Assembly (NCBI RefSeq): GCF_002931055.1
Contig: NZ_PSXX01000009.1
Span: 62,001 to 126,000, forward strand
Length of the DNA stretch: 64,000 bases
Source: Pseudoclavibacter sp. AY1H1
GTDB taxonomy: Bacteria; Actinomycetota; Actinomycetes; Actinomycetales; Microbacteriaceae
Direction of reading: 5' to 3'
Every line of letters starts with the position of its first letter. Position 1 is the stretch's first letter. Positions 1 through 64,000 of the stretch are shown here, one piece after another. Position numbers and translations under genes: made by a program. The notes under the pieces are model-generated. The model was given only the letters and a program-made list of their open reading frames with translations. It had not been told where the DNA came from and did not search any database.

Positions 1-629
1 GCGTGAGCCTCGTCGCGGACGCGCTGCAGTCGTTCCACGCCTCGCATCCCGGCATCGAGCTGCACGTCTCGGAGAGCGGCTCCCAGGGCCTCATCGAGCA
101 GCTCGCGGAAGGCGCGCTCGATCTCGCGCTCATCACGACTCCCGAATCCAGGCAGACCCCGCGCGCCACCCTCACCAGGCTGCCGCTGCTCAACGAGGAA
201 CTCGTCGTGGTGTCCCCCGTCGACGGGGCCGCGGCGATCCGCTCCCCCACCATCTCCCTCGAGGAGCTCGCCGCCGCCCCGCAAGTGGTCTTCTCGCGGG
301 GCTACGACCTCCGTGCAACAGCAGAGGCCGCGTTCCTCAAGGCCGATCTGCGACCGAACGTGGTGGTCGAGGGGCCGGAGATGGATGCGGTGCTGCGCTT
401 CGTGGAGCTCGGACTCGGCGTCGCGGTTGTGCCGGCCATGGTCATCCGCGGGCGGGCGGGCTTCCGCTCCGCCAGGCTCACGAGCTCCATCCTGCAGCGC
501 ACCGTGAGCCTCGCGCACCGGAGCGACGTGCCCCTCTCACGCGCCGCACGCGCCATGGCGGCGACGATCGAATCGATCGCCGCCGCCATGGTCGGCCAGA
601 CGCCGGGAACCAGCAGCGTGGAGCCGTGA
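1..629 (+). CDS. LysR-family regulator, effector-binding domain (5' truncated by window edge)
   Basis: The reading frame is open from the first base, so this is the C-terminal part of a longer protein; the GTG at base 3 is only an internal codon. About 208 residues are visible. They fit the periplasmic-binding-like effector domain of LysR regulators: the segment starting near ALQSFHASHPGIELHVSES is the usual beginning of that domain, followed by DLALITTP and a GLGVAVVPAM motif near residue 140. The DNA-binding helix-turn-helix would lie upstream of the window. It ends convergent to the tricarboxylate transporter operon, 22 bases from the tctA stop. It could regulate a neighbour outside the window; the target and ligand cannot be read from here. 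Confidence 0.85.
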   Translation, partial: VSLVADALQSFHASHPGIELHVSESGSQGLIEQLAEGALDLALITTPESRQTPRATLTRLPLLNEELVVVSPVDGAAAIRSPTISLEELAAAPQVVFSRGYDLRATAEAAFLKADLRPNVVVEGPEMDAVLRFVELGLGVAVVPAMVIRGRAGFRSARLTSSILQRTVSLAHRSDVPLSRAARAMAATIESIAAAMVGQTPGTSSVEP

Positions 630-651
630 GGCAACTGCTGGGAACGGCGCG

Positions 652-2181
652 CTAGCTGTTCACGAGCTCCTTCTGCTCCTGCTTCGCACGCTTGCGAGCG
701 ACCAGGCGGCCGCGCACGGTGAAGGCGAGCACCAGCGCCAGGAGGGTGTAGAGCGCGATCGCGATCGGCCCCTGCACCAGCACCGAGAAGTCGCCGTTGG
801 CGCTCATCGCCGCGTCCCGCAGGCTCGTCTCGGCCAGCGGGCCGAGGACCATGCCGATGATGAGCGGTGCGATCGGGAAGTCGAGGGCACGCATGAGGAA
901 GCCGAGCAGGCCGACCCCAAGCAGCATCAGCAGGTCGAACGTCGAACCCGACGTGGCGTAGATGCCGAGCGCGCAGAAGATCGTGATGCCCGCGTACAGG
1001 TAGGGACGCGGGATCAGGAGCAGCTTCGCCCACAGCATCGCGAACGGCAGGTTCAGGACGAGCAGCACCACCATGGCGATGAAGAAGCTCGCCAGCAGCG
1101 CCCAGACCAGCTCGGGGGCGCGGTCGAAGAGCAGCGGGCCCGGCTGCAGGCCGTACTGACGGAACGCGGCGAGCATGATCGCCGCGGTCGCCGAGATGGG
1201 GAGGCCGAGCGCCAGGAGCGCGCCCATCGCCATACCGGTCGTCGCATTGCCAGCGGCCTCCGGGGCTGCGAGGCCCCTGATCGCGCCCTTGCCGAACTGC
1301 GGGTCCTTGCGGCGCGCATCCAGTCGCTTCTCCAGGCCGAAGGCGAGGAACGTGGGGATCTCGGAGCCGCCGGCCGGCACTACACCGAACGGGAGACCGA
1401 TGACCGTGCCACGCAGCCAGGCCGGGGTGGCCTCCTTGAACTCCTTGCGGCTCAGCCACGGGCGACCCTTCGGACGGATCATGCCCTTGTCGTTGACGTG
1501 CCGCTCGAGGCAGGCGACGTAGATGACCTCGCCGAGCGCGAGGACCGCGACGGTCACGGTCACCAGCGAGATGCCGTCGAACAGCTGCGGGGAGTCCATC
1601 GTGAAGCGCGGGGCGCCGGAGACGCCATCGATGCCGATGACCGCGATGCCGAGGCCGATGAACAGGGCCGTGAGCCCCTTGACGACGTTGTCGGTGACCA
1701 CCGTGGAGGTCGCCGCGAACGCGAACACCGCGAGGGCGAAGAACTCCGCCGGCCCGAAGCTGCTGGAGAAGTCGGCAAGCGCAGGGGCCAGGAAGACCAC
1801 CACGATCGAGGCGATGAAGCCACCGATGAACGCGCCGATGGCAGCCGTCGCGAGTGCCTGGGCGGCCCGACCGTTCAGCGCCATCTTGTGGCCCTCGAAC
1901 GTCGAGGCGATGGCCGAGGCCTGCCCGGGCGTGTTCATCAGGATGCCCATGGTCGAGTCGCCGAAGAGGCCACCGAAATAGACGCCGGCGAACATGATGA
2001 ACGCGGCCGTCGGCTCGAGCGAGAACGTGACGGGCAGCAGGAGGGCGACCGCCATCGAGGAGCCGAGGCCCGGCAGCACGCCGACGGCGGTCCCGAGGAG
2101 GCAGCCGATGAAGACCCACATGAGGTTCTGCCAGGTGAGGGCACCGGCGAACCCCTCCATGAGGAGTTGGAGCGTTTCCAT
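652..2181 (-). CDS. tctA: Tripartite tricarboxylate transporter, large permease TctA
   Basis: This 509-residue protein is the large membrane subunit of a tripartite tricarboxylate transporter, which imports citrate-like carboxylates with help from a periplasmic-type binding protein. The family length is about 500 residues. Two glycine-rich family motifs are visible, one near residue 30 (GTAVGVLPGLGSSMAVALL) and one near 255-280 (GVVPAGGSEIPTFLAFGLEK), along with roughly ten hydrophobic segments. The start is supported by GGAGG eight bases upstream, and the tctB stop lies one base before the ATG, so the two are co-transcribed. Order of transcription is tctC-tctB-tctA. The substrate is not readable from sequence alone. 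Confidence 0.95.
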   Translation of the reverse strand: METLQLLMEGFAGALTWQNLMWVFIGCLLGTAVGVLPGLGSSMAVALLLPVTFSLEPTAAFIMFAGVYFGGLFGDSTMGILMNTPGQASAIASTFEGHKMALNGRAAQALATAAIGAFIGGFIASIVVVFLAPALADFSSSFGPAEFFALAVFAFAATSTVVTDNVVKGLTALFIGLGIAVIGIDGVSGAPRFTMDSPQLFDGISLVTVTVAVLALGEVIYVACLERHVNDKGMIRPKGRPWLSRKEFKEATPAWLRGTVIGLPFGVVPAGGSEIPTFLAFGLEKRLDARRKDPQFGKGAIRGLAAPEAAGNATTGMAMGALLALGLPISATAAIMLAAFRQYGLQPGPLLFDRAPELVWALLASFFIAMVVLLVLNLPFAMLWAKLLLIPRPYLYAGITIFCALGIYATSGSTFDLLMLLGVGLLGFLMRALDFPIAPLIIGMVLGPLAETSLRDAAMSANGDFSVLVQGPIAIALYTLLALVLAFTVRGRLVARKRAKQEQKELVNS

Positions 2182-2182
2182 G

Positions 2183-2809
2183 TCAGATACCTCCGAGGAT
2201 GCCGGACGGGAGCGACATGCCGAGTGCCATGTCGAAGGCGATGTAGGCGAGCGAGCTCAGCGTGAACCCCACGACGAGGCTCGCCACCGGCTTCGTCGAG
2301 CCGAAGCCGCGGGCCACGCACCAGAAGAGGAGGGCTGCTGCGATGACCCAGCCGAGCAGGTCGAGCGTCAGCGAGAACACCAGGAACGAGCCGACGACCC
2401 AGGCGAACGATTTCACGTCGACGCGCACCTTGCGGGGAGCGCCGGCTGCGCCCGCCGCAGCGAGCGCCTCGTCGTCGGCCAGCGCACGGGCGAGAAGCTC
2501 CTCCTCGGTCATCGTCGACGAGGCCGCGGTCGCGCGCAGCTCACGGACGGCACCGACGGCGAGTAGAGCCGCGAAGAGGTACAGGCCGGCGGCGATGAGG
2601 CCGGGGAAGAACTGCGGCCCGGGGAAGTCGGCCCCCTCTGGCACCTTCATCGTGAAGATGCCGTAGAGGAGGTAGGTGGCGAAGGCTGCGATGACCAGCG
2701 GCATCGTCAGCCCCTTGAGGAGGGTGGCCGTCTTGCTTGGGCCTGCGGCGAAGGTCAGGTCTCCGCCGATGACCGCCGACGCGGCAGTCGGGTTCGCGTG
2801 GTGCGTCAT
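2183..2809 (-). CDS. tctB: Tripartite tricarboxylate transporter, small permease TctB
   Basis: This 208-residue protein is the small membrane subunit of the tripartite tricarboxylate transporter. Four hydrophobic segments are visible, at about residues 33-50, 65-85, 135-155 and 165-200, as in the TctB family; the middle loop (about 95-130) is polar and charged. Its ATG overlaps the tctC stop (ATGA), with a GAGGAGA ribosome-binding site seven bases upstream that lies inside the end of tctC. This points to translational coupling within the tctCBA operon. TctB proteins are poorly conserved, so position between tctC and tctA is the main evidence along with topology. Confidence 0.92.
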   Translation of the reverse strand: MTHHANPTAASAVIGGDLTFAAGPSKTATLLKGLTMPLVIAAFATYLLYGIFTMKVPEGADFPGPQFFPGLIAAGLYLFAALLAVGAVRELRATAASSTMTEEELLARALADDEALAAAGAAGAPRKVRVDVKSFAWVVGSFLVFSLTLDLLGWVIAAALLFWCVARGFGSTKPVASLVVGFTLSSLAYIAFDMALGMSLPSGILGGI

Positions 2810-3846
2810 TGTCCCATCTCCTCGTAGAGCGCCGTGATGCGCAGTTCCTCTTCAGCGAGGAACGTGTCGAGCTCGTCGCCCGTGATGAGGCGCTCGTTCC
2901 AGTGGTACCTCTCGATGGCTTCCTGCCACTCGGGTGTCTCCGTCGTCTGCACCACGAGTTCGGCGAGGGCGTCCGTCTGCTCCTCGGTCAAGCCTGAGGG
3001 AGCGTGGATCGAGCGCCAGTTCGTGAGCGAGATGTCGTAACCCTGCTCGGCGGCTGTCGGAATGTCGACGCCTTCGATGGGCTCCTCCGCCACCACCGCG
3101 AGGGCCCGCAACCTGCCGGCTTCGATCTGGTCGATGTTGTCTGCGTAGCCTCCCGCCGCGGCCTTCGCCGTGCCGTTGAGGAGCGCCTGGATGGCCTCGC
3201 CACCGCCGTCAGACGAGATGTAGGTAGTGTCGACGGGCTCGATGCCTGCGCTCAGCGCGAGGTCGGTCACCACGAGCTGGTCGAACGAGCCACCGCCGGT
3301 CCACGGGATGGACTTCGGGTCGGCCTTCCATGCCGTGGCGAGTTCCTCGAGGGTCTCGTACGGGGAGTCGGCTGGGACGACGATGACGTCGTACTCCTCG
3401 ACCATCACCGCGAGCGGCGTGACGTCTTCGAGCTTTGCCGCGGAGTCGTACTGGATGGTGGCGGCCAGCAGGCCGGTTCCACCGACGAGGAGGTTGTTGG
3501 GTTCGCCATCGAGCACGGAGACATTGCCAAGCGCGATCGTTCCGCCGGCCCCTGGCATGTTGACCACCTGCACGTTGTTGACGAGCCCCTCGGCTTTCTG
3601 CGCCTGCTGCAGTTCGCGGGCGACCGTGTCCCAGCCGCCACCGGCAGCTGCCGGGGCGATGATCGTCATGGACGCGTTGATGTCCTGACCCGCCGCGGCG
3701 GACGTGATCGACCCGAAGCTCGCGACGGCGATCGATGCGGCGGCTACGACTCCACCGATGACGCGGCCGACCACACGCCTGCCGCCGGGCTTGGCCTGCC
3801 GGCCCGGTTCGTCCGGCGCCGCCGGGTCTTTCGTTGCTCGGATCAT
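2806..3846 (-). CDS. tctC: Tripartite tricarboxylate transporter substrate-binding protein TctC
   Basis: This is the extracytoplasmic solute-binding subunit. The frame is open to 3927, but the ATG at 3846 has a GGAG five bases upstream, giving 346 residues. The N-terminus has an unusually long polar stretch (about 25 residues), then a hydrophobic signal segment ending near ASFGSITSAAAG. The mature part starts like the Bug/TctC family with MTIIAPAAAGGGWDTVAREL and continues with VVNMPGAGGTIALGNV, the family's substrate-pocket loop. It is the first gene of the operon and is divergently transcribed from a CitA/CitB-like two-component system, which probably controls it in response to the same carboxylate. 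Confidence 0.93.
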   Translation of the reverse strand: MIRATKDPAAPDEPGRQAKPGGRRVVGRVIGGVVAAASIAVASFGSITSAAAGQDINASMTIIAPAAAGGGWDTVARELQQAQKAEGLVNNVQVVNMPGAGGTIALGNVSVLDGEPNNLLVGGTGLLAATIQYDSAAKLEDVTPLAVMVEEYDVIVVPADSPYETLEELATAWKADPKSIPWTGGGSFDQLVVTDLALSAGIEPVDTTYISSDGGGEAIQALLNGTAKAAAGGYADNIDQIEAGRLRALAVVAEEPIEGVDIPTAAEQGYDISLTNWRSIHAPSGLTEEQTDALAELVVQTTETPEWQEAIERYHWNERLITGDELDTFLAEEELRITALYEEMGQ

Positions 3847-4046
3847 CATTGCTCCATTCGCGCGGACATCGTTGTCTCCGCAATATCGACCTAGGATTGC
3901 ACCGCGCTCGCACGTGAGGAGCTCCACGAGGAGTTGTGCTCATAAGTGCTCGCGAGCCCGGCGCGAAGAGGCGCCGCTCGGGTCTGCGCAGGCCGAAGGC
4001 TCGAGCCAGAAGCCGCAAGCCATGGGCGCGGGAAGTGAGGATAACG
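3847..4046. promoter_or_regulatory. Divergent promoter region, tctC operon / two-component system
   Basis: About 200 bases separate the divergent starts of tctC (3846, minus) and the sensor kinase (4047, plus). It should hold both promoters and the response-regulator site. A GC-rich imperfect hairpin can be drawn around 3956-3984, but no clear TANNNT box or repeated operator could be assigned. Confidence 0.5.
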
Positions 4047-5332
4047 ATGCCGTTCAAGCTCAGCCAGCGAGCCGTGCGCCTGGGGATGCTCGTGGTGCCG
4101 AGTCTCATCACGCTCGGCTCCGTCTCGATCACGGCCGCGATCGCCTTCTCGGCGCAGGAGAGGGAGCTTCGCGAGACCACCGCCGAGCGCGTGCATGAAG
4201 TCGCGTCGAGCCTGGCACAGCTGGACGAGGTACGTGGAGCGCTCGAAGCCGTCACGAATGCGGGCACCACCTCAGCGCTCGCGGACGCGGACGACCTCGC
4301 CGGGGCCACCGATGCCCTGCAGCCGCTTGCCAGCCTCGTGGAGAACGCGACGGGCGTCTACTACGTCGTCATCACCGACGACGAGGGCGTGCGCATCACG
4401 CATCCGGACCCCGCCGAGCGTGGGGTGCAGGTCTCGACGGCCAACGCCTCCGTCCTCGCCGGGGAGGCGTTCCACGGCACGGAGGAAGGTGCATCCGGCC
4501 CCTCGCTGCGCGCGAAGGTCCCCGTGGTCGGGCAAGACGACACCGTCCTCGGAATGGTCGCCGTCGGCGTGCTCGAGTCGAGCATCTCCGCGGACAGCGC
4601 CGAGGCCCTCGGGGAGCTCCTCCCCTGGACGATCGGCGCACTCGTCCTCGGCACGCTCGCCAGCTCGGCCCTCGCGTTCGCGGTCGAGCGCCGGTTCCGC
4701 AGACTCGACGCGCTCGCCGCCGAGCACGCGCAGATGCGGCGCACGACCACCGCCCTGCGCGAGCAGTCTCACGAGTTCAGCACCCGCATGCACGTGGTCC
4801 ACGGCCTCGTCTCGAGAGGCGACACCCAGGACGCGCTCGAGTACATCGACGAGGTCGTGCCGGTTCGGACGGCAGGGGTCGACGCTTCCGACAGCACCGA
4901 TTCGAGTCTCCACCTCCCCCTCCTCGACGCCACGACGCAGGCGGTGCGGGCCGAACTACACGAGCTGGGAGCGCAGGCGAGCTTCGACCTCGAGCTCGAC
5001 GAGGACATCGACGACGGCGTCGTGACCGTCATCGCGAACCTCTGCCGGAACGCGGGCGAGGCGGGCGCATCCCAGGTCCTCTGCACGCTTCGCGAGAGCG
5101 GCAGCCGCATCATCGGGCTCGTCGACGACGACGGTCCCGGCCTGGACGCCGAAGCGAGCGGCCGTATCTTCGCCCCTGGGTTCTCTTCCAAGCCCGACCC
5201 GAGCGGACTCGGACGGGGCATCGGCCTCGAGCTCGTCCGCCGGACGGTCACGTCGCGCCGCGGCACCATCGAAGTCGGGGCGTCACGACTCGGCGGGTCC
5301 GCTTCGCCTTCGAGATCGAGCGGCTGCCATGA
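4047..5332 (+). CDS. CitA/DcuS-like sensor histidine kinase, frameshifted near its C-terminus
   Basis: This is the membrane sensor kinase of a carboxylate-type two-component system. The ATG at 4047 is preceded by GAGG six bases upstream. One membrane segment lies at about residues 10-32, an extracytoplasmic sensor of about 140 residues follows, and a second membrane segment lies near 190-215. The dimerisation helix holds EQSHEFSTRMHVVHGLVSRG, as in CitA kinases, and the ATPase domain shows NLCRNAGEAG, DDDGPGL and GLGRGIGLELV. In the sequence as given the frame continues past 5300 into the response regulator. Adding one G at about 5294-5297 restores a normal kinase end (VRFAFEIERLP and a TGA at 5330). 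The shift is either a real mutation or a base-call error. It lies at the extreme C-terminus. Confidence 0.88.
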
Positions 5333-5375
5333 CCGAGATCATCGACGCCGTCGTTGCGGCCAGGAGAGGAGCGGC

Positions 5376-6155
5376 ATGAGCAGAACCGAGGAGAGCCCGC
5401 GGGCGGCCTCGAACCCGATCCGAGTGCTCGTGGTCGACGACGATCGTGGGGCCAGGGCCCTGCATAGCGGGTTCATCACCGACATCCCCGGATTCTCGCT
5501 CGCCGGTACCGCCAGCACCGGTGAGTCCGCGCTCGCGCAGAGCATGAGCGGGGTCGACCTCATGCTCCTTGACATGCGGCTTCCCGACATCAGCGGAGTC
5601 GAAGTCCTTCACCGGCTCAGAACACTCGGCGCGAAGGTACCGGACGTGCTGGTGATCAGCTCGTCCCGCGACCAGACGACGGTGCGACAGGCCCTCGCGG
5701 CCCACGTCGTCGGCTACCTCATCAAGCCGTTCACGCAGGCCGCCCTGCAGGAGCGCCTCGACCTCTACAGCGCCGAGCGTCGAGCGAGTCCGGAGAGCGA
5801 CCGCGAGCGACCCCTCGGCCAGGGTGAGATCGACCGGCTGCTGGCCACAGGCAGCATTCGTCAGCCCGCCGTGCCGCGCGGCCACTCGAGCGTGGCGCGA
5901 AACGGTGCCGCGCAGTCGGCGCAGCTCCCGAAAGGGCTGGCACAGGTCACGCTCGAGCGGGTCGTCGCCTCGCTCGACCCGGTGATCCCGGCCACGGTGC
6001 TCGACGTCGCCGAGGCCTGCGACATCTCCCGTGCGACCGCGAGGCGCTACCTCGACCACCTCGTCGAGACGGGGGTGATCGACCTGGCGCACCGGTACGG
6101 CAAGCGCGGGCGGCCGCAGGTGCTCTACCGGTTGTCTCCCTCCCCCGAGCGCTGA
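5376..6155 (+). CDS. CitB/DcuR-like response regulator
   Basis: This 259-residue protein is the partner of the upstream CitA-like kinase. A receiver domain covers about residues 15-130, with the acidic pocket VVDDDRG near 20, the phosphoacceptor in LLDMRLPDISG (Asp66) and the lysine in YLIKPF near 118. The C-terminal domain is a helix-turn-helix of the CitB type (DVAEACDISRATARRYLDHL, then GRPQVLYRL). The ATG at 5376 has an AGGAGAGGA ribosome-binding site. Because of the missing base in the kinase, this frame is fused in-frame to the kinase frame, which is probably not the native state. The likely target is the divergent tctCBA operon. Confidence 0.92.
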   Translation: MSRTEESPRAASNPIRVLVVDDDRGARALHSGFITDIPGFSLAGTASTGESALAQSMSGVDLMLLDMRLPDISGVEVLHRLRTLGAKVPDVLVISSSRDQTTVRQALAAHVVGYLIKPFTQAALQERLDLYSAERRASPESDRERPLGQGEIDRLLATGSIRQPAVPRGHSSVARNGAAQSAQLPKGLAQVTLERVVASLDPVIPATVLDVAEACDISRATARRYLDHLVETGVIDLAHRYGKRGRPQVLYRLSPSPER

Positions 6156-6195
6156 TCTCCCGGTCATGGTCACCGCGGTGCGCGCTGGGCGATCC

Positions 6196-8346
6196 CTACG
6201 CGCACCGCTTCTTCTGGATGTCCGAGACCAGGTCGCTCGTCGTTCCGACGACGCTGTAGTTGGCCCCGGGGTACTTCGAGGTCACGGCCCACGCAGTCTG
6301 AGGAACGCACGTCTGCGTGGCGAGCACCAGCGGATACCCGGTGCGCGCGGAGACGAGCAGGGCCACGGCGATGTCCGCGGAGCTTCCGGGGTTCGCGAGC
6401 GCGAAGCCCTTCGGACGGATGCTCCCGGCGTCGAAGTCGCCCAGGAGCGCCCCGTTGATGGCGAACGCGTCCGAGGAGTTGACCCGGGTCGTGTTCGAGA
6501 CCTTGGCCTTCACCTCGTTGAAGACGGTCGCCGAGAGCGACGCCACTGGGCCGATGACACGGGCCGAGGTGACCTTGCCGGTTGCGAAGTAGGACTTGAA
6601 GCTGGCGCTGGTCTGCGTCGGCCCGGTCAGGAGCACCGGCGCCTTGGCGAGGGTGGCCCTCCCGGAGGCGTTGGCGATCTCCGTCGCCTTGCCGCTGTTG
6701 GCGATGTACACGTTGGGATCGTTGGGGAAGAACCGCTTCGCCACCACCAGCGCGGTCTCCGATTTGTCGGCGGCGGTCACGACCTCGAGCCTCGGCGTGA
6801 GCTTCCCGAGCGCGGTCTTCTGCGCCTCCGAGATCGTGCCGATGACGAAGATCGCCGAGGGTTTCAGCCTCGTCACCTCGGCGGAGATGCTGGACGGGAG
6901 CGCGTCTGGCTTCGTGAGCAGCAGGTTGCCGTTGATCTTGGCGGCGACGGGGGCCGCGAGGAGTGCATCCACACCGCCCTCGCCGTTTGCGATGACCAGC
7001 TTGTTGCCGACCGTGTTGACCTTGCCGGAGGCCGTGACCGCGTTGGCGTAGGTATCGGTGGAGCCCAGGCGGTCGACGACACCCGGTGCCGCCGTCGGGC
7101 TCGGCGTTGCCGGTGTCGTCGGCGTCGCGGTCGGTGTCGGCGTGGCGGTCGGCGCCCCGAACTGCGGGAGCTTCGTGCTCGAGGTGATCTCGCCCCACTT
7201 CGTGAGGGTCCATGGGATCTTGTTGATGAGGTCGACGCTGCCGTGCGCGTTGTGGACGATGCCTCCGGGGAGGTACGGGTTGGGCTTGCCCTGCGCGGTG
7301 TACGTGACGGGATGCTGCAGGTTGAGCGCCATGGTCCAGAAGTTCTGGTCGGTGATGATGCCGCCGTACTCCTGCAGGTTCTTGACGACGACCTTCTCGA
7401 AGCTGGAGAGACCGAGCGCGGCGATCTTCGCGTTCGTGGCCGCGTCGTTGGGAATCCAGAACCGCTGCCCCATCTTCGGGGCGTGCGCCTCGCTCAGCTT
7501 CCCGTCGGTCTGGTAGGCGGGCCACATGGCCGTGCCGGACCGCGTGGAGGGGAAGGTCCAGCTCGTGACGTGGTTGATGGAGCCAGCCGCGATCTCCTCA
7601 GCGCCTGCCATGAGGAACTCGTTCATGACGCCGCCGACGGAGCTCGTGCCCCGCTCCGCCTTGAGCCATTCGTTCTGGTCGAACCAGTTCGTCGACTTCG
7701 GGGAGTTGAGGGTGGTGAGGTAGCCGCCGCCCATCATCCAGGACCCGTCGCTCTGCTTCTCCGCGACGTAGTACCCGCGCACGATGCCAGTGGCGATATC
7801 GACGACGGTCATCGACTGGTCGCCGCCCGGAATCGGACCGCCGGGCAGGGCGTGCGCCGGGATGACGACCTTGCCGTAGTTCTTCGCGGTGGTCGCGAAC
7901 GGAGTGATCTGGAACCCGTACGTGCCTCCGGTCGCCGAAGCGGTCGCCTTGCCCTCCATGACGGGGTGGATGTCCGGGTAGAGCGCGTAGCTCTGCATCT
8001 TCACCTTCACCCAGTTGGCGTCGGCTTTCGAGCTGTCGACCGTGTAGATGGGGATCGTGAAGTTCTCGCGGTTCGTGGAGGTCTTGAGTCGGCCCTTCCA
8101 GTAGTCGCTGAGGTACCGGTCGGGCAGCGTGTCGACCATCGCGGCCGTCTGGTCGGACAGTGACGAGACGGGCGCGCCCTGCGGTGTCGTCGTCGCGTAG
8201 CTGCCTTTGGCGACGTAGTTCGCTGGCGACATGACGTCTTGGCCCACGGTCCCGAAGTTCGCGGCCTGGGCTGGTCCGGTTCCGAGGAACGTCAGCAGTG
8301 AGGCCGCGAGCATCGCGGCGAGAGAGAGGGAGAGCGCTTTCTTCAT
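6196..8346 (-). CDS. Secreted protein with C-terminal cell-wall-binding repeat 2 domain
   Basis: This 716-residue protein is exported: residues 1-28 form a signal peptide ending AQA. Residues about 29-395 form a domain I do not recognise by name; it contains repeated aromatic and amide-rich stretches such as DQNFWTMALNLQHP. A Pro/Thr/Ala linker follows at about 398-425 (ATPTPTATPTTPATPSPT). Residues about 430-716 show three repeats of the cell-wall-binding repeat 2 family, each with a pattern like RLGSTDTYANAV, VIANGEGGVDALLAAP and VIG. The protein should be held on the cell surface by the repeats, with the N-terminal domain as the functional part, perhaps a hydrolase or adhesin. It is monocistronic, divergent to the hydrolase at 8481. 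Confidence 0.88.
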   Translation of the reverse strand: MKKALSLSLAAMLAASLLTFLGTGPAQAANFGTVGQDVMSPANYVAKGSYATTTPQGAPVSSLSDQTAAMVDTLPDRYLSDYWKGRLKTSTNRENFTIPIYTVDSSKADANWVKVKMQSYALYPDIHPVMEGKATASATGGTYGFQITPFATTAKNYGKVVIPAHALPGGPIPGGDQSMTVVDIATGIVRGYYVAEKQSDGSWMMGGGYLTTLNSPKSTNWFDQNEWLKAERGTSSVGGVMNEFLMAGAEEIAAGSINHVTSWTFPSTRSGTAMWPAYQTDGKLSEAHAPKMGQRFWIPNDAATNAKIAALGLSSFEKVVVKNLQEYGGIITDQNFWTMALNLQHPVTYTAQGKPNPYLPGGIVHNAHGSVDLINKIPWTLTKWGEITSSTKLPQFGAPTATPTPTATPTTPATPSPTAAPGVVDRLGSTDTYANAVTASGKVNTVGNKLVIANGEGGVDALLAAPVAAKINGNLLLTKPDALPSSISAEVTRLKPSAIFVIGTISEAQKTALGKLTPRLEVVTAADKSETALVVAKRFFPNDPNVYIANSGKATEIANASGRATLAKAPVLLTGPTQTSASFKSYFATGKVTSARVIGPVASLSATVFNEVKAKVSNTTRVNSSDAFAINGALLGDFDAGSIRPKGFALANPGSSADIAVALLVSARTGYPLVLATQTCVPQTAWAVTSKYPGANYSVVGTTSDLVSDIQKKRCA

Positions 8347-8480
8347 GAGTCACATCCGTGTTCATTGATCGAGCGGTGGCCCCCTTTCCTGATCGTAGGG
8401 TGAAATACGGGGTGAAATCACTCGTGCATGTGAAATCACGTGAATTGGCACGGATTCGCGGAGCGACTACCGTCGCTGGC

Positions 8481-9284
8481 ATGCGCAGCCTTCCGGGACA
8501 CCTCACCCTCGGCGGATGTTCCCTCCGCTACTCCGACAGCCTCGACGCGGCCGACGCCGACGCCGACGCGGTTGTCCTGCTGCACGGGGCGGGCGCCGAC
8601 CACACGATGTTCAGGCGCCAGGCGGATGCGCTTCGTCTGGCAGGCCTGCGCGTCGTGCTCGTCGACCTTCGCGGGCACGGGGCGTCGCGTCCGAACTCGA
8701 CGGACCTCTCCCCCGAGCTGTTGGCGAGCGACGTCGAGCGGCTCATCGCGCACCTCGGCCTCGGCAGGGTCTCGCTGCTCGGGCATTCGCTCGGCGGGAA
8801 TCTCGCGCAGGAGCTGGTTCGGCGCTCCCCGGAGCGGTTCCGGAGCCTCGTGGTGCTGGATTCCACCTGGAACGCCGGCCCGCTCAGCTTCCTGGAGCGT
8901 GCCGGTGTCCGCGCCGCGGCGCCCATCCTCCAGCTGATCCCGGCGAGGAGCCTGCCGAAGCTCATGGCGGATGCTTCAGCCGTGACGGCGACGGCACGTG
9001 CCGAGCTGACGCGAACGTTCAGCGCGATGTCGAAGCGGGAGTTTCTGGCGGTCTGGCGTGCGACGACGCAGTTCGTGCGTCCGACTCCCGGCTACCGCAC
9101 GCCCGTGCCGACACTGCTGGTCCGTGGCGCGAGCGACACCACCGGGAACATCTCGCGAGCCATGCCTGCCTGGGCGGCGGCGGACGGACTCACGGAGCTC
9201 GTCGTCGCCGGCGCCGGCCATGTCGTGACGCTGGATGCGCCGGACGAGGTCTCTGCGGCGCTCGTCGAGTTCCTCGGTAGCTGA
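8481..9284 (+). CDS. Alpha/beta-hydrolase fold protein
   Basis: This 267-residue protein is an alpha/beta hydrolase. The oxyanion motif LLHGAGAD is at about 33-40, the nucleophile elbow GHSLGG at 101-106 (Ser103), and the catalytic histidine is in GAGHVVTLDAP near 246. The acid is probably in the DTTGN region before it. The frame is open upstream, but the ATG at 8481 lies seven bases after a TACCGT box with no ribosome-binding site, the layout of a leaderless actinobacterial transcript. The substrate is unknown; esterase, lactonase and haloperoxidase-like enzymes all share this fold. Confidence 0.85.
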   Translation: MRSLPGHLTLGGCSLRYSDSLDAADADADAVVLLHGAGADHTMFRRQADALRLAGLRVVLVDLRGHGASRPNSTDLSPELLASDVERLIAHLGLGRVSLLGHSLGGNLAQELVRRSPERFRSLVVLDSTWNAGPLSFLERAGVRAAAPILQLIPARSLPKLMADASAVTATARAELTRTFSAMSKREFLAVWRATTQFVRPTPGYRTPVPTLLVRGASDTTGNISRAMPAWAAADGLTELVVAGAGHVVTLDAPDEVSAALVEFLGS

Positions 9285-9310
9285 GCTTGACAGCAGCCGC
9301 TGCAACGCAA

Positions 9311-9362
9311 TCGGCCGCGGTGACCCGCTTGTCGTCGAGGACAAGCGGGTCACCGCGGCCGA
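9311..9362. terminator. Perfect 23-bp inverted repeat, bidirectional terminator
   Basis: Bases 9311-9333 are exactly complementary to 9340-9362 around a 6-base loop. It lies between two convergent genes (hydrolase and DUF5684 protein). There is no U-tract, as is common for high-GC actinobacterial terminators. Confidence 0.75.
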
Positions 9363-9399
9363 GACGCGCGATGCGCGCGCGATGCGGGTGGAGCGGAGG

Positions 9400-9807
9400 C
9401 TAGGCCGTGATGGCGCGTCCGCCGGGTCCGCGGTACTGCGCAGAGCCGTAGCCCACGATGAAGTACCCGATGATCGACAGCAGCCAGAGCAGGAAGAAGC
9501 TGAACACTCCGCCCTTGCCGAACGCCTTGCCGATGCGCATCGCGACGAAGATCGAGAACACGACGTTCACGATCGGGATGAGGTAGAGCAGCACCGTCGC
9601 GCCGTGGTACCCGGCGATCTTGACGAGGATGTAGACGTTGTAGATCGGGATGATGGCGCCCCAGCCCGGGTAGCCGGCCTTCCGGAAGACGGGCCAGAGG
9701 GCGATGATGAGGAGGACCCAGCCGACAAAGCCGCTGGCGGTGCCGCCGGGCGAGAGCGCTTCCCACTGCCAGGAGTCCATCTGGGTGGAGTTTTCGAGCG
9801 TGAACAT
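9400..9807 (-). CDS. DUF5684-type small membrane protein
   Basis: This 135-residue protein has three or four hydrophobic segments, at about residues 26-45, 52-75, 82-98 and 103-120. The pattern FRKAGYPGWGAIIPIYNVYI followed by a IGKAFGKGG motif is typical of DUF5684, a family of unknown function seen in many bacteria and sometimes annotated as signal-peptidase-I-like. No catalytic residues can be assigned. The start has AAGGA seven bases upstream. It is a single gene ending at the perfect hairpin 9311-9362. Confidence 0.8.
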   Translation of the reverse strand: MFTLENSTQMDSWQWEALSPGGTASGFVGWVLLIIALWPVFRKAGYPGWGAIIPIYNVYILVKIAGYHGATVLLYLIPIVNVVFSIFVAMRIGKAFGKGGVFSFFLLWLLSIIGYFIVGYGSAQYRGPGGRAITA

Positions 9808-9883
9808 AGTGACGTCCTTGAGGTCCGTGAAGCTGGTGAGATCCCCTGGGCTTCGGGGAGCGGAGCAACGCTACCGCGAGCTG

Positions 9884-11569
<1,686 letters not shown>

Positions 11570-11655
11570 TCCTTCAGAGCGGCGCGGCGCGAGCCGCCGA
11601 GGGCTCGGAGAGGTCTCAAAGAGGGCTCGGCAAGGCGTCAGCGGCTGGGCGCGCG

Positions 11656-11727
11656 AAAACGGCGACCCGGAGTCGGGTCAGAGCAGGTGGCCACCGTGAT
11701 GCTCGGGCGGTCTCGGTTCGAGAGACC
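11656..11727 (-). promoter_or_regulatory. Candidate attenuator hairpins in the ABC-F leader
   Basis: Two hairpins lie between a short leader ORF and the ABC-F start, read on the minus strand. The first pairs 11722-11727 with 11709-11714. The second pairs 11674-11679 with 11664-11669 and is followed by GCCGTTTT, a terminator-like U-tract rare in this GC-rich DNA. The arrangement fits transcription attenuation upstream of an antibiotic-responsive ABC-F gene; this is an inference. Confidence 0.5.
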
Positions 11728-11753
11728 GGCGTCAGCGAGCGCGGAAGGCCAGC

Positions 11754-11792
11754 TCAGCCGTTAGCAGAAGAGAAGAAGGAACACGCGTTCAC
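11754..11792 (-). CDS. Putative 12-residue leader peptide of the ABC-F gene
   Basis: A GTG-started 12-codon frame encodes VNACSFFSSANG and ends in TGA at 11754. It uses TCT twice in a row and a TTC-TTC pair, codons that are unusual for this genome's serine choice, which favours TCC, TCG and AGC. It sits about 185 bases upstream of the ABC-F start, before two hairpins. A ribosome slowed here by a drug could change hairpin choice. No good ribosome-binding site is visible, and a TACCGT box overlaps the start, so expression could also start slightly differently. Confidence 0.4.
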   Translation of the reverse strand: MNACSFFSSANG

Positions 11793-12241
11793 GGTACCAG
11801 CGGGGCGCGACGTCGTCGAGCTCGCATGCGCGTCACGGCCAGGTCTGCGCCGAGCATGACGCCGCCGCCGAGCGCGTACACGAGCAGGTCCCTCACCTCG
11901 AACCCGGAGCCGAGGACCAGCCGGGCCGGTGCGAACGCCTCGTTCGCGCGGGCTGGCAGCTCGGTCAGCTGCAGCAGCTCGACCGCGAACGACCAGGCGA
12001 CCGCGAGCGCGAACGCGGTCCACGCTCTGGCGCGGGGCGCGAGCAGGACGACCCCGAGGTAGACGGCGACCGTGTACAGGCCGGCACCGACGATGTCCCC
12101 GAACTCCCCATCCGGAAGCGCGTAGTGCACTGCGAGGCCCAGCGCGACGGTCGCGGCGAGCAGAACCGCGGCCGCGACTCGGCGGCGCAGGGCATCCACG
12201 CGCGAGGTCAGCTCCTGCTGGGCTTCAGCCGCGCCGCTCAC
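11789..12241 (-). CDS. DUF2809 family membrane protein
   Basis: This protein of about 150 residues has four hydrophobic segments. The motif AWSFAVELLQLTELPARA followed by GSGFEVRDLLVYALGG is characteristic of DUF2809 (VanZ-like topology), whose function is unknown. The most likely start is the GTG at 12241, which overlaps the stop of the upstream amine oxidase (GTGA); a GTG at 12199 is an alternative that would remove a polar N-terminal tail. Coupling to the flavoenzyme gene makes a two-gene operon. Confidence 0.78.
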   Translation of the reverse strand: MSGAAEAQQELTSRVDALRRRVAAAVLLAATVALGLAVHYALPDGEFGDIVGAGLYTVAVYLGVVLLAPRARAWTAFALAVAWSFAVELLQLTELPARANEAFAPARLVLGSGFEVRDLLVYALGGGVMLGADLAVTRMRARRRRAPLVP

Positions 12242-13491
12242 GCTGGGCCGCCGCTCGTCTCGGTCAGGCGCTCGACGGCCCCGATCGCGGTGACCGCGCG
12301 GAGGCCGGAGACGACGGCGCCGTTGAGGGTCTGCTCGAGGCCCGTGTGCTCGCCCGCGAAGGCGACCCGGCCCGCTGGCACGTCGAACGCGTCGAGGTCG
12401 GCCGGAGTCCAGTCCAGCGAGGCCGCCGAGTAGGAGCCGCGCGTCCACGGGTCGTCGCTCCAGTCGGTGAGGAGCACGTCGCCGTCGATGACGAGCTCGG
12501 GCCGCAGCGCCTGCAGCTCGCTGACCCAGCGCCCCGGTCCCGCTTCCGTGTGCAGGGCGTCGAGGGTGGCCCTGCTCCCCGCGAAGCAGGACAGGGCGGG
12601 GATGCGGTGCTCGCCGTCGGCAGACAGGGAGCGCCAGGACCACCAGCTCAGGTCCGCGCTCTGCAGGGCGATGTCGTCGTCGACGGCGGCGAGGGGCACG
12701 CCGAGCTTCGCGGCGGTGCCCATGATGCGGTGCGAGAGGGCGGCATCCTGCCCCGGGGTGAGGGCGAAGCCGAGTCGCAGGCTGCGCAGGATGGGCAGCG
12801 GCACGGCGATCACGGCCGCGTCGGCGTGCAGCGTGCTTCCGTCAGCGAGGGTCACCTCGACCCCGCTGCTCGACTGGTCGATCGCCCGGGCCGGGTGCTC
12901 GAGCCGCACCGCGGCCCCGAGCCGGCGGGCCAGCTCGATGGCGAGCGACTGGTTGCCGCCCACGAAGCGCCCGCCGTCGTCGATGAACGGCTGGTCCGCA
13001 TCCGGGTCGTAGAGGAACGCGGAGGCGGCGCTCACGAGGTTCGGGTCGTTCGCGAGGGAGGTGACCATGCGGCGGTAGACCGGGTGTTGCTGGTAGTCGG
13101 GGCCGAGCGCCTCACGGTGGGCGTCTTCGACCGAGACGCGCGTGAGTCCGTCGGCGAGCATCCCGCGGAGGGTCTCGGTGATCTGCTCGGTCGTCGCCTC
13201 AAGCTCGGCGAACGACACGTGCCGGCCGTCGACGGTGCGCCTCGCGTAGCGCACGTTGTGGCTCAGGATGGGCACCCCGAGCTCGGCGGAGAGCCGACGG
13301 ATGGCGAACTCGGTCGGGAACACGTACTCGTCGCCGCGCTCGGTGATCGCGCCGTTGCCGAGCCGCTGCGACCAGGTTCGGCCCCCGACCCGGGCCCTGG
13401 CCTCCAGCACGCTGACGTCGTGGCCGCGCTTCCGCAGCTCCCAGGCGGCGGTGAGGCCCGCGAGGCCAGCTCCGATGACGATGATGCGCAT
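12238..13491 (-). CDS. FAD-dependent amine oxidase / NAD(P)-binding flavoprotein
   Basis: This 417-residue protein starts with the dinucleotide-binding motif VIGAGLAGLTAAWELRKRG and the adjacent EARARVGGR, typical of flavin amine oxidases and monoamine-oxidase-like enzymes. The C-terminal FAD motif is ALDWTP...RVAFAGEHTGLEQTLNGAV. The start at 13491 is chosen because GGAG lies four bases upstream and the FAD motif begins at residue 3; the open frame continues upstream without coding character. The amine substrate is unknown. It is followed by a coupled DUF2809 gene. It could also be a protoporphyrinogen-oxidase-like enzyme, but there is no haem context. Confidence 0.87.
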   Translation of the reverse strand: MRIIVIGAGLAGLTAAWELRKRGHDVSVLEARARVGGRTWSQRLGNGAITERGDEYVFPTEFAIRRLSAELGVPILSHNVRYARRTVDGRHVSFAELEATTEQITETLRGMLADGLTRVSVEDAHREALGPDYQQHPVYRRMVTSLANDPNLVSAASAFLYDPDADQPFIDDGGRFVGGNQSLAIELARRLGAAVRLEHPARAIDQSSSGVEVTLADGSTLHADAAVIAVPLPILRSLRLGFALTPGQDAALSHRIMGTAAKLGVPLAAVDDDIALQSADLSWWSWRSLSADGEHRIPALSCFAGSRATLDALHTEAGPGRWVSELQALRPELVIDGDVLLTDWSDDPWTRGSYSAASLDWTPADLDAFDVPAGRVAFAGEHTGLEQTLNGAVVSGLRAVTAIGAVERLTETSGGPA

Positions 13492-13573
13492 GGGTCTCCG
13501 CCGCCTTCCGTGGTGAGCGGCCAGACGGGCCGCGCATCTGATTCTCGCGCAGTCGCGGCCCGTCGGGGGCGGC

Positions 13574-14260
13574 TCAGTGCTGGAGCTGCGCGAGTCTCCC
13601 GTCGACCAGCTGCACCGTGTCGTGCATCCGGGGCAGGTGGGTGAGGTCGTGCGTGACGAGCAGGGTTGCCGTGTCCAGCTCCTCGGTGAGGCGCAGGATG
13701 AGCTCGATGATCGCGGCCCCGCGCTCCTGGTCGAGCGCGCTTGTCGGCTCGTCGACGAGGAGCGCACTCGGGTCGTTCATGAGGGCCCTCGCGATGTTGA
13801 CACGCTGCCGCTGGCCGCCGGAGAGCTGGTGCGGGCGCTTCGCGCCGTGCTCCGCGAGACCGACCGCGGCGAGCAGCTCGTCGGCGTGCGCCGCTGCGGC
13901 GGGCCTGCGGCGGCGGCTCCCGGGTGCACCGAGCTCGTTCATGACGAGCAGCTGCTCGCGCGCCGTGAGCGACGGGAGGAGGTTCGCCTGCTGGAAGACG
14001 ATGCCGATGCTGGACCGACGCAGTGCCGCCGACTCCGTGCGGCTCATGTCGCTCGCATCGACGCCGCCGATCATCACGCTGCCGTAATCCGGGCGGATGA
14101 GGGTGGCCGCCACGGCGAGCAGGCTCGACTTGCCCGAGCCGCTCGGCCCCGTGATGCCGGTCACGGTCCCCCGGTCGGCGGTGAGGCTGACGCCGTCGAG
14201 CGCGGTCAGGCGCCCTCCCCCGTCGGGGAAGGTGAGGGTGATGTTGTCCAGTGCGATCAT
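13574..14260 (-). CDS. ABC transporter ATP-binding protein (LolD/MacB-like exporter)
   Basis: This 228-residue ATPase has Walker A GPSGSGKSS near residue 36, a Q-loop (FQQANLLPSL), the signature LSGGQRQRVNIARAL and Walker B ALLVDEPTSALD. It belongs to the LolD/MacB/FtsE-like group that pairs with FtsX-type permeases. Its ATG at 14260 overlaps the permease stop (ATGA), so the pair is translationally coupled. The two genes are divergent from a NarL-type two-component system that is a likely regulator. The transported compound is unknown. Confidence 0.93.
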   Translation of the reverse strand: MIALDNITLTFPDGGGRLTALDGVSLTADRGTVTGITGPSGSGKSSLLAVAATLIRPDYGSVMIGGVDASDMSRTESAALRRSSIGIVFQQANLLPSLTAREQLLVMNELGAPGSRRRRPAAAAHADELLAAVGLAEHGAKRPHQLSGGQRQRVNIARALMNDPSALLVDEPTSALDQERGAAIIELILRLTEELDTATLLVTHDLTHLPRMHDTVQLVDGRLAQLQH

Positions 14261-15324
14261 CGGTTGCTCCCGAGTGCGGTGAGGGGGTCGGCTGTGGTCA
14301 CGGAGCGCAGCGCGAACGCGGCCCCGGCGAGCCCGAGGGCGATCATGATGGCTCCCGGGAGGAGGGTGGTGAGGGGGCTCAGCAGGAACGGCAGGGCCTG
14401 GCCCGCGAGGGCGCCGAGGATGGCGACGAGCCCCACCCCCACGCCGATTCCGGCGACGAGCACCAGGAGGGCCTGGCCGAGGGCATCCCGTGCGAGCGAT
14501 CGTGTGCTCGCCCCGAGCGCCTTGAGCACGGCGATGTCGCCCTGCCGCTGCATGGTCCACACCGTGAAGAACGCGCCGATCACGAGCCCGGAGATGCCGA
14601 ACAGCATTGCGACCATGAGCAGCAGCGAGCCGACCTCGGAGCGGAACGCGGCGAGCGCGCCGAGGGCGCCGAGCAGGGACTCGGAGACGGTGCGGGTCTC
14701 CGCATCCGCTGCGGCCCAGTCCGCATTCCCCGAGACGGCGAGCACGGTGGCGTAGGCGCCGGGAGCCCCCGTCTGCTCCGCGAGCGCCTGCCAGTCGGCG
14801 AGGGTGATCTGCACGACCGGCGTGTGGCTGTACCAGGCCTCCGGTCCGATCGAGGCGACCTCGAAGGCAGCGCCGCCGATGGTGACCTCGTCGCCGACCG
14901 TGGCGTCGAGGTCCTCTGCCGCGGATTCGGAGAGCGTGATCTCGCCTCCTGCCGCTGGCGAGGTATCCGCGAACCCGACCGGGACCCCGAAGACGGCGAC
15001 GGCGGCCCCCGTCTCGGCGGTCTCGGCCCGCAGCTGGCTGATGCCGAGCGGGTCGACGCTGCTCACGCCGGGGAAGGAGGCGAGCGTGTCCGCCTGCTCA
15101 CGAGACGGTGACGAGGTGGAGAAGCTCGGTGCGTCGTCGCCGGCCGGGACGGTGAAGACGAGGCGGTCGGCTGGCAGCGCCAGGACTCCCGAGATGTTCT
15201 GGGTGGCGAGGCCGCCCGTGAGCCCACTGAGGAACCCGACGAGCACGGTGATGAGCGCGACGACGGCGCCGATCAGCACGAATCGGCCTCTCGCGAAGCG
15301 GAGGTCGCGGAGCGCGACGAACAT
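14257..15324 (-). CDS. FtsX/MacB-like ABC exporter permease
   Basis: This 355-residue membrane protein has one N-terminal membrane segment (about 14-36), an extracytoplasmic domain of about 190 residues, and three C-terminal membrane segments, the FtsX/MacB layout. The region AVLKALGASTRSLARDALGQALLV is the conserved cytoplasmic coupling segment near the C-terminus. The start has AAAGGA five bases upstream. The single permease gene suggests a homodimer with the downstream ATPase. The role is export of a peptide, drug or lipid, not determinable here. Confidence 0.9.
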   Translation of the reverse strand: MFVALRDLRFARGRFVLIGAVVALITVLVGFLSGLTGGLATQNISGVLALPADRLVFTVPAGDDAPSFSTSSPSREQADTLASFPGVSSVDPLGISQLRAETAETGAAVAVFGVPVGFADTSPAAGGEITLSESAAEDLDATVGDEVTIGGAAFEVASIGPEAWYSHTPVVQITLADWQALAEQTGAPGAYATVLAVSGNADWAAADAETRTVSESLLGALGALAAFRSEVGSLLLMVAMLFGISGLVIGAFFTVWTMQRQGDIAVLKALGASTRSLARDALGQALLVLVAGIGVGVGLVAILGALAGQALPFLLSPLTTLLPGAIMIALGLAGAAFALRSVTTADPLTALGSNR

Positions 15325-15489
15325 GGTGGTCCTTTCCTGCCGCCAGTTCCGGCGGCTCAGGCAACCCTCCCGCCGAGCACCCCCGCCCGGCATCGCCCGT
15401 CGGCACACTCCTCGCGGACCGCACGATGGAGTCGTCGCTCCACCTTTCGAAGGATGACCACGACGCGAGCCGTGTCTAGGCTGAGCCGC

Positions 15490-16692
15490 ATGCCGACCAC
15501 TGCGCTCACTCCCGTCTTCGTGGGACTGCGCACGGGGCTCCACGCCCTCTTCTTCGGACTCCTGGCGCTGGTCGCCGTGCGCGCGGTGCTCACCCCCGAG
15601 CAGAGCACGGCGCTCGTGCTGGCCGCGACGCTGCTCTTCGGCGCGACGTACGCGCTCGGGGCGATCGCCGCATCCAGGCGCACGCGGCTGGTGGCCGCAC
15701 TGCCCAGGCAGCGGCTGCTCTGGGTACTCGCCCTGACGCTCGAGTGGATGCTGCTGCTCTGGCTCTCCCGGGAGGCCGCGTACCTCGTCTTCCCGCTCTT
15801 CTTCGTGTACCTGCACCTGCTCGGCCGACGGGCTGGCATGCTCGCGGTCGCCGCGACGACGGCCATCGCCGTCATCGGCCTCGGGCTTCACGAGGGCTGG
15901 TCGGTCGCCGGTGTCATCGGCCCCTGCATCGGCGCGGGCGTCGCGGTGCTCATCGGGATCGGCTACGAGGCGCTCGCGAAGGAGGCGAGGGAGCGGGAGC
16001 AGCTGATGCGGGAGCTGCTCGCGACGCAGGAGCACCTCGTCGCGACGGAGCGGGAGGCTGGCACCCTCACGGAGCGCTCCCGCCTCGCCCGCGAGATCCA
16101 CGACACGGTCGCGCAGGGCCTCGCGAGCATCCAGATGCTGCTGCACGCCGCCGAGCGCGCCGACCCCGCCGGCGCCGGGGTCGGGCACATCCGGCTGGCG
16201 AGGGAGACGGCCGCCGACAACCTGGCCGAGACGCGACGCTTCATCCGCGAGCTGTCGCCGCCGGACCTCGACGGCATGGACCTCGAGCAGGCGCTGCGGC
16301 GGCTCGCGGACGCGACGTCGGCCGCGCACGGCATCCACGTCGAAGTGCACAGCAGCGCGGACTCCCTGCCCATGCCCGTGCAGACCGCCCTGCTGCGCAT
16401 CGCGCAGGGCGCTATCGCCAACGTCGTGCAGCACGCTGGCGCGAGCCGCGCGACCATCACCCTCGACGAGTCGGCGGCCGGGCTCGTCTTCGCCGTCGCC
16501 GACGACGGCCGCGGCTTCGACGCCAGCACCCACGAGCAGGCTGGCGGCGCGAACTCGGACTCGTTCGGGCTCGTCGCCACCCGCGAGCGAGTGCAGCAGC
16601 TCGGCGGCTCCCTCGACGTCACCTCCAGCGTCGGCCAGGGCACCACCCTGACCGTCACACTCCCAACGCTCCCCCGGGAAGGCACCGCATGA
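15490..16692 (+). CDS. NarL-type sensor histidine kinase
   Basis: This 400-residue kinase has five or six hydrophobic segments in residues 1-165, a short coiled stretch, then a HisKA_3 domain with RLAREIHDTVAQGLAS (His204) and an ATPase domain ending DDGRGFD...GLVATRERVQQLGGSL. The ATG at 15490 lies seven bases after a TAGGCT box with no ribosome-binding site, so transcription is probably leaderless. It overlaps the response regulator (ATGA). The pair is divergent from the ABC exporter genes, which suggests a sensing and export module. Confidence 0.92.
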   Translation: MPTTALTPVFVGLRTGLHALFFGLLALVAVRAVLTPEQSTALVLAATLLFGATYALGAIAASRRTRLVAALPRQRLLWVLALTLEWMLLLWLSREAAYLVFPLFFVYLHLLGRRAGMLAVAATTAIAVIGLGLHEGWSVAGVIGPCIGAGVAVLIGIGYEALAKEAREREQLMRELLATQEHLVATEREAGTLTERSRLAREIHDTVAQGLASIQMLLHAAERADPAGAGVGHIRLARETAADNLAETRRFIRELSPPDLDGMDLEQALRRLADATSAAHGIHVEVHSSADSLPMPVQTALLRIAQGAIANVVQHAGASRATITLDESAAGLVFAVADDGRGFDASTHEQAGGANSDSFGLVATRERVQQLGGSLDVTSSVGQGTTLTVTLPTLPREGTA

Positions 16693-17315
16693 TCCGCGTC
16701 GTGATCGCCGACGACCACCCCGTCGTGCGAGCAGGCCTCCGCGCCCTCCTCGGCCTCGAGCCCGACATCGAGGTCGCGGCGGAGGCGTCCACCGCCGAGG
16801 AGGCCGTGCAGGCGGCGGCCACCGAGCGGCCCGACCTCGTGCTCATGGACCTCCAGTTCGGTGCGCGCGAGAACGAGTCCGGCGCATCCGCGACCCGCCG
16901 CATCCGCAGCCTCCCAGACCCGCCGCACGTGCTCGTCGTAACGAACTACGACTCAGAGGGCGACATCCTCGGGGCCGTCGAAGCCGGCGCCAGCGGCTAC
17001 CTGCTGAAGGATGCGCCGCCCCACGAGCTGCTCGCGGCGGTCCGGGCCGCGGCGAGCGGTGCGAGCGCGCTCGCGCCGCCCATCGCCTCCCGCCTCATGG
17101 ACCGGCTCCGCACGCCCCAGCAGAGCCTCTCGCCGCGGGAGATCGAAGTGCTCGAGCTCGTCGCATCCGGGCTCTCGAACACGGACGTCGCCGCGGCGCT
17201 CTTCGTCACGGAGACGACCGTGAAGTCGCACCTCGCGCACGTCTTCACGAAGCTCGGCGCCACGTCCCGCACCGCGGCGGTCTCCGAGGCGAGGGCACGC
17301 GGCATCCTCCGGTAG
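16689..17315 (+). CDS. NarL/LuxR-family response regulator
   Basis: This 208-residue protein has a receiver domain with ADDHPVVR at the N-terminus, the phosphoacceptor in VLMDLQF (Asp54) and Lys in YLLKDAP near 103. The C-terminal LuxR-type helix-turn-helix reads LSPREIEVLELVASGLSNTD and TVKSHLAHVFTKLGATSRT. It is translationally coupled to the upstream kinase. Probable targets are the divergent ABC exporter genes. Confidence 0.94.
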   Translation: MIRVVIADDHPVVRAGLRALLGLEPDIEVAAEASTAEEAVQAAATERPDLVLMDLQFGARENESGASATRRIRSLPDPPHVLVVTNYDSEGDILGAVEAGASGYLLKDAPPHELLAAVRAAASGASALAPPIASRLMDRLRTPQQSLSPREIEVLELVASGLSNTDVAAALFVTETTVKSHLAHVFTKLGATSRTAAVSEARARGILR

Positions 17316-17387
17316 CCTGCTCGTTCCCCCCGTCGAAGCCGCGCCTGAGCGCAGCAGGCTGAGACCCGTTCCAGGGAAGGCGTTTGC

Positions 17388-17495
17388 ATGGCAGTCCTCA
17401 CACCGCGGCGACGGCGTTCGGCTCACCCCGCGCAGCGCCCGTCTCCCGCGGGGTCTCCGTCAGGCTCTCCCGCCGGCGATCGAGCCGCGCGATGA
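17388..17495 (+). CDS. Short ORF coupled to the downstream hydrolase
   Basis: A 35-codon frame begins with ATG at 17388 after a good ribosome-binding site (GGGAAGG, seven bases upstream) and ends with a TGA that overlaps the ATG of the hydrolase at 17492. The product is rich in Arg, Pro and Ser and has no recognisable feature. It may be a real small protein or only a translational lead-in that delivers ribosomes to the hydrolase start, which has no good site of its own. Confidence 0.35.
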   Translation: MAVLTPRRRRSAHPAQRPSPAGSPSGSPAGDRAAR

Positions 17496-18175
17496 TCACA
17501 GGCGCACTGCAGAAGCTCGGCTGGTGGGCGCTCGATTACGTCTACGCGGTCGAGCGGCAGGTCCGTGCCGCCTTCAGCCGCGCCGAGGCCAGCTCGTACC
17601 TCAGCGGCGACGGGGCCCCCGTCGTCATCATCCCCGGCGTCTACGAGCCCTGGCGGTTCATGCTGCCGCTCATCGAGGCCATCCACGAGAACGGCCACCC
17701 CGTGCACGTGCTCGAGCCGCTCGGCTTCAACCACCGGCCGGTCCCGGACGCGGCCGAGCACGTCGCCGCGTACCTGCGGGCCAACGACCTCACGGACGTG
17801 CTCCTCGTGACGCACAGCAAGGGCGGGCTCGTCGGCAAGTTCGCCATGTCGTTCGGCGACAGCGCCGAGCGGATCGCGGGGATGCTCGCCATCGCGACGC
17901 CGTTCGCGGGCTCCCGCTACGCCCGCGCGATGGCCGTCTCGAGCCTGCGCATCTTCTCCCCCAGCGACGCGACGATCCTCGCGCTGGCCCGCGAGAGCGA
18001 CGCGAACTCCCGCATCGTCTCCGTGTTCGGCCGCTTCGACCCGCACATCCCCGACGGCAGTGTGCTCGAGCTCGCGCGGAACATCGAGCTGCCGACGGGC
18101 GGCCACTTCCGCATCCTCACCCACCCCGGCATCCTGCGGGGCTTCGCGGTGCTGAAGGAGCTGACCGGGGCCTGA
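17492..18175 (+). CDS. Lipase-like alpha/beta hydrolase
   Basis: This 227-residue protein has an alpha/beta hydrolase core: VVIIPGVYEPW as the oxyanion strand near residue 42, the nucleophile elbow THSKGG (Ser near 110), an aspartate in FGRFDPHIPDGS, and a C-terminal histidine in TGGHFRILTHPGI. The elbow with Lys is common in secreted triacylglycerol-lipase-like and PGAP1-like proteins. No signal peptide is clear, although residues 1-25 form an amphipathic helix. The start overlaps the stop of a short ORF. The substrate is unknown. Confidence 0.82.
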   Translation: MITGALQKLGWWALDYVYAVERQVRAAFSRAEASSYLSGDGAPVVIIPGVYEPWRFMLPLIEAIHENGHPVHVLEPLGFNHRPVPDAAEHVAAYLRANDLTDVLLVTHSKGGLVGKFAMSFGDSAERIAGMLAIATPFAGSRYARAMAVSSLRIFSPSDATILALARESDANSRIVSVFGRFDPHIPDGSVLELARNIELPTGGHFRILTHPGILRGFAVLKELTGA

Positions 18176-18224
18176 GCCGGCGAAGCTGAGGCGCACCCGG
18201 CCTGGCGGCGACCGGTCACGGCCC

Positions 18225-18300
18225 GGGATTCGCGACACAGGACTCGCGACCCGGGACTGACTGCCTGGGATCACGCCCCAGAGTTCGTGCCCCGGGTTTC
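18225..18300. repeat. Degenerate ~13-bp tandem repeat between convergent genes
   Basis: Five to six imperfect units of about 13 bases that begin GGGA or GGAC (for example GGGATTCGCGACA and GGACTCGCGACCC) follow one another between the hydrolase and the amino-acid permease. The units are too diverged for a confident repeat class and may just be decayed sequence that works as a terminator region. Confidence 0.35.
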
Positions 18301-18303
18301 AGC

Positions 18304-19773
18304 TCAGTGGTGCTCGCCGCGCAGCAGCTGCACGGGGTCGATGCCCTGCCGGCGCAGGCGGCGGTTGGTGAAGGCGCACGCGATCGCGATGACGGCCGTC
18401 ATGGCGAGCGTCGCGAGCAGCTGCTCCCGTGAGCCCTCGTTGAGCATCGTCAGGACGACGATCACGACGAGGATGACGCCGGCGAGGATGCTCAGCCACG
18501 GGAACCCGGGCATGCGGGCCGTGAGGGTCTCGCCGCGCGCATCCGCCCGCCGCCGCAGCACGAACTGCGATGCCGTGACCGTCGCCCACAGCACGATGAG
18601 CGTCGAACCGACGATGTTGAGGAGCGTCGGGAGCACGGCGTCTGGGGCGAGGAAGTTGAAGATCACCGTGAGGAAGCCGACACCGACCGAGACGAGCACC
18701 GCGATGGTCGGAGTGCCGTTCTTCGCGAGGCGCTGCATGCCGCGGGGCGCGAAGCGACGCTCGGAGAGCGAGTAGACCATGCGGGAGGCGCCGTAGAGGT
18801 TGGCGTTGAGCGCCGAGAGGAGGGCGATGACGATGATGGCCGACATGATGAGGTCGACGCCCGGGATGTTCGTGAGTGCGAGCACCGCGGCGAAGGGCCC
18901 CGCGACGACGGCGGGGTCCGTCCAGGAGAGGGCGGCGACGATGACGAACACGGAGCCGATGTAGAAGAGCAGGATGCGCCACAGCACGCTGCGCACGGCG
19001 CGGCGGATGCTCGTGGTCGGGTCGCGCGTCTCGGCGGCGGCGATCGCGGTGAGCTCGGTGCCGCCGAAGCTGAACATGACGATGAGCAGGGCCGCGGAGA
19101 TGCCGAGGATGCCGGTTGGCGCGAATCCGTCGCCGGCGACGAGGTTCGAGAGGCCCGGGGACGGGACGTCGGGGATGAGCCCGAAGAGGAGGGCGGCGCC
19201 CAGCACGAGGAAGCCGATGATGGCGGCGACCTTGAGCACCGCGAACCAGAACTCGAAGGAGCCGTAGCGGCGCACGCCGAGGAGGTTGATGAGCGTGAAC
19301 GCGACCATGAAGGCGAGCGCCCACACACCCTGCGGGATGCCGGGCGTCCAGGCTGCGACGATCGCGGCCGCGCCCGTCGCCTCGGCGGCGATGACGATGA
19401 CGAGCTGCATCCAGTAGAACCAGCCGAGCGTCGCGCCGGCCGTGGCGCCGAAGGCCTTCGCCGCGTACACGGAGAAGGCGCCGCTCTGCGGGTCGGCGGC
19501 GGCCATCTCGGCGAGCATGAACAGCACGAGGATGACGAGCAGGCCCGCGACCGCGTAGGAGACGAGCACGGCGGGGCCCGCGACGGCGATCGCCTGCCCC
19601 GAGCCGACGAAGAGGCCGGCGCCGATCGCGCCGCCGAGGCCCATCATCGCGAGCTGGCGTGGCGAGAGGGAACGCTGCAGGTGGTGGGCGGAGCTCGCCT
19701 GCCTGGCCACCGCTTGCGGTTCTCGCGCAGCCTCGTGCTGGTTGGTGTTCTCGGATGCGCTGGCGGAAGTCAC
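18304..19773 (-). CDS. APC-family amino-acid permease
   Basis: This permease has about 489 residues from the GTG at 19773 and twelve hydrophobic segments. The first reads MMGLGGAIGAGLFVGSGQA, the classic unwound helix of amino-acid permeases of the GabP/AnsP/ProY type, and FSFGGTELTAIAAAETRDP is the second family motif. The frame is open to 19809 (an ATG there is possible), but the extra residues are not conserved-looking. It probably imports amino acids or GABA by proton symport; substrate not readable. The gene is divergent from vanZ. Confidence 0.9.
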   Translation of the reverse strand: MTSASASENTNQHEAAREPQAVARQASSAHHLQRSLSPRQLAMMGLGGAIGAGLFVGSGQAIAVAGPAVLVSYAVAGLLVILVLFMLAEMAAADPQSGAFSVYAAKAFGATAGATLGWFYWMQLVIVIAAEATGAAAIVAAWTPGIPQGVWALAFMVAFTLINLLGVRRYGSFEFWFAVLKVAAIIGFLVLGAALLFGLIPDVPSPGLSNLVAGDGFAPTGILGISAALLIVMFSFGGTELTAIAAAETRDPTTSIRRAVRSVLWRILLFYIGSVFVIVAALSWTDPAVVAGPFAAVLALTNIPGVDLIMSAIIVIALLSALNANLYGASRMVYSLSERRFAPRGMQRLAKNGTPTIAVLVSVGVGFLTVIFNFLAPDAVLPTLLNIVGSTLIVLWATVTASQFVLRRRADARGETLTARMPGFPWLSILAGVILVVIVVLTMLNEGSREQLLATLAMTAVIAIACAFTNRRLRRQGIDPVQLLRGEHH

Positions 19774-19839
19774 AAGCCGGAAGTCTCTCACGAATGGCGA
19801 CCCCGGCACGGCGCCCGTGGCTTCCCCCGCGCTGGCGGG

Positions 19840-19882
19840 TATCGTCCGCGTATCGAAACCCGCATACGCCGCCGCAACACGC
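19840..19882 (+). promoter_or_regulatory. Candidate response-regulator site upstream of vanZ
   Basis: This segment matches the one upstream of vanY (22245-22287) at most positions: TATCG, CCGC, TAT, AAACCCGCA, ACGCC and GCAAC occur in the same order. Both begin exactly 62 bases before their ATG. TATCG recurs 11 bases apart, fitting tandem binding by an OmpR-type regulator. Confidence 0.65.
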
Positions 19883-19901
19883 CCCTCGAGAGGCTGTAGC
19901 C

Positions 19902-20405
19902 ATGAGCTACAGCCGAGCAGACCAGACCCTGGAACTCCCGACGACCGGGGCGTTCGCCACCGCCCAGCGGGCCCCGCGGACTCGTCGACGCTCGCGGGCG
20001 CCGCGCTTCCTCGTGGCCGTGCTCTTCCTCGCGTACCTGGTGCTGCTGACGTGGCTCATCGTGTGGAAGCTCGAGGTGCCGTTCGTCGGGTGGGGCGAGA
20101 CGAGGCAGCTGAAGCTCATCCCCTTCATCGCAAGCGAGGGGTACGCGGCGAGCAAGCCGCTGGAGGTGCTCGCGAACGTCGCCGTCTTCGTGCCGTTCGG
20201 CCTCTGCACCGGGTACCTGTGGCGCGTCCTGCCTGGCCCGAAGACGTTCTTCGCGGCCGGCTTCACGAGCCTCGCGATGGAGACGACGCAGTTCGCGCTC
20301 GCCGTCGGCAGCTTCGACACGAGCGACATCGTCGCGAACACCGTGGGTGCGCTGCTCGGCGCGGCCGTCGTCGCCCCGAGCGTGCGTCGCGCGGCGTTCA
20401 GCTAG
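19902..20405 (+). CDS. vanZ: VanZ-like membrane protein
   Basis: This 167-residue protein has a polar N-terminus, then four hydrophobic segments at about 35-55, 85-105, 112-130 and 135-155. The region LEVLANVAVFVPFGLCTGYL and the ETTQFALAVGSFDTSDIVANTVGALLG stretch (split here as TSDIVANTVGALLG) are the conserved VanZ motifs. VanZ proteins reduce sensitivity to glycopeptides, especially teicoplanin, by an unknown mechanism; in many actinobacteria they are orphan membrane proteins. There is no ribosome-binding site, so the transcript may be leaderless. Its stop overlaps the stop of the convergent sensor kinase by 8 bases. The upstream site ties it to the adjacent response regulator. Confidence 0.88.
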   Translation: MSYSRADQTLELPTTGAFATAQRAPRTRRRSRAPRFLVAVLFLAYLVLLTWLIVWKLEVPFVGWGETRQLKLIPFIASEGYAASKPLEVLANVAVFVPFGLCTGYLWRVLPGPKTFFAAGFTSLAMETTQFALAVGSFDTSDIVANTVGALLGAAVVAPSVRRAAFS

Positions 20406-21528
20406 CGCGGGCGCTCGGCTGGGAGCCGAACTCAGCCCGGGTCGCGGCCCGCGTGGCCGGCGGCAGCTGGACGGTCACGCGCAGCCCGCCCCCGTCCCGG
20501 GCCGCGAGGCGCATCGTCCCGCCGTGGGCCTTGACGACGCTCTTCACGATCGCGAGGCCCAGCCCCACTCCGGCGTGGTCGCTGCGGGCGCGCTGCTCGC
20601 CGCGCTGGAACGGCTCCGTGAGGGTTGCCAGCAGCTCGGGGCCGACCATGCTTCCCGTGTTCTCGACGACGAGGGTCGCCGCATCCGGTGCCGACGCCGT
20701 CGTCAGGCGCACCATGCCGCCCTCGGGGAGATTGTGGACGATCGCGTTGTGCAGCAGGTTCGTCGTGAGGAGGGAGATGAGAGCAGGCGAGCCGATCGTG
20801 TCCGCGGCCTCCCCCTCCGTCTCGATGGCGACGCCGCGCTTCTCGGCGAGCGGCAGCAGCGTCTCGGCCGCCTCCTCGGCGACGAGCGACAGGTCGACGC
20901 GCTCGGTCGCGAAGGTGCCGTGCTCGGTGCGGCTCAGCACAAGCAGCGCCTCGGTCAGCTCGATCGCGCGCGCGTTGACCGAGTGGAGGCGCCCGAGTAC
21001 CTCGTCGTGGTCGTGCCCCGGGTCTCGGCGGGCGACGTCGAGGAGCGTCTGTGAGATCGCGAGTGGCGTTCGCAGCTCGTGCGAGGCGTTCGCCGCGAAG
21101 CGCTGCTGCTGCGCGACGTGCGCCTCGAGCTGCGCGAGCATGGCGTCGAAGCTGTCCGCCAGCTCGGTGAACTCGTCGCTCTTGCCGTCGAGGCGGATGC
21201 GGTGCGACAGCGACCCGGCCGCCGCGGCCCGCGTGGCGTGGGTGATGCGGGTGAGCGGGGCGAGCATCCGCCCCGCCAGGAACCAGCCGCCGACCAGCGC
21301 GAAGACGAGCAGGAACAGCAGCGCCCAGGCCGCGGCCGGCACGAACGCGCGGACGAGGTCGGTGCGGCCGGGGAAGAAGGTCCACTCGCTGGCCATCGCC
21401 TCGGCCGGCACGTAGCGGAGGAGGAAGGCGTAGACGACGGCGAGCAGCAGGGCGCCCGCGATCATGAGGAAGCCTGCGTAGCTCAGCGCGAGCTTCAAGC
21501 GCACGCTGAGGCCGCGCTGCCTCGTCAC
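20398..21528 (-). CDS. VanS-like sensor histidine kinase
   Basis: This 376-residue kinase has two membrane segments (about 10-35 and 55-85 of the protein) around a very short extracytoplasmic loop, a HAMP linker, and a HisKA domain with NASHELRTPLAISQ. The ATPase domain has NLLHNAIVHN and GVGLGLAIVKSVVKAHGG. The short sensor loop resembles intramembrane-sensing kinases for cell-wall antibiotics. The GTG start at 21528 overlaps the response-regulator stop (GTGA). With vanY and vanZ on either side, it is probably a VanS-like or cell-envelope stress sensor. Confidence 0.9.
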   Translation of the reverse strand: MTRQRGLSVRLKLALSYAGFLMIAGALLLAVVYAFLLRYVPAEAMASEWTFFPGRTDLVRAFVPAAAWALLFLLVFALVGGWFLAGRMLAPLTRITHATRAAAAGSLSHRIRLDGKSDEFTELADSFDAMLAQLEAHVAQQQRFAANASHELRTPLAISQTLLDVARRDPGHDHDEVLGRLHSVNARAIELTEALLVLSRTEHGTFATERVDLSLVAEEAAETLLPLAEKRGVAIETEGEAADTIGSPALISLLTTNLLHNAIVHNLPEGGMVRLTTASAPDAATLVVENTGSMVGPELLATLTEPFQRGEQRARSDHAGVGLGLAIVKSVVKAHGGTMRLAARDGGGLRVTVQLPPATRAATRAEFGSQPSARAS

Positions 21529-22220
21529 CGGAGTTCGTTCTCGTCGAGCACCGATGCTGCCTCGGCGTCGATGCGGTAGCCGACGCCGGGCACGGTCACG
21601 ATGAGCCACGGCTCGCCGAGTCGTTTGCGGAGTGCGGAGACCGTGATGCGCACGGCGTTCGTGAAGGGGTCCGCGTTCTCGTCCCACGCCTTCTCGAGCA
21701 GCTCCTCAGCGCTGATCACTCCCCCGCCGGCGCTCATGAGCACTTCGAGCACCGCGAACTGCTTGCGGGTGAGGGCGACGTAGCGCCCGTCGCGGTACAC
21801 CTCGCGGCGGAACGGGTCGAGCTTGAGGCCGGCGATCTCGTGGATGGGCGGGCGGCTGTGCGCGCGGCGGCGGTTGAGGGCGCGCAGCCGGAGCACGAGC
21901 TCCTGCAGCTCGAACGGCTTCGTGAGGTAGTCGTCGGCGCCGAGCTCGAAGCCCGACGCCTTGTCGTCGAGGCGGTCGGCGGCCGTGAGCATGAGGATGA
22001 GCACCCCGCTCTTGGAGGCGACGATGCGTCTCGCGACCTCGTCGCCGGACGGGCCGGGGATGTCGCGGTCGAGCACGGCGACGTCGTAGTCGTTGACGCT
22101 CAGCAGCTCCAGCGCCGCGTGCCCGTCGCCGGCGACGTCGGCGGCGATCGCCTCGAGCCGCAGCCCGTCACGGATGGCCTCCGCCATGTAGGGCTCGTCC
22201 TCTACCAACAGCACACGCAT
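21525..22220 (-). CDS. OmpR/VanR-family response regulator
   Basis: This 231-residue protein has a receiver domain with LLVEDEPYMAE, phosphoacceptor in AVLDRDIPG (Asp51) and YLTKPF near 100, followed by an OmpR-type winged helix (LTRKQFAVLEVLMSAGGG, VRITVSALRKRLGEP, VPGVGYRI). The ATG at 22220 begins at the first residue of the receiver. It is the first gene of the kinase operon and its start is 25 bases from the shared upstream site at 22245-22287, so it may control itself, vanY and vanZ. Confidence 0.93.
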   Translation of the reverse strand: MRVLLVEDEPYMAEAIRDGLRLEAIAADVAGDGHAALELLSVNDYDVAVLDRDIPGPSGDEVARRIVASKSGVLILMLTAADRLDDKASGFELGADDYLTKPFELQELVLRLRALNRRRAHSRPPIHEIAGLKLDPFRREVYRDGRYVALTRKQFAVLEVLMSAGGGVISAEELLEKAWDENADPFTNAVRITVSALRKRLGEPWLIVTVPGVGYRIDAEAASVLDENELR

Positions 22221-22244
22221 GTGCCGATGATACGAGCCGCGGCA

Positions 22245-22287
22245 TATCGCCCGCATATGGGAAACCCGCAACGCCACGGCAACGTGC
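22245..22287 (+). promoter_or_regulatory. Candidate response-regulator site between regulator and vanY
   Basis: The segment matches the one upstream of vanZ (19840-19882) and again begins exactly 62 bases before the ATG, with one single-base gap in each copy that cancel out. It lies between the divergent regulator gene and vanY and could serve both. Confidence 0.65.
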
Positions 22288-22306
22288 GCTCGCCTGAACT
22301 TGTCCC

Positions 22307-23020
22307 ATGACGCTCACCAGCTCGCCCCGCCACCAGCGCACCGTCGCCGACCCACCCGCGAAGAAGCGCAGCGTGCGCCTCCTCGTGGGCGGCGCATCCC
22401 TCGTCGCGCTCGCAGGTCTCGGCGTCGCGCTCTTCTCGGCGCAGCTCGGGCAGACAGCCGCGTCGCACCGTGAGGCTCCGGCGCCGGATGCGGTGCTCGC
22501 CGCCCCCTCCACGGCCGGGTCGGGCGGCGAGTCAGCAGTCGACACCAGCTCGGGGAATGCCGGCGCGGAGAACCCAGACGGGCGGCTCCAGTTCGGCACG
22601 ACGGCGTTCGAGACCGAGTACGCCGGCATCGCCAACCTCTCCCCCGTGCTCCTCGATGCGCTGCAGGAGGCGACGAGCGACGCCGAGCTGGACGGCGTGT
22701 ACGTCATGGTCAACAGCGGGTGGCGGTCGGCGGAGCTGCAGCGGCAGCTGCTGCAAGATGCGGTCGCCGAGTACGGGTCGTTGGAGGAGGCGTCGCGCTG
22801 GGTCGCCTCCCCGGAGACCTCCCTGCACGTCTCGGGCGACGCCGTCGACGTGGAAGGCGGGGGCGCATCCGACTGGCTCACCACCAACGGGTCGCGGTAC
22901 GGCCTCTGCCAGACCTACCTCAACGAGCCGTGGCACTTCGAGTTCCAAGCCTCAGCCCCCGCAAACGGCTGCGCCGAGCAATACCCAGACCCGACGTACG
23001 ACCCGCGGCTGCGGAGCTAG
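22307..23020 (+). CDS. vanY: VanY-like D-alanyl-D-alanine carboxypeptidase
   Basis: This 237-residue protein is membrane-anchored by a helix at about residues 25-48 and has a zinc peptidase domain of the M15B family. The zinc motifs are visible: SLHVSGDAVDVE (SxHxxGxAxD) and EPWHFEF (ExxWH); SGWRS supports substrate binding. It removes the terminal D-Ala from peptidoglycan stem peptides, which lowers glycopeptide binding or trims the wall. There is no ribosome-binding site before the ATG. The gene is divergent from the VanR-like regulator and ends two bases from the convergent permease. Confidence 0.92.
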   Translation: MTLTSSPRHQRTVADPPAKKRSVRLLVGGASLVALAGLGVALFSAQLGQTAASHREAPAPDAVLAAPSTAGSGGESAVDTSSGNAGAENPDGRLQFGTTAFETEYAGIANLSPVLLDALQEATSDAELDGVYVMVNSGWRSAELQRQLLQDAVAEYGSLEEASRWVASPETSLHVSGDAVDVEGGGASDWLTTNGSRYGLCQTYLNEPWHFEFQASAPANGCAEQYPDPTYDPRLRS

Positions 23021-23022
23021 GT

Positions 23023-24447
23023 TCAGCGCCCTCGCGTCGGCTCTCCCGCCTCTTCCTCCTCGTCGAGCAGGTGCCCCGCGTGGACGGCGTCGCGCGGGTC
23101 GGCGAGGCCAAGCGGCTTCACAGCGCGCAGCGCCCAGGTGAGACCGAGGTAGAGGGCGAAGCTCACCGCGAAGGCCGGGATGTTCGCCCCGATGGGGCTC
23201 GGAGCGACGTACGCGAGCACGTACGAGAGCGCGGCGCCGAAGATCCACACGAACACCGCCACCCAGTTGATGCCACCCAGGTACCAGTAGCGGCTCTCGG
23301 GCCGCTCCTGCAGGATCTGCCGCGAGTAGCTGCGGCGCTTCAGCAGGTAGTAGTCGGCGATCATGATCGCGAACACGGGCACGAAGAACGCGCTGATGAT
23401 GAAGAGGAAGTCGGTGAACTGGTTCAGCAGGCCGAGGAACGTGGATCCGATGATCGAGATGATGCCGAGCACGATCGCCGTCGGCAGGAAGCGCAGGTGC
23501 CACTTCGACTGCGCGTTGATGACCGAGGTGACCATGCCGAAGACGACCATGGTGTTGGTCGCCATCACCGACAGGAAGATCGCGATGCCGAGCGGCCAGC
23601 CGAACTCGGCGACGATCACGGTCGGGTCGAAGGCGATCGCCTCGCCTCCGCGAAGGAGCACGACGCTGAACGCGACGAGGCCGAGGAACATGGCGATCGT
23701 GGTCGAGAGCGTGTAGCCCACGCCCGAGCCGACGACTCCGGCAACGCTGTTCTTCGCGTGCCGATTCATGTCTGCGGAGAGCACGGTCCACGAGATGGCC
23801 GTCGCGATGACCAGGTCAAGCGTGATGAACGGGGTGCCGCCGAGCTCCGCATCCACGGGCAGCGCCGCGAAGTCGCCGGGGCTGAACGCGCCGAACGCTG
23901 CCGCGAACACGAAGCCCATGACCACGAGGATCACGAGCGCAAGCCACGGCTCGACTCGCGAGATACCGGTGTGGCCGAAGATCGCGAGCACCACGACGAT
24001 GCCCTGGCAGATGGCTGAGAACAGCATCGGGTTCGAGAAGCCCGTCGCCTCGAACACGAGGAAGTCGACGGTGACGCCGGCGAGCATCGCCTGCACCCAA
24101 CTCCATCCCATCAGCACGACGAGGTTGGATGCCGCCGGCACGAGGCTGCCGCGGATGCCGAACGCGCCACGCGTGAGCGCCATCGTCGGGAGGCCTGTGC
24201 GGGTGCCCATGTTGCCGATGAGCACGAGCACGATGACGCCGATCAGGGTGCCGAGCACGATCATGCCGGTCGCTGTGCCGAACGAGACGCCCGGCACGAA
24301 GAGCGTGCCCGTGAGGAGCGTCGTGACGACGAGGTTCGCGGCGAGCCAGATGAGGGCGATGCGGATGAGCGACTGCGTTCCCCGCACGGGTCCCGCGGAG
24401 TCGTCCTGGCCGTCGAGGTTCAGGGCCATGGTCTTGGGGCCGGTCAT
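23023..24447 (-). CDS. NCS1-family nucleobase/cytosine permease (CodB-like)
   Basis: This 474-residue protein has about twelve hydrophobic segments and matches the NCS1 group: GTRTGLPTMALTRGAFGIRGS is the family's first loop motif, and WLAANLVVTTLLTGTLFVPG the first helices. NCS1 proteins import cytosine, purines, hydantoins, allantoin or thiamine precursors with sodium or protons. The start has GGAGG seven bases upstream and overlaps the stop of the NTF2-like gene, so the two are one operon. No pathway gene adjoins, so the substrate is open. Confidence 0.9.
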   Translation of the reverse strand: MTGPKTMALNLDGQDDSAGPVRGTQSLIRIALIWLAANLVVTTLLTGTLFVPGVSFGTATGMIVLGTLIGVIVLVLIGNMGTRTGLPTMALTRGAFGIRGSLVPAASNLVVLMGWSWVQAMLAGVTVDFLVFEATGFSNPMLFSAICQGIVVVLAIFGHTGISRVEPWLALVILVVMGFVFAAAFGAFSPGDFAALPVDAELGGTPFITLDLVIATAISWTVLSADMNRHAKNSVAGVVGSGVGYTLSTTIAMFLGLVAFSVVLLRGGEAIAFDPTVIVAEFGWPLGIAIFLSVMATNTMVVFGMVTSVINAQSKWHLRFLPTAIVLGIISIIGSTFLGLLNQFTDFLFIISAFFVPVFAIMIADYYLLKRRSYSRQILQERPESRYWYLGGINWVAVFVWIFGAALSYVLAYVAPSPIGANIPAFAVSFALYLGLTWALRAVKPLGLADPRDAVHAGHLLDEEEEAGEPTRGR

Positions 24448-24860
24448 GAGGCTGCCTCCGCGTCAGTCGTCGGCGCAGAGAGGTGCTCGTGGATCGCGAT
24501 GAGCGAGCCTCCGTCTCCGACCGTGAAAACGATGCTCTCCCGCTCGAGGTAGGAAGCCGGTCCATCGGCGGAGTCGACGCTCGTCGCGACCGTGTGGCTG
24601 AAGACCGCGCCGCCCGGGAAGACCTGCACGAGGCGGTCGGTGGATGCGCAGGAGGTGACCCGCCACCCCGCCGCGACCCAGCCCGCCCACAGCGCCTCGT
24701 ACTCGGCGCGCGAGTCGAGGCGCGCTGGCTCTGGATGGAAGACGAACGACGCGTCCGGCGCGAATCCGGCGAAGTACGCCTCGGTGTCTGTCGCGCGGAA
24801 CGCGTCGATGATGGCGTCGGCGGCAGCGAGCACCGCATCCTGCGTGGGTGTGGTCGACAT
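24444..24860 (-). CDS. SnoaL/NTF2-like protein
   Basis: This 138-residue protein has the cone-shaped NTF2 pattern: an N-terminal helix pair (VLAAADAIIDAFRATDTEAYFAGFAPDA, split here as AIIDAFRATDTEAYFAGF), an RAEYEALWAGW segment and strands ending in GSLIAIHEHLS. Such proteins can be small enzymes or binding domains; no catalytic assignment is possible. The start has AAAGGAG seven bases upstream. It is the first gene of an operon with the NCS1 permease, so it might act on the permease's substrate. Confidence 0.8.
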   Translation of the reverse strand: MSTTPTQDAVLAAADAIIDAFRATDTEAYFAGFAPDASFVFHPEPARLDSRAEYEALWAGWVAAGWRVTSCASTDRLVQVFPGGAVFSHTVATSVDSADGPASYLERESIVFTVGDGGSLIAIHEHLSAPTTDAEAAS

Positions 24861-25065
24861 TCAAGTGCTCCTTTGGACTTGGTGGGCTCTGCTGACAAGC
24901 ATCAACCGGCGATCGGTGCTTCCGGCCGTCACAGTGCAGTTGCCGCACTCACCAAGCAAACACCCACCCGCCGAGCCTCGTACAGGGAGGAACCGAACTC
25001 ATTTCGGTTGACAAAGGGCATTATGTCCGAGTCGTCCAGCGCTCAGCGCGCCGCATCGGTCATGG
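24861..25065 (-). other. 205-bp intergenic / candidate structured 5' leader
   Basis: Upstream of the NTF2-permease operon the minus strand has a CATAAT box near 25019-25024 and inverted repeats that could form hairpins (AACCGAA/TTCGGTT around 24991-25009; AGTGC/GCACT around 24934-24950; a CCGG pair near 24907-24925). A leader of about 150 bases is implied. It does not match a riboswitch class I know. Confidence 0.4.
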
Positions 25066-25488
25066 TCAGTCGTGGGACGGGCGCCTGCGCTGCGCCTTCG
25101 TCGCCGACCGCTGGCCTTTCGACTCGAGCCTGCGGCGCTGCGAGCCCTTCGTCGGCTTGGTCGCCCGACGCTTCGGTCCGGGCGGGGCGAGGCCCTCGCG
25201 CACGAGGTTCGCGAGCTTCTCTAGCGCCGCCTCGCGGTTGCGCAGCTGGGAGCGCCGCTCGGAGGATGCAACCGTGACCACCCCGGACACGAGGCGCTTG
25301 CCGAGTCGCGACAGGAGTATCCGCCGCTGCTCGTCGCTGAGCACGAGCGAGGCTTCGACGTTCCAGAAGAGCTCGACGCGGCTGTCGGAGGTGTTGACGT
25401 GCTGCCCGCCCGGCCCGGAGGATCGCGAGAAGCGCCAGCCGAGCTCCGCGGCTGGAATCGTGAGCGAGCGTGACACCTCCAAATCCAT
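25066..25488 (-). CDS. arfB: Alternative ribosome-rescue factor ArfB (peptidyl-tRNA hydrolase)
   Basis: This 140-residue protein is a release-factor-like hydrolase. It has the GGQ motif in RSSGPGGQHVNTSDSRVEL near residue 27 and a basic C-terminal tail (KRRATKPTKGSQRRRLESKG, then AQRRRPS) that enters the mRNA channel of stalled ribosomes. It frees stalled ribosomes by cleaving peptidyl-tRNA. Length and layout match ArfB (YaeJ). It is a single gene, convergent or divergent with no functional partner nearby. Confidence 0.95.
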   Translation of the reverse strand: MDLEVSRSLTIPAAELGWRFSRSSGPGGQHVNTSDSRVELFWNVEASLVLSDEQRRILLSRLGKRLVSGVVTVASSERRSQLRNREAALEKLANLVREGLAPPGPKRRATKPTKGSQRRRLESKGQRSATKAQRRRPSHD

Positions 25489-25559
25489 GCGCCAAGCCTC
25501 CCACGCGCCGGGACGTTCGGAACGGCGGCTCGTGGATCGCGAATGCCTAGGGTGGCCCC

Positions 25560-26234
25560 ATGGCGCACACGCATCCGAAGATCGTCGACCTCACGCATCC
25601 GCTCACCTCAGGCATGCAGATCTACCCGGGCGACCCTGAGGTGCAGATTGCGCCTGCCACCTCGCTCGCCGAAGACGGGGTCGTGGTGCACGCCCTGCAG
25701 CTCGGGACGCACACCGGCACGCACCTGGATGCGCCCTCGCACTCGATCGCGGACGGCCACACCGTCGACGGCCTCGATCTCGGCCGGCTCGTGGCGCCGC
25801 TGCTGGTCGTCGATGTGACTGAGTTCGCGCAGCCCGGAGGCAGGATCGAACTCGCTCAGGTCGCTGGTCAGCTCGAGCGGCTCACGCCTGGCGCGATTGT
25901 CGTCTTCCGGACCGACTGGTCGAAGCGGTTCGGGCGGCCCGAGTACCTCGAGCACCCCTTCTTGGACGCGGCGATCGCCGAGCGTCTGCTTGCTGCAGGT
26001 GTGACGGTCGTCGGTGTCGACACCCTCAGCCCGGACCGCACCGACGCGACTGCGGAGTCGGCCGACCTCCCGTTCCACGACGTGTTCCTGGGCGCGGGCG
26101 GCGTCATCATCGAGAACCTCTCGAACCTGTCGGCCATCGACACCGCGCGCGACCCGTGGATCTCCGCGCTGCCGCTGCCGTTCACGGGCCTCGACGGGTC
26201 GCCGGTTCGCGCCGTCGCGATGCACCGCTCATAG
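25560..26234 (+). CDS. Cyclase family protein (kynurenine formamidase-like)
   Basis: This 224-residue protein belongs to the metal-dependent cyclase/arylformamidase family. The metal-binding motif HTGTHLDAPSH is present near residue 51, with DLTHPLTSGMQIYPGDP at the N-terminus and a late DTLSPD and HDVFLGAGGVIIENL, all family hallmarks. Members hydrolyse N-formylkynurenine or related amides. The ATG at 25560 follows a TAGGGT box by six bases, a leaderless layout. No tryptophan-degradation genes adjoin, so the substrate is uncertain. Confidence 0.88.
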   Translation: MAHTHPKIVDLTHPLTSGMQIYPGDPEVQIAPATSLAEDGVVVHALQLGTHTGTHLDAPSHSIADGHTVDGLDLGRLVAPLLVVDVTEFAQPGGRIELAQVAGQLERLTPGAIVVFRTDWSKRFGRPEYLEHPFLDAAIAERLLAAGVTVVGVDTLSPDRTDATAESADLPFHDVFLGAGGVIIENLSNLSAIDTARDPWISALPLPFTGLDGSPVRAVAMHRS

Positions 26235-26272
26235 CCGTCGGAGGCCTCGCGATCGCCGAGCGGATTTCGGCC

Positions 26273-26458
26273 GTGAAGGTGGCGCGAAACGGAGACCAGG
26301 CCAAGCTCTCCTTCTCCCCCGACGTCCCGAGCACCCCGGACGGCGTCGCGGAGGACAACGCGTCCGTCGAGGCCGAATCGGAGCAGGTGTGGATTACCTA
26401 CATCGAACGTCCTTCGCCCCTGGCGGACAACCGCAATCGCGGGCAGACCGCGATCTAG
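26273..26458 (+). CDS. Possible small protein of unknown function
   Basis: A 61-codon frame from GTG 26273 encodes an acidic, coding-like sequence (KLSFSPDVPSTPDGVAEDNA, then ASVEAESEQVWITYIERP). The coding character extends upstream of the GTG, overlapping the end of the cyclase gene, so the true start may be further left or the gene may be a remnant. No ribosome-binding site is evident. I do not recognise the family. Confidence 0.3.
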   Translation: MKVARNGDQAKLSFSPDVPSTPDGVAEDNASVEAESEQVWITYIERPSPLADNRNRGQTAI

Positions 26459-26490
26459 GCTGAGCCTCCTGCTGACGGGAAGGAACCGCT

Positions 26491-28386
26491 ATGAGCATGG
26501 AAGGCGCTGCCTGGAGTTCGCTCTACAAGATTTCGTCCGCCAGGGATGGAAAGCACGGCTTCTCGCGTGAATCGGTGCGGCGCATCCTGACGTTCGCGGT
26601 GCCCTACCGGACCAAGCTGGTGCTGTTCATCGCCCTGTCAATCGTTGGCGCGTTCCTCGCGGTCGCGACGCCGGTGCTCGCCGGCCAGGTGGTCGACGTC
26701 ATCGTCGCCCGGGGTGCAGTCAGCACGATCGTGTGGATCGCCGTGGTCATCGCGGTCGTGGCCATCGCCGACGCGGCCGTGTCGCTCGTGACGCGCTGGT
26801 ACTCGGCGAGGATCGGCGAGGGCGTGATCCTTGACCTCCGCACCGCCGTCTTCAACCACGTGCAGAAGATGCCCATCGCGTTCTTCACCCGCACGCGGAC
26901 GGGCGCTCTCGTGAGCCGCCTGAACAACGACGTGATCGGCGCTCAGCAGGCCTTCAGCGGCACGCTGTCTGGCGTGGTCACGAACCTCGTGGCGCTCATC
27001 CTGACCCTGATCGTCATGCTCAGCACGTCCTGGCTCGTCACCGTGCTCGCCGTGATCATGCTCCCCATTTTCCTGATCCCCGCGCGCCGCATGGGCAGCC
27101 GCCTCGCCGCGCTGCGCCGCGAGGCCGCCGACCACAACTCGGCCATGAGCACGCAGATGACCGAGCGCTTCTCGGCACCCGGCGCCACTCTCGTCAAGCT
27201 GTTCGGCCGGCCCGATGAGGAGGCCGAGGAATTCCGCGTGCGCGCCGCGCGTGTCCGCGACATCGGCGTTCGCACGGCGATGCTGCAGTTCGTCTTTTTC
27301 ACGGCGCTGATGCTGGTCTCCGCGCTCGCCCTCGCGCTCGTCTACGGGCTCGGCGGCGTGCTCGCGCTCGGCGGCCAGCTGGAAACCGGTGACGTGGTCA
27401 CCCTCGCGCTGCTCCTCACGCGTCTCTACGCGCCGCTCACGAGCCTCGCGAACGCACGCGTCGAAATCATGAGCGCGGTGGTCAGCTTCGAGCGCGTCTT
27501 CGAGGTGCTGGATCTCGAGCCGCTCATCCAGGAGAAGCCCGACGCGACCGTCGTCCCCGAGGGCCCGGTGTCGGTCGAGTTCGACGACGTCCGCTTCGCC
27601 TACCCGTCCGCGGACAAGGTGTCGCTCGCCTCCCTCGAGGAGGTCGCCACGCTGGATACCCGAGGCGGCGAGGAGGTGCTGCACGGGGTGTCCTTCCGCA
27701 TCGAGCCGGGGCAGACCGTCGCCCTGGTCGGCACGTCCGGTGCCGGCAAGTCCACGATCGCGCAGCTCCTCTCGCGCCTCTACGACGTCGACAGTGGTGC
27801 CGTGCGGCTCGCGGGGACGGATGTCCGCGACGTCACCTTCGCCTCGATGCGCCACACCCTGGGCATGGTGACGCAGGACGGGCATCTCTTCCACGAGACC
27901 ATCCTCTCCAACCTGCGCCTCGCGAGGCCCGAGGCGACCGACGACGAGGTGTGGGACGCGGTGCGCCGTGCGCGGCTCGAGCCACTCATCCGGTCGCTGC
28001 CCGACCAGCTGGACACCATGGTGGGCGAGCGCGGCTACCGGCTGTCCGGCGGTGAGCGCCAGCGGATGACCATCGCGAGGCTGCTCCTCGCCCAGCCGCG
28101 GGTTGTCATCCTCGACGAGGCGACGGCCGCGCTCGACTCGACGTCGGAGGCCGCTGTACAGGCGGCGCTGAGCGAGGCGCTCGAGGGACGCACCGCGATG
28201 GTGATCGCCCACCGCCTGTCCACCATCCGCAGCGCGGACCAGATCCTCGTGATCGAGGACGGCTCCATCGTCGAGCGCGGCACGCACGAGGAGCTGCTCG
28301 CCGCGGCCGGGCGGTACGAGGAACTGCACCGGACCCAGTTCGCCGTGCAGAAGAGTGTCGCGGTGGATGAGGATGCCAACGTTTGA
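26491..28386 (+). CDS. ABC exporter, fused membrane and ATPase domains
   Basis: This 631-residue half-transporter has six membrane helices at about residues 45-330 and an ATPase domain at about 365-620. Walker A is GTSGAGKST, signature LSGGERQRMTIARLL, Walker B VVILDEATAALDS and the H-loop IAHRLSTIRSAD. It exports lipids, drugs or peptides as a homodimer. The ATPase domain has an unusual insertion before the first strand (SADKVSLASLEEVATLDTRG). The start has GGAAGGA six bases upstream and a TAGGCT box at 26456. It stands alone. Confidence 0.92.
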   Translation: MSMEGAAWSSLYKISSARDGKHGFSRESVRRILTFAVPYRTKLVLFIALSIVGAFLAVATPVLAGQVVDVIVARGAVSTIVWIAVVIAVVAIADAAVSLVTRWYSARIGEGVILDLRTAVFNHVQKMPIAFFTRTRTGALVSRLNNDVIGAQQAFSGTLSGVVTNLVALILTLIVMLSTSWLVTVLAVIMLPIFLIPARRMGSRLAALRREAADHNSAMSTQMTERFSAPGATLVKLFGRPDEEAEEFRVRAARVRDIGVRTAMLQFVFFTALMLVSALALALVYGLGGVLALGGQLETGDVVTLALLLTRLYAPLTSLANARVEIMSAVVSFERVFEVLDLEPLIQEKPDATVVPEGPVSVEFDDVRFAYPSADKVSLASLEEVATLDTRGGEEVLHGVSFRIEPGQTVALVGTSGAGKSTIAQLLSRLYDVDSGAVRLAGTDVRDVTFASMRHTLGMVTQDGHLFHETILSNLRLARPEATDDEVWDAVRRARLEPLIRSLPDQLDTMVGERGYRLSGGERQRMTIARLLLAQPRVVILDEATAALDSTSEAAVQAALSEALEGRTAMVIAHRLSTIRSADQILVIEDGSIVERGTHEELLAAAGRYEELHRTQFAVQKSVAVDEDANV

Positions 28387-28449
28387 GTTCGCAACGGGAA
28401 GCTGCTTCCACCGCACCTGCCCACAGCACGGTCCGCGTAGGGTGAGCTG

Positions 28450-29001
28450 ATGCCTGAAATCACTTCCTCGAATCCTGCGCCCGTTCCTGTAGACCTCCCG
28501 CTCGAGCAGCGGCTGGCGGCTGCCGTCGAGCGATACGGCCAGTCCGAGTTCGTTGAGCGGGTACTCAACCTCATGAAGGGGTACGACGAAGGCGACGACC
28601 TTCTCCTCTACGTTGGCGGCGATCACGCGCAAGGGATCCTCGACGGCGCGCCGGTGCTCTACTGGCCCGAGCTCTGGGGCACCCGAGCGCTGCTGTACGT
28701 CTGGGATGAGTCGGCCTCACCCGCGGTGATCGGCACGCTCGGCAACCCGGCATGGCGCGTCCGTGAAATGGGGGCACGGGTTGTCGCAGCGCGCGAGCTC
28801 CCAGCAGCATCCGAACTGGCCGGGCTGCTCGGCGACAGCGTGGCTCGAGTGCGATCGGCAGCCGCGAGGTCTTTGGCAGCCGTGGGCGCGCTCGAAGACG
28901 TGGATCGCCTGCGCCCGCTGCTGAAGGACCCCGAAATCGAGGTGCGGCGAAGCGCTCAGCAGGGCCTCGACGCGCTGCGCGCGAGGTTCCCGAAGAACTA
29001 G
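28450..29001 (+). CDS. HEAT-repeat protein
   Basis: This 183-residue soluble protein has HEAT-like helical repeats in its second half: PAWRVREMGARVVAARE, DSVARVRSAAARSLAAVG and DPEIEVRRSAQQGLDALR at about residues 103, 132 and 163. The first half (QSEFVERVLNLMKGYDEGDD) is not repetitive. Such proteins are scaffolds or adaptors. The ATG follows a TAGGGT box by six bases, so it is probably leaderless. It is the last chromosomal gene before the island. Confidence 0.8.
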   Translation: MPEITSSNPAPVPVDLPLEQRLAAAVERYGQSEFVERVLNLMKGYDEGDDLLLYVGGDHAQGILDGAPVLYWPELWGTRALLYVWDESASPAVIGTLGNPAWRVREMGARVVAARELPAASELAGLLGDSVARVRSAAARSLAAVGALEDVDRLRPLLKDPEIEVRRSAQQGLDALRARFPKN

Positions 29002-29049
29002 GGCATGCTGACGAGGTTGCGGCGTCAGACGAACCCTCGCCCGAACCCC

Positions 29050-29190
29050 ATGAAACTCCTCATCCAAGACCTGGGTGTGACGGTCATCAATGCCGCTGCC
29101 GGCGAAGTCCTGCGCGAGCTCACCATCGATCTCGGCAAGGCCTACCAAGCCACCGACAACCCCAAGGGCCCGGCCAGAAAAACGGAATAG
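29050..29190 (+). pseudogene. IS481-like transposase, C-terminal remnant (left copy)
   Basis: About 46 codons encode VTVINAAAGEVLRELTIDLGKAYQ, split here as VTVINAAAGEVLREL and TIDLGKAYQ, the usual tail of IS481-type integrase-domain transposases. Nothing of the catalytic DDE domain remains. A related tail (VTVINATISEVLRELTI) lies at 39385-39490, on the other side of the island. The remnant runs directly into the direct repeat that contains the tRNA-Pro end. Confidence 0.65.
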
Positions 29191-29283
29191 CCCGAACACG
29201 CAGTTGCAGGTTCGAGCTATTTCTATGTCTTGCGACATCGCATGGTCGGGCTGACAGGATTTGAACCTGCGACCCCCTAGACC
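29187..29283. repeat. Left island boundary repeat with displaced tRNA-Pro 3' end
   Basis: About 95 bases match 40560-40656 with roughly a dozen differences. The repeat holds a degenerate copy of the tRNA terminator hairpin, a shared ATGTCTTGCGACATC block, and the 3' end of a tRNA-Pro (minus strand, about 29246-29279, with T-arm CAGGTTCAAATCCTG). The tRNA copy stops in the anticodon region, so it is not a functional gene. This is the attL-like end of the island. Confidence 0.8.
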
Positions 29284-29492
29284 CCAGGTAGACGGAAGGC
29301 CCGTTTTTGGCTTGGAACCGAGGTTCTTCCGTTCCATTCGTCACAGGGCGCGTCACTCATTCCATGCGTTGCAGGAGATCTGACCACAAGATTGGCCCAC
29401 TGACGTCCGCCAACTCATGGCTGACGACCCTAGGCGCCTTGCGGAGCGTTGCACACCCCGTCACCGACGGCATGTCGTTCTCATTGCTGGCC

Positions 29493-31196
29493 TTAGCTCG
29501 GCCCTGTAAGGTCCTCCATACCCGCTTCGCCTCGTCCAGGCTTCATCTCGGCACTTCTCGGTTGCGACGACGGCTTCCTCTCCCCCGACGGCTTCGGGTC
29601 CGGCACGTCGGGATACTGCATGTACTCGTAGGATGGAAACGGGAGATATCCATCGTCGGGGTGGTCCTCCGGATGGTTCCAACTCGCGACGAGGTCGATC
29701 AGATAGAGGTAGGCCGATCGGGTCACCTGCAGCGCGAGGATCGTGGAGTCGACGAGCTCGAACAGATCGATGCGGCTCCGTGCATCGATCGTTACACCAG
29801 TTGCTTCTCGGATCGCAGCGTGCACGATACGGTGCGTTCCTGCGTTGCGCATGGCTTGCGACGGCGCATACATGCCGTCCTTGTCCATGTCGAAGGCAAG
29901 CTCCGAGAGGGCGAACGCCGCTAGCGACCGCTGCGGAGTTGCTTGGAGTCCCACGCGGACACCGCCGTCTTTGCCCGCCCAGAACTGACGGAAGGAGACT
30001 CGACTCGGGTTGTCTCCGACTCCGAAGTGCTCGTTCGCGACCACGGCAGTCTTGTCGAGCACGTCGAGGGCGGACCGCTGCGCGAGAAGCAGCTTCGAGT
30101 ACTGCGTTCCGTAGAGCGAGTAGTCAAGTGTCTCGATGTAGTACCCCGAGTCGTCGCCTTTCTGGTCCGGACCTTCCGCGACCTGCGTGTACCCGTCGAA
30201 CGCCAAGCGACGGGAGACGAGGAAGTCGGACTTGAGCACGTTCATTTCTGCCAGAATCGGCGGAGTCATCTCCTCGATCGACGTACCGAAAAGAAACTCT
30301 ATGGCTGCGTCGTCCCAGTGCGCATCCTCCGATCCGAGCCCCTCGACGGCCGCGGAGAGAGCCAGGCGGTATGTCGCGACCCACGACCGGTACTCGCCGT
30401 CTTGGCCATCCGTATCGTCCAGCCCGTGTGAGAGATGTCCGGGACTCTGCGTCGCCTCAAGACCGTCCCACCTCGCTGCCGTCCCTTCACCCGCGAAAGC
30501 GACCGTTCCCTCCCGCAACGATTGAGCGAGCCGGACGTACTTGTCGTAGACAGCCGCGATATGCCCCGTTTGCCCGACACCCGAACGAATGCGGTTCATC
30601 AGGAGCTGTGCGAGGTTGCCCGCCGCGTTGCCGTTCGTCGGGTCAACATCGAGGGCGAGAAGGTAGAAGTCGTAAGCTTCCGCCCAGCGTTCGGAATGAT
30701 CGAGGCAGTTGGCGAGATTGCAATATGCTGCAGACCTGGTACGAGGATCGGCGATCGGTGACGATCCAATGGTCTTGAGTATCCGACGAATGTCACGGAG
30801 CGCCGTTCGGTTCGTCCGGCGGTTCTCTCCGACACCGGCGAGCTGCTCCTCCCGCGTTCCACCGGCCGGCAGTCCGAGGTCGAACACCTCGAGCGCAGCG
30901 TTCGCGACGTTGTACATGCACTGGTAGTGCAACGGCTCATCTGATGGCGTGGCCTTCTGTGCCCGTGCCGCGAGCTCCTTTCCCAGAGTCAGCAGATCGA
31001 CATCACCAAGGTCGGCGCCTGCGTTGATGACGAGCGACGAGCACGTGAATCGGAGTGCCGCCTTGTCCAGCTCGGAGAGGCTCGATGAGCTGATCTCCTC
31101 AGCGACATCCAGAACACTACGTGCATTTGCTGCTCGATCCGGAGCCTCGTCATGGGCTGTCAGGATCCTCTGAAACCAGGCGGTCGTCGATACCAT
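29493..31196 (-). CDS. TPR-containing LA2681-type HEPN protein
   Basis: This 567-residue soluble protein starts after a perfect GGAGG ribosome-binding site. Its first half has helical repeat character (AAYCNLANCLDHSERWAEAY near 157-176, then ALDVDPTNGNAAGNLAQLL), like tetratricopeptide repeats. The second half contains AMRNAGTHRIVH, giving the HEPN RNase motif Rx4H (Arg450, His455), in a layout I associate with the LA2681-type HEPN family of defence regions. It would act as an RNase triggered through the repeats. Codon use is less GC-rich than in chromosomal genes. Position inside a defence island supports this; activity is an inference. Confidence 0.72.
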   Translation of the reverse strand: MVSTTAWFQRILTAHDEAPDRAANARSVLDVAEEISSSSLSELDKAALRFTCSSLVINAGADLGDVDLLTLGKELAARAQKATPSDEPLHYQCMYNVANAALEVFDLGLPAGGTREEQLAGVGENRRTNRTALRDIRRILKTIGSSPIADPRTRSAAYCNLANCLDHSERWAEAYDFYLLALDVDPTNGNAAGNLAQLLMNRIRSGVGQTGHIAAVYDKYVRLAQSLREGTVAFAGEGTAARWDGLEATQSPGHLSHGLDDTDGQDGEYRSWVATYRLALSAAVEGLGSEDAHWDDAAIEFLFGTSIEEMTPPILAEMNVLKSDFLVSRRLAFDGYTQVAEGPDQKGDDSGYYIETLDYSLYGTQYSKLLLAQRSALDVLDKTAVVANEHFGVGDNPSRVSFRQFWAGKDGGVRVGLQATPQRSLAAFALSELAFDMDKDGMYAPSQAMRNAGTHRIVHAAIREATGVTIDARSRIDLFELVDSTILALQVTRSAYLYLIDLVASWNHPEDHPDDGYLPFPSYEYMQYPDVPDPKPSGERKPSSQPRSAEMKPGRGEAGMEDLTGPS

Positions 31197-31493
31197 GATC
31201 CTCCGATCCTCGATGGGTTGCTCGCTTCTTGCTCACGGTGGCAGGTCAGGATCTCCAGGCTACTCACGAGCGCCGACATTGCCGTCGACGGCCTCTGGTT
31301 CCGCTGCAACCGGAGTAGATCTACTGACCGCTGACATCCCACACTCTCGACAGTCCGCATCACGTGCTTCCGACTTCGGTGCGGTCAACGGCGCGGGCGG
31401 GCACGCAAGCGAACGGTGCCCTGCCCACGATCGTGCTGGTCGTCGCTGTGCTCATGATTCCCGTCCGCACGATCGGCTGGACCCCCGCCTCCG

Positions 31494-33334
31494 TTACAAG
31501 AACGCGCACCTCGTGCACAGAAGTTTCGGCTCGGCGCGTTCTGCGTCCTCGCCGCCGCCGCGCTCGCCGGGGCCAACGTCATTTGGGTGAACGTCATCCT
31601 CGCGCTCGGGGACGCCCTTGAGCAAGATGTCTTGTGCGTAGCACTCAGCGAGCCGACACAGCGGGGTCAGGAGGAACGCGATTCGGTTGGCATCCCGCAG
31701 GCTGGCATACGGTCCGCCCGCGGAGGTCTCGCCGAACTGGCCTTCGACTAGGAAGTACCAGCCAACGAGATCCCCAACGGATTGGACGTCCGCGGCCTTG
31801 AGAATATTCGGGATTGCGTCCTTCCGCATGCGCACGGCAGACAATTTCTCGTCTCGAAAGCCGGAGTTGATCCAGTCGGCCTTAGTGGTCTTGATCTTGC
31901 CCCAGACGATGGAGGTGGCGTCCGTGGGGTGGTAGACCTCGACATACTGGCACCCCTCGGCGATCGTGGTGCGGGTCCCGTCACTGAGGGTCAACGGCCT
32001 CCGATCGACACAGAACTCCGGGGAGCTGATGAGCTTACGTAGCAGCGGCCGCAACCCGGTCGATCCTGCTTGCACGGCCCGATCGTTTCCACGGCGTTGA
32101 TGCGTGATCCCAATGCCACCGATCGCGCCTGGAGTGTCTTGAGTTTTCGTTCGTCCGCCCTTCGGAGGTTCGAGGCGGATCTGCATTTCTTCGCAGGTGT
32201 TGATGACAGCGTCGGCTTCTTCGAGTCCTCGTTGGGCGATCTGCTCGTCGGACTCGGTCCTGTAGCCGCATCCATCAAGGTGGTTGCCGCAGAACGTCGA
32301 GGCTTTCCCGTCCTTGGATCGCTTGCGCCAATGAAACCCTACGCGGCAGACAGCATCGGGGCAGGTGATCCCTCCCCGATAGAGGCGACGATCGGATTCG
32401 TGGATCTCCCAGGCGTCGATGTCGGCCGTTCCGTCAAGTCGCGCCCAACGCATCCGCGAACCCCATATCTGCCCCTCGAGGTCGGCATTGTTCGTGAGCG
32501 CCGCTGACGGACGAAGTCCTTTCGTGCTTCGCCCGGAGATGAAGTCACGCCCAAATGGGTAGTGTTCCATTGCCCACGCAACGATCGCCGCGTTAAGGTA
32601 CTCACCTTCCAGCGGGACGATGCACAGCTCACGGACTTCAAGGTGATGCTCAGTGCTCGGACAGAGTGGATGCCGAGGATCTGCAGCGCCTTCTCGTTCA
32701 CCGGTTCAAACGCACACTCCACGAACGTCGCGCACGCCTTCTTCAGTGCGAGACGAAGCACCGTTCGGATTGTGTCCGACAATAGCCCTGTCGGCAGCGA
32801 TCCCAGGATCTCTGCGACGAGACGGTGGACGAGGCCGCCTGCGATCGCATCCACGGCCGACGCGAACTCTTTCCTAGCTTGCAGGACGAGCACGCACAAC
32901 GCACAGAGGAGATGGAGTTCCGGGAGGATCAGCTTGAGCTGTGCACGCTCTTCGGATGAGAGTTTAGAGTTCGCAATCTCGCCGACGAACGGACCGACGA
33001 TCTGCGTGATTCCTTCCTCAACGCGCTGCGCCTAATCAGGCTCGTCTCGCAGGACGACTGCATCGACGATGAGCGTCAATAACAGGTCGGTGCCGCGCAT
33101 TGTAAGCGCGTCACCGTCGGCATTCCGGAACTCGTTGCGCGTAGCGGTGACTTGTCGGCCGGAATAGCTCCGCCGATTTGCGAAATCCTGATCAGTGACG
33201 ATAAGAGCGCGTGCGCGCCACGTGTACGGGCCGCCGCGGAACGCGCCACAACAGGCGCATTCGCATTCCTCGGCCGTTGTGACTACCGCTTCTGCGCAAC
33301 TTTCGACGTGCCCGTTGATTCGTGTTCCGACCAT
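31494..33334 (-). pseudogene. Broken cysteine-rich protein gene (nonsense codon plus frameshift)
   Basis: Three coding stretches appear to be one decayed gene of about 610 codons. It starts at ATG 33334 after GAGGGGG. The first 100 codons end at TAG (33032-33034); coding character continues directly in the same frame (EEGITQIVGPFVGEIANSKL) with no start codon near, so the TAG probably replaced a CAG. Near 32665 the frame shifts, and the rest runs to 31494. The N-terminal part has CECACC; the last part has CPDAVC and CGNHLDGCGY, possible zinc ligands. There is a weak resemblance to CoiA-like zinc-finger nucleases. The 3' part could still be translated alone from ATG 32570. Confidence 0.55.
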
Positions 33335-33411
33335 GCTTACCCCCTCGTAGCGATGATTCAGGCTACTCAATCAGCGGTTCCCTTTCCCCCGAGCTTCGCG
33401 ACTGGGCGTCG

Positions 33412-33684
33412 ATGGAACTGCGCGGGTACGAGAAGAGTGCCGAACTGCCGTCGTATCGAAAAGTCGCCGCGCCCCTCCAAATCGACGGAACAGTCCCGGG
33501 CGGCATCACTCGTCACCAGACAATAGGGTCGATGGGCATTCCCGACTTCGCACGGGACGCGATCAACGAAATCGTGGCGCTGCGCATGGGCGTACGTGAA
33601 ATCCACAGCATGGTCGATCAGCACCAGAAGGACCACCTCGTGAAGCTCCAGCTTCCGGAGCCGCAGACATCGTCACGTACATGA
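33412..33684 (+). CDS. Small island protein of unknown function
   Basis: This frame encodes about 90 residues from ATG 33412 (an ATG at 33532 is an alternative). The second part reads DFARDAINEIVALRMGVREI and VDQHQKDHLVKLQLP, a helical region with coiled-coil character. I do not recognise the family. The stop overlaps the ATG of the next gene (ATGA), so the two are translationally coupled. The gene is divergent from the broken gene at 33334. Confidence 0.45.
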   Translation: MELRGYEKSAELPSYRKVAAPLQIDGTVPGGITRHQTIGSMGIPDFARDAINEIVALRMGVREIHSMVDQHQKDHLVKLQLPEPQTSSRT

Positions 33685-34052
33685 ACGGCACGCAGCAGAT
33701 GAACGGGCGGCTCACGGAGCTATACCGGAGTGTCACCACCAGTACGCTCGAAGGTGCCTTCGACCAGATCCGAACCCGCCTCGCCGAGCTAACCGCCGAG
33801 CTCCGATCTGGCACACCGCAAGGCCAGGCTCTACCCAGGCCGATCCAGGCCGCCAACGCTGTCAACTTGGTTATCAACGGTAAGGGAAACTGGGTGAGCA
33901 TCGCTCAGGCCAGTGATGGAGGCGTCGCTACAACCTCGCAAGAGGGAGTTCACTCAGGCTTCTGGACGAAGGCTCGAATCGTCGGGGTGAGCATCGTTGG
34001 CCTGGCCACCATCACGGCGACGGTGATCGCAATGGTGCAGTGTCCGTTCTGA
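33681..34052 (+). CDS. Tail-anchored small membrane protein of the island
   Basis: This 123-residue protein has an N-terminal helical region (LEGAFDQIRTRLAELTAEL), a short conserved-looking middle (AVNLVINGKGNWVSIAQA), and a single C-terminal membrane segment (VGVSIVGLATITATVIAMVQ) with almost nothing after it. This tail-anchored design recalls small membrane effectors paired with defence genes, but no known family is recognised. It is coupled to the upstream gene. Confidence 0.55.
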   Translation: MNGTQQMNGRLTELYRSVTTSTLEGAFDQIRTRLAELTAELRSGTPQGQALPRPIQAANAVNLVINGKGNWVSIAQASDGGVATTSQEGVHSGFWTKARIVGVSIVGLATITATVIAMVQCPF

Positions 34053-34183
34053 TCCGCGGAGAGGAGATGCGCAGTGAGTCAGTTAGAGGCATAGTCACGC
34101 CAGCATCACAGCTGAGCCTCCTCCTCGTTGGAGCTCCGGCAGCTGCTTGGAGTGATGTCCGTCGTGCTCCGTAGTCTGAGGCC

Positions 34184-34447
34184 ATGACCTTCACACCGCT
34201 GCACCGATCCCTGGACCTGGATCTGGATCTGGATCTGGATCCAAGCATCCTCACCGATGAGATCCTTGATGCGGCGGTCGCCGCAGGCGTCTCGGAGACA
34301 GACGACTCGGATTGAACGGCTGGACTCCCGCCGATCAAAAATATCTCGCAACCCGACGTTCCAAAAGACATCCCTGCGATGGCCAACAGCCGCGGCGGCA
34401 TGATCGTTTACGGGGTCGAAGAGTCGCAGAAGACAGCCTCGGGTTGA
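34184..34447 (+). pseudogene. Remnant of a Schlafen/AlbA_2-domain ATP-binding protein
   Basis: The start sits six bases after a TAGTCT box (leaderless layout). The first 43 codons (MTFTPLHRSL, then a DL repeat, then TDEILDAAVAAGVSETDDSD) end at a TGA where relatives have Trp (DLDWK). The same frame continues as LPPIKNISQPDVPKDIPAMA and NSRGGMIVYGVEES, the core AlbA_2 motif, and then stops. The rest of the gene is gone. The DL repeat comes from a CTGGAT hexamer array at 34212-34239. Confidence 0.7.
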
Positions 34448-34612
34448 GTAAATGCGTGTGAATCCACGGAGGGGTACGAACCCGCCTATCGGAGCCCTGC
34501 AGTGTCGGAGATCTCACCGCCTGCTTCGGCCTGGAAGTTTATCGACTCGGCAACGATCCCCGCACGGACTCAATTGCGTCACACGCATCGCAGGGCCGGT
34601 TGTCGCTAGATA

Positions 34613-36373
34613 TCAGGTGAACAGTGCAGATGGCGCTCTTTGGGGCGTCAGTATTGTCACTCTCTTACGTGCCCGCGTCACGGCGACGTTCAAACTCTTG
34701 CGAGCTGGCAAAAGATCCGTCTCACCCTGGCGCACGAATGGAGTGTGCAGTTCCTCGTAGACGAACACCTCGTCGAATTCCTTTCCCTTGGCACGGTGTA
34801 TATTCATCACGATAAGCCTGTGGCTTCCGCGTTTGGCGTTCAGTAGCTGATATTTAACCACGGACTCTCGCATCACTCCGGCGGCTCCTGCGTATGAGCT
34901 GTTCCGTCGCCACACTTCGGACAGTCCGGACTCGAGATCGCTCCCGCGGGTGAGTAGCTGAACGGTGCGAGCGTTCTTGCCTGCGGATGCTAACTCGCTT
35001 ATCGCACTCTCACTTGCGATCGTCAGGGAAGTTAGATAATCGGCAAACGGATGGCCAGAGCGTGCTCGGGCCAGGTGCGCAGTAACCGCAATTCTAAGCC
35101 GCTTAGTTGCGACCAATTCTCGTCCGGGTGCCCCGGTTTCCAAGCGCGTCGCCTCGCTCAGCATCTTCACACTGAGCTCCCTGCTTGCTTTCGCGAGTTT
35201 GGCGCTTCGGGTAAGCAGGTAGCGGGAGAATGCTCGACATGCCGCGGCTACTGTCGCGTCACCGTCATCGGTGAATTCCAGCAGCGTAGCGATGAGTATC
35301 ACCGCGGCGAAAGCTTCATCCTTGTCAGAGTTGATGTCGAGGTCGAGGCTCGGCAGCTGAATAGACTGTGCTTGTCTGAAGTAGTCGTACACGCGGGCGG
35401 CCAGTGCCCTGGTTGGAGTCAATATCGCGATGGTGCCATTGGACTCGCTCACTCGCTTGAGCCCGGCGAGGACTGCCCATTTGAGCTCCGAGAGCGGCTG
35501 GTATCCGGTGCGCATTAGGTGGACCGAATCGTAGTCATCACGGAGCCGCCCGGACAGCACATCCTGTCCGAATGTGGCGATAGCACCCTCGGGACTGCGC
35601 CAATTCCATGCGGAAAGGTCGAATTCGACAGGCGAGTACGTGTCGCGGAAGTCCTCGAACCTCCGGTCGCTTGCACCGGGGAGATGGCCGTAGATTCGCT
35701 GATCCGGGTCGCCAAGGGCCACGAGCGTACTGGTCACCCCCAACGCCCGGATCATTTCCCACTGGCTGTCGGAAGTATCTTGAAACTCATCGAGGAAGAT
35801 CACGGGGTGCGCAGTCGAGTATGCGCCTGCGATCGCAGGGTTGGTGACCAGGATTTCAGCCGCCAGTTCGGCGAAGAGATCAAACGGAACCTGACCAAAG
35901 TCTGTGAACAGACGTCGGAACTCACCGCTGATGTCAGCATCCGGGTCTCCGAGAGTGGCGCGGAAGGCATTTTCCTCGCCGGGACTGAGGATCGCTAGAG
36001 CTCGCGGCGATCCGAGGAGGTAACCATGACTTCGAAGAATAGACCACGCCAGGCCGTGGTATGTGCTGACCTCCAACTGCTTTCGCACGGTGCTGTCCAG
36101 CAACGAGCCCGCATGTTCAGTAACCCTATCGATAGTTGCATTCGCGAAGCTCAAGAACAAAACAGTACTGTGCGGGTAAACCAACCCACGGCTAATGGCC
36201 AGCGCCGCCTTGCGCAGAGCCGCCGTAGTCTTCCCACTACCTGCGCCGCCTGTAACCATGAGGTGCTCGTCAGCATCGAGGAGCTTCCGGATGAGGTTCT
36301 GATATTCGACTTCGCTAGCCCCACCACTATTGTTGGGGGTCAACGGCTTCACCTTCCGGCTGCTGATCGCCAT
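34613..36373 (-). CDS. gajB: Gabija system UvrD-like helicase GajB
   Basis: This 586-residue SF1 helicase has Walker A TGGAGSGKTT (41-50), motif II VIFLDEFQDT (191-200), motif III ALGDPDQRIYG, and late motifs MNIHRAKGKEFDEVFVYEE and SLNVAVTRARKRVTIL. It is longer than the roughly 500-residue GajB of Bacillus. Gabija GajB hydrolyses nucleotides and works with the GajA nuclease complex to restrict phages. The start has GAGGG upstream, inside the gajA 3' end; the two genes overlap by 47 bases, so they are one operon. Codon use is less GC-biased than in the flanks, which suggests transfer. Confidence 0.9.
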   Translation of the reverse strand: MAISSRKVKPLTPNNSGGASEVEYQNLIRKLLDADEHLMVTGGAGSGKTTAALRKAALAISRGLVYPHSTVLFLSFANATIDRVTEHAGSLLDSTVRKQLEVSTYHGLAWSILRSHGYLLGSPRALAILSPGEENAFRATLGDPDADISGEFRRLFTDFGQVPFDLFAELAAEILVTNPAIAGAYSTAHPVIFLDEFQDTSDSQWEMIRALGVTSTLVALGDPDQRIYGHLPGASDRRFEDFRDTYSPVEFDLSAWNWRSPEGAIATFGQDVLSGRLRDDYDSVHLMRTGYQPLSELKWAVLAGLKRVSESNGTIAILTPTRALAARVYDYFRQAQSIQLPSLDLDINSDKDEAFAAVILIATLLEFTDDGDATVAAACRAFSRYLLTRSAKLAKASRELSVKMLSEATRLETGAPGRELVATKRLRIAVTAHLARARSGHPFADYLTSLTIASESAISELASAGKNARTVQLLTRGSDLESGLSEVWRRNSSYAGAAGVMRESVVKYQLLNAKRGSHRLIVMNIHRAKGKEFDEVFVYEELHTPFVRQGETDLLPARKSLNVAVTRARKRVTILTPQRAPSALFT

Positions 36374-38102
36374 CTACTAAGCCCTCAGACGCTGGCGCCT
36401 CTGCGCGAGTAAAATTACGTATGCCGTCCAACACACTCCGCATGGTCGCGGGATAGTCTGCGGAATCAAGCGTGGACAGCAAATGCATAGCGACGCCCTC
36501 GCCTTTAGTTTTCTTGAACAGCGCACTGAGCGCCTTATCGAGGGCCTCATCAGTGTCGTCAGCTGGGCCGGAAACGTGCCCGGGCCAGCCTCCTTCCCTT
36601 TGGAGATCTTCTACGAATGCTCGTTTCGCCGTCATGGGGACCTCAGCGACGAGAAGGTCCTCGAAACCCGCATACGGCTGCTCGAACGCCACATCGCTCG
36701 CTGCATAAATCGCCGCGAGCCTATCGGCGGGTTGGGTGTCAAAGATGGTGATGACGCCCTTCCCGAGCCCCTTGAAGAATCGGGCGAAGGACGCAACGTT
36801 AGTTTCCCCTTCCGCGTCGAACACCGCCCAGCCGTCAGTGTCCATACGAGAGTAGTCATCCGGTGCCGCGGCCGCGCCTCGCTTTGCGAGATAGGGGTAG
36901 GCCAGCGCTTCAGATCGCCCCTCACAGACAATGATCCGGCGCGCAAGCAGCGCCTCAGAAAACCTGGTTCGCATTCCCTGCATAAACACCTTGTGTTTAA
37001 GCTCTGGAGGCAGGTCGACCTTCGCGCCAGCCATCTCTCCGCTCGCGAGATCTCGAGAGACAACAACGAGCTGCTCTGGTTCAAATTCCTCGAGAACGTA
37101 CGGGGAATGCGACGTGAAAATTGATTGACCCGCAATGTCGCGAATGAGGTCGACGATTCGCTTCTGCGCGGTCGGCGGCAGCGATATCTCGGGCTCTTCC
37201 ATAGCGAAAATCACTGCCTTGTCGCGCCGCTCGGCGATGAGGCTAAGCATCGCGATGACGAGGGAGTTGATGGTGCCGGAACCCTGATGGTTGAAAGGGG
37301 CTGCGTAGTCGCCGGTGCCTGTGGCCATGAAGGCGCGCAAGACGTGCCGCAGGTCTTCGCGTGTCAGGTCGGAGACACGGAGGTGGGGAGCGTCAGCCCA
37401 CTCCGAGGTGACGATCTTCTTCATGGCGGTATCGAGGCTTGTGAGCACTGCTCCGAACTGGTCGTTGTCCTCGCCTGCCACAGGAACGGTGCGGAGTTTG
37501 TCGAGTAGTTGCTCCCACATCTGAACTTCGACTTCGAAGGCCCTCAGCACAACGTCGAGCAACGATCCGCGCTCCATCGACATGGCCCTGTTGCCGGTCC
37601 TCAGAGCACGCAGGAGGAGGAACCCAAAAGCACGTTTGTCTGTAGAGGTACACCGCTGCGACGGCTCTGACGCCTCCCGCAGTGGGACGGCGAACCAAGT
37701 CTCGCCAACAAAGTCATCCTCTTCGGGATCGTAGCGGCCGGTGAAGAGGATGCGGATGCAGAACTCCGGCTCACCTGCAGGGGCTGACTCGAGGACAGCG
37801 TTCGCTAACATGTCCCAGTACTCTAGATTGGCGCGAAATCTTGATTGAATCTCTTCGGAGAGACCGGCGAGAGTCACTTCGATGGATATCGCCTCGTCCA
37901 GGTATTTACCGGCATGGAAGTCGTGCTCGTCAATTGGTGGTCGACGATAGAGCCGGTCCGGGCCCAGGGCGAGCTCAATGGCCTCAAGAACAGTCGACTT
38001 CCCTGAGTTGTTGTCGCCCAGTAGGAGTGCGGTGGCCCCGAGGCCAATCCGGGCGTGCTTGATGCCGCGGAAATTCTCTATCTTCACTTGAGCGACATAC
38101 AT
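36327..38102 (-). CDS. gajA: Gabija system OLD-family ATPase-nuclease GajA
   Basis: This 591-residue protein has a split ABC-type ATPase and a TOPRIM nuclease, the class 2 OLD layout. Walker A is GDNNSGKST (29-37), the signature-like NHQGSGTIN is at 271-279, Walker B VIFAMEEPE near 297-305 and the H-loop TSHSP near 330. The TOPRIM domain begins at about 388 with RRIIVCEGRSEAL (Glu394), with FDTQPADR downstream. GajA is a nicking endonuclease controlled by nucleotide levels. The ATG has AAGGA four bases upstream. Pairing with an overlapping UvrD helicase gene is diagnostic of Gabija. Length is close to the usual 580 residues. Confidence 0.92.
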   Translation of the reverse strand: MYVAQVKIENFRGIKHARIGLGATALLLGDNNSGKSTVLEAIELALGPDRLYRRPPIDEHDFHAGKYLDEAISIEVTLAGLSEEIQSRFRANLEYWDMLANAVLESAPAGEPEFCIRILFTGRYDPEEDDFVGETWFAVPLREASEPSQRCTSTDKRAFGFLLLRALRTGNRAMSMERGSLLDVVLRAFEVEVQMWEQLLDKLRTVPVAGEDNDQFGAVLTSLDTAMKKIVTSEWADAPHLRVSDLTREDLRHVLRAFMATGTGDYAAPFNHQGSGTINSLVIAMLSLIAERRDKAVIFAMEEPEISLPPTAQKRIVDLIRDIAGQSIFTSHSPYVLEEFEPEQLVVVSRDLASGEMAGAKVDLPPELKHKVFMQGMRTRFSEALLARRIIVCEGRSEALAYPYLAKRGAAAAPDDYSRMDTDGWAVFDAEGETNVASFARFFKGLGKGVITIFDTQPADRLAAIYAASDVAFEQPYAGFEDLLVAEVPMTAKRAFVEDLQREGGWPGHVSGPADDTDEALDKALSALFKKTKGEGVAMHLLSTLDSADYPATMRSVLDGIRNFTRAEAPASEGLVDGDQQPEGEAVDPQQ

Positions 38103-38189
38103 GGCGTCCTTAATGGGTCAGGTTGCTGGTTGTGACTAGGGTATCGATTGCTACCATCGCGCAGAGCGCGCCACTCCATACACTGGGGT

Positions 38190-39365
38190 ACCCTCCAGTC
38201 TTGGACATTGGTTGAAGCAGGCCTGTTGGCCTGCTGGAATGGATGTACTGATGAGCTCGAGAATGAAGTACACGACGCTGTATCGGATCGAGACGGCGAG
38301 GCTCGTGATCGAGACGGGGCGCCCGATCGCGCACGTCGCGGCCGAGTTCTGTGTGCGGGAGCAGCTGCTGGGCCGGTGAGTGCAGGCGAAACGGCGAGGT
38401 TACGGAGCGCTGAGACGCTTCAGGATGACCCATTGGGCGTGGACGAGCAGGCGGATCTCGCGCGTTTGCGCGTCGAGGTAAGGGAGATTCGCTTGGACAA
38501 CGAATGCTTGAAAAGCAGCAGCCTACTTCGCGTCGAAGCCACCACGCAGGAATGGTTCGACCTGATGGACGCGAAGAAAGCGAAATTGGGGATCAGCCGA
38601 CTGGCGCGGCTCTTGCGCGTGGCGGTCTCGCCCAGCCGGAGTCCGAGCGGGCCGCCAGGAGATGCTGGATGTGCTGGCCAGGGACGCACTTCACGACTCA
38701 AACGGCATCTATGACGCGCCGCGCGTACATGCAGATCTCGCCGAGGCAGGTGCGAGCGTGAACGTGAAGACCGTCGCGCTGTCGCTGCGCCGGCAGGGGC
38801 TCGAGTGCATCGGCCCGCGCAAGATCCAGCCTGTCACGATGATCCCCAGCTTCGCGACGCACGCGATCCAGGATCTCCTGAATCGCCGCGGGGACCGAGG
38901 CGAGCTGAACCGGGTGCGGATCTCAGATATCACCTACCTCCGCACGGGGGACGGATGGCTTGCCCTACCTCGCGGTCGTTCGCGACACCTGCTCCAGGAG
39001 AGCGCTGGGCCGGGCGGTGGGCCAGACGCTGACCACCGATCTCTTCGAGCGGGCACTGCGCATGGCGCTCCGCGGCGAGGTGCCTGAGCACGTCGTGTTC
39101 CGCGCCGACCGAGGCACGCAATACACATCCGAGCAGGCCTACGACTTCTGACAGCAGCTCGGGCTGCGTCGCTCCGCGGGCCGGATCGCGGTCTGCTGAT
39201 ACAACGGGATGGCCGAGCCGTTCTGGTCGACTCTCAGGACCGAGTTCCACGACCGCCGCGCCTGGCCGCCCACGAGGGTCCAAGCGAAACGGGCTCTGTC
39301 GCCTACGTGCGACACCGCATCACCACCGACCACGACCTCGTCGAGCTCACGTTCGCTGTCTAGCC
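38190..39365 (+). mobile_element. Degenerate IS3-family element
   Basis: A decayed IS3 element. OrfA starts near 38251 and reads YRIETARLVIETGRPIAHVA but meets a stop after LLGR. OrfB pieces occur in several frames: MDAKKAKLGISRLARLL, YDAPRVHADLAEAGASVNVK, DITYLRTGDGW, VFRADRGTQYTSEQAYDF followed by a stop, then YNGMAEPFWSTLRTEFHDRR. The catalytic DDE pieces are thus separated by frameshifts and stops. The left edge with an inverted CAGGCC/GGCCTG pair lies near 38216-38232; the right edge is not clear. It cannot transpose. Confidence 0.75.
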
Positions 39366-39384
39366 ACCTGCCCACGACTTGCGG

Positions 39385-39490
39385 AGAACCCCAGCCGCGA
39401 CGTCACTGTCATCAACGCCACCATCAGCGAAGTCCTCCGCGAACTCACCATCGACTTCAGCAAGGGCTACCAACCCGCCGGCATCCCGAG
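39385..39490 (+). pseudogene. IS481-like transposase tail (right copy)
   Basis: The sequence encodes RDVTVINATISEVLRELTI and DFSKGYQPAG, the same C-terminal motif as at 29050-29190. The nucleotide match to the left copy is clearly lower than between the tRNA-proximal repeats. Together with the repeats it frames the island on both sides. Confidence 0.6.
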
Positions 39491-39498
39491 AGGGGACT

Positions 39499-40548
39499 AT
39501 GGGCCAAAACGCGTGGATGGAAACTTGATCGAGGCCCGTCGTTGCAGGCGTGTTGAGGGTGGTCTTAGTCCGGGACCCTGGGTCGTGGGAAGCGACACTA
39601 ACTCGACGACTTGTTTGGTATGCGGGCAACGGCTCGTGAAGAACGTGAGAACCGTGGCAGGGGCCCAGCGGTGGCGGTGCCTCAGCTGTGGATCGTCGTG
39701 GGTCAGGGGAAGAGCTGACCTCGCACGCGGCAACGAGCTGCGTGAGTTTCTCGAAGTGCTTCTCGGGAAGCGATCCCAGCAGGAGATCACGAACACGAAG
39801 ACCGGTCGCTCGCTGCGCCGGAGGACGTCCTGGTGTTGGGAGGTCGAACCGGCCCTTGGCCCGGTCGAGACGATCTACCCGGTCGTGCTCGTTGATGGCA
39901 TCTATCTGGGGTCGTGGTGTCTGTTGATCGCGGTCACGGAGGACTTGCAGGTGCTGGCGTGGCAGTGGTGCTCGACCGAGTCAGCGGCCGCTTGGACGGC
40001 GCTCTTAGCGCGCATCCCCGCTCCGGTGGTGGTCTGCGATGGCGGTTCCGGGTTCGCGTCGGCCGCCGGCGCCTGCTGGCCAGACACGAAGATCCAGCGC
40101 TGCATGTTTCGTGTGCCGATGAACGTGCGCCGTCACCTCACGCTGCGCCCGAGAACCCATGGTGGCCGGGACTTGCTGGAGCTCTCCAGAGCGCTCTCCC
40201 GGGTTGTCGACGCGGGCACCGCGTCGCCTGGCAGCTGGGGTTGCAGGCCTGGTGGCAGCAACACGGGCAGCTCTCGAAGCAACGCTCCACCGATGGGTGG
40301 AGCAAGTGGTGGACCCACGACCGGCTCCGGAAAGCGTGGCTGTTACTGAGCCACCTCTCGGGCAACGGGCACCTGTTCACGTTCGTGACCCACGGCAACG
40401 CGGGCACCACGAGCCCGCTCGAGGGTGGCATCAACAACGGCATCCGCACCACGCTGCGCAACCACCGGGGCATGAGCGAAGCCCATATGAAACGCGCCAC
40501 GGAATGGTTCCTCTGCACGCGCGAGCTCATCCACAAGTTTTGTCCTAC
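39499..40548 (+). mobile_element. IS1249-like element with frameshifted transposase
   Basis: The transposase starts near 39513 with a zinc ribbon (CLVCGQRLVKN and CLSCGSSW), then DGIYLGSWCLLIAV, VVCDGGSGFASA and IQRCMFRVPMNVRRHLTL, motifs of the IS1249 group in the IS256/mutator type. At about 40222 one G is missing (GCGTCGCC where GCGGTCGCC is expected), and the protein continues in the next frame with AWQLGLQAWWQQHG to FTFVTHGNAGTTSPLEGGIN. Imperfect terminal inverted repeats of the form CAAAACNNGTGGATG are seen at about 39503-39517 and, inverted, at 40529-40545. It appears to be inserted in the right boundary repeat. Confidence 0.72.
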
Positions 40549-40559
40549 AAGCTCCAAAC

Positions 40560-40695
<136 letters not shown>

Positions 40696-40811
40696 TGGCT
40701 TGTGTTCTCCGCGAGGACAACTCGACCATCCTAGCGGAACCTGGGGGCTCCGCGCACCACCGTGTCGCCGTCGTGTCGCGAGGGGCGAAATGGCGCGCGG
40801 AGCCACCCCAG

Positions 40812-41594
40812 CTAGTTGTAGAGCATCCCGCCGTCGACGAGCAGCACCTGGCCGGTCACGTAGCCGGCGTTCGGGCTCGCGAAGAACGAGACAACTCCAG
40901 CGACGTCCTCTGGCGTCTCGATGCGGCCGAGCTGGATCGACTCGACGTTCTCCTGCAGGTTCTGGCCGAGCGGCTTGCCGTTGATCTTCGACAGCTCGCT
41001 GTCGATGAGCTCCCACATGCCCGTGCCCACGATGCCGGGGCCGTACGCGTTCACCGTGATGCCGTGCGTCGCAAGTTCCTGCGCGGCGACCTGCGTGAGG
41101 CCGCGCACCGCGAACTTCGATGCCGAGTACGCGCCGAGGATCGGGAAGCCCTTGATGGCCGCGATCGACGCCGCCGAGATGATGCGACCCTTCACGCCCC
41201 GCTCGATGAACGACTTCGCGGCGGCCTGGATGCCGTAGACGACCGAGTTCACGTTGATCTGGAAGATCTTGTTGAGCTCTTCCTCCGTGACCTCGAGGAT
41301 CGGCTTCACCTGGGCGATGCCAGCGTTGTTGACGATCACGTCGAACCCGCCGAGCTTCTCGACCGCCGTCGCGACGGCAGCCTCGACGTCGGCCTTCTTC
41401 GACACATCCGCCGCCACGAAAACGGCGCGACGCCCCAGCGCTTCGATCTCGGCGACAACCCCGGCAGCCTTCTCCGCCTGGAAGTCGAGGTCGGCAACCA
41501 CGATGTCGTAACCATCCGCAGCCAGCTTCAGCGCAATCCCGCGCCCAATTCCCTGACCCGCTCCGGTAACAAGCGCGACCTGTGTGTCGGTCAT
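40812..41594 (-). CDS. budC: Short-chain dehydrogenase, acetoin/diacetyl reductase-like
   Basis: This 260-residue SDR has the cofactor motif TGAGQGIGRGIA near residue 10, NNAGIAQ near 88, catalytic SAASIAAIKGFP...YSASKFA (Ser, Tyr, Lys) and C-terminal GYVTGQVLLVDGGMLYN. The pattern and length match (S)-acetoin-forming diacetyl reductase / butanediol dehydrogenase. The start has AGGAG five bases upstream. It is divergent from a GAF-domain regulator, as is common for acetoin genes. Other polyol dehydrogenases share this pattern, so the exact substrate is uncertain. Confidence 0.85.
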   Translation of the reverse strand: MTDTQVALVTGAGQGIGRGIALKLAADGYDIVVADLDFQAEKAAGVVAEIEALGRRAVFVAADVSKKADVEAAVATAVEKLGGFDVIVNNAGIAQVKPILEVTEEELNKIFQINVNSVVYGIQAAAKSFIERGVKGRIISAASIAAIKGFPILGAYSASKFAVRGLTQVAAQELATHGITVNAYGPGIVGTGMWELIDSELSKINGKPLGQNLQENVESIQLGRIETPEDVAGVVSFFASPNAGYVTGQVLLVDGGMLYN

Positions 41595-41740
41595 GACAAC
41601 TCCTAACTCGAGGTGCGGCCGACCAGGCTTCGCCTTCGACCGCTGAACGACGCCACGGTAGGCCCGCATCCAGGCCACCAGCGAAGGCACCGGATGCACG
41701 ACACGGCTCCCCCGCGACATGCCGCCCGACGACACGACAC

Positions 41741-41781
41741 GCAACCCTCGGCAACCCCTGATCACCTCCTCCAGGCAACCC
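41741..41781 (-). promoter_or_regulatory. Three GCAACCC direct repeats between SDR and GAF regulator
   Basis: GCAACCC occurs at 41741-41747, 41751-41757 and 41775-41781 in the 284-base divergent intergenic region. Such clustered copies could be operator half-sites for the GAF regulator at 41879. Nothing else could be identified in the region. Confidence 0.4.
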
Positions 41782-41878
41782 GCACGCGAATGGGGTTGAA
41801 TCGACTCCTGGCGCCCCGACTTCAGCACGATGCCAGCAGATGCAACGACGCGAGCCGGTCCGCCAGAAAGGCGACGGC

Positions 41879-43120
41879 ATGACGCTCTCCCTCGAAGCGG
41901 CGTTCCCCTCCGCACAAGATCTCACCTCATACTCGCGCCTCCTCAGCGACGTGTACGACGCGGAATTCTCGAGCAAACGAGCACCCGCACATCCGCGAGA
42001 CGTCATCGCCGACTCGTGGGCGCGGCTTCGCCGCCGCGGAGTCCGCCCGAGTCGCGCCCCCGCGAGCGCAAAACACGCCGAAGCCACTTCCGCTGGAGCC
42101 CCCGCAACGAGCGATCTCGACTCCGACGCCCTCCTGCTGACGTCGCTCATCCGCGCGAACCTGGGCCACCTCTCGACCCTGCTTCGCGACGACACCGCCG
42201 TCCTCGTCGTCAGCAACCGCCACGGCCGCATCGTCGCCCGCAGCGGCGGCACGCAGATGCTGTCCCGCGCCGACGACCTCGGCTTCGTCGAAGGCGCAGC
42301 CTGGGGCGAGAACAGCGTCGGAACGAACGCCATCGGCACGGCCCTCGCCGCCCGCCGCCAGGTCCAGGTGCACGGAGCCGAGCACTACTCCCGCTCCCAG
42401 CACCTCTGGAGTTGCACCGCAGCCCCCGTCCGCGACCCTAGAAACGGCCGAACGCTCGGCACCGTCGACCTCTCCTTCGAAGTCGCCGACGCGCACCCCA
42501 TGTCGCTCGGCCTCATCTCCCTCCTCGCTCGGGCGGCCGCACAAGACCTCCGCGAGCGCCACCACCGCGACATCACCGAGCTGCGAGCCGCGAGCTTTAG
42601 CGCCACCCGCGAGCTCGACCATCCGTGGGCCGTCGTCGACGAATGGGGCTGGGTTGCCGCGTCATACGGCGTCGACGTGAGCTCCCGCATCCCGCTCCCC
42701 CGCGGCCTCAAGTCGGGCGACACCTGGACCACCCCATCAGGTGAAGTGCTAGTGACCGGGCTGGAGCGCGGCTTCCTGCTGAGCCCGGCACGTGCATCGA
42801 GAAGACCAGCGGATGCGCCGCCCGAGACCACGATCACCCTGTCGGCAATAGGCACTGGTGCGCTCGTCGAACTGCGCACCCCGACCGGCTCCCGCGAAGT
42901 GCGCATCCCCTCCCGCCAAGCCGACATCCTCTTCCTCCTGGCCGCCTCGCCCCGAGGACTCACCGCTCCCGAGCTCTCCGCTCGCCTCTACGGGACGTCG
43001 GAACACGACGTGACCGTGCGGGCCGAGATCAGCCGTCTCCGCCGCCACCTCGGCGACGTGCTCGTCGCCGCGCCCTACCGGTTCGCGCCCGGCATCGCCG
43101 TCACTGCGACGGACAACTGA
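41879..43120 (+). CDS. GAF-domain transcriptional regulator (AcoR-like sensor)
   Basis: This 413-residue protein has an N-terminal GAF region with VIADSWARLRRRGVRPS and LGFVEGAAWGENSVGTNAIG followed by HYSRSQHLWSCTAAPVRD, hallmarks of AcoR-type sensor domains. There is no sigma-54 ATPase domain; the C-terminus instead has a winged-helix-like segment (PSRQADILFLLAASPRGLTA, then VRAEISRLRRHLGD). This layout is typical of actinobacterial acetoin-type regulators. The start has GAAAGG seven bases upstream. The likely target is the divergent SDR gene. Confidence 0.85.
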   Translation: MTLSLEAAFPSAQDLTSYSRLLSDVYDAEFSSKRAPAHPRDVIADSWARLRRRGVRPSRAPASAKHAEATSAGAPATSDLDSDALLLTSLIRANLGHLSTLLRDDTAVLVVSNRHGRIVARSGGTQMLSRADDLGFVEGAAWGENSVGTNAIGTALAARRQVQVHGAEHYSRSQHLWSCTAAPVRDPRNGRTLGTVDLSFEVADAHPMSLGLISLLARAAAQDLRERHHRDITELRAASFSATRELDHPWAVVDEWGWVAASYGVDVSSRIPLPRGLKSGDTWTTPSGEVLVTGLERGFLLSPARASRRPADAPPETTITLSAIGTGALVELRTPTGSREVRIPSRQADILFLLAASPRGLTAPELSARLYGTSEHDVTVRAEISRLRRHLGDVLVAAPYRFAPGIAVTATDN

Positions 43121-43232
43121 CCCACCACATCCACTCGGCCGATTGTTCGCACATTCTCCCGGCTGGGAATAGCCTGGTACCTCCGCAGTGTTGCGAACCC
43201 AGTCCCCTATCTCAGAAGCAGAGGTCCGCAAC

Positions 43233-44504
43233 ATGCAGGTCATGCCAGAACTCACCCCCTTCCGGCGCGGAATCGCCCTCTTCGCGCTCGCGCTCGGAGG
43301 CTTCGGCATCGGCGTCACCGAGTTCGCCACGATGGGCCTGCTGCCCGACATCGCCCGCGAGCTGCTCCCCGGCTTCGAGCAGAACCCGGATGCGGTGATC
43401 GCGCAGGCCGGCATCCTCATCTCCGCCTACGCCCTCGGCGTCGTCGTCGGCGCCCCCGTCTTCGCGGTGCTCGCGGCCCGCATGTCGCAGACGAAGCTCG
43501 CCTTCTGGCTCCTCGGCATCTTCATTGTCGCCTCTGCTGCTTCCGCGCTCATGCCCGACTTCGGCACGACCGCCGTCATGCGCTTCATCGCGGCGCTCCC
43601 CCACGGCGCGTACTTCGGCGTCGCCTCCCTGCTCGCCGCCCGCATCATGGGCCCAGGCAAGCAGGGCCAGGGCGTCGCACTCGCCCTCTCCGGCCTCACG
43701 ATCGCCAACATCTTCGGTGTGCCCCTCGCGACCTGGCTCGGCCAGGCCAGCGGCTGGCGCTACGCGTACGTGCTCGTCGCCGCGATCTTCTTCGTCACGT
43801 TCCTGCTCGTGTTCTTCTTCGTGCCCCGCTACCCCGGCAACCCGGAACGCAGCGCCATGAAGGAGCTCATCGCCTTCAAGAACCCGCGCCTCTGGATCAT
43901 GGTCGCCGTCGGCGCCATCGGCTTCGGCGGCTTCTTCGCCGTCTACTCGTACATCGCCGAGGTCACGACCCGCGAGACGGGCCTCGGCCCCGGCATCGTG
44001 CCGTGGGTGCTCGCGACCCTGGGCGTCGGCATGACGCTCGGCAACCTCATCGGCGGATGGGCGGCAGACCGCAACCTGACCCGAACCATGTTCGTCGGTT
44101 TCGGCTCGTTCATCGCCTCGCTCGTCTTCTACAGCCTCATCGCGTCGAACCCGGTCGGCCTGTTCGTGGCCGTGTTCTTCCTCGGCCTCACCTCGTCCTC
44201 GCTGCTGCCGGCCATCCAGTCGCGCCTCGTGCGCATCGCCGACGAAGCCGCGCTGCTCGGAGCAGCCATCAACCACGCGGCGTTCAACGTCGGCAACAGC
44301 CTCGGCGCCTGGCTCGGCGGCATGGTCATCGCGGGCGGCCTCGGCTACCTCGCACCCGGCTGGGTGGGCGTCGTCCTCGCCGTCCTTGGCATGGCCCTCA
44401 CCGCGCTCGGCGTCTCGGTGGAACGCCGCGACAAGCGCCACTCCCTCGACACCACCGGCCTCCGCACGATCCCCGCAGCCGAACGCGCCGACATCGGGGC
44501 CTGA
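43233..44504 (+). CDS. MFS transporter (AraJ/CmlA-like drug exporter family)
   Basis: This 423-residue membrane protein has twelve hydrophobic segments and the DHA1 family layout. GFGIGVTEFATMGLLPDIAR in helix one is the AraJ/chloramphenicol-exporter type motif. It probably exports sugars or drugs. The start has GAGG eight bases upstream. The last 35 codons together with the terminator are repeated at 45702-45900. Confidence 0.9.
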   Translation: MQVMPELTPFRRGIALFALALGGFGIGVTEFATMGLLPDIARELLPGFEQNPDAVIAQAGILISAYALGVVVGAPVFAVLAARMSQTKLAFWLLGIFIVASAASALMPDFGTTAVMRFIAALPHGAYFGVASLLAARIMGPGKQGQGVALALSGLTIANIFGVPLATWLGQASGWRYAYVLVAAIFFVTFLLVFFFVPRYPGNPERSAMKELIAFKNPRLWIMVAVGAIGFGGFFAVYSYIAEVTTRETGLGPGIVPWVLATLGVGMTLGNLIGGWAADRNLTRTMFVGFGSFIASLVFYSLIASNPVGLFVAVFFLGLTSSSLLPAIQSRLVRIADEAALLGAAINHAAFNVGNSLGAWLGGMVIAGGLGYLAPGWVGVVLAVLGMALTALGVSVERRDKRHSLDTTGLRTIPAAERADIGA

Positions 44505-44516
44505 CCAACCAATCGT

Positions 44517-44568
44517 TGCCCGGCGTTTCGCCCTCTGGAGATGACCCCAGAGGGCGAAACGCCGGGCA
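44517..44568 (+). terminator. Terminator of the MFS gene, 22-bp stem
   Basis: Bases 44517-44538 pair perfectly with 44547-44568. A near copy occurs at 45819-45876 as part of a duplicated segment. Confidence 0.8.
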
Positions 44569-44814
44569 GCGATCGCCGAGAGAACCCAGGCAGAGGCGGC
44601 GTCGGCGGGCAGCGATGGACAGCGAGAGAGCGAAGACCCGCGCCGCAGACTGGCGGCAGTTCTTCGCAGGAGCGAGTCGGCCCCACAATCATGCGTTGCC
44701 CCAACGGCCGCCCCGCACTAAGGCGTGCTCAACGTTGGTCCCCGTGTATCCCCGGGCCTTCGCGCACCGGAGAACGTCCCTAGGATTCAGAGACCCCCGA
44801 CGATCGGACATGCA

Positions 44815-45705
44815 ATGGCGCTGGACTTCGTTTCAATCGACTTCGAGACCGCAAACCACCAGCGAGGCTCGGTGTGCCAGATCGGCGTCACCGACGTGCG
44901 CGACGGTCGCATCGTCTCCACCGACTCGTGGTTCATCAATCCACCAACCGGCCTGGTCTTCACGAACACGCACATCCACGGCATCAGCGCCTCGCACGTG
45001 CAGCAAGCGCCCACCTGGGGTGAGACTCTTCGGCGCCTGACCACGGTGGTGCAATCGGCCCCGATCGTTGCGTACAGTTCCTTCGACAAGGGCGCGTATA
45101 ACGCTGCCAACTCGCTCCTGGGCCTCAGCGACCCGGGCTTCGAGTTCTTCGACGCTCTCGTCCTCGCGAAAGCGCGGCTGCAGCTCGACAGCTACAAGCT
45201 GCCCCACGTCGCCAAGCACCTCGGCCTCCCCTCGTTCTCTCACCACGACGCCGGGGCGGATGCGCTCGCGTGCGCCCAGATCGTCCTGCACCTCTCGACC
45301 CACACTGGAGTCAGCGACGTCACCAGCGCGTGGCCCGAGTCGAGACCCGCGAAAGCACGAGCCAGCCGGTCCGCGTATGCGCACAAGCAGAGCGTCATCC
45401 CGGAAACGAACGCACACGCCGACCCCACGCATCCGCTCTTCGGTGAGGTGATTTGCTTCTCCGGCGACCTCGACAGCCACACCCGCGGAGATGCGCAGAA
45501 GCTGGTCGCAGAAAAGGGAGCGACGGTGAGCGGCGGCGTGACGAAGAAGACGACGCTTGTCGTGATGGGCGGCTACGATCCGGCCACGCTTCGCCCCGGC
45601 GCGAAGGTCAGCAGCAAGATCCAGAAGGCCATGGACCTCGCCGCGAAGGGGCAGCGGGTCGAGATCGTCACCGAGCAGGTGTTCCTCGAACTGATCGCAC
45701 GCTGA
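44815..45705 (+). CDS. DEDD 3'-5' exonuclease with C-terminal BRCT domain
   Basis: This 296-residue protein has an N-terminal exonuclease domain: VSIDFETAN (Asp9, Glu11), FTNTHIHGISASHVQQAP, and HHDAGADALACAQIVL as the final motif. The BRCT domain at about 205-296 has LFGEVICFSGDL and GATVSGGVTKKTTLVVMGG. This is the DNA polymerase III epsilon-like/BRCT combination found in actinobacteria and probably repairs DNA. The stop TGA lies in the first bases of a duplicated piece of the MFS gene end. Confidence 0.88.
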   Translation: MALDFVSIDFETANHQRGSVCQIGVTDVRDGRIVSTDSWFINPPTGLVFTNTHIHGISASHVQQAPTWGETLRRLTTVVQSAPIVAYSSFDKGAYNAANSLLGLSDPGFEFFDALVLAKARLQLDSYKLPHVAKHLGLPSFSHHDAGADALACAQIVLHLSTHTGVSDVTSAWPESRPAKARASRSAYAHKQSVIPETNAHADPTHPLFGEVICFSGDLDSHTRGDAQKLVAEKGATVSGGVTKKTTLVVMGGYDPATLRPGAKVSSKIQKAMDLAAKGQRVEIVTEQVFLELIAR

Positions 45706-45808
45706 GCGCACTCGGCGTCTCCGTCGAGCGCCGCGACAAGCGCCACTCCCTCGACACCACCGGCCTCCGCACGATCCCCGCGGCCGAACGTGCCGACATC
45801 GGAGCCTG
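45702..45808 (+). pseudogene. Duplicated 3' end of the MFS gene
   Basis: The sequence encodes ALGVSVERRDKRHSLDTTGL and RTIPAAERADIGA, the same as the last residues of the MFS exporter, with several silent differences. It is followed by a copy of the MFS terminator. There is no start codon, so it is a fragment left by duplication or recombination. Confidence 0.85.
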
Positions 45809-45818
45809 ACCCACCAAT

Positions 45819-45876
45819 CGCTGCCCGGCGTTTCGCCCGCTGAAGGTCACCTCAGAGGGCGAAACGCCGGGCAGCG
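45819..45876 (+). terminator. Duplicated terminator, 20-bp stem
   Basis: Bases 45819-45838 pair perfectly with 45857-45876. It is the copy of the MFS terminator and now ends the exonuclease transcript, facing the convergent glutaminase gene. Confidence 0.78.
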
Positions 45877-45916
45877 ATCGCCGAGAGCGCCCGCGCAGAG
45901 CGCAAGCCCCCCACGC

Positions 45917-46963
45917 CTACTGCACCGTCGACGCGAACATATTCAGGCCGAGCTTGTTCGACAGGTGCCGGGTGGCGCGGATGCCGCGCACGCTGTTGCC
46001 GGCCGCATCCAGTGGCGGGGAGAACGTCGCGAGCGAGCCCTTGCCGGGCGCGATCGTGACGATGCCGCCGGAGACGCCGCTCTTGCCCGGCATGCCCACC
46101 TCGAACAGCCAGTCACCGCTCGCCTCGTACATGCCGTTCGTCGCCATCACCGACAGCACGTCGCGGCTCACGGACGGATCGACGACATCCACGCCGGAGA
46201 TGGGGCACTCGCCGCCGTCGGCGAGCGTCGCGCCCATCGTGGCGAGGTCCTCGGCGGTCACGAGCAGCGAGCACTGCCGCGTGTACAGCTCGGTCACCTG
46301 CGTCGGGTCGAGCGAGATGTGCCCGTAGCTCTCGAGCAGCCTCGCGATGCTGCGGTTGCGCGTGTTGGTCTTCATCTCCGACTCGTAGACGCGCTCGTCG
46401 ATCTCGAGCGGGTGGCCGACGAAGTTCGACAGCCCCGCGTGGATGAAGTCCCACTTCTCATCCCAGGTCTTCCCGGGCACGAGCGACGTCGTCGCGATCG
46501 CCCCCGCGTTGACAAGCGGGTTCATGGTGCGTCCGCCGTTGAGCTCGATCGCCATGACCGAGTTGAACGGCAGCCCCGTGTTGTTGACGCCGATGCGCTC
46601 GCGCACCTCCTCGTGCCCCAGCTCCTGCACGACCAGCGCGTAGACGAACGCCTTCGAGATCGACTGGATCGAGAACTTGAGCTGCGCGTCCCCGAACGAG
46701 AACCGGTGCCCGTTCGCCGAGGTGAGGCTCAGCCCGAACCAGGACGAGTCGGCCTCCGCGAGCGCGGGAATGTAGTCGGCGACGGCGCCGTCCTGCACGT
46801 GGCGGTACCGCTCGTACGTCTCGGAGAGCATCTCCCGCACGTGATCGGCATCCGGCAGCCTGCCAGTCGACACCACGCGGGTGTCGGGATGCACGAGGTC
46901 CGGCTCGCTGGGGAACGCGGTCGGGTGTTCCGGCAGGAGCGTCTGTTCGGGGAGAGTCGTCAC
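45917..46963 (-). CDS. glsA: Glutaminase (paralogue 1)
   Basis: This 348-residue serine-dependent glutaminase has FSIQSISKAFVYALV (SxxK), NNTGLPFNSVMAIEL, GGRTMNPLVNAGAIATTSL, YGHISLDPTQVTELYTRQCS and GMPGKSGVSGGIVTIAPGKG, all family motifs. It converts glutamine to glutamate and ammonia. The GTG start at 46963 follows TAGATT by seven bases, and the box overlaps the stop of the upstream paralogue, so it may have its own leaderless transcript. A second glutaminase lies next to it. Confidence 0.93.
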   Translation of the reverse strand: MTTLPEQTLLPEHPTAFPSEPDLVHPDTRVVSTGRLPDADHVREMLSETYERYRHVQDGAVADYIPALAEADSSWFGLSLTSANGHRFSFGDAQLKFSIQSISKAFVYALVVQELGHEEVRERIGVNNTGLPFNSVMAIELNGGRTMNPLVNAGAIATTSLVPGKTWDEKWDFIHAGLSNFVGHPLEIDERVYESEMKTNTRNRSIARLLESYGHISLDPTQVTELYTRQCSLLVTAEDLATMGATLADGGECPISGVDVVDPSVSRDVLSVMATNGMYEASGDWLFEVGMPGKSGVSGGIVTIAPGKGSLATFSPPLDAAGNSVRGIRATRHLSNKLGLNMFASTVQ

Positions 46964-46973
46964 GACCCCGAAT

Positions 46974-48011
46974 CTAGTCCTGCACGGTGCCCGACGCGAA
47001 GAGGTTCATGCCGAGCTCGTTCGACAGGTGCCTGGCCGCCTTGATGCCGCGCACGCTGTTGCCGGCGTCGTCGAGCCGCGGCGAGTAGCTCGCGAAGCCG
47101 CCCTTGCCTGGGGCGATCGTCACGAGCCCGCCCGAGACGCCGCTCTTCGCGGGCATCCCGATCTCGTACAGCCACTCGCCGCTCGCCTCGTAGAGGCCGT
47201 TCGCGGCCATCACGGCGAGCGCATCCCTCGATGCACCCTGCCCGATGACCTGCTCGCCAGTCTTCGGGTTCCTCCCGCCGTCGGCGAGCGTCGCGCCCAT
47301 GACGGCCAGGTCCTCGGTGGTGACGAGCAGCGCGCACTGCCGCGTGTAGAGCTCGGTGACCTCGTGCGGGTCGAGGGTGATGTGCCCGTAGCTCTGCAGG
47401 AGGCGCGCGATGCCCTGGTTGCGGATGTTGTTCTCACGCTCCGACGCGAACGCGTCCTCGTCGATCTCGAGGTCGCGCCCCGCGAAGGCGGAGAGGCCAC
47501 TCAGGATGAAGTCCCACTTCTCCTCCCACGTCTCCCCCGGCGCGAGCGCCGACGTGGCCAGCGCGCCCGCGTTGACGAGGGGGTTCATGGTGCGGCCGCC
47601 GTTCAGCTCGATCGCCATGACCGAGTCGAACGGCAGGCCCGTGTTGTTGACGCCCACCAGCTCGCGCGCCTTCGTGTGCCCGACCTCCTCGCGCACGAGC
47701 GCGAACACGAAGGCCTTCGAGATCGACTGGATCGTGAACAGCAGCTCAGCGTCGCCGCGACTGTACGACTGCCCCTCGGTGGAGACGATGCAGATCCCGA
47801 ACAGGTCCGGGTCCGCATCCGCCAGCGCCGGAATGTAGTCGGGCACCTCGCCGTCGTCGACCGACGAGAACTGCTCGTACGTCTCGTCGACCGCGGTCTT
47901 GACGTCGTCGGAGTCGGGTAGCTGCCCCGTCGAGATCGCCGAGCGGCTCGAGTGCACCATCTCCGGCTCGTCGCCGAACATGTGCGTTGCGTCCACCGTG
48001 GTCTGCGTCAT
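46974..48011 (-). CDS. glsA: Glutaminase (paralogue 2)
   Basis: This 345-residue protein has the same motifs as its neighbour: FTIQSISKAFVFALVREE, NNTGLPFDSVMAIEL, GGRTMNPLVNAGALATSAL and GMPAKSGVSGGLVTIAPGKG. The ATG at 48011 follows TAGGGT by seven bases, a leaderless layout. The two are tandem paralogues, 10 bases apart, clearly similar over their full length but with many substitutions, so the duplication is not recent. Confidence 0.93.
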   Translation of the reverse strand: MTQTTVDATHMFGDEPEMVHSSRSAISTGQLPDSDDVKTAVDETYEQFSSVDDGEVPDYIPALADADPDLFGICIVSTEGQSYSRGDAELLFTIQSISKAFVFALVREEVGHTKARELVGVNNTGLPFDSVMAIELNGGRTMNPLVNAGALATSALAPGETWEEKWDFILSGLSAFAGRDLEIDEDAFASERENNIRNQGIARLLQSYGHITLDPHEVTELYTRQCALLVTTEDLAVMGATLADGGRNPKTGEQVIGQGASRDALAVMAANGLYEASGEWLYEIGMPAKSGVSGGLVTIAPGKGGFASYSPRLDDAGNSVRGIKAARHLSNELGMNLFASGTVQD

Positions 48012-48131
48012 GTGGGCAACCCTAGCCAGCCCCGCACGGCGGGCAGCTGACCGAACCGGGGCGAAGCCGGGATCGGCCCAGGCAGGTGAGAGAACCCTGG
48101 ACATCCGGTTGGCCCGGTTGCGGCAACTACT

Positions 48132-48159
48132 TGCATAAATGAAACTAGATGCACGCATC
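48132..48159 (+). promoter_or_regulatory. Candidate operator upstream of the membrane/regulator pair
   Basis: A 12-base perfect palindrome (GATGC-AC-GCATC, 48148-48159) and a TGCAT half-site (48132-48136) lie 22-49 bases before the membrane-protein ATG at 48181. They could bind the winged-helix protein encoded by the second gene, as in autoregulated small operons. Confidence 0.45.
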
Positions 48160-48180
48160 AATCGATGGAGAGGAAGGTCG

Positions 48181-48582
48181 ATGACCGAAGCAGAGCACCC
48201 CGAGCAGCTCCGACTGCCACAGAGCCCCAAGCGCACACTCTCGGCCTTCGATTGGGTGATGCTCCTCGGCATCCCCGTTGTCGCCTACTTCGGCGTCGCG
48301 GGGGCGGCCGTCGGCAACACCGCCGGCCTCGTCCTCACCGGATTCGCCGCGCTCGCCATGGTCGCCTTCCGCGCGCTTCGTGTCGGCAGGAAGAACGAGC
48401 CGCACATCGCGCCGTGGACCCACTGGCTGTCGATCGGCGTCGCTGTCGCCTCCTTCGTCACCGCGTGGAACGCGTTCCGAGCCGCTCCCCTCGACACCGG
48501 CATCGTCTTCACGCTGCCCCTCGTCCCGGTCGCTCTGTTCTTCGCCCTCGTCATCGCCGTCTTTCGGAAGCCGCGGCCGTGA
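48181..48582 (+). CDS. Small membrane protein
   Basis: This 133-residue protein has four hydrophobic segments at about 25-45, 48-66, 80-100 and 105-125. No family is recognised. The start has GGAAGG three bases upstream; an earlier ATG at 48139 in the same frame is less likely. Its stop overlaps the GTG of the winged-helix gene, so they are coupled. Confidence 0.75.
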   Translation: MTEAEHPEQLRLPQSPKRTLSAFDWVMLLGIPVVAYFGVAGAAVGNTAGLVLTGFAALAMVAFRALRVGRKNEPHIAPWTHWLSIGVAVASFVTAWNAFRAAPLDTGIVFTLPLVPVALFFALVIAVFRKPRP

Positions 48583-48869
48583 GCGAGACGCCAGAGCTTC
48601 GAGCGCTGTTCTCACCGCCGCGGTTCAAGGTGCTCGGGTTCCTCGTGCAGGTCGAGGAGTCTGACTACGCCTCCATCGGGGAGTTCACCGACCTCGGCGT
48701 TCCGGAGATCTCGAGAACCGTGAAGTTCCTGGACGAGGCAGGCCTCGTCCAGGTCAGAAAGGGCCAGAAAGGCCGCTACCCGCAGACCCTCGTGCGCGCT
48801 ACGCCGAGCGGACGGGAGCGGTTCCGCGAACTCCTGGCCGACTTGCAGCGCTACGGGCTGGGTGGTTGA
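48579..48869 (+). CDS. Winged-helix transcriptional regulator (MarR/HTH_34-like)
   Basis: This 96-residue protein is a single winged-helix domain: LFSPPRFKVLGFLVQVEESD, IGEFTDLGVPEISRTVKFLD and RKGQKGRYPQTLVRATPSG as the wing. The HTH_34/ArsR-like subgroup often regulates a coupled membrane gene. The GTG start overlaps the upstream stop. Its own stop codon lies in the loop of a perfect hairpin terminator. Confidence 0.88.
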   Translation: MSETPELRALFSPPRFKVLGFLVQVEESDYASIGEFTDLGVPEISRTVKFLDEAGLVQVRKGQKGRYPQTLVRATPSGRERFRELLADLQRYGLGG

Positions 48870-48886
48870 ACCACCCAGCCCGTAGC
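48850..48886 (+). terminator. Terminator hairpin with the stop codon as its loop
   Basis: Bases 48850-48866 pair perfectly with 48870-48886; the three-base loop 48867-48869 is the TGA stop of the winged-helix gene. The last five or six codons thus form the left arm. Confidence 0.8.
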
Positions 48887-48926
48887 CGACTTGCCCAGGA
48901 ATGGGCGACCCGTCAGGAAGCCCCGA

Positions 48927-49499
48927 TCAGTCGCTGAAGAGGCTGCACTGCACGGCACCCGCCGCGAGACTTGCGGCCACGCCCGCGATGCCGCCGGCAA
49001 CTCCGGCGCGCACGAGCTTCGGGCCGACCTTCTCCGCGACCTCGTCCCACTTCTTGTCGCGGATGAGCTCGGCGATCTCGCCGCTGACGATGCCGGAGAT
49101 CAGTCCGATGACACTGTTCTCGACCATGCAGTCCACGAACGCGTTCCCCGTGGATGCGGCGCGGGCCTGGGATGACTGCAATGCCTGCGGCCCAGCGCCC
49201 TGCGCACGCGCCGCCTCGAGCGAGGCACCGATGTCGGCGGCTTCCTGCTCGCCGATGATCGATGCGGCCTTCTCCTGGTCGTAGGAGACGACGCCATCGG
49301 GCCCGAGGATGAGCGCCTCTTCGAAGAGGCTCTCGAGGGTCTGCGCCAATTCGGCTTCCTGCCCCTGCGTCATCGCACCGGACGATGCCGCCGTGAACGT
49401 CGTCGTGCTCGGCGAAGCTGTTGCGGTCGTGGGAACGAAGAATGCAGCAGCGAGCGTCGCGGCCGTCGCGCTCATGACCAACCTGTTGCGGACCTTCAT
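48927..49499 (-). CDS. Secreted protein with bacteriocin-like hydrophobic C-terminal domain
   Basis: This 190-residue protein has a signal peptide (RNRLVMSATAATLAAAFFVP, cleavage after about residue 28) and an acidic middle (about 40-105). The C-terminal part starts near FVDCMVENSVIGLISGIVSG and continues with a Gly/Ala-rich hydrophobic stretch (RAGVAGGIAGVAASLAAGAV) and a final QCSLF, with two cysteines about 65 residues apart. Proteolytic release of such a C-terminal peptide is known for halocin-like and other class II bacteriocins; that role is an inference. ATG 49499 has GGAG five bases upstream. No immunity or transport gene adjoins. Confidence 0.6.
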   Translation of the reverse strand: MKVRNRLVMSATAATLAAAFFVPTTATASPSTTTFTAASSGAMTQGQEAELAQTLESLFEEALILGPDGVVSYDQEKAASIIGEQEAADIGASLEAARAQGAGPQALQSSQARAASTGNAFVDCMVENSVIGLISGIVSGEIAELIRDKKWDEVAEKVGPKLVRAGVAGGIAGVAASLAAGAVQCSLFSD

Positions 49500-49790
49500 G
49501 ATCACTCCAATTCATCTTGTGCGTCGGGCGGGGGCGAACCCCCGCTTTCTGTGTGAGATTTCCTTGGTGGAGGTCGCGGTGACCTCCGGCAACAAGTCTT
49601 CCAGGCGGCATACGCCCTGCCCGAGCTCGGCGAACCGGTCGACGCGCTGGGCGAATCAAAGCGCGCGAAGAGCCGGAAGGCAGCGCGATCCAGGCAGCTC
49701 AGCAGGAATACTGCAGCGATTCTGCGCGTGCTCGCCGCTCCTGCCCACGTGCTTGCCAGGACCCTCTCAAGTGGGGCCCGGGCGTGTCAC
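49500..49790. other. Intergenic region without a recognised gene
   Basis: About 290 bases between the secreted protein and the flavoenzyme. It must hold the promoter of the secreted protein and the end of the flavoenzyme transcript. I see no convincing coding frame, repeat or RNA. Confidence 0.5.
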
Positions 49791-51503
49791 TCAGTCGAGG
49801 CGCACCGGAGCAAGCTCCGACCACACATCCCCCGGCCCCGGGTTCCCGGCAGCGGATGCGCCCCCGAGGTGCTTCGCGACGCCCCACACGGCGTTGAGGG
49901 CCGTCGTCACCGCACCCTCGGCCCAGCCCGCCGTGAACGAGATGTCGTCGCCCGCGAGGAAGATGCCCCGCTGGTGGTCGTCGAGCTCGTCCTGCACGAA
50001 GTGGCCGAAGAGGCGTTCCTGGTACCGGTAGTGGCCGGGCAGGTTGTTCTTGAACGCGCCCATGTAGTTGGGGTCGGCCTCCCACGACACGGTGATCGGC
50101 TCCCCCACGATGTGCGCGCCGATGTCGAGGCCGGGGTAGATCTTGTCGAGCGAATGCAGCATGAGCCGCGTGCGCTCCGACGCGTCGAGGGCCAGCCACT
50201 TCAGGGCGTCGTCGTTCCACGTGTAGGAGAGCAGGATCACGGCGGGCTTGTCGGGGCCCTCGTCGATGAGGTAGGTCGCGCGGGGCAGGCGGTCGGTGAG
50301 CGTCATGCTCATGACGGGCTTCCCCGTCGCCGGGTCCAGGTCGCGCCAGAAGGGCCGGTCGACCATCACGAACGTCTTCGACGAGAGCATGTAGTGGCTC
50401 TTCTCGATGGCCGTCCACATCTCGGGCGTGAACAGCTCCTCGTCCGTATCGATGCGCGCCGACAGCAGCCACGACTGGCAGGTCACGATGGCGGACGCGA
50501 ACTCCTGCGTGCGCCCCCACTTCTCCGTGATGCTGACGCCACCGTTCTGCCCGCGCTTGATCGCGGCGACTGCACCCCGCGGCACCCCACCGTGCAGGCT
50601 CGCGAGGCTCGTGCCCTCGGGCCAGTGCTCCAGTTCGGTCGGCTCGTGGTGCCACAGGTCGACGGGCAGCTTCTGCGCGCCGCCCACGATGCGGCGGTGC
50701 GCGTCGTCGGCGTTCGTGAACACGACCCGCAGGATCTCGAGGATCGAGTTGCCGAAGTCGGTGTCCCAACCACCCGTGCCGAAGCCCACCTGCCCGAACG
50801 CCTCGATGTGCTCGAAGCTGAGATCCCTGAAGGCCGCGCTCTCTGCCACGAATCCATAGAACGAACGGTTGTCGAACTTCTCGACCAGCTCGTTCCATGC
50901 GGCCTTCAGGGTCTCCGTATCGCGTGCGCGGATGGCGTCCTGGATGCGAACCAGGTCGGCCTCCTCCGTCAGCGCACGCTTCCACGCCTCCGCCACCTCC
51001 GTGAAGAACGGGGGCAGGTCGGCGGGAGTCTCGGCGTAGAACGAGGTGCCGGCGAGCTCGATGACCGTCGACGGCGTCACCTCCGCCAGCGGGTTCGGGA
51101 ACGCCTGCGTCTCCAACCCGACGAGGTCGACGTAGTGGTAGAACGCGCGCCCAGACTCGGGGAAGCGCATGCCGCCCAGGTCGGCGATGACGCTCGGCGC
51201 CGCATCGAACGACCGCGTCTTGAGGCGTCCGCCGATGCTGTCCGCCTCGAAGATGACGGGCTTCAGCCCCATCTTCATGAGCTCGTACGCGGCGACGACA
51301 CCCGCGAGACCGGCGCCGACGACGGCGACCTCGGTGCCGTGCATCCGCTCCGGCACCGAGCCGAGCCCGGCCGGGTGCGTGAGGAACTCGTCGTAGCTGA
51401 ACGGGAAGTCCGGGTTGAGCATGGTCACCGGCTGGGAGTCCTGCGGCGTGGATGCGCCTTCCGCGCGCTGCGGGCCGCTCGGCATCGGGGTCGCGATGGT
51501 CAC
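49791..51503 (-). CDS. Flavin monoamine oxidase / tryptophan 2-monooxygenase-like enzyme
   Basis: This 570-residue flavoprotein has a dinucleotide motif AVVGAGLAGVVAAYELMKMG near residue 60, EADSIGGRLKT, and a C-terminal GIFLAGDDISFTAGWAEGAV. The length and the LPPFFTEVAEAWKRAL / GNSILEILRVVF pattern fit the IaaM type that turns tryptophan to indole-3-acetamide, or related L-amino-acid oxidases. The GTG start overlaps the permease stop, so a permease-oxidase operon is formed. No amidase (IaaH) gene is nearby, so auxin formation cannot be claimed. Confidence 0.85.
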   Translation of the reverse strand: MTIATPMPSGPQRAEGASTPQDSQPVTMLNPDFPFSYDEFLTHPAGLGSVPERMHGTEVAVVGAGLAGVVAAYELMKMGLKPVIFEADSIGGRLKTRSFDAAPSVIADLGGMRFPESGRAFYHYVDLVGLETQAFPNPLAEVTPSTVIELAGTSFYAETPADLPPFFTEVAEAWKRALTEEADLVRIQDAIRARDTETLKAAWNELVEKFDNRSFYGFVAESAAFRDLSFEHIEAFGQVGFGTGGWDTDFGNSILEILRVVFTNADDAHRRIVGGAQKLPVDLWHHEPTELEHWPEGTSLASLHGGVPRGAVAAIKRGQNGGVSITEKWGRTQEFASAIVTCQSWLLSARIDTDEELFTPEMWTAIEKSHYMLSSKTFVMVDRPFWRDLDPATGKPVMSMTLTDRLPRATYLIDEGPDKPAVILLSYTWNDDALKWLALDASERTRLMLHSLDKIYPGLDIGAHIVGEPITVSWEADPNYMGAFKNNLPGHYRYQERLFGHFVQDELDDHQRGIFLAGDDISFTAGWAEGAVTTALNAVWGVAKHLGGASAAGNPGPGDVWSELAPVRLD

Positions 51504-53008
51504 TTGTGCTCCTTCATGATGACGGGGGTCGCGGCGGTCGCCGCGTTGACGTAGTCGTTCTCGCTCATGGCGCCGACGATGGAGTGCTTCCGACCGTACG
51601 CGAAGTACAGGCCGACACCCACGAGCATCCACAGGCCGAACACCATCCAGGTGGTGCCGCCGAGCGTGACCATGAGGCCGAGGCACATGACGATGCCGAG
51701 GATCGGCACGACGGGGAAGAACGGCACCTTGTAGCTGCGCGGCAGCTCGGGGCGGGCGCGGCGCAGGTAGATGACCGAGAGGTTGACGAGGGCAAACGCG
51801 AACAGCGTGCCGATGCTCGTCGCATCCGCCAGCTCGCCGAGCGGGATGAACGCGGCGACGACCGCGATGATCGACCCCACGATGACCGTGCCGGCTACCG
51901 GGGTGCCCGTCGAGGGGCGCACGCGGCCGAAGATCTTCGGCACCATGCCGTCGCGCGACATGCGGAACAGGATGCGCGTCTGCCCGTAGTAGACCGTCAG
52001 CACGACGCTCGCGATCGCGATGACCGCGCCCACCGAGAACATGAGCGCGAGCAGCGGCTGGCCCGTGATGTCGGTGAGGATGCGCACGAACGCCGCCTCG
52101 CCGTCGTTGAACTCGGTCCACGGGAGCGCGCCGATGGCGGCGACCGCGACGAGGATGTACACGACCGTGACGATGACCATCGACAGGATGATCGCGCGCG
52201 GCAGGTCCTTCTGCGGGTTCTTCGCCTCGTCGCCGGCCGTGGAGGCGGCGTCGAAGCCGATGTAGGAGAAGAAGAGGCGGCTCGAGGCGGCCGCGACGCC
52301 GGCTGCGCCCATGGGGGCGAGCGGCTCGAAGTTCGCCGTCGTGAACGCCGTGAAGGCGATGAACACGAAGATGAGCAGCACGATGACCTTGATGGCGACC
52401 ATGACGGTGTTCACCCACGCGCTCTCCTTCGCGCCGCGCACGAGCAGCAGCATCGCGACGATCACGAGCGCCGCGGCTGGCAGGTTGAAGAAGCCGCCGT
52501 CGAGGCCGATCGGGTTCGCGAGCGCCGGCGGGAGCGCGAGGCCGAAGACGCCGAGCGTCTCGTTGACGTACTGCCCGGCGCCGACCGCGACGGCGGCCAC
52601 CGAGACGCCGTACTCGAGCACCAGGCACCAGCCGCACACCCAGGCGACGCCCTCGCCCATCGTCGCGTAGGAGTAGGAGTAGCTCGACCCGGAGACGGGC
52701 ACCGAGCTCGCCATCTCGGCGTACGAGAGGGCCGAGAGCAGCGCGGCGAGGCCGGCGACGGCGAACGCGATCCAGACGGCGGGGCCGGCGAGCGGCACCG
52801 CGGTGCCTAGGATCACGAAGATGCCTGTGCCCAGCGTCGCGCCGACGCTGATCATCGTCAGCTGCCACATGCCGAGGGTGCGCTTCAGGCCGCCCTCGCC
52901 CGACTCGGTCAGGGACTCGTCGGTGAGCTGCTCCAGCGGCTTGCGGCGCAGCAGCTGCGTGCCGAGCGGCGTGCGTGACCGGCCGGCTGTGGTGGGTGGT
53001 GTCGCCAT
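51500..53008 (-). CDS. APC-family cationic amino-acid permease (YhdG-like)
   Basis: This 502-residue permease has twelve or more hydrophobic segments, starting with MISVGATLGTGIFVILGTAV, and the family motif SYIGFDAASTAGDEAKNPQKD (here split as FSYIGFDAASTAGDEAKNP). The cationic amino-acid transporter subgroup includes YhdG. It is the first gene of an operon with a coupled flavin amine oxidase, so it probably imports that enzyme's amino-acid substrate. The gene is divergent from a PucR regulator. Confidence 0.92.
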   Translation of the reverse strand: MATPPTTAGRSRTPLGTQLLRRKPLEQLTDESLTESGEGGLKRTLGMWQLTMISVGATLGTGIFVILGTAVPLAGPAVWIAFAVAGLAALLSALSYAEMASSVPVSGSSYSYSYATMGEGVAWVCGWCLVLEYGVSVAAVAVGAGQYVNETLGVFGLALPPALANPIGLDGGFFNLPAAALVIVAMLLLVRGAKESAWVNTVMVAIKVIVLLIFVFIAFTAFTTANFEPLAPMGAAGVAAASSRLFFSYIGFDAASTAGDEAKNPQKDLPRAIILSMVIVTVVYILVAVAAIGALPWTEFNDGEAAFVRILTDITGQPLLALMFSVGAVIAIASVVLTVYYGQTRILFRMSRDGMVPKIFGRVRPSTGTPVAGTVIVGSIIAVVAAFIPLGELADATSIGTLFAFALVNLSVIYLRRARPELPRSYKVPFFPVVPILGIVMCLGLMVTLGGTTWMVFGLWMLVGVGLYFAYGRKHSIVGAMSENDYVNAATAATPVIMKEHK

Positions 53009-53073
53009 TGACGGTTGCCCTTCTTGGGTTCGGGACCAGCATGATCAGGGATCGATCGGCGCTGTCCAACTGC

Positions 53074-53090
53074 GCCCAGCAGTGCTGGGC
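53074..53090. promoter_or_regulatory. 17-bp palindrome in the permease/PucR divergent region
   Basis: GCCCAGCA-G-TGCTGGGC is a perfect inverted repeat midway between the permease start (53008) and the PucR start (53181). It is the best candidate operator for the PucR regulator. Confidence 0.5.
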
Positions 53091-53180
53091 CTGGCAATCG
53101 TATGGTCGCACCACGCAGTGCTTCCACGGGCGATATGCTCGGTTCGTCGCGAAGATGCGACAGAATGCACGGGAGCTCGC

Positions 53181-54689
53181 ATGCCATCACCCTCGTCACC
53201 GCACGGCCAGATCTCACTCGCCCAGCTGCTCGCACGCCCCGAGCTGCACCTCGAGGTGCTCGTGCCCGGCGACCTCGATGTGAGCATCCGCTGGGTCGCG
53301 ACGAGCGACCTCACCGACCCGACGCCGTACCTCCTCGGCGGCGAGTTCCTGCTGACGGCCGGCGTCGGGCTGCGCGATCTCGACCACGCGGAGCTGGAGG
53401 GCTACGTCGAACGGGCCGTCAGCGCCGGCGTCGTCGCGCTCGGCCTCGGCATCGACCCGGTGTTCCACGAGGTGCCACCAGCCCTCCTCGAGGCCTGCAC
53501 CGCAAGCGACCTCACGCTCGTGCGCATCCCCAACGACACCCCGTTCGTGGCCGTGTCGCGCACCTTCGCCGAGATGACCGAGCTGCGGCGAGTGGATGCG
53601 CTGCGCACGCTCGCCGACGCGACCCGCCGGCTGCTGCGCGCCGCATCCGCGGACCAGCCCGAGACGGCCGTGGCGGCGGCGCTCGCCGAGCGGCTCGGCT
53701 CCTGGGCGGCGATCGTCGGACCAGGCGGCGCCGTGCGCGCGCGGGCCGGCCAGGTACCACCCGCGCCCGTGCTGGGCGCCCTCGCCGAGTCGGCAGACCA
53801 GACGAGGGGCGGACCGGCCGCCTACCCGCTGCGCAGCCTCGGCGGGGCCGCCCTCGGCACGCTGCTCGTGGAGGCCGCTCCCCCGGCGGGCTCGACGGCG
53901 CACGCGTTCCTCACGACGGCGCACGGCATGCTCGAGCTCATCGCGAGGCAACGCACCTCAGGCAGCGTCGCGCCCGGCCAGCTGCTCGTGCCGCTCCTCC
54001 TCGAAGCCGACGACGTGTTCGCGCGCCCGGACGGCGGCCCGGACACCGAGCTGTGGCGCGACCTCCTCCTGCAGGCGGCCGGCGGAGACGCGCGCGCCCG
54101 AACCCTCCGGGTCGTCGTCGCCTGCGCGCCCTCCACCCTCAAAGACGCGAGCGAGCTGCACCGCTGGCGCAGCCTCTTCGACACGAAGCTCGTCACCATC
54201 TCGGCCGAGCACGCCACCGTCACCCTCATCACCCGCCTCGACGTCACGGAACGGCGCCTCACCGCGTTCCTCGACGAGGGGTGGAGCTTCGTCGTCGGCC
54301 GGCCCGTCACGGCCGAGCAGCTGCGCGCATCCGCCGCGGAAGTTCGCGCCCTCGAGCGGCGAGCGAGGGAAGACGGCGGGGTGGTGCGCGTCGGCGCCGA
54401 CCTCGCGCCCGTGCACTCGTTCATCGGCGCGGCCTCGGGACGTGCCCTCGCCGAGCGACGTCTCGAACCGCTCCTCGAGCTCGACGCAGAGGCCCGGAAC
54501 GCGCGCCTCGCGCTGCTGCGCGCCTGGCTGCACGCGAACGGGCACTGGGATGCGACGGGCCGCGAACTCGGGATGCACCGCAACAGCGTGCGCCGCGGCA
54601 TCGACCAGCTGCGGGGGCTGCTCGGGCTCGACCTCGACGACGCCCGCGTGCGCGCCGAGCTCGTCATCGCCCTCGAGTACGTGGAGTAA
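53181..54689 (+). CDS. PucR-family transcriptional regulator
   Basis: This 502-residue regulator has an N-terminal PucR domain (ISLAQLLARPELHLEVLVPG, VSIRWVATSDLTDPTPYLLG), a GGDEF-like middle, and a C-terminal helix-turn-helix (LRAWLHANGHWDATGRELGM, HRNSVRRGIDQLRGLLGLDL). It should control the divergent permease-oxidase operon according to amino-acid supply. The start has GGGAG five bases upstream. Its stop directly abuts the stop of the convergent membrane gene. Confidence 0.93.
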   Translation: MPSPSSPHGQISLAQLLARPELHLEVLVPGDLDVSIRWVATSDLTDPTPYLLGGEFLLTAGVGLRDLDHAELEGYVERAVSAGVVALGLGIDPVFHEVPPALLEACTASDLTLVRIPNDTPFVAVSRTFAEMTELRRVDALRTLADATRRLLRAASADQPETAVAAALAERLGSWAAIVGPGGAVRARAGQVPPAPVLGALAESADQTRGGPAAYPLRSLGGAALGTLLVEAAPPAGSTAHAFLTTAHGMLELIARQRTSGSVAPGQLLVPLLLEADDVFARPDGGPDTELWRDLLLQAAGGDARARTLRVVVACAPSTLKDASELHRWRSLFDTKLVTISAEHATVTLITRLDVTERRLTAFLDEGWSFVVGRPVTAEQLRASAAEVRALERRAREDGGVVRVGADLAPVHSFIGAASGRALAERRLEPLLELDAEARNARLALLRAWLHANGHWDATGRELGMHRNSVRRGIDQLRGLLGLDLDDARVRAELVIALEYVE

Positions 54690-55274
54690 CTACCCGGCGA
54701 ACCACTCGGTCAGGACCCAGAGCAGCACCAGCGCTGCGACGACGATCGCGAACAACGGCGCCCCCGCCACGAGAACCTCACCGAAACTCGCCCCGCCTCG
54801 GTATCGGCGCCGCACGAGCACCGGGGAGAGCGGCTCGCTGACCAGCGTGACGCGGCACCCGGCCGAGCGGAGCGCATCCACGACCCCGAGACCATGCGGC
54901 GTGAACGCCGCGATCGTGTCGCCGCCGCCCCGCAGGATCACTCGCGCGGCAGATCCCGGTCCCATCCTCGTCGGAAGCAGCAGGCGCTCGACGACGACGA
55001 CCTCGTCGATGACGGCGAGCGGGATGACCCGCCCCCTGCGCCGAACGGCGTTGATCACGAGACCGGTCTTCTCGACCCTCGCTTCGACGAACCGGCCGAA
55101 GAGCACCCCGCCCACGGCGAACGCCACGGCCCCGAGGATCGCCAGGACCGCGCCGCCCACCGAGCCCTGCGCCCACGGCCCCGCGGCAGCCTCGACGAGC
55201 GCGAACCATGCGAGGCCGACGAGCAACGCAGCGGCGGCGACGACCAGAAACCATCGCCCAGCCCGTACCGACAT
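54690..55274 (-). CDS. Membrane protein with PH-like domain
   Basis: This 194-residue protein has two N-terminal membrane segments (about 7-30 and 37-58), a soluble beta-rich middle (KTGLVINAVRRRGRVIPLAV, then GPGSAARVILRGGGDTIAAF) typical of bacterial PH-like domains, and a C-terminal membrane segment. No function is known. It is divergent from the two-component genes at 55514. Confidence 0.75.
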   Translation of the reverse strand: MSVRAGRWFLVVAAAALLVGLAWFALVEAAAGPWAQGSVGGAVLAILGAVAFAVGGVLFGRFVEARVEKTGLVINAVRRRGRVIPLAVIDEVVVVERLLLPTRMGPGSAARVILRGGGDTIAAFTPHGLGVVDALRSAGCRVTLVSEPLSPVLVRRRYRGGASFGEVLVAGAPLFAIVVAALVLLWVLTEWFAG

Positions 55275-55513
55275 GCGGCCCCTCCGTTCTGCCCGCCGAG
55301 CGTGCCCCGAGTCGGGCTTCTCCGCCCCGCGCAGACGGCGGTCGGCCAGCCGCACGAGCAAGCCACCAGGGTAGCCCGCGCGCCACCGCAGGCGCCCGCC
55401 GTCGCGGTAGGCTTCGGGCACGCTCTCCCAGCGCGCAGCACCGCACCTCAGCGAGACCAGTGCTCGCCGAACGCACCGCTGCATCACTTGGCCTGAGCCG
55501 AGGTGCCCTCGAC

Positions 55514-57256
55514 GTGACCCGTTCCATCGATGCCCGAGCAGCACGCATCCCGCTTCGCGCGACGCGAGGCGATGCCCTGCGCCCGGCCCTCCTGCTCATC
55601 GCCGTGCTGGCGCTCGCCCTCGGCGGCGTGCAGCTCGCCGTCGGCGTGGATGCGCCCGTCCCGTTCTGGGTGCCGCTCGCCTTCACCGCCGTGTTCTTCG
55701 TCTGGACGGCCGCCGGCGTCATCGCGTGGTGGCAGCGCCCCCTGAGCATGGTCGGCGGCCTGCTGCTCGTCGGCGCGATCGCCATGTTCCTCGGCGGGGT
55801 CGGCAACCTGGGGCTCCCCGTGCTGGTGGAGCTGAGCACCATCTTCGCGACCCTCATCCTCGCCGTCACGGTGCACCTGCTGCACGCCTTCCCGTCCGGA
55901 CGTCTGCAGGGGCGCGTCTCCATCGCCACGGTCGCCGTCGGCTACGGCGTGACGCTCCTGCTGCAGATCCCGCTGTACGTGCTCCCGCCCGACACGCTCC
56001 CGCACCTCGTCGGAGTCTGGGTGCAGGCGTTTGTCGGCCTCGGCGTCATGGGGGTCACTGCGGCCCTCCTCATCCGCCGCCTCCGCTCGGCCGACCCGAA
56101 GAACCTGCGCGTCCTGCTCCCCCTGTACCTGTACGGCATCCTCGCGGTGCTGAGCATCCCCCTCTCCGCGAACGTGCTGCGCCTCCTCGGCGCGCCCGGC
56201 GAGGTGATCGGCTCCATCCAGCTGGTCGTCATCGCGGGCATCCCCATCGCCTTCCTCCTCGGCGTGCTCATCGGCGGTTACGCCCAGACCGTGGAGGCGG
56301 AGGTGCTCAGCGCCTGGCTCAGCCTGGCCGGCTCCGCGCGAACCGTCGTCGGGGCGGCGCTCGCCCGCTCGCTCGGCGACGACTCGCTGCGGGTCGCGTA
56401 CTGGGCAGAGAACCGGCAGGTGTTCGTCGACGAAGCGGGCCTCGACGTGGAGGTCCGCGCCCAGTCGACACCACGTCAGTGGCAGGAGGTGCACGTCGAG
56501 TCCCGACTGGTCGGCGCCATCACCTACGACGAGCGGATGATCGCAGACCCGGAAACCGTGAGCCGAGCCGGTCGTGTGCTCGCCATCGCGCTCGACCGCG
56601 AGCGCCTCACCGCCGCGCTCCTCGCGAGCAACGATGCGCTGCAGCAATCAAGACTCCGCATCGTGGAGACCGCCGACCGCGAGCGCAACCGCATCGCCCG
56701 CGACCTCCACGACGGCCTGCAGGTGCAGCTCGTGCTGCTCGCGCTCGAGGCCCAGCAGATCGCGAACTCCGGTGACGCGCATCCGTCGACGGTGACAGAG
56801 GCGACCGCGCTCAGGCACCGCATCGACACGGCAGCCGCCGACCTCCGCCGCCTCGTGCACGCGGTGCTGCCGTCGGCGCTCGTCGAGCGCGGGCTGACGG
56901 CGGCCGCCGAAGACCTCGTCGATCGCCTCGAGATCCCCGCGAGCCTCGTCAGCGACGCCGACGACAGCACATTGGCCCCCGCGACGTCGCAGTCGGCGTA
57001 CCTCATCATGGCCGAGGCCCTCACGAACGCCGTCAAGCACTCAGACGCGCGCACCGTGAACGTGCGCATCGCGCAGCGAGGCGCGCTGCTCAGCGTGACC
57101 GTGAAAGACGACGGCCGTGGCGGGGCACGGGTCGAAGATGGCACCGGGTTGAAGGGGCTCGTCGACCGGATCGACACCCTCGGCGGCTCCTTCGAGCTCG
57201 TCTCGCCCCTCGGATCGGGAACGGAAGTACGGGTGGAGCTGCCATGCGGGTCGTGA
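55514..57256 (+). CDS. NarL-type sensor histidine kinase
   Basis: This 580-residue kinase has about eight hydrophobic segments in the first 270 residues, a GAF-like cytoplasmic part, and a HisKA_3 domain with RERNRIARDLHDGLQVQLVL (His399), followed by an ATPase domain (EALTNAVKHSD, DDGRGGARVEDGTGLKGL). The GTG at 55514 is the likely start since the frame upstream loses coding character. It overlaps the response regulator by 13 bases. The signal is unknown. Confidence 0.9.
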   Translation: MTRSIDARAARIPLRATRGDALRPALLLIAVLALALGGVQLAVGVDAPVPFWVPLAFTAVFFVWTAAGVIAWWQRPLSMVGGLLLVGAIAMFLGGVGNLGLPVLVELSTIFATLILAVTVHLLHAFPSGRLQGRVSIATVAVGYGVTLLLQIPLYVLPPDTLPHLVGVWVQAFVGLGVMGVTAALLIRRLRSADPKNLRVLLPLYLYGILAVLSIPLSANVLRLLGAPGEVIGSIQLVVIAGIPIAFLLGVLIGGYAQTVEAEVLSAWLSLAGSARTVVGAALARSLGDDSLRVAYWAENRQVFVDEAGLDVEVRAQSTPRQWQEVHVESRLVGAITYDERMIADPETVSRAGRVLAIALDRERLTAALLASNDALQQSRLRIVETADRERNRIARDLHDGLQVQLVLLALEAQQIANSGDAHPSTVTEATALRHRIDTAAADLRRLVHAVLPSALVERGLTAAAEDLVDRLEIPASLVSDADDSTLAPATSQSAYLIMAEALTNAVKHSDARTVNVRIAQRGALLSVTVKDDGRGGARVEDGTGLKGLVDRIDTLGGSFELVSPLGSGTEVRVELPCGS

Positions 57257-57921
57257 TCGGCGAAGACGAAGCGCTGCTGCGCGAGGGGCTCAGGCATGTC
57301 CTCAGCAACGACGGCTTCGAGGTGGTCGCTGCGGTCGGCACCGCCGTCGAGCTCGAGGTCGAGGTCGCGCGGCTCGCGCCCGACCTCGTGATCACCGACA
57401 TCCGGATGCCCCCGACCTTCACCGACGAGGGACTCGTCGCTGCCCTCCGCATCCGGCAGGCGCATCCCGAGGCCGCCGTGGTCGTGCTGTCACAGCACGT
57501 GCAGCGGCGCTACGCGAGCGAGCTCATCGGGCAACGCGACGGTGGCGTCGGCTACCTGCTCAAGCAGCGCATCGCCGACGTTCGGGCCTTCACCGCCGAT
57601 CTGCGCCACGTGCAGGCGGGCGGCACCGTGCTCGACCCCGACGTCGTGGCCGTGCTCCTCGCGCGGGCGACGAAGATCAGCGGGCCCGTCGGGGAGCTCA
57701 CGCCCCGACAGCTCGACGTGCTCGGGCTCATGGCCGAAGGCCGCAGCAACAGCTACATCGCCGCGCGGCTCGGTTCCTCCGAGAAGGCCGTCGTGCACCA
57801 CACCTCCAACATCTACGACGCCTTCGACCTGCCCGTCGCTGCCGACGACCACCGCCGAGTGCTCGCGGTCGTCCGCTACCTCGCGGCCGCCGGAGACGTG
57901 GATGCCGGCGGCGGGCGCTGA
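57244..57921 (+). CDS. NarL/LuxR-family response regulator
   Basis: This 225-residue protein has receiver residues IGEDEALLREG, LVITDIRMPP (Asp52) and YLLKQR near 105, then a LuxR-type helix-turn-helix (ELTPRQLDVLGLMAEGRSNS, IAARLGSSEKAVVHHTSNI). It is co-transcribed with the upstream kinase. Targets are unknown; the following ECF sigma factor operon begins 90 bases downstream. Confidence 0.93.
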   Translation: MRVVIGEDEALLREGLRHVLSNDGFEVVAAVGTAVELEVEVARLAPDLVITDIRMPPTFTDEGLVAALRIRQAHPEAAVVVLSQHVQRRYASELIGQRDGGVGYLLKQRIADVRAFTADLRHVQAGGTVLDPDVVAVLLARATKISGPVGELTPRQLDVLGLMAEGRSNSYIAARLGSSEKAVVHHTSNIYDAFDLPVAADDHRRVLAVVRYLAAAGDVDAGGGR

Positions 57922-58010
57922 GGCTCACCCGCGGGTGCCACGCGAAACGCCGACGGGCATTCTGGAACCACGATTTGTAACACTCGCCCGTTTCTGGGCA
58001 TGTAGGTGAT

Positions 58011-58571
58011 GTGAGCCCGAACAGACTCGAACCCAGCCGCGCGGAGCGCTTCTCGGCGCTGTACGACGACGCGTACGTCGACGTGCTGCGCTTCGTCACC
58101 CGCCGCACCAGCCACGAGGCGGCCGAGGACGTCGCCCACGAGGTGTTCCTGACCGCGTGGCGGCGCTTCGACACGGTGCCGACCGTCCGGGACGAGGCTC
58201 GCGCCTGGCTGCTCGGCACGGCTCGCAACTGCCTGCTCCGCGAATGGCGAGAGCACGGGAAGCGCGACGCGCTCGGCGTGCGCATCGCGGACGCCGAGCA
58301 GGCCCGGACGCCGGACCTCGAATCGCTGGCCGCCGATGTGCGCCTCGACCTCTCCGCCGCCTGGAAGCGGCTCGACCCGAGCCACCAGGAGGTGCTCTCC
58401 CTCGCGATCTGGGAGCAGCTCCCCTCCGCACTCGCCGGATCGGTGCTCGGCATCAGCGCGCAGAGCTACCGCGTTCGCCTCCACCGGGCGCGCGCCGCGC
58501 TCCGGGAGCACCTCGAGCGCGCCACACCACCACGCACCAGCCCCTCGACCGTGACGGAGCAGCAGGCATGA
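58011..58571 (+). CDS. ECF RNA polymerase sigma factor
   Basis: This 186-residue sigma factor has region 2 (DVLRFVTRRTSHEAAEDVAH, EVFLTAWRRFD) and region 4 (LDPSHQEVLSLAIWEQLPSA, QSYRVRLHRARAAL). The GTG at 58011 overlaps nothing upstream; a GTAACA element at 57976-57981, about 16 bases before another promoter-like block, could be an autoregulatory ECF -35 box, but this is a guess. Its stop overlaps the ATG of the membrane partner (ATGA), the usual sigma/anti-sigma arrangement. Confidence 0.9.
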   Translation: MSPNRLEPSRAERFSALYDDAYVDVLRFVTRRTSHEAAEDVAHEVFLTAWRRFDTVPTVRDEARAWLLGTARNCLLREWREHGKRDALGVRIADAEQARTPDLESLAADVRLDLSAAWKRLDPSHQEVLSLAIWEQLPSALAGSVLGISAQSYRVRLHRARAALREHLERATPPRTSPSTVTEQQA

Positions 58572-59533
58572 ACGTCGACGACGAAACCCTCAAGCGCCTG
58601 CGCGCACTCGATGTCGCGCCGCGCACATCTCTCACCGACGCCCAACGGGAGGTGGCCGCGGCCAGGAAGGCGAGCATCCTCGCAACCGACCCGACCGATC
58701 GCGAGGGCGCGGCCGCAGGTGCATGTGCAGCTGGCGCTGGCGCACTCCAGGCACCCTCGCGGCGATCCCGCAGGAGCCGCACTCGACGGCGCCTCGCGTG
58801 GGGCATCGGCATCGTCGCAGTGACGGGCGCAGCCGTGGCGGCACTCGTCGTCGCCGCGACCACCTACCTCGGCAACCCGGCCCCCGTCGTCGGCACCACC
58901 CCCATCGCCACTACTTCACCGTCACCGCTCGAGGCATCAGCACAGCCGCGGCTCACCGAGGCCGAGGCCATCGCCGGGTGCGTCGACGCATGGCGCCCCG
59001 ATCCGGACGTCCAGTCGACGGAACAGTACGAGAGCTTCTACGTGAACGACAAGTCGATCACGAACGTCGTCGACGGCGAATGGCAGATCACCCTCGTGCC
59101 GACGCAGCAGATCGAAGCGGAGTGGAACCTCTACTGCACGTCGTCCGACGACCTCGTGATCATCTACACCAATGGCTACGACGATTGGCCGACGATCGAC
59201 GAGACACAGACCACAACGATCGGCGAGACCGTGCTCCTCGCCGCCAGCGAAGCACCTGAGACGATCATGGAGGCACGAATCGGCGGAACGCTCGGGCTCA
59301 ACGAGGGCGGCTGCTGGGTCGTGATCGAGAACGACTACGAGACCCTGTTGCAGTTCCCCTTCGGTTCCACACTGACGCAGGACGGCCGCGGAGTGGACGT
59401 TCCCGGCGTTGGCATTGTCGGCGAGGGCGACACCATCGGCGGCAGCGGCGGCATCGATTCCGCCCCTCCCGAGACACCCGCGATCTGCGGGGGTCCCGCA
59501 CAACCCATGGCGTTCTGGCAGGCAGCCTCGTGA
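58568..59533 (+). CDS. Membrane-anchored protein coupled to the sigma factor (possible anti-sigma)
   Basis: This 321-residue protein has an N-terminal cytoplasmic part (about 1-78, with LKRLRALDVAPRTSLTDAQR), one membrane segment (about 79-100, GIGIVAVTGAAVAALVVAAT) and an extracytoplasmic domain of about 220 residues. The position and topology fit an anti-sigma factor, although no zinc-binding anti-sigma motif is visible in the N-terminal part. It is coupled to both neighbours. Confidence 0.75.
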   Translation: MNVDDETLKRLRALDVAPRTSLTDAQREVAAARKASILATDPTDREGAAAGACAAGAGALQAPSRRSRRSRTRRRLAWGIGIVAVTGAAVAALVVAATTYLGNPAPVVGTTPIATTSPSPLEASAQPRLTEAEAIAGCVDAWRPDPDVQSTEQYESFYVNDKSITNVVDGEWQITLVPTQQIEAEWNLYCTSSDDLVIIYTNGYDDWPTIDETQTTTIGETVLLAASEAPETIMEARIGGTLGLNEGGCWVVIENDYETLLQFPFGSTLTQDGRGVDVPGVGIVGEGDTIGGSGGIDSAPPETPAICGGPAQPMAFWQAAS

Positions 59534-59967
59534 ACCAGCCACTCGGAGACCGCGGGCTCGCACCCGAGCCGACGGGCCAGCGCCCCGCCGCCAGGAAGGC
59601 ACCGACCACAGCTCGCGCCCTGTTCTGGACGTTCTTCGGCCTCGGGTTCGTCGCGATGATCCTCGCCTGGAACGGGTACGCGCTTGCCCAGTTCGAAGCA
59701 CAGACGGAGCAGCCGAAGGCCCTGGCAGCCAACACGACGATGGCGGGGTTCGCAGAGCTGACGGGCGGCGTCCCGCTTGTGCTCGCTCACCTCGTAGGGG
59801 CGGGACTGCTCCTCCCGTTCGGCTGGCGCGCATGGCGGTGGAAAGGACTCGCGATCGGAGCGGCCTCCGTGGTGGCGGCCAGCGTCGTCGGCATCCTCTC
59901 GGGTCAGCTGCTCTGGGAAGGCGAGCTCTTCGAGCTGGGCATCACCAACACCTCGTACCAGCCGTAA
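59530..59967 (+). CDS. Small membrane protein of the sigma-factor operon
   Basis: This 145-residue protein has three hydrophobic segments at about residues 32-52, 78-98 and 106-125. The GTG start overlaps the upstream stop (GTGA). No family is recognised. It is the third gene of the ECF operon and is probably expressed with it. Confidence 0.72.
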   Translation: MNQPLGDRGLAPEPTGQRPAARKAPTTARALFWTFFGLGFVAMILAWNGYALAQFEAQTEQPKALAANTTMAGFAELTGGVPLVLAHLVGAGLLLPFGWRAWRWKGLAIGAASVVAASVVGILSGQLLWEGELFELGITNTSYQP

Positions 59968-59972
59968 GCCGG

Positions 59973-61199
59973 TCAGCTCGCGACGGGCGAGCTGTAGAGG
60001 GTGCCGATGAGCTGCTTCGCGATCTCGGTGGCGGGCCCTTGACCGTTCGCGGCCGGGGCGAGGTTCGCCCAGACGACGAGCGTCACGTCGGCGACCGGGT
60101 CGTAGCCCATGAAGGAGTTGAAGCCGGGGAGCTCGCCCGTGTGGCCGTAGAACTGCCCGAAGTGGGCGATGTTGTAACCGTAGGACGGGTCAGCCGGGTT
60201 CTTCGTCGTGGGCTGGAAGCTGTCCATGCGCGCCTGCTGCATGTCCGGTTCCAGGATGTCGCCGCTCTTCCCGCCGAGCGCCTCCACCCAGTCGGCGAGG
60301 TCGCCCGCGGTGGAGATGCCGGAACCGGCCGACCACGCCCACGACGGGTTGTCGAGGGTGCCGTCGTTGGGCGTGAACGTGCCCTCCTCGACCTGCTTCA
60401 TGAGGTCCGGCGGCAGCTTCGACGAGCCGATCGTGTTGACGTTGGTCCACCAGAAGTAGCCGTCGGAGTGCGGCGATGGGATACTGCTGTCCCCGATCTC
60501 GGGGAACGACGTCTCGTCGAGGCCGAGCGGCGTGAAGATCCGCTCGTCGTAGATCTCGGCGAGCGGCTTCCCGTCGAGGTCCTCGGCGATGAGCCCGAGG
60601 AGGATCGTGTTGGTGTTCGAGTAGTGGTAGTCGGTGCCCGGCTCGAAGTCGACCGGAAGAGGAAGCGCCATCTTGATGAGCTCCTCCGGCTCCCACACGC
60701 GGTCCGGGTCCTCATCCAGTGCCGTGTTGAGCTCGAGCGTCTCCGTGTAGTTGGCGAGCCCGCTGCGCATGAGCAGCATCTGCTCGATCGTGATGTTGTC
60801 GCCGTTCGGCACGTCGGGCCGGTACTTCGACACGGGGTCCGCGAGCGCGATCTTGCCCTCCTCCACAAGCTGCAGGATGACGGTGCCCGTCCACGTCTTC
60901 GTGTTGGAGCCGATGCGGATGTGGTCGTCGACCGAGACGGGAGTGCTGCCGCCGGGGCTCGTCACCCCGTAGGTCGCCGTGAACTCCCCCTCTGGCGTGC
61001 GCAGCAGCATCACGGCACCCGGCTGGCCGAGCTCCTCCGCGGTCTCCTCGAAGATCGCAGTCACGGCCGCTTCGTCGAACGGCTTCAGCGTGGATGTCGG
61101 TGCCTCGGTCTCCGCGGCCTGCGCCGTGCAGGAGACGAGGGCCAGGGCGGCGACCATGGCGGTCGCCGTGTACGTCGTTCTCTTCGCGATCGTGGACAT
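59973..61199 (-). CDS. Serine hydrolase lipoprotein (class C beta-lactamase / D-Ala peptidase family)
   Basis: This 408-residue lipoprotein has a signal with lipobox LVSC near residue 24. The serine beta-lactamase fold motifs are GSNTKTWTG (SxxK), YHYSNTN (YxN) and YGHTGELPG (HTG). Such proteins are D-alanyl-D-alanine carboxypeptidases or esterases rather than true beta-lactamases in most actinobacteria. ATG 61199 has GAGGAGA upstream. It is the last of three adjacent serine-peptidase genes on this strand. Confidence 0.88.
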   Translation of the reverse strand: MSTIAKRTTYTATAMVAALALVSCTAQAAETEAPTSTLKPFDEAAVTAIFEETAEELGQPGAVMLLRTPEGEFTATYGVTSPGGSTPVSVDDHIRIGSNTKTWTGTVILQLVEEGKIALADPVSKYRPDVPNGDNITIEQMLLMRSGLANYTETLELNTALDEDPDRVWEPEELIKMALPLPVDFEPGTDYHYSNTNTILLGLIAEDLDGKPLAEIYDERIFTPLGLDETSFPEIGDSSIPSPHSDGYFWWTNVNTIGSSKLPPDLMKQVEEGTFTPNDGTLDNPSWAWSAGSGISTAGDLADWVEALGGKSGDILEPDMQQARMDSFQPTTKNPADPSYGYNIAHFGQFYGHTGELPGFNSFMGYDPVADVTLVVWANLAPAANGQGPATEIAKQLIGTLYSSPVAS

Positions 61200-61243
61200 G
61201 TGCTGTCTCCTCATGGATTGCGTGCGAACTCGGGGATGCTCGG

Positions 61244-62887
61244 TCAGTACGCCTGCTGGATGATCGCCGCGACCTTGCCGACGTCATCGTTCGCTTCGAA
61301 GACCCCGGGCATGCCCTCGTAGAAGCCCTGGTTCACGATGATCGTGAAGGCCAGGTTGCGGCCGGACTCGGTGACCATGACGCCGCCGAGGGTCTTGGTG
61401 CCGAGCCGGAGCCTGCCGTTGAACGCGTCGGCGCTCGCGAGGGTTCCCGTCTTCGCGAAGACCTTCCCCGCGGCGGGACTGTCCTTCTGCACGTCGGCGA
61501 GCGACCCGTCGACGCCGAGGATCGGCATCGTGTCGCGCCACCGCTCGGCGTCGGGACGCTCCGCCATGAGGCTCTGGATCTGCACCGCGTTCTTCGGGGT
61601 GATGTAGTTGCCTTCGAGCCCGGAGCCGTCGACGAGGGAGGCGCCCGTCGTGTCGAGGCCTGCCTCGGCCCAGATGGCTTGCGCGACCCGCATGCCGTCC
61701 TTATTGCAGTCGGTCTTGCCCGCGTCGACCGCGAGGCGGCAGACGAGGGTCTGCGCGCCACGGTTGTAGCTGACCTTCATGACGTAGGTGATCTCCTCGG
61801 CGAGCGGCAGCGACTCGAGCTCCGCGACCGCGGGGAGCGCCTCGACGGCGTCCCAGTTCGGGAGGGCCGACTTCGCGTTCTCCGCGAAGGGGTCGGCGCT
61901 GACAGTGACCCCCGCGCGCTCCAGGGCTTCGATGAACGCCGTGCGGGCGAAGGTCGACGGGTCGTCGAACTCGAACACCCGTAGCACGGGGGCGGCGTCC
62001 GCGGCGATCGTGCCGGTCACGACGATCGTGTTCGGATCGCTCGCAGACAGCTCGGGTGCCTCGACCTTGTACTCCTCACCCGCTGGCACCGTCTCCACCT
62101 GGAGGTCGAGCGCCCACTTTCCGACGGCGGGTGTAAGCGCAGCGGTTGCCGGCGAGCCCGCCTCCCCCGGCGTGACGAGCACGTCGAGGAGGTTCTGGTT
62201 GATGACGATGGGGGTGATCGGCTGCTCGGCGAGCGTGCCCTGGAACAGGCGGTCGTCGATGATCACGTCACCGCTGACGGTCGTGATCCCGGACGCCTTC
62301 ACCTGCGCGGCCAGCTCGTCGAGGCCCGTGAGGGGATCCTCGGGCGTGAGCGTCGCCCCCGGCAGGGGGTTCGCGTCGTTGTGGTCGAGGTTCGCGAAGC
62401 TGACGCTGCCGTCGTCCTTCGTGCGTCCGCCCATCGTCAGATCCCCCTGCCCGACCAGCACAAGATCACCGTCGAGCGTTCCCGCCGTGACCTCGCCCGA
62501 CTGCTTCACGGGCGTCACAACCGTGTGGTCCGGCCCCCACTTCACCCACGCAGCGCCAGCGCTGTACGTCTTCACGAAGGAGCCCGGCTCGGCGAGCTTC
62601 TCGCCGTCCAAGTCGACGAGCACCTCGCCCGTGTCCAGATCCTCGACCGCGATCGACCAGCGGCCGCTCGCGAACTGCGGCTGATTCATGACCTCGAGTG
62701 CCGCATCCGGAAGCCCCGGGACGGACACGAGCGTCGTCCCGTCCCACACCGGGACGTCCGCATCGTTCGCGTCGGCCGCGACGCACCCCGTGAGCAGCAG
62801 CATCGCGACGGCCCCCGCCGTCAGGACGCGGGCGCCGCGGCCGAACCCTGCTCCGCGTGCTCGCCCGGCAACACCGTCGGCGATCAC
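61244..62887 (-). CDS. dacB: D-alanyl-D-alanine carboxypeptidase/endopeptidase, PBP4-type lipoprotein
   Basis: This 547-residue protein belongs to peptidase family S13. A lipobox (LLLTGC) puts the lipidated cysteine at residue 35. The active-site motifs are GSFVKTYS (SxxK), KVSYNRG (SxN) and AKTGTLAS (KTG). It cuts D-Ala-D-Ala and peptide cross-links in the wall. The SxxK has Phe-Val rather than the common Thr-Thr. Its ATG overlaps the stop of the upstream serine hydrolase. Confidence 0.9.
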   Translation of the reverse strand: MIADGVAGRARGAGFGRGARVLTAGAVAMLLLTGCVAADANDADVPVWDGTTLVSVPGLPDAALEVMNQPQFASGRWSIAVEDLDTGEVLVDLDGEKLAEPGSFVKTYSAGAAWVKWGPDHTVVTPVKQSGEVTAGTLDGDLVLVGQGDLTMGGRTKDDGSVSFANLDHNDANPLPGATLTPEDPLTGLDELAAQVKASGITTVSGDVIIDDRLFQGTLAEQPITPIVINQNLLDVLVTPGEAGSPATAALTPAVGKWALDLQVETVPAGEEYKVEAPELSASDPNTIVVTGTIAADAAPVLRVFEFDDPSTFARTAFIEALERAGVTVSADPFAENAKSALPNWDAVEALPAVAELESLPLAEEITYVMKVSYNRGAQTLVCRLAVDAGKTDCNKDGMRVAQAIWAEAGLDTTGASLVDGSGLEGNYITPKNAVQIQSLMAERPDAERWRDTMPILGVDGSLADVQKDSPAAGKVFAKTGTLASADAFNGRLRLGTKTLGGVMVTESGRNLAFTIIVNQGFYEGMPGVFEANDDVGKVAAIIQQAY

Positions 62888-64000
62888 GCGCCCGCTCCGT
62901 TCGCGAGGACCTCAGCGAGGGCGCGGAAGGCGATATCCGCCGGATGCCCAGCAGGGCTGTCCGACTCGTTCATGTAGACGACGATGCTCGCGCCCGTCGC
63001 GGGATCGTGGAAGGTGGCGGCCGTGAAGCCGAGCCCCTCGCCGTTATGGCCGAGCCACCCGTTCGTCTCCCCCATCCCCACCGCATACAGGTCGTAGGGC
63101 GGCTTCGGAATCTCATGGCCCACCTGGCGAAGCTCCTGCGTCTCCGGCTTCAACAGTGATCCCGAACCGAGCGTCTCCGCCCAGGCACGCCCATCCTCGA
63201 GCGTCGAGAAGAGCGAGCCGGCGGCGCCGAGAATCGACGGGTTCTCGCTCTGCACGACGGGCTTGCCGTCGTCGATGACGTAGCCCGTGGGATGCGGTTG
63301 CGCCCAGTCGTCCACGTCGGTCAGGTACGTCGTGCCCGTCTGCCCGAGCGGGGTGAGGATGCGCGCGTCGAGCGCATCCGCGTACGGCTCGCCCGTGACC
63401 TTCTCGACGACCGCGCCGAGCAGGTTCGTGTTGGCGTTCGTGTACAAGTACTCGGCGCCGGGCTCGAACCGCGCCGGCTGATCGACGACGGGGGCGTTCA
63501 GCTCCTCGAGGGTGTAGATCTTCGTCGGGTCGGAGAGGAACTCATCCTGGAAGGCCTCCGTGACGTAGTCGGCGTTCCCGCTCGACATGTTCGCGAGCTG
63601 CAGGAGCGTGATCCTGTCGCCGTTCGTGATGCCCTCGACGTACTGATCGATGGTGTCGTCGAGGCTCAGCTTGCCCTCGTCGGCGAGCTGCAGGATGAGC
63701 GTGACCGTGTACGACTTCGTGATGCTGCGGATCGGCCACGACATGTCCGTCGTGACGGGCGTGCCGTCCTCGACGTTCGCGAGTCCCGTGGCCGTCGTCC
63801 ACGAGCCCTGGCCCGGGATCCACACCCCGGCGGCCGCACCTGGCACCTCGAGCTCGGCCATCACCGCGTCGAGGGCAGCCTGCAGACCGTCCTGGAGTTC
63901 CGCGGGCAGTTCGCCGTCCGGCGCGGCGGGGCGCGTGACCTCGGGAGCCGTCGGGTCAGTCGCGCTCCCCGCGCCGTCACCGCCGGCAGACGTGCATCCG
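62884..64000 (-). CDS. Serine hydrolase lipoprotein, 5' end cut by window edge
   Basis: At least 370 codons of a beta-lactamase-fold protein, with motifs SITKSYT (SxxK), YLYTNANTN (YxN) and LGHNGEGLG (HxG). An in-frame Cys codon at 63994-63996 followed by TSAGGDGAGSA looks like the lipidated cysteine of a lipoprotein signal, so the start lies just outside. An ATG at 63864 is internal. It is the first of the three coupled or adjacent peptidase genes. Confidence 0.85.
   Translation of the reverse strand, partial: GCTSAGGDGAGSATDPTAPEVTRPAAPDGELPAELQDGLQAALDAVMAELEVPGAAAGVWIPGQGSWTTATGLANVEDGTPVTTDMSWPIRSITKSYTVTLILQLADEGKLSLDDTIDQYVEGITNGDRITLLQLANMSSGNADYVTEAFQDEFLSDPTKIYTLEELNAPVVDQPARFEPGAEYLYTNANTNLLGAVVEKVTGEPYADALDARILTPLGQTGTTYLTDVDDWAQPHPTGYVIDDGKPVVQSENPSILGAAGSLFSTLEDGRAWAETLGSGSLLKPETQELRQVGHEIPKPPYDLYAVGMGETNGWLGHNGEGLGFTAATFHDPATGASIVVYMNESDSPAGHPADIAFRALAEVLANGAGA

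Follow-up and report, generated by a model that had tools for sequence, protein, structure and literature searches.

A conserved 39-bp element upstream of vanZ and vanY in Pseudoclavibacter sp. AY1H1 as a predicted VanR operator

The window, which is the whole stretch of 64,000 nt analysed here, belongs to contig NZ_PSXX01000009.1 of the soil bacterium Pseudoclavibacter sp. AY1H1 (assembly GCF_002931055.1, genome of 4.2 Mb). It encodes a vanZ-like gene on the forward strand (19902..20405, 167 aa, PF04892 with 75 bits), then on the reverse strand a VanS-like sensor kinase (20398..21528, 376 aa, GTG start assumed) and a VanR-like response regulator of the OmpR family (21525..22220, 231 aa, PF00072 and PF00486), and again on the forward strand a vanY-like D-Ala-D-Ala carboxypeptidase (22307..23020, 237 aa, PF02557 with 47.5 bits), the SLHVSGDAVD and EPWH motifs of which line up with solved carboxypeptidases. 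At the locus, no vanHAX, vanJ or vanK was found. Genome-wide there is no PF01427 match that would indicate vanX, relatives of vanH reach only 28-41% identity over parts of the sequence, and those of vanA only 40% and 34%, which bears out the absence of vanHAX in the earlier proposal of a vanZ and vanY regulon; the system would thus constitute a stand-alone VanRS-VanY-VanZ regulon.

The regulator is identical to VanR of Streptomyces coelicolor at 191 of 221 positions, and the recognition helix NAVRITVSALRKRLGEP is the same in both proteins. With this close regulator and an adjoining VanS-like kinase that has HAMP, HisKA and HATPase_c domains, the pair appears to be of the S. coelicolor type, and the scores with the NCBIfam models remain below the respective cut-offs (VanR against VanR-O, 440.7 bits, cut-off 505; VanS against its best model VanS-O, 435.6 bits, cut-off 720).

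It had been noted in the preliminary description that the regions upstream of vanZ and vanY share a series of short blocks in the same order, each series beginning 62 bases 5' of the ATG, and the coordinates confirm this: TATCG begins at 19840 and the ATG at 19902 in the case of vanZ, and at 22245 and 22307 in the case of vanY. Both sites represent one 39-bp element, TATCGNCSGCNTATCG-N9-TACG-N5-GCAAC, and are predicted VanR operators, the first at 19840..19878 (forward strand, 52.4 bits with a matrix trained on Streptomyces sites) and the second in the vanR/vanY intergenic region at 22245..22283 (forward strand, 33.3 bits), each with the start codon at +62. The reported 11-base TATCG repeat is exact at vanZ (19840 and 19851), whereas the second copy at vanY reads TATGG (22256), and among the shared blocks AAACCCGCA is shifted by one base in one copy relative to the other, whereas TATCG/TATCG, TACG and GCAAC are widely conserved. 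According to the consensus, the half-sites of the vanZ operator lie at 19840, 19851, 19864 and 19875. A chance likeness of the two segments is ruled out by shuffles and by genome-wide pattern searches with reversed controls: TATCGNCCGCRTATN{1,3}AAACCCGCA has two exact matches in the window and none in 100 shuffles, RTATCGYCCGCRTAT with at most one mismatch matches only the vanZ and vanY sites in the 4.2-Mb genome, and the 39-bp pattern with at most three mismatches finds the same two sites only, with no match in the reversed control of either genome search.

In five Pseudoclavibacter genomes, 34 of the 39 columns of the vanZ operator are invariant, as are 15 of the 17 key (half-site) columns of the vanY operator; taken as a whole, the vanY operator has 25 of 39 invariant columns, no better than the vanR side (22 of 25), and this counts against the operator reading. 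The vanY copy is also only 25 bp away from the vanR start (22220), which is absent from the preliminary description, and it therefore faces two genes. The dyad symmetry of the operator is not significant (best r 0.38, a value that 7.5% of column shuffles reach), so that a palindromic operator can be rejected. That the vanZ site also controls the permease gene 5' of it appears unlikely, as the chosen start of that gene (19773) is 67 bp away, compared with 24-28 bp for vanR.

A survey of 396 genomes from the phylum finds the element together with a VanR orthologue (at least 82% identity) in 14, the element only in two, and VanR only in two (Fisher 7e-22). The two genomes with only the element have pattern matches without a start at +62, and the two with only VanR have sites past the mismatch limit (G114, 41.8 bits; G506, 15.0 bits). 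In related genomes, 67 loci outside the training set hold 60 sites, of which 57 are followed by a start codon at +62 or +63; none is found there in reversed sequences. The start-codon distance had been used in building neither the pattern nor the matrix, but the pattern was drawn up after viewing sites in an initial set of loci, and 46 of the Streptomyces sites detected with it served to train the matrix, so that the 67 loci are free of matrix training, not of pattern choice. Loci L171-L185 stem from this same Streptomyces set, 20 loci were picked for having matches, and of the VanR-like matches 62 of 97 were taken, mainly those of higher identity. The genes behind the element include vanY, vanH, vanZ, vanK, vanJ and murF; the targets are wall genes, those outside the van group including murF, a serine carboxypeptidase and an alanine racemase. 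With the co-occurrence, these wall-gene targets and the identical recognition helix of VanR, the tie of the vanZ and vanY sites to the VanRS-like system is well supported. The vanR start lies 24-28 bp from the other end of the element in 55 of 74 VanR loci, and ten of the remaining 19 keep the repeat pair DR1 at the vanR side. When VanR identity is 70-87%, eight of 47 loci lack a site at the 12-bit threshold; diverged copies lie 62 bp 5' of vanH in two of the eight (5.2 and 9.4 bits), and no such copy was found in the other six.

Judged as a set, the promoters behind the element look leaderless from their sequences: 86 of the 107 promoters carry T at both -12 and -7, compared with 7.9% of control starts. 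The vanY gene fits, with a possible -10 TGAACT near -12 (22295..22300, forward strand, T at -12 and -7) and no Shine-Dalgarno word, and a possible -10 of vanR, TATCAT (22227..22232, reverse strand), lies 6 nt 5' of the ATG at a position that is kept in other loci. The claim that both target genes lack a ribosome-binding site is thus correct for vanY but less clearly so for vanZ, where GAGG stands 8 nt 5' of the ATG. The possible -10 of vanZ, GAGGCT (19890..19895, forward strand), is weak, as it has T at -7 but not at -12 and overlaps this word, and vanZ of the genus is the exception, with a Shine-Dalgarno-like word and no T at -12, which counts against the leaderless reading. An equal position of the two sites relative to the transcription start, as had been supposed, is accordingly favoured by the +62/+63 rule and the leaderless look of the set, but not by vanZ. 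For S. coelicolor, PMC3160421 documents that vanH, vanK and vanR have leaderless transcripts, and among genes induced by three glycopeptides in that organism, leaderless transcripts are reported to be under-represented, which speaks against the reading preferred here.

It is nevertheless very likely, judged from the sequences, that both sites are operators of the neighbouring VanR, placed at a fixed distance from mostly leaderless starts and acting in both directions. For AY1H1 the following model is inferred, from VanR binding and the part played by either repeat pair to signal, phenotype and transcription starts. Phosphorylated VanR would bind half-sites with 11-bp spacing head to tail, DR1 being TATCG/TATCG at -62/-51 and DR2 being ATACG/CAAC-like at -38/-27, and bound VanR would bring RNA polymerase to a weak -10 around -12. 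Transcription would then begin at or beside the start codon and leave most of the target mRNAs leaderless. The vanY site would be bidirectional, with DR2 facing vanY and DR1 facing vanR for autoregulation. Induction without vanHAX would raise VanY and VanZ, and VanY would cut the last D-Ala, which glycopeptides target, off the wall precursors.

What signal is answered can be read in two ways. The VanR operator could serve a general wall-stress response rather than a glycopeptide-specific one, as the genome has no vanHAX, the kinase stays below the VanS-O cut-off, and the enterococcal type A VanS is described in a review as answering many wall-active compounds. This is rather unlikely. The VanY family removes the very residue that glycopeptides bind, and S. 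coelicolor VanRS is reported to be induced by glycopeptides but not by moenomycin, bacitracin or ramoplanin, so that a response inducible by glycopeptides is more probable here as well.

It appears very improbable that the element is read by some other protein, be it a further response regulator or a sigma factor, and that VanR is linked to it by neighbourhood only. VanR binding is predicted from sequence, and distant VanR-like paralogues do exist in the family, but the element and VanR co-occur over the 396 genomes, and loci with more distant VanR (57-70% identity) have the site in none of 13 cases, so that these paralogues were rejected as readers. The gap between GCAAC and the -10 is at odds with the consensus spacing of ECF sigma factors, and an ECF-type promoter was rejected on this ground. 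That the segments owe their likeness solely to a promoter region carried along when the genes were copied, and have no regulatory function, is hardly credible: in Streptomyces the likeness extends about 15 nt into the coding sequence of unrelated gene classes (47.5% identity in this first part, compared with 34% and 29% further in), but only the half-sites, the -10 and the start are conserved, and their spacing stays constant between Pseudoclavibacter and other classes of the phylum.

For VanR as the reader of the element, a wider reading may tentatively be proposed, with somewhat less than even confidence, in which operator, promoter and start form one module of fixed geometry that is common to the phylum. 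Two separable VanR dimer sites would lie between two starts, DR1 for vanR and DR2 for the target gene, and the module with its start codon, in Streptomyces also with the first codons, would have been copied as a unit onto vanY, vanH, vanK, vanJ, vanZ, murF, serine carboxypeptidases and alanine racemase, sometimes by way of a leaderless mini-ORF overlapping the start that follows. If so, regulons would grow by capturing a ready-made switch.

The DNA sequences recognised by VanR were described as not yet known in the 2021 paper on the S. coelicolor VanR structure (PMC8329863), and no published description of a VanR operator was found in a literature search that extended to neither the 2004 promoter-mapping paper (Hong) nor Novotna 2016. 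The element predicts the recognition sequence and its spacing, and as a site that recurs beside the same sensor type in actinobacteria it is a testable prediction of the position at which the regulator binds DNA. A simple pattern search can thereby predict the VanR regulon of any actinobacterium, including genomes without vanHAX, and it names non-van genes, namely those of MurF, serine carboxypeptidase and alanine racemase, that apparently join the response.

Operators of the PhoB/PhoP type are direct repeats with head-to-tail half-sites, 11-bp spacing and a position just 5' of the -10, and in this they resemble the VanR element, which differs by another half-site sequence, two repeat pairs and the fixed start-codon distance. 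Enterococcal VanR of types A and B likewise belongs to the OmpR family and activates van promoters, at sites that are known, but according to PMC8329863 its identity to the S. coelicolor protein is below 20% and the upstream regions diverge. Actinobacterial vanRSY and vanRS-vanZ loci, in which a VanRS-like pair adjoins vanY and vanZ without vanHAX, have been surveyed (PMC8698665), and the available part of that survey describes gene arrangements and mentions no operator. With the vanSRJKHAX system of S. coelicolor, AY1H1 shares VanR and its helix as well as a vanRS pair divergent from a target gene. The 39-bp element also stands at -62 before vanJ, vanK and vanH in an organism closely related to S. 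coelicolor, and the published primer for S. coelicolor vanH matches the element without mismatch, so that the operator is shared with known vancomycin-inducible van genes; published work describes the vanJ and vanH promoters of S. coelicolor as inducible by vancomycin and a vanH reporter as induced about 20-fold in liquid and much less responsive on plates. Judged by the primer, the reporter fragment ends inside the operator, without the -10 and the start, and as it was still induced, the whole element may not be needed. The S. coelicolor system includes vanHAX, vanJ and vanK, none of which was found at the AY1H1 locus, and the predicted targets are vanY and vanZ instead.

The vanZ-like gene (19902..20405, plus strand) and the vanY-like gene (22307..23020, plus strand) flank the genes of a VanS-like kinase (20398..21528, minus strand) and a VanR-like regulator (21525..22220, minus strand), and each is preceded by a copy of a 39-bp candidate VanR operator (19840..19878 and 22245..22283). 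The like segments that the preliminary description had placed 62 bases before vanZ and vanY are thus both there. The pattern of their shared blocks matches exactly twice in the window and never in shuffles, and in the 4.2-Mb genome each of two patterns matches exactly twice, mismatches allowed. The TATCG repeat, described for both segments, exists at vanZ, but at vanY the second copy reads TATGG; the shared AAACCCGCA block is present in both copies, but one base out of register between them; and a missing ribosome-binding site can be upheld for vanY, but not without reserve for vanZ, where an SD-like GAGG lies 8 nt before the ATG.

The kinase was found in six of ten genomes of the genus, its own counted, and the nearest of the 22 loci found with it belong to four named Pseudoclavibacter genomes. 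These four keep the order vanY-vanR-vanS-vanZ and both sites. Across the five genomes, 34 of 39 columns are invariant in the vanZ operator against 38 of 63 in its upstream flank; for the vanY operator it is 25 of 39, below the 22 of 25 on the vanR side, with 15 of its 17 half-site columns invariant. In a more distant genus member (L031/L036) vanY is preceded by the site at 62 bp. Searched for exact matches to a 15-bp core, 199 family genomes gave four (reversed control two), namely three of the genus and G075, whose vanHAX cluster, accompanied by a VanSR of its own and a Mur ligase, carries the site 62 bp upstream of vanH. A VanR-like protein at E <= 1e-75 occurs in 74 of 299 family genomes; a 2021 survey (PMC8698665) gives van-like genes in <1% of Micrococcales genomes, by different criteria.

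The distance to the start codon is also kept far beyond the genus. A matrix trained on 46 Streptomyces sites and run on 67 other loci and 20 further loci gave 111 sites at 12 bits and none in reversed sequences, and ATG or GTG stands at +62/+63 from the site start in 57 of 60 sites of the 67 loci and in 50 of 51 of the other 20. The 107 open frames beginning there were classed by similarity to reference proteins, with family membership checked for the reference VanH, VanJ, VanK and Mur ligase: VanY 46, VanH 22, VanK 9, VanZ 7, VanJ 5, MurF 4, short frames 10, and four others, which are two serine D-Ala-D-Ala carboxypeptidases (PF00768), an alanine racemase and a DUF418 protein. The serine-type enzymes (sites L087 8827 and L188 8502, at +62/+63) are found in place of the zinc-type VanY, and L090 carries sites 5598 and 10155 at +63 and +62 of the racemase and the DUF418 membrane protein, respectively. 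The short frames (12-41 aa) precede a VanK-like gene in three cases and a Mur ligase gene in seven (L171 7341, L174 7076, L175 7467, L181 6906, L184 8859, L035 13674, L081 2703), and a 4-base overlap with the following start occurs in six of the ten. Among the seven before the ligase, five overlap its GTG start in this way, an arrangement that resembles a leaderless mini-ORF translationally coupled to the gene behind it. At L171-L185, proteins of unrelated classes (VanH, VanK, MurF, others) often start M-[ST]-[YSFH]-S-E-P after the site, and between-class DNA identity there is 47.5% over the 15 nt past the start codon and drops to 34% and 29% in the two stretches that follow.

Taken together, the promoters have the features of leaderless ones. 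T at -12 and -7 was found in 86 of the 107 promoters, compared to 7.9% of 1203 control starts, and SD-like words in five, compared to 15% of control starts. All five belong to Pseudoclavibacter vanZ copies, that of the window among them, which is why vanZ is the least certain leaderless case. The leaderless genes of S. coelicolor listed in PMC3160421, after Hong et al. 2004, include vanH, vanK and vanR, and the sequences printed there agree by eye with the S. coelicolor-type locus L173 within one or two bases.

The VanR of S. coelicolor is matched at >70% identity in 74 loci. In 55 of them the operator points away from vanR and lies 24-28 bp from its start, in 48 at 25 or 26 bp. Ten of the remaining 19 keep the first repeat pair (-62/-51) at 25-28 bp with at least 9.9 bits, and one of the ten, L184, keeps also the second pair (-38/-27) with changed spacing; only 0.2% of 4000 random 70-mers reach 8 bits, none at 23-28 bp. 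We infer a division of labour in which vanR is controlled through the first pair and the target gene through the second.

Site and regulator also occur together across the phylum. The 39-bp pattern with up to three mismatches matches 16 of 396 genomes (reversed control one), and in a same-sized draw of 396 a VanR of at least 82% identity occurs in 16, others giving matches of about 60-68% only; 14 genomes are common to both sets (Fisher 6.7e-22), and six of these belong to other classes than the window's genome. Neither genome with the pattern alone has a start codon at +62; of the two with VanR alone, G114 carries a site too diverged for the mismatches allowed (41.8 bits), and in G506 a degraded site scoring 15.0 bits is followed by ATG at +62. 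In the genus of G484, taken as Streptomyces because the VanR of L173 (genome G803) is 99.5% identical to that of S. coelicolor, 97 of 199 genomes carry the pattern (reversed control two). The site is present in 39 of 47 loci with VanR at 70-87% identity to that of the window and in none of 13 at 57-70%. In two of the eight site-less loci, which both contain vanH genes, an ATG is preceded at exactly 62 bp by a diverged copy scoring 5.2 or 9.4 bits; among the best two matches of the other six there is no such copy. The diverged operators (TGTTGT...GTATGGGGAAAG; L103 5823, L106 12737) lie ahead of vanH, and the VanR beside them differs in its recognition helix as well (NAIRITISGLRKRLPDP), so that site and regulator have possibly co-evolved.

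As for the output, the vanZ-like gene belongs to PF04892 and VanY to PF02557, and the best-scoring models for kinase and regulator are VanS-O and VanR-O, with scores below the cut-off in both cases. VanY, aligned with solved carboxypeptidases, keeps the motifs SxHxxGxAVD and EPWH. The genome lacks vanHAX, as had been proposed, since nothing in it matches the vanX family, VanH has just 2-hydroxyacid dehydrogenase-like relatives with 28-41% identity over parts of its length, and two ligase-like proteins resemble VanA at 40% and 34%. The regulon probably acts through VanY trimming D-Ala-D-Ala ends, plus VanZ. A second kinase-regulator pair was seen by eye in translations upstream of the locus (15454-17315).

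The closest known system is VanRS of S. coelicolor, whose VanR (7lz9) equals that of the window at 191 of 221 positions and in the whole recognition helix. L173 has an operator at -62 of each of vanJ, vanK and vanH, and the S. coelicolor vanH promoter primer listed in PMC9779433 matches the vanH operator of L173 without mismatch. The reporter results in that source are an induction by vancomycin in liquid of about 40-fold for vanJ and about 20-fold for vanH, the latter being much less responsive on plates. Judged from the primer, the vanH reporter fragment stops within the operator, an argument against every part of the element being strictly required. PMC6767563 reports that S. coelicolor VanRS responds to glycopeptides but to none of three other wall-active antibiotics; by analogy this would favour a glycopeptide signal here over the general wall stress suggested in the preliminary description. 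The structure paper on S. coelicolor VanR (PMC8329863) states that the regulator's recognition sequences had yet to be established. The arrangements vanRSY and vanRS-vanZ are among those already described in PMC8698665, and a literature search, with Hong et al. 2004 outside its reach, found no description of the operator. Subject to that paper, the operator and its geometry appear to be new, in a VanRS system that is itself known.
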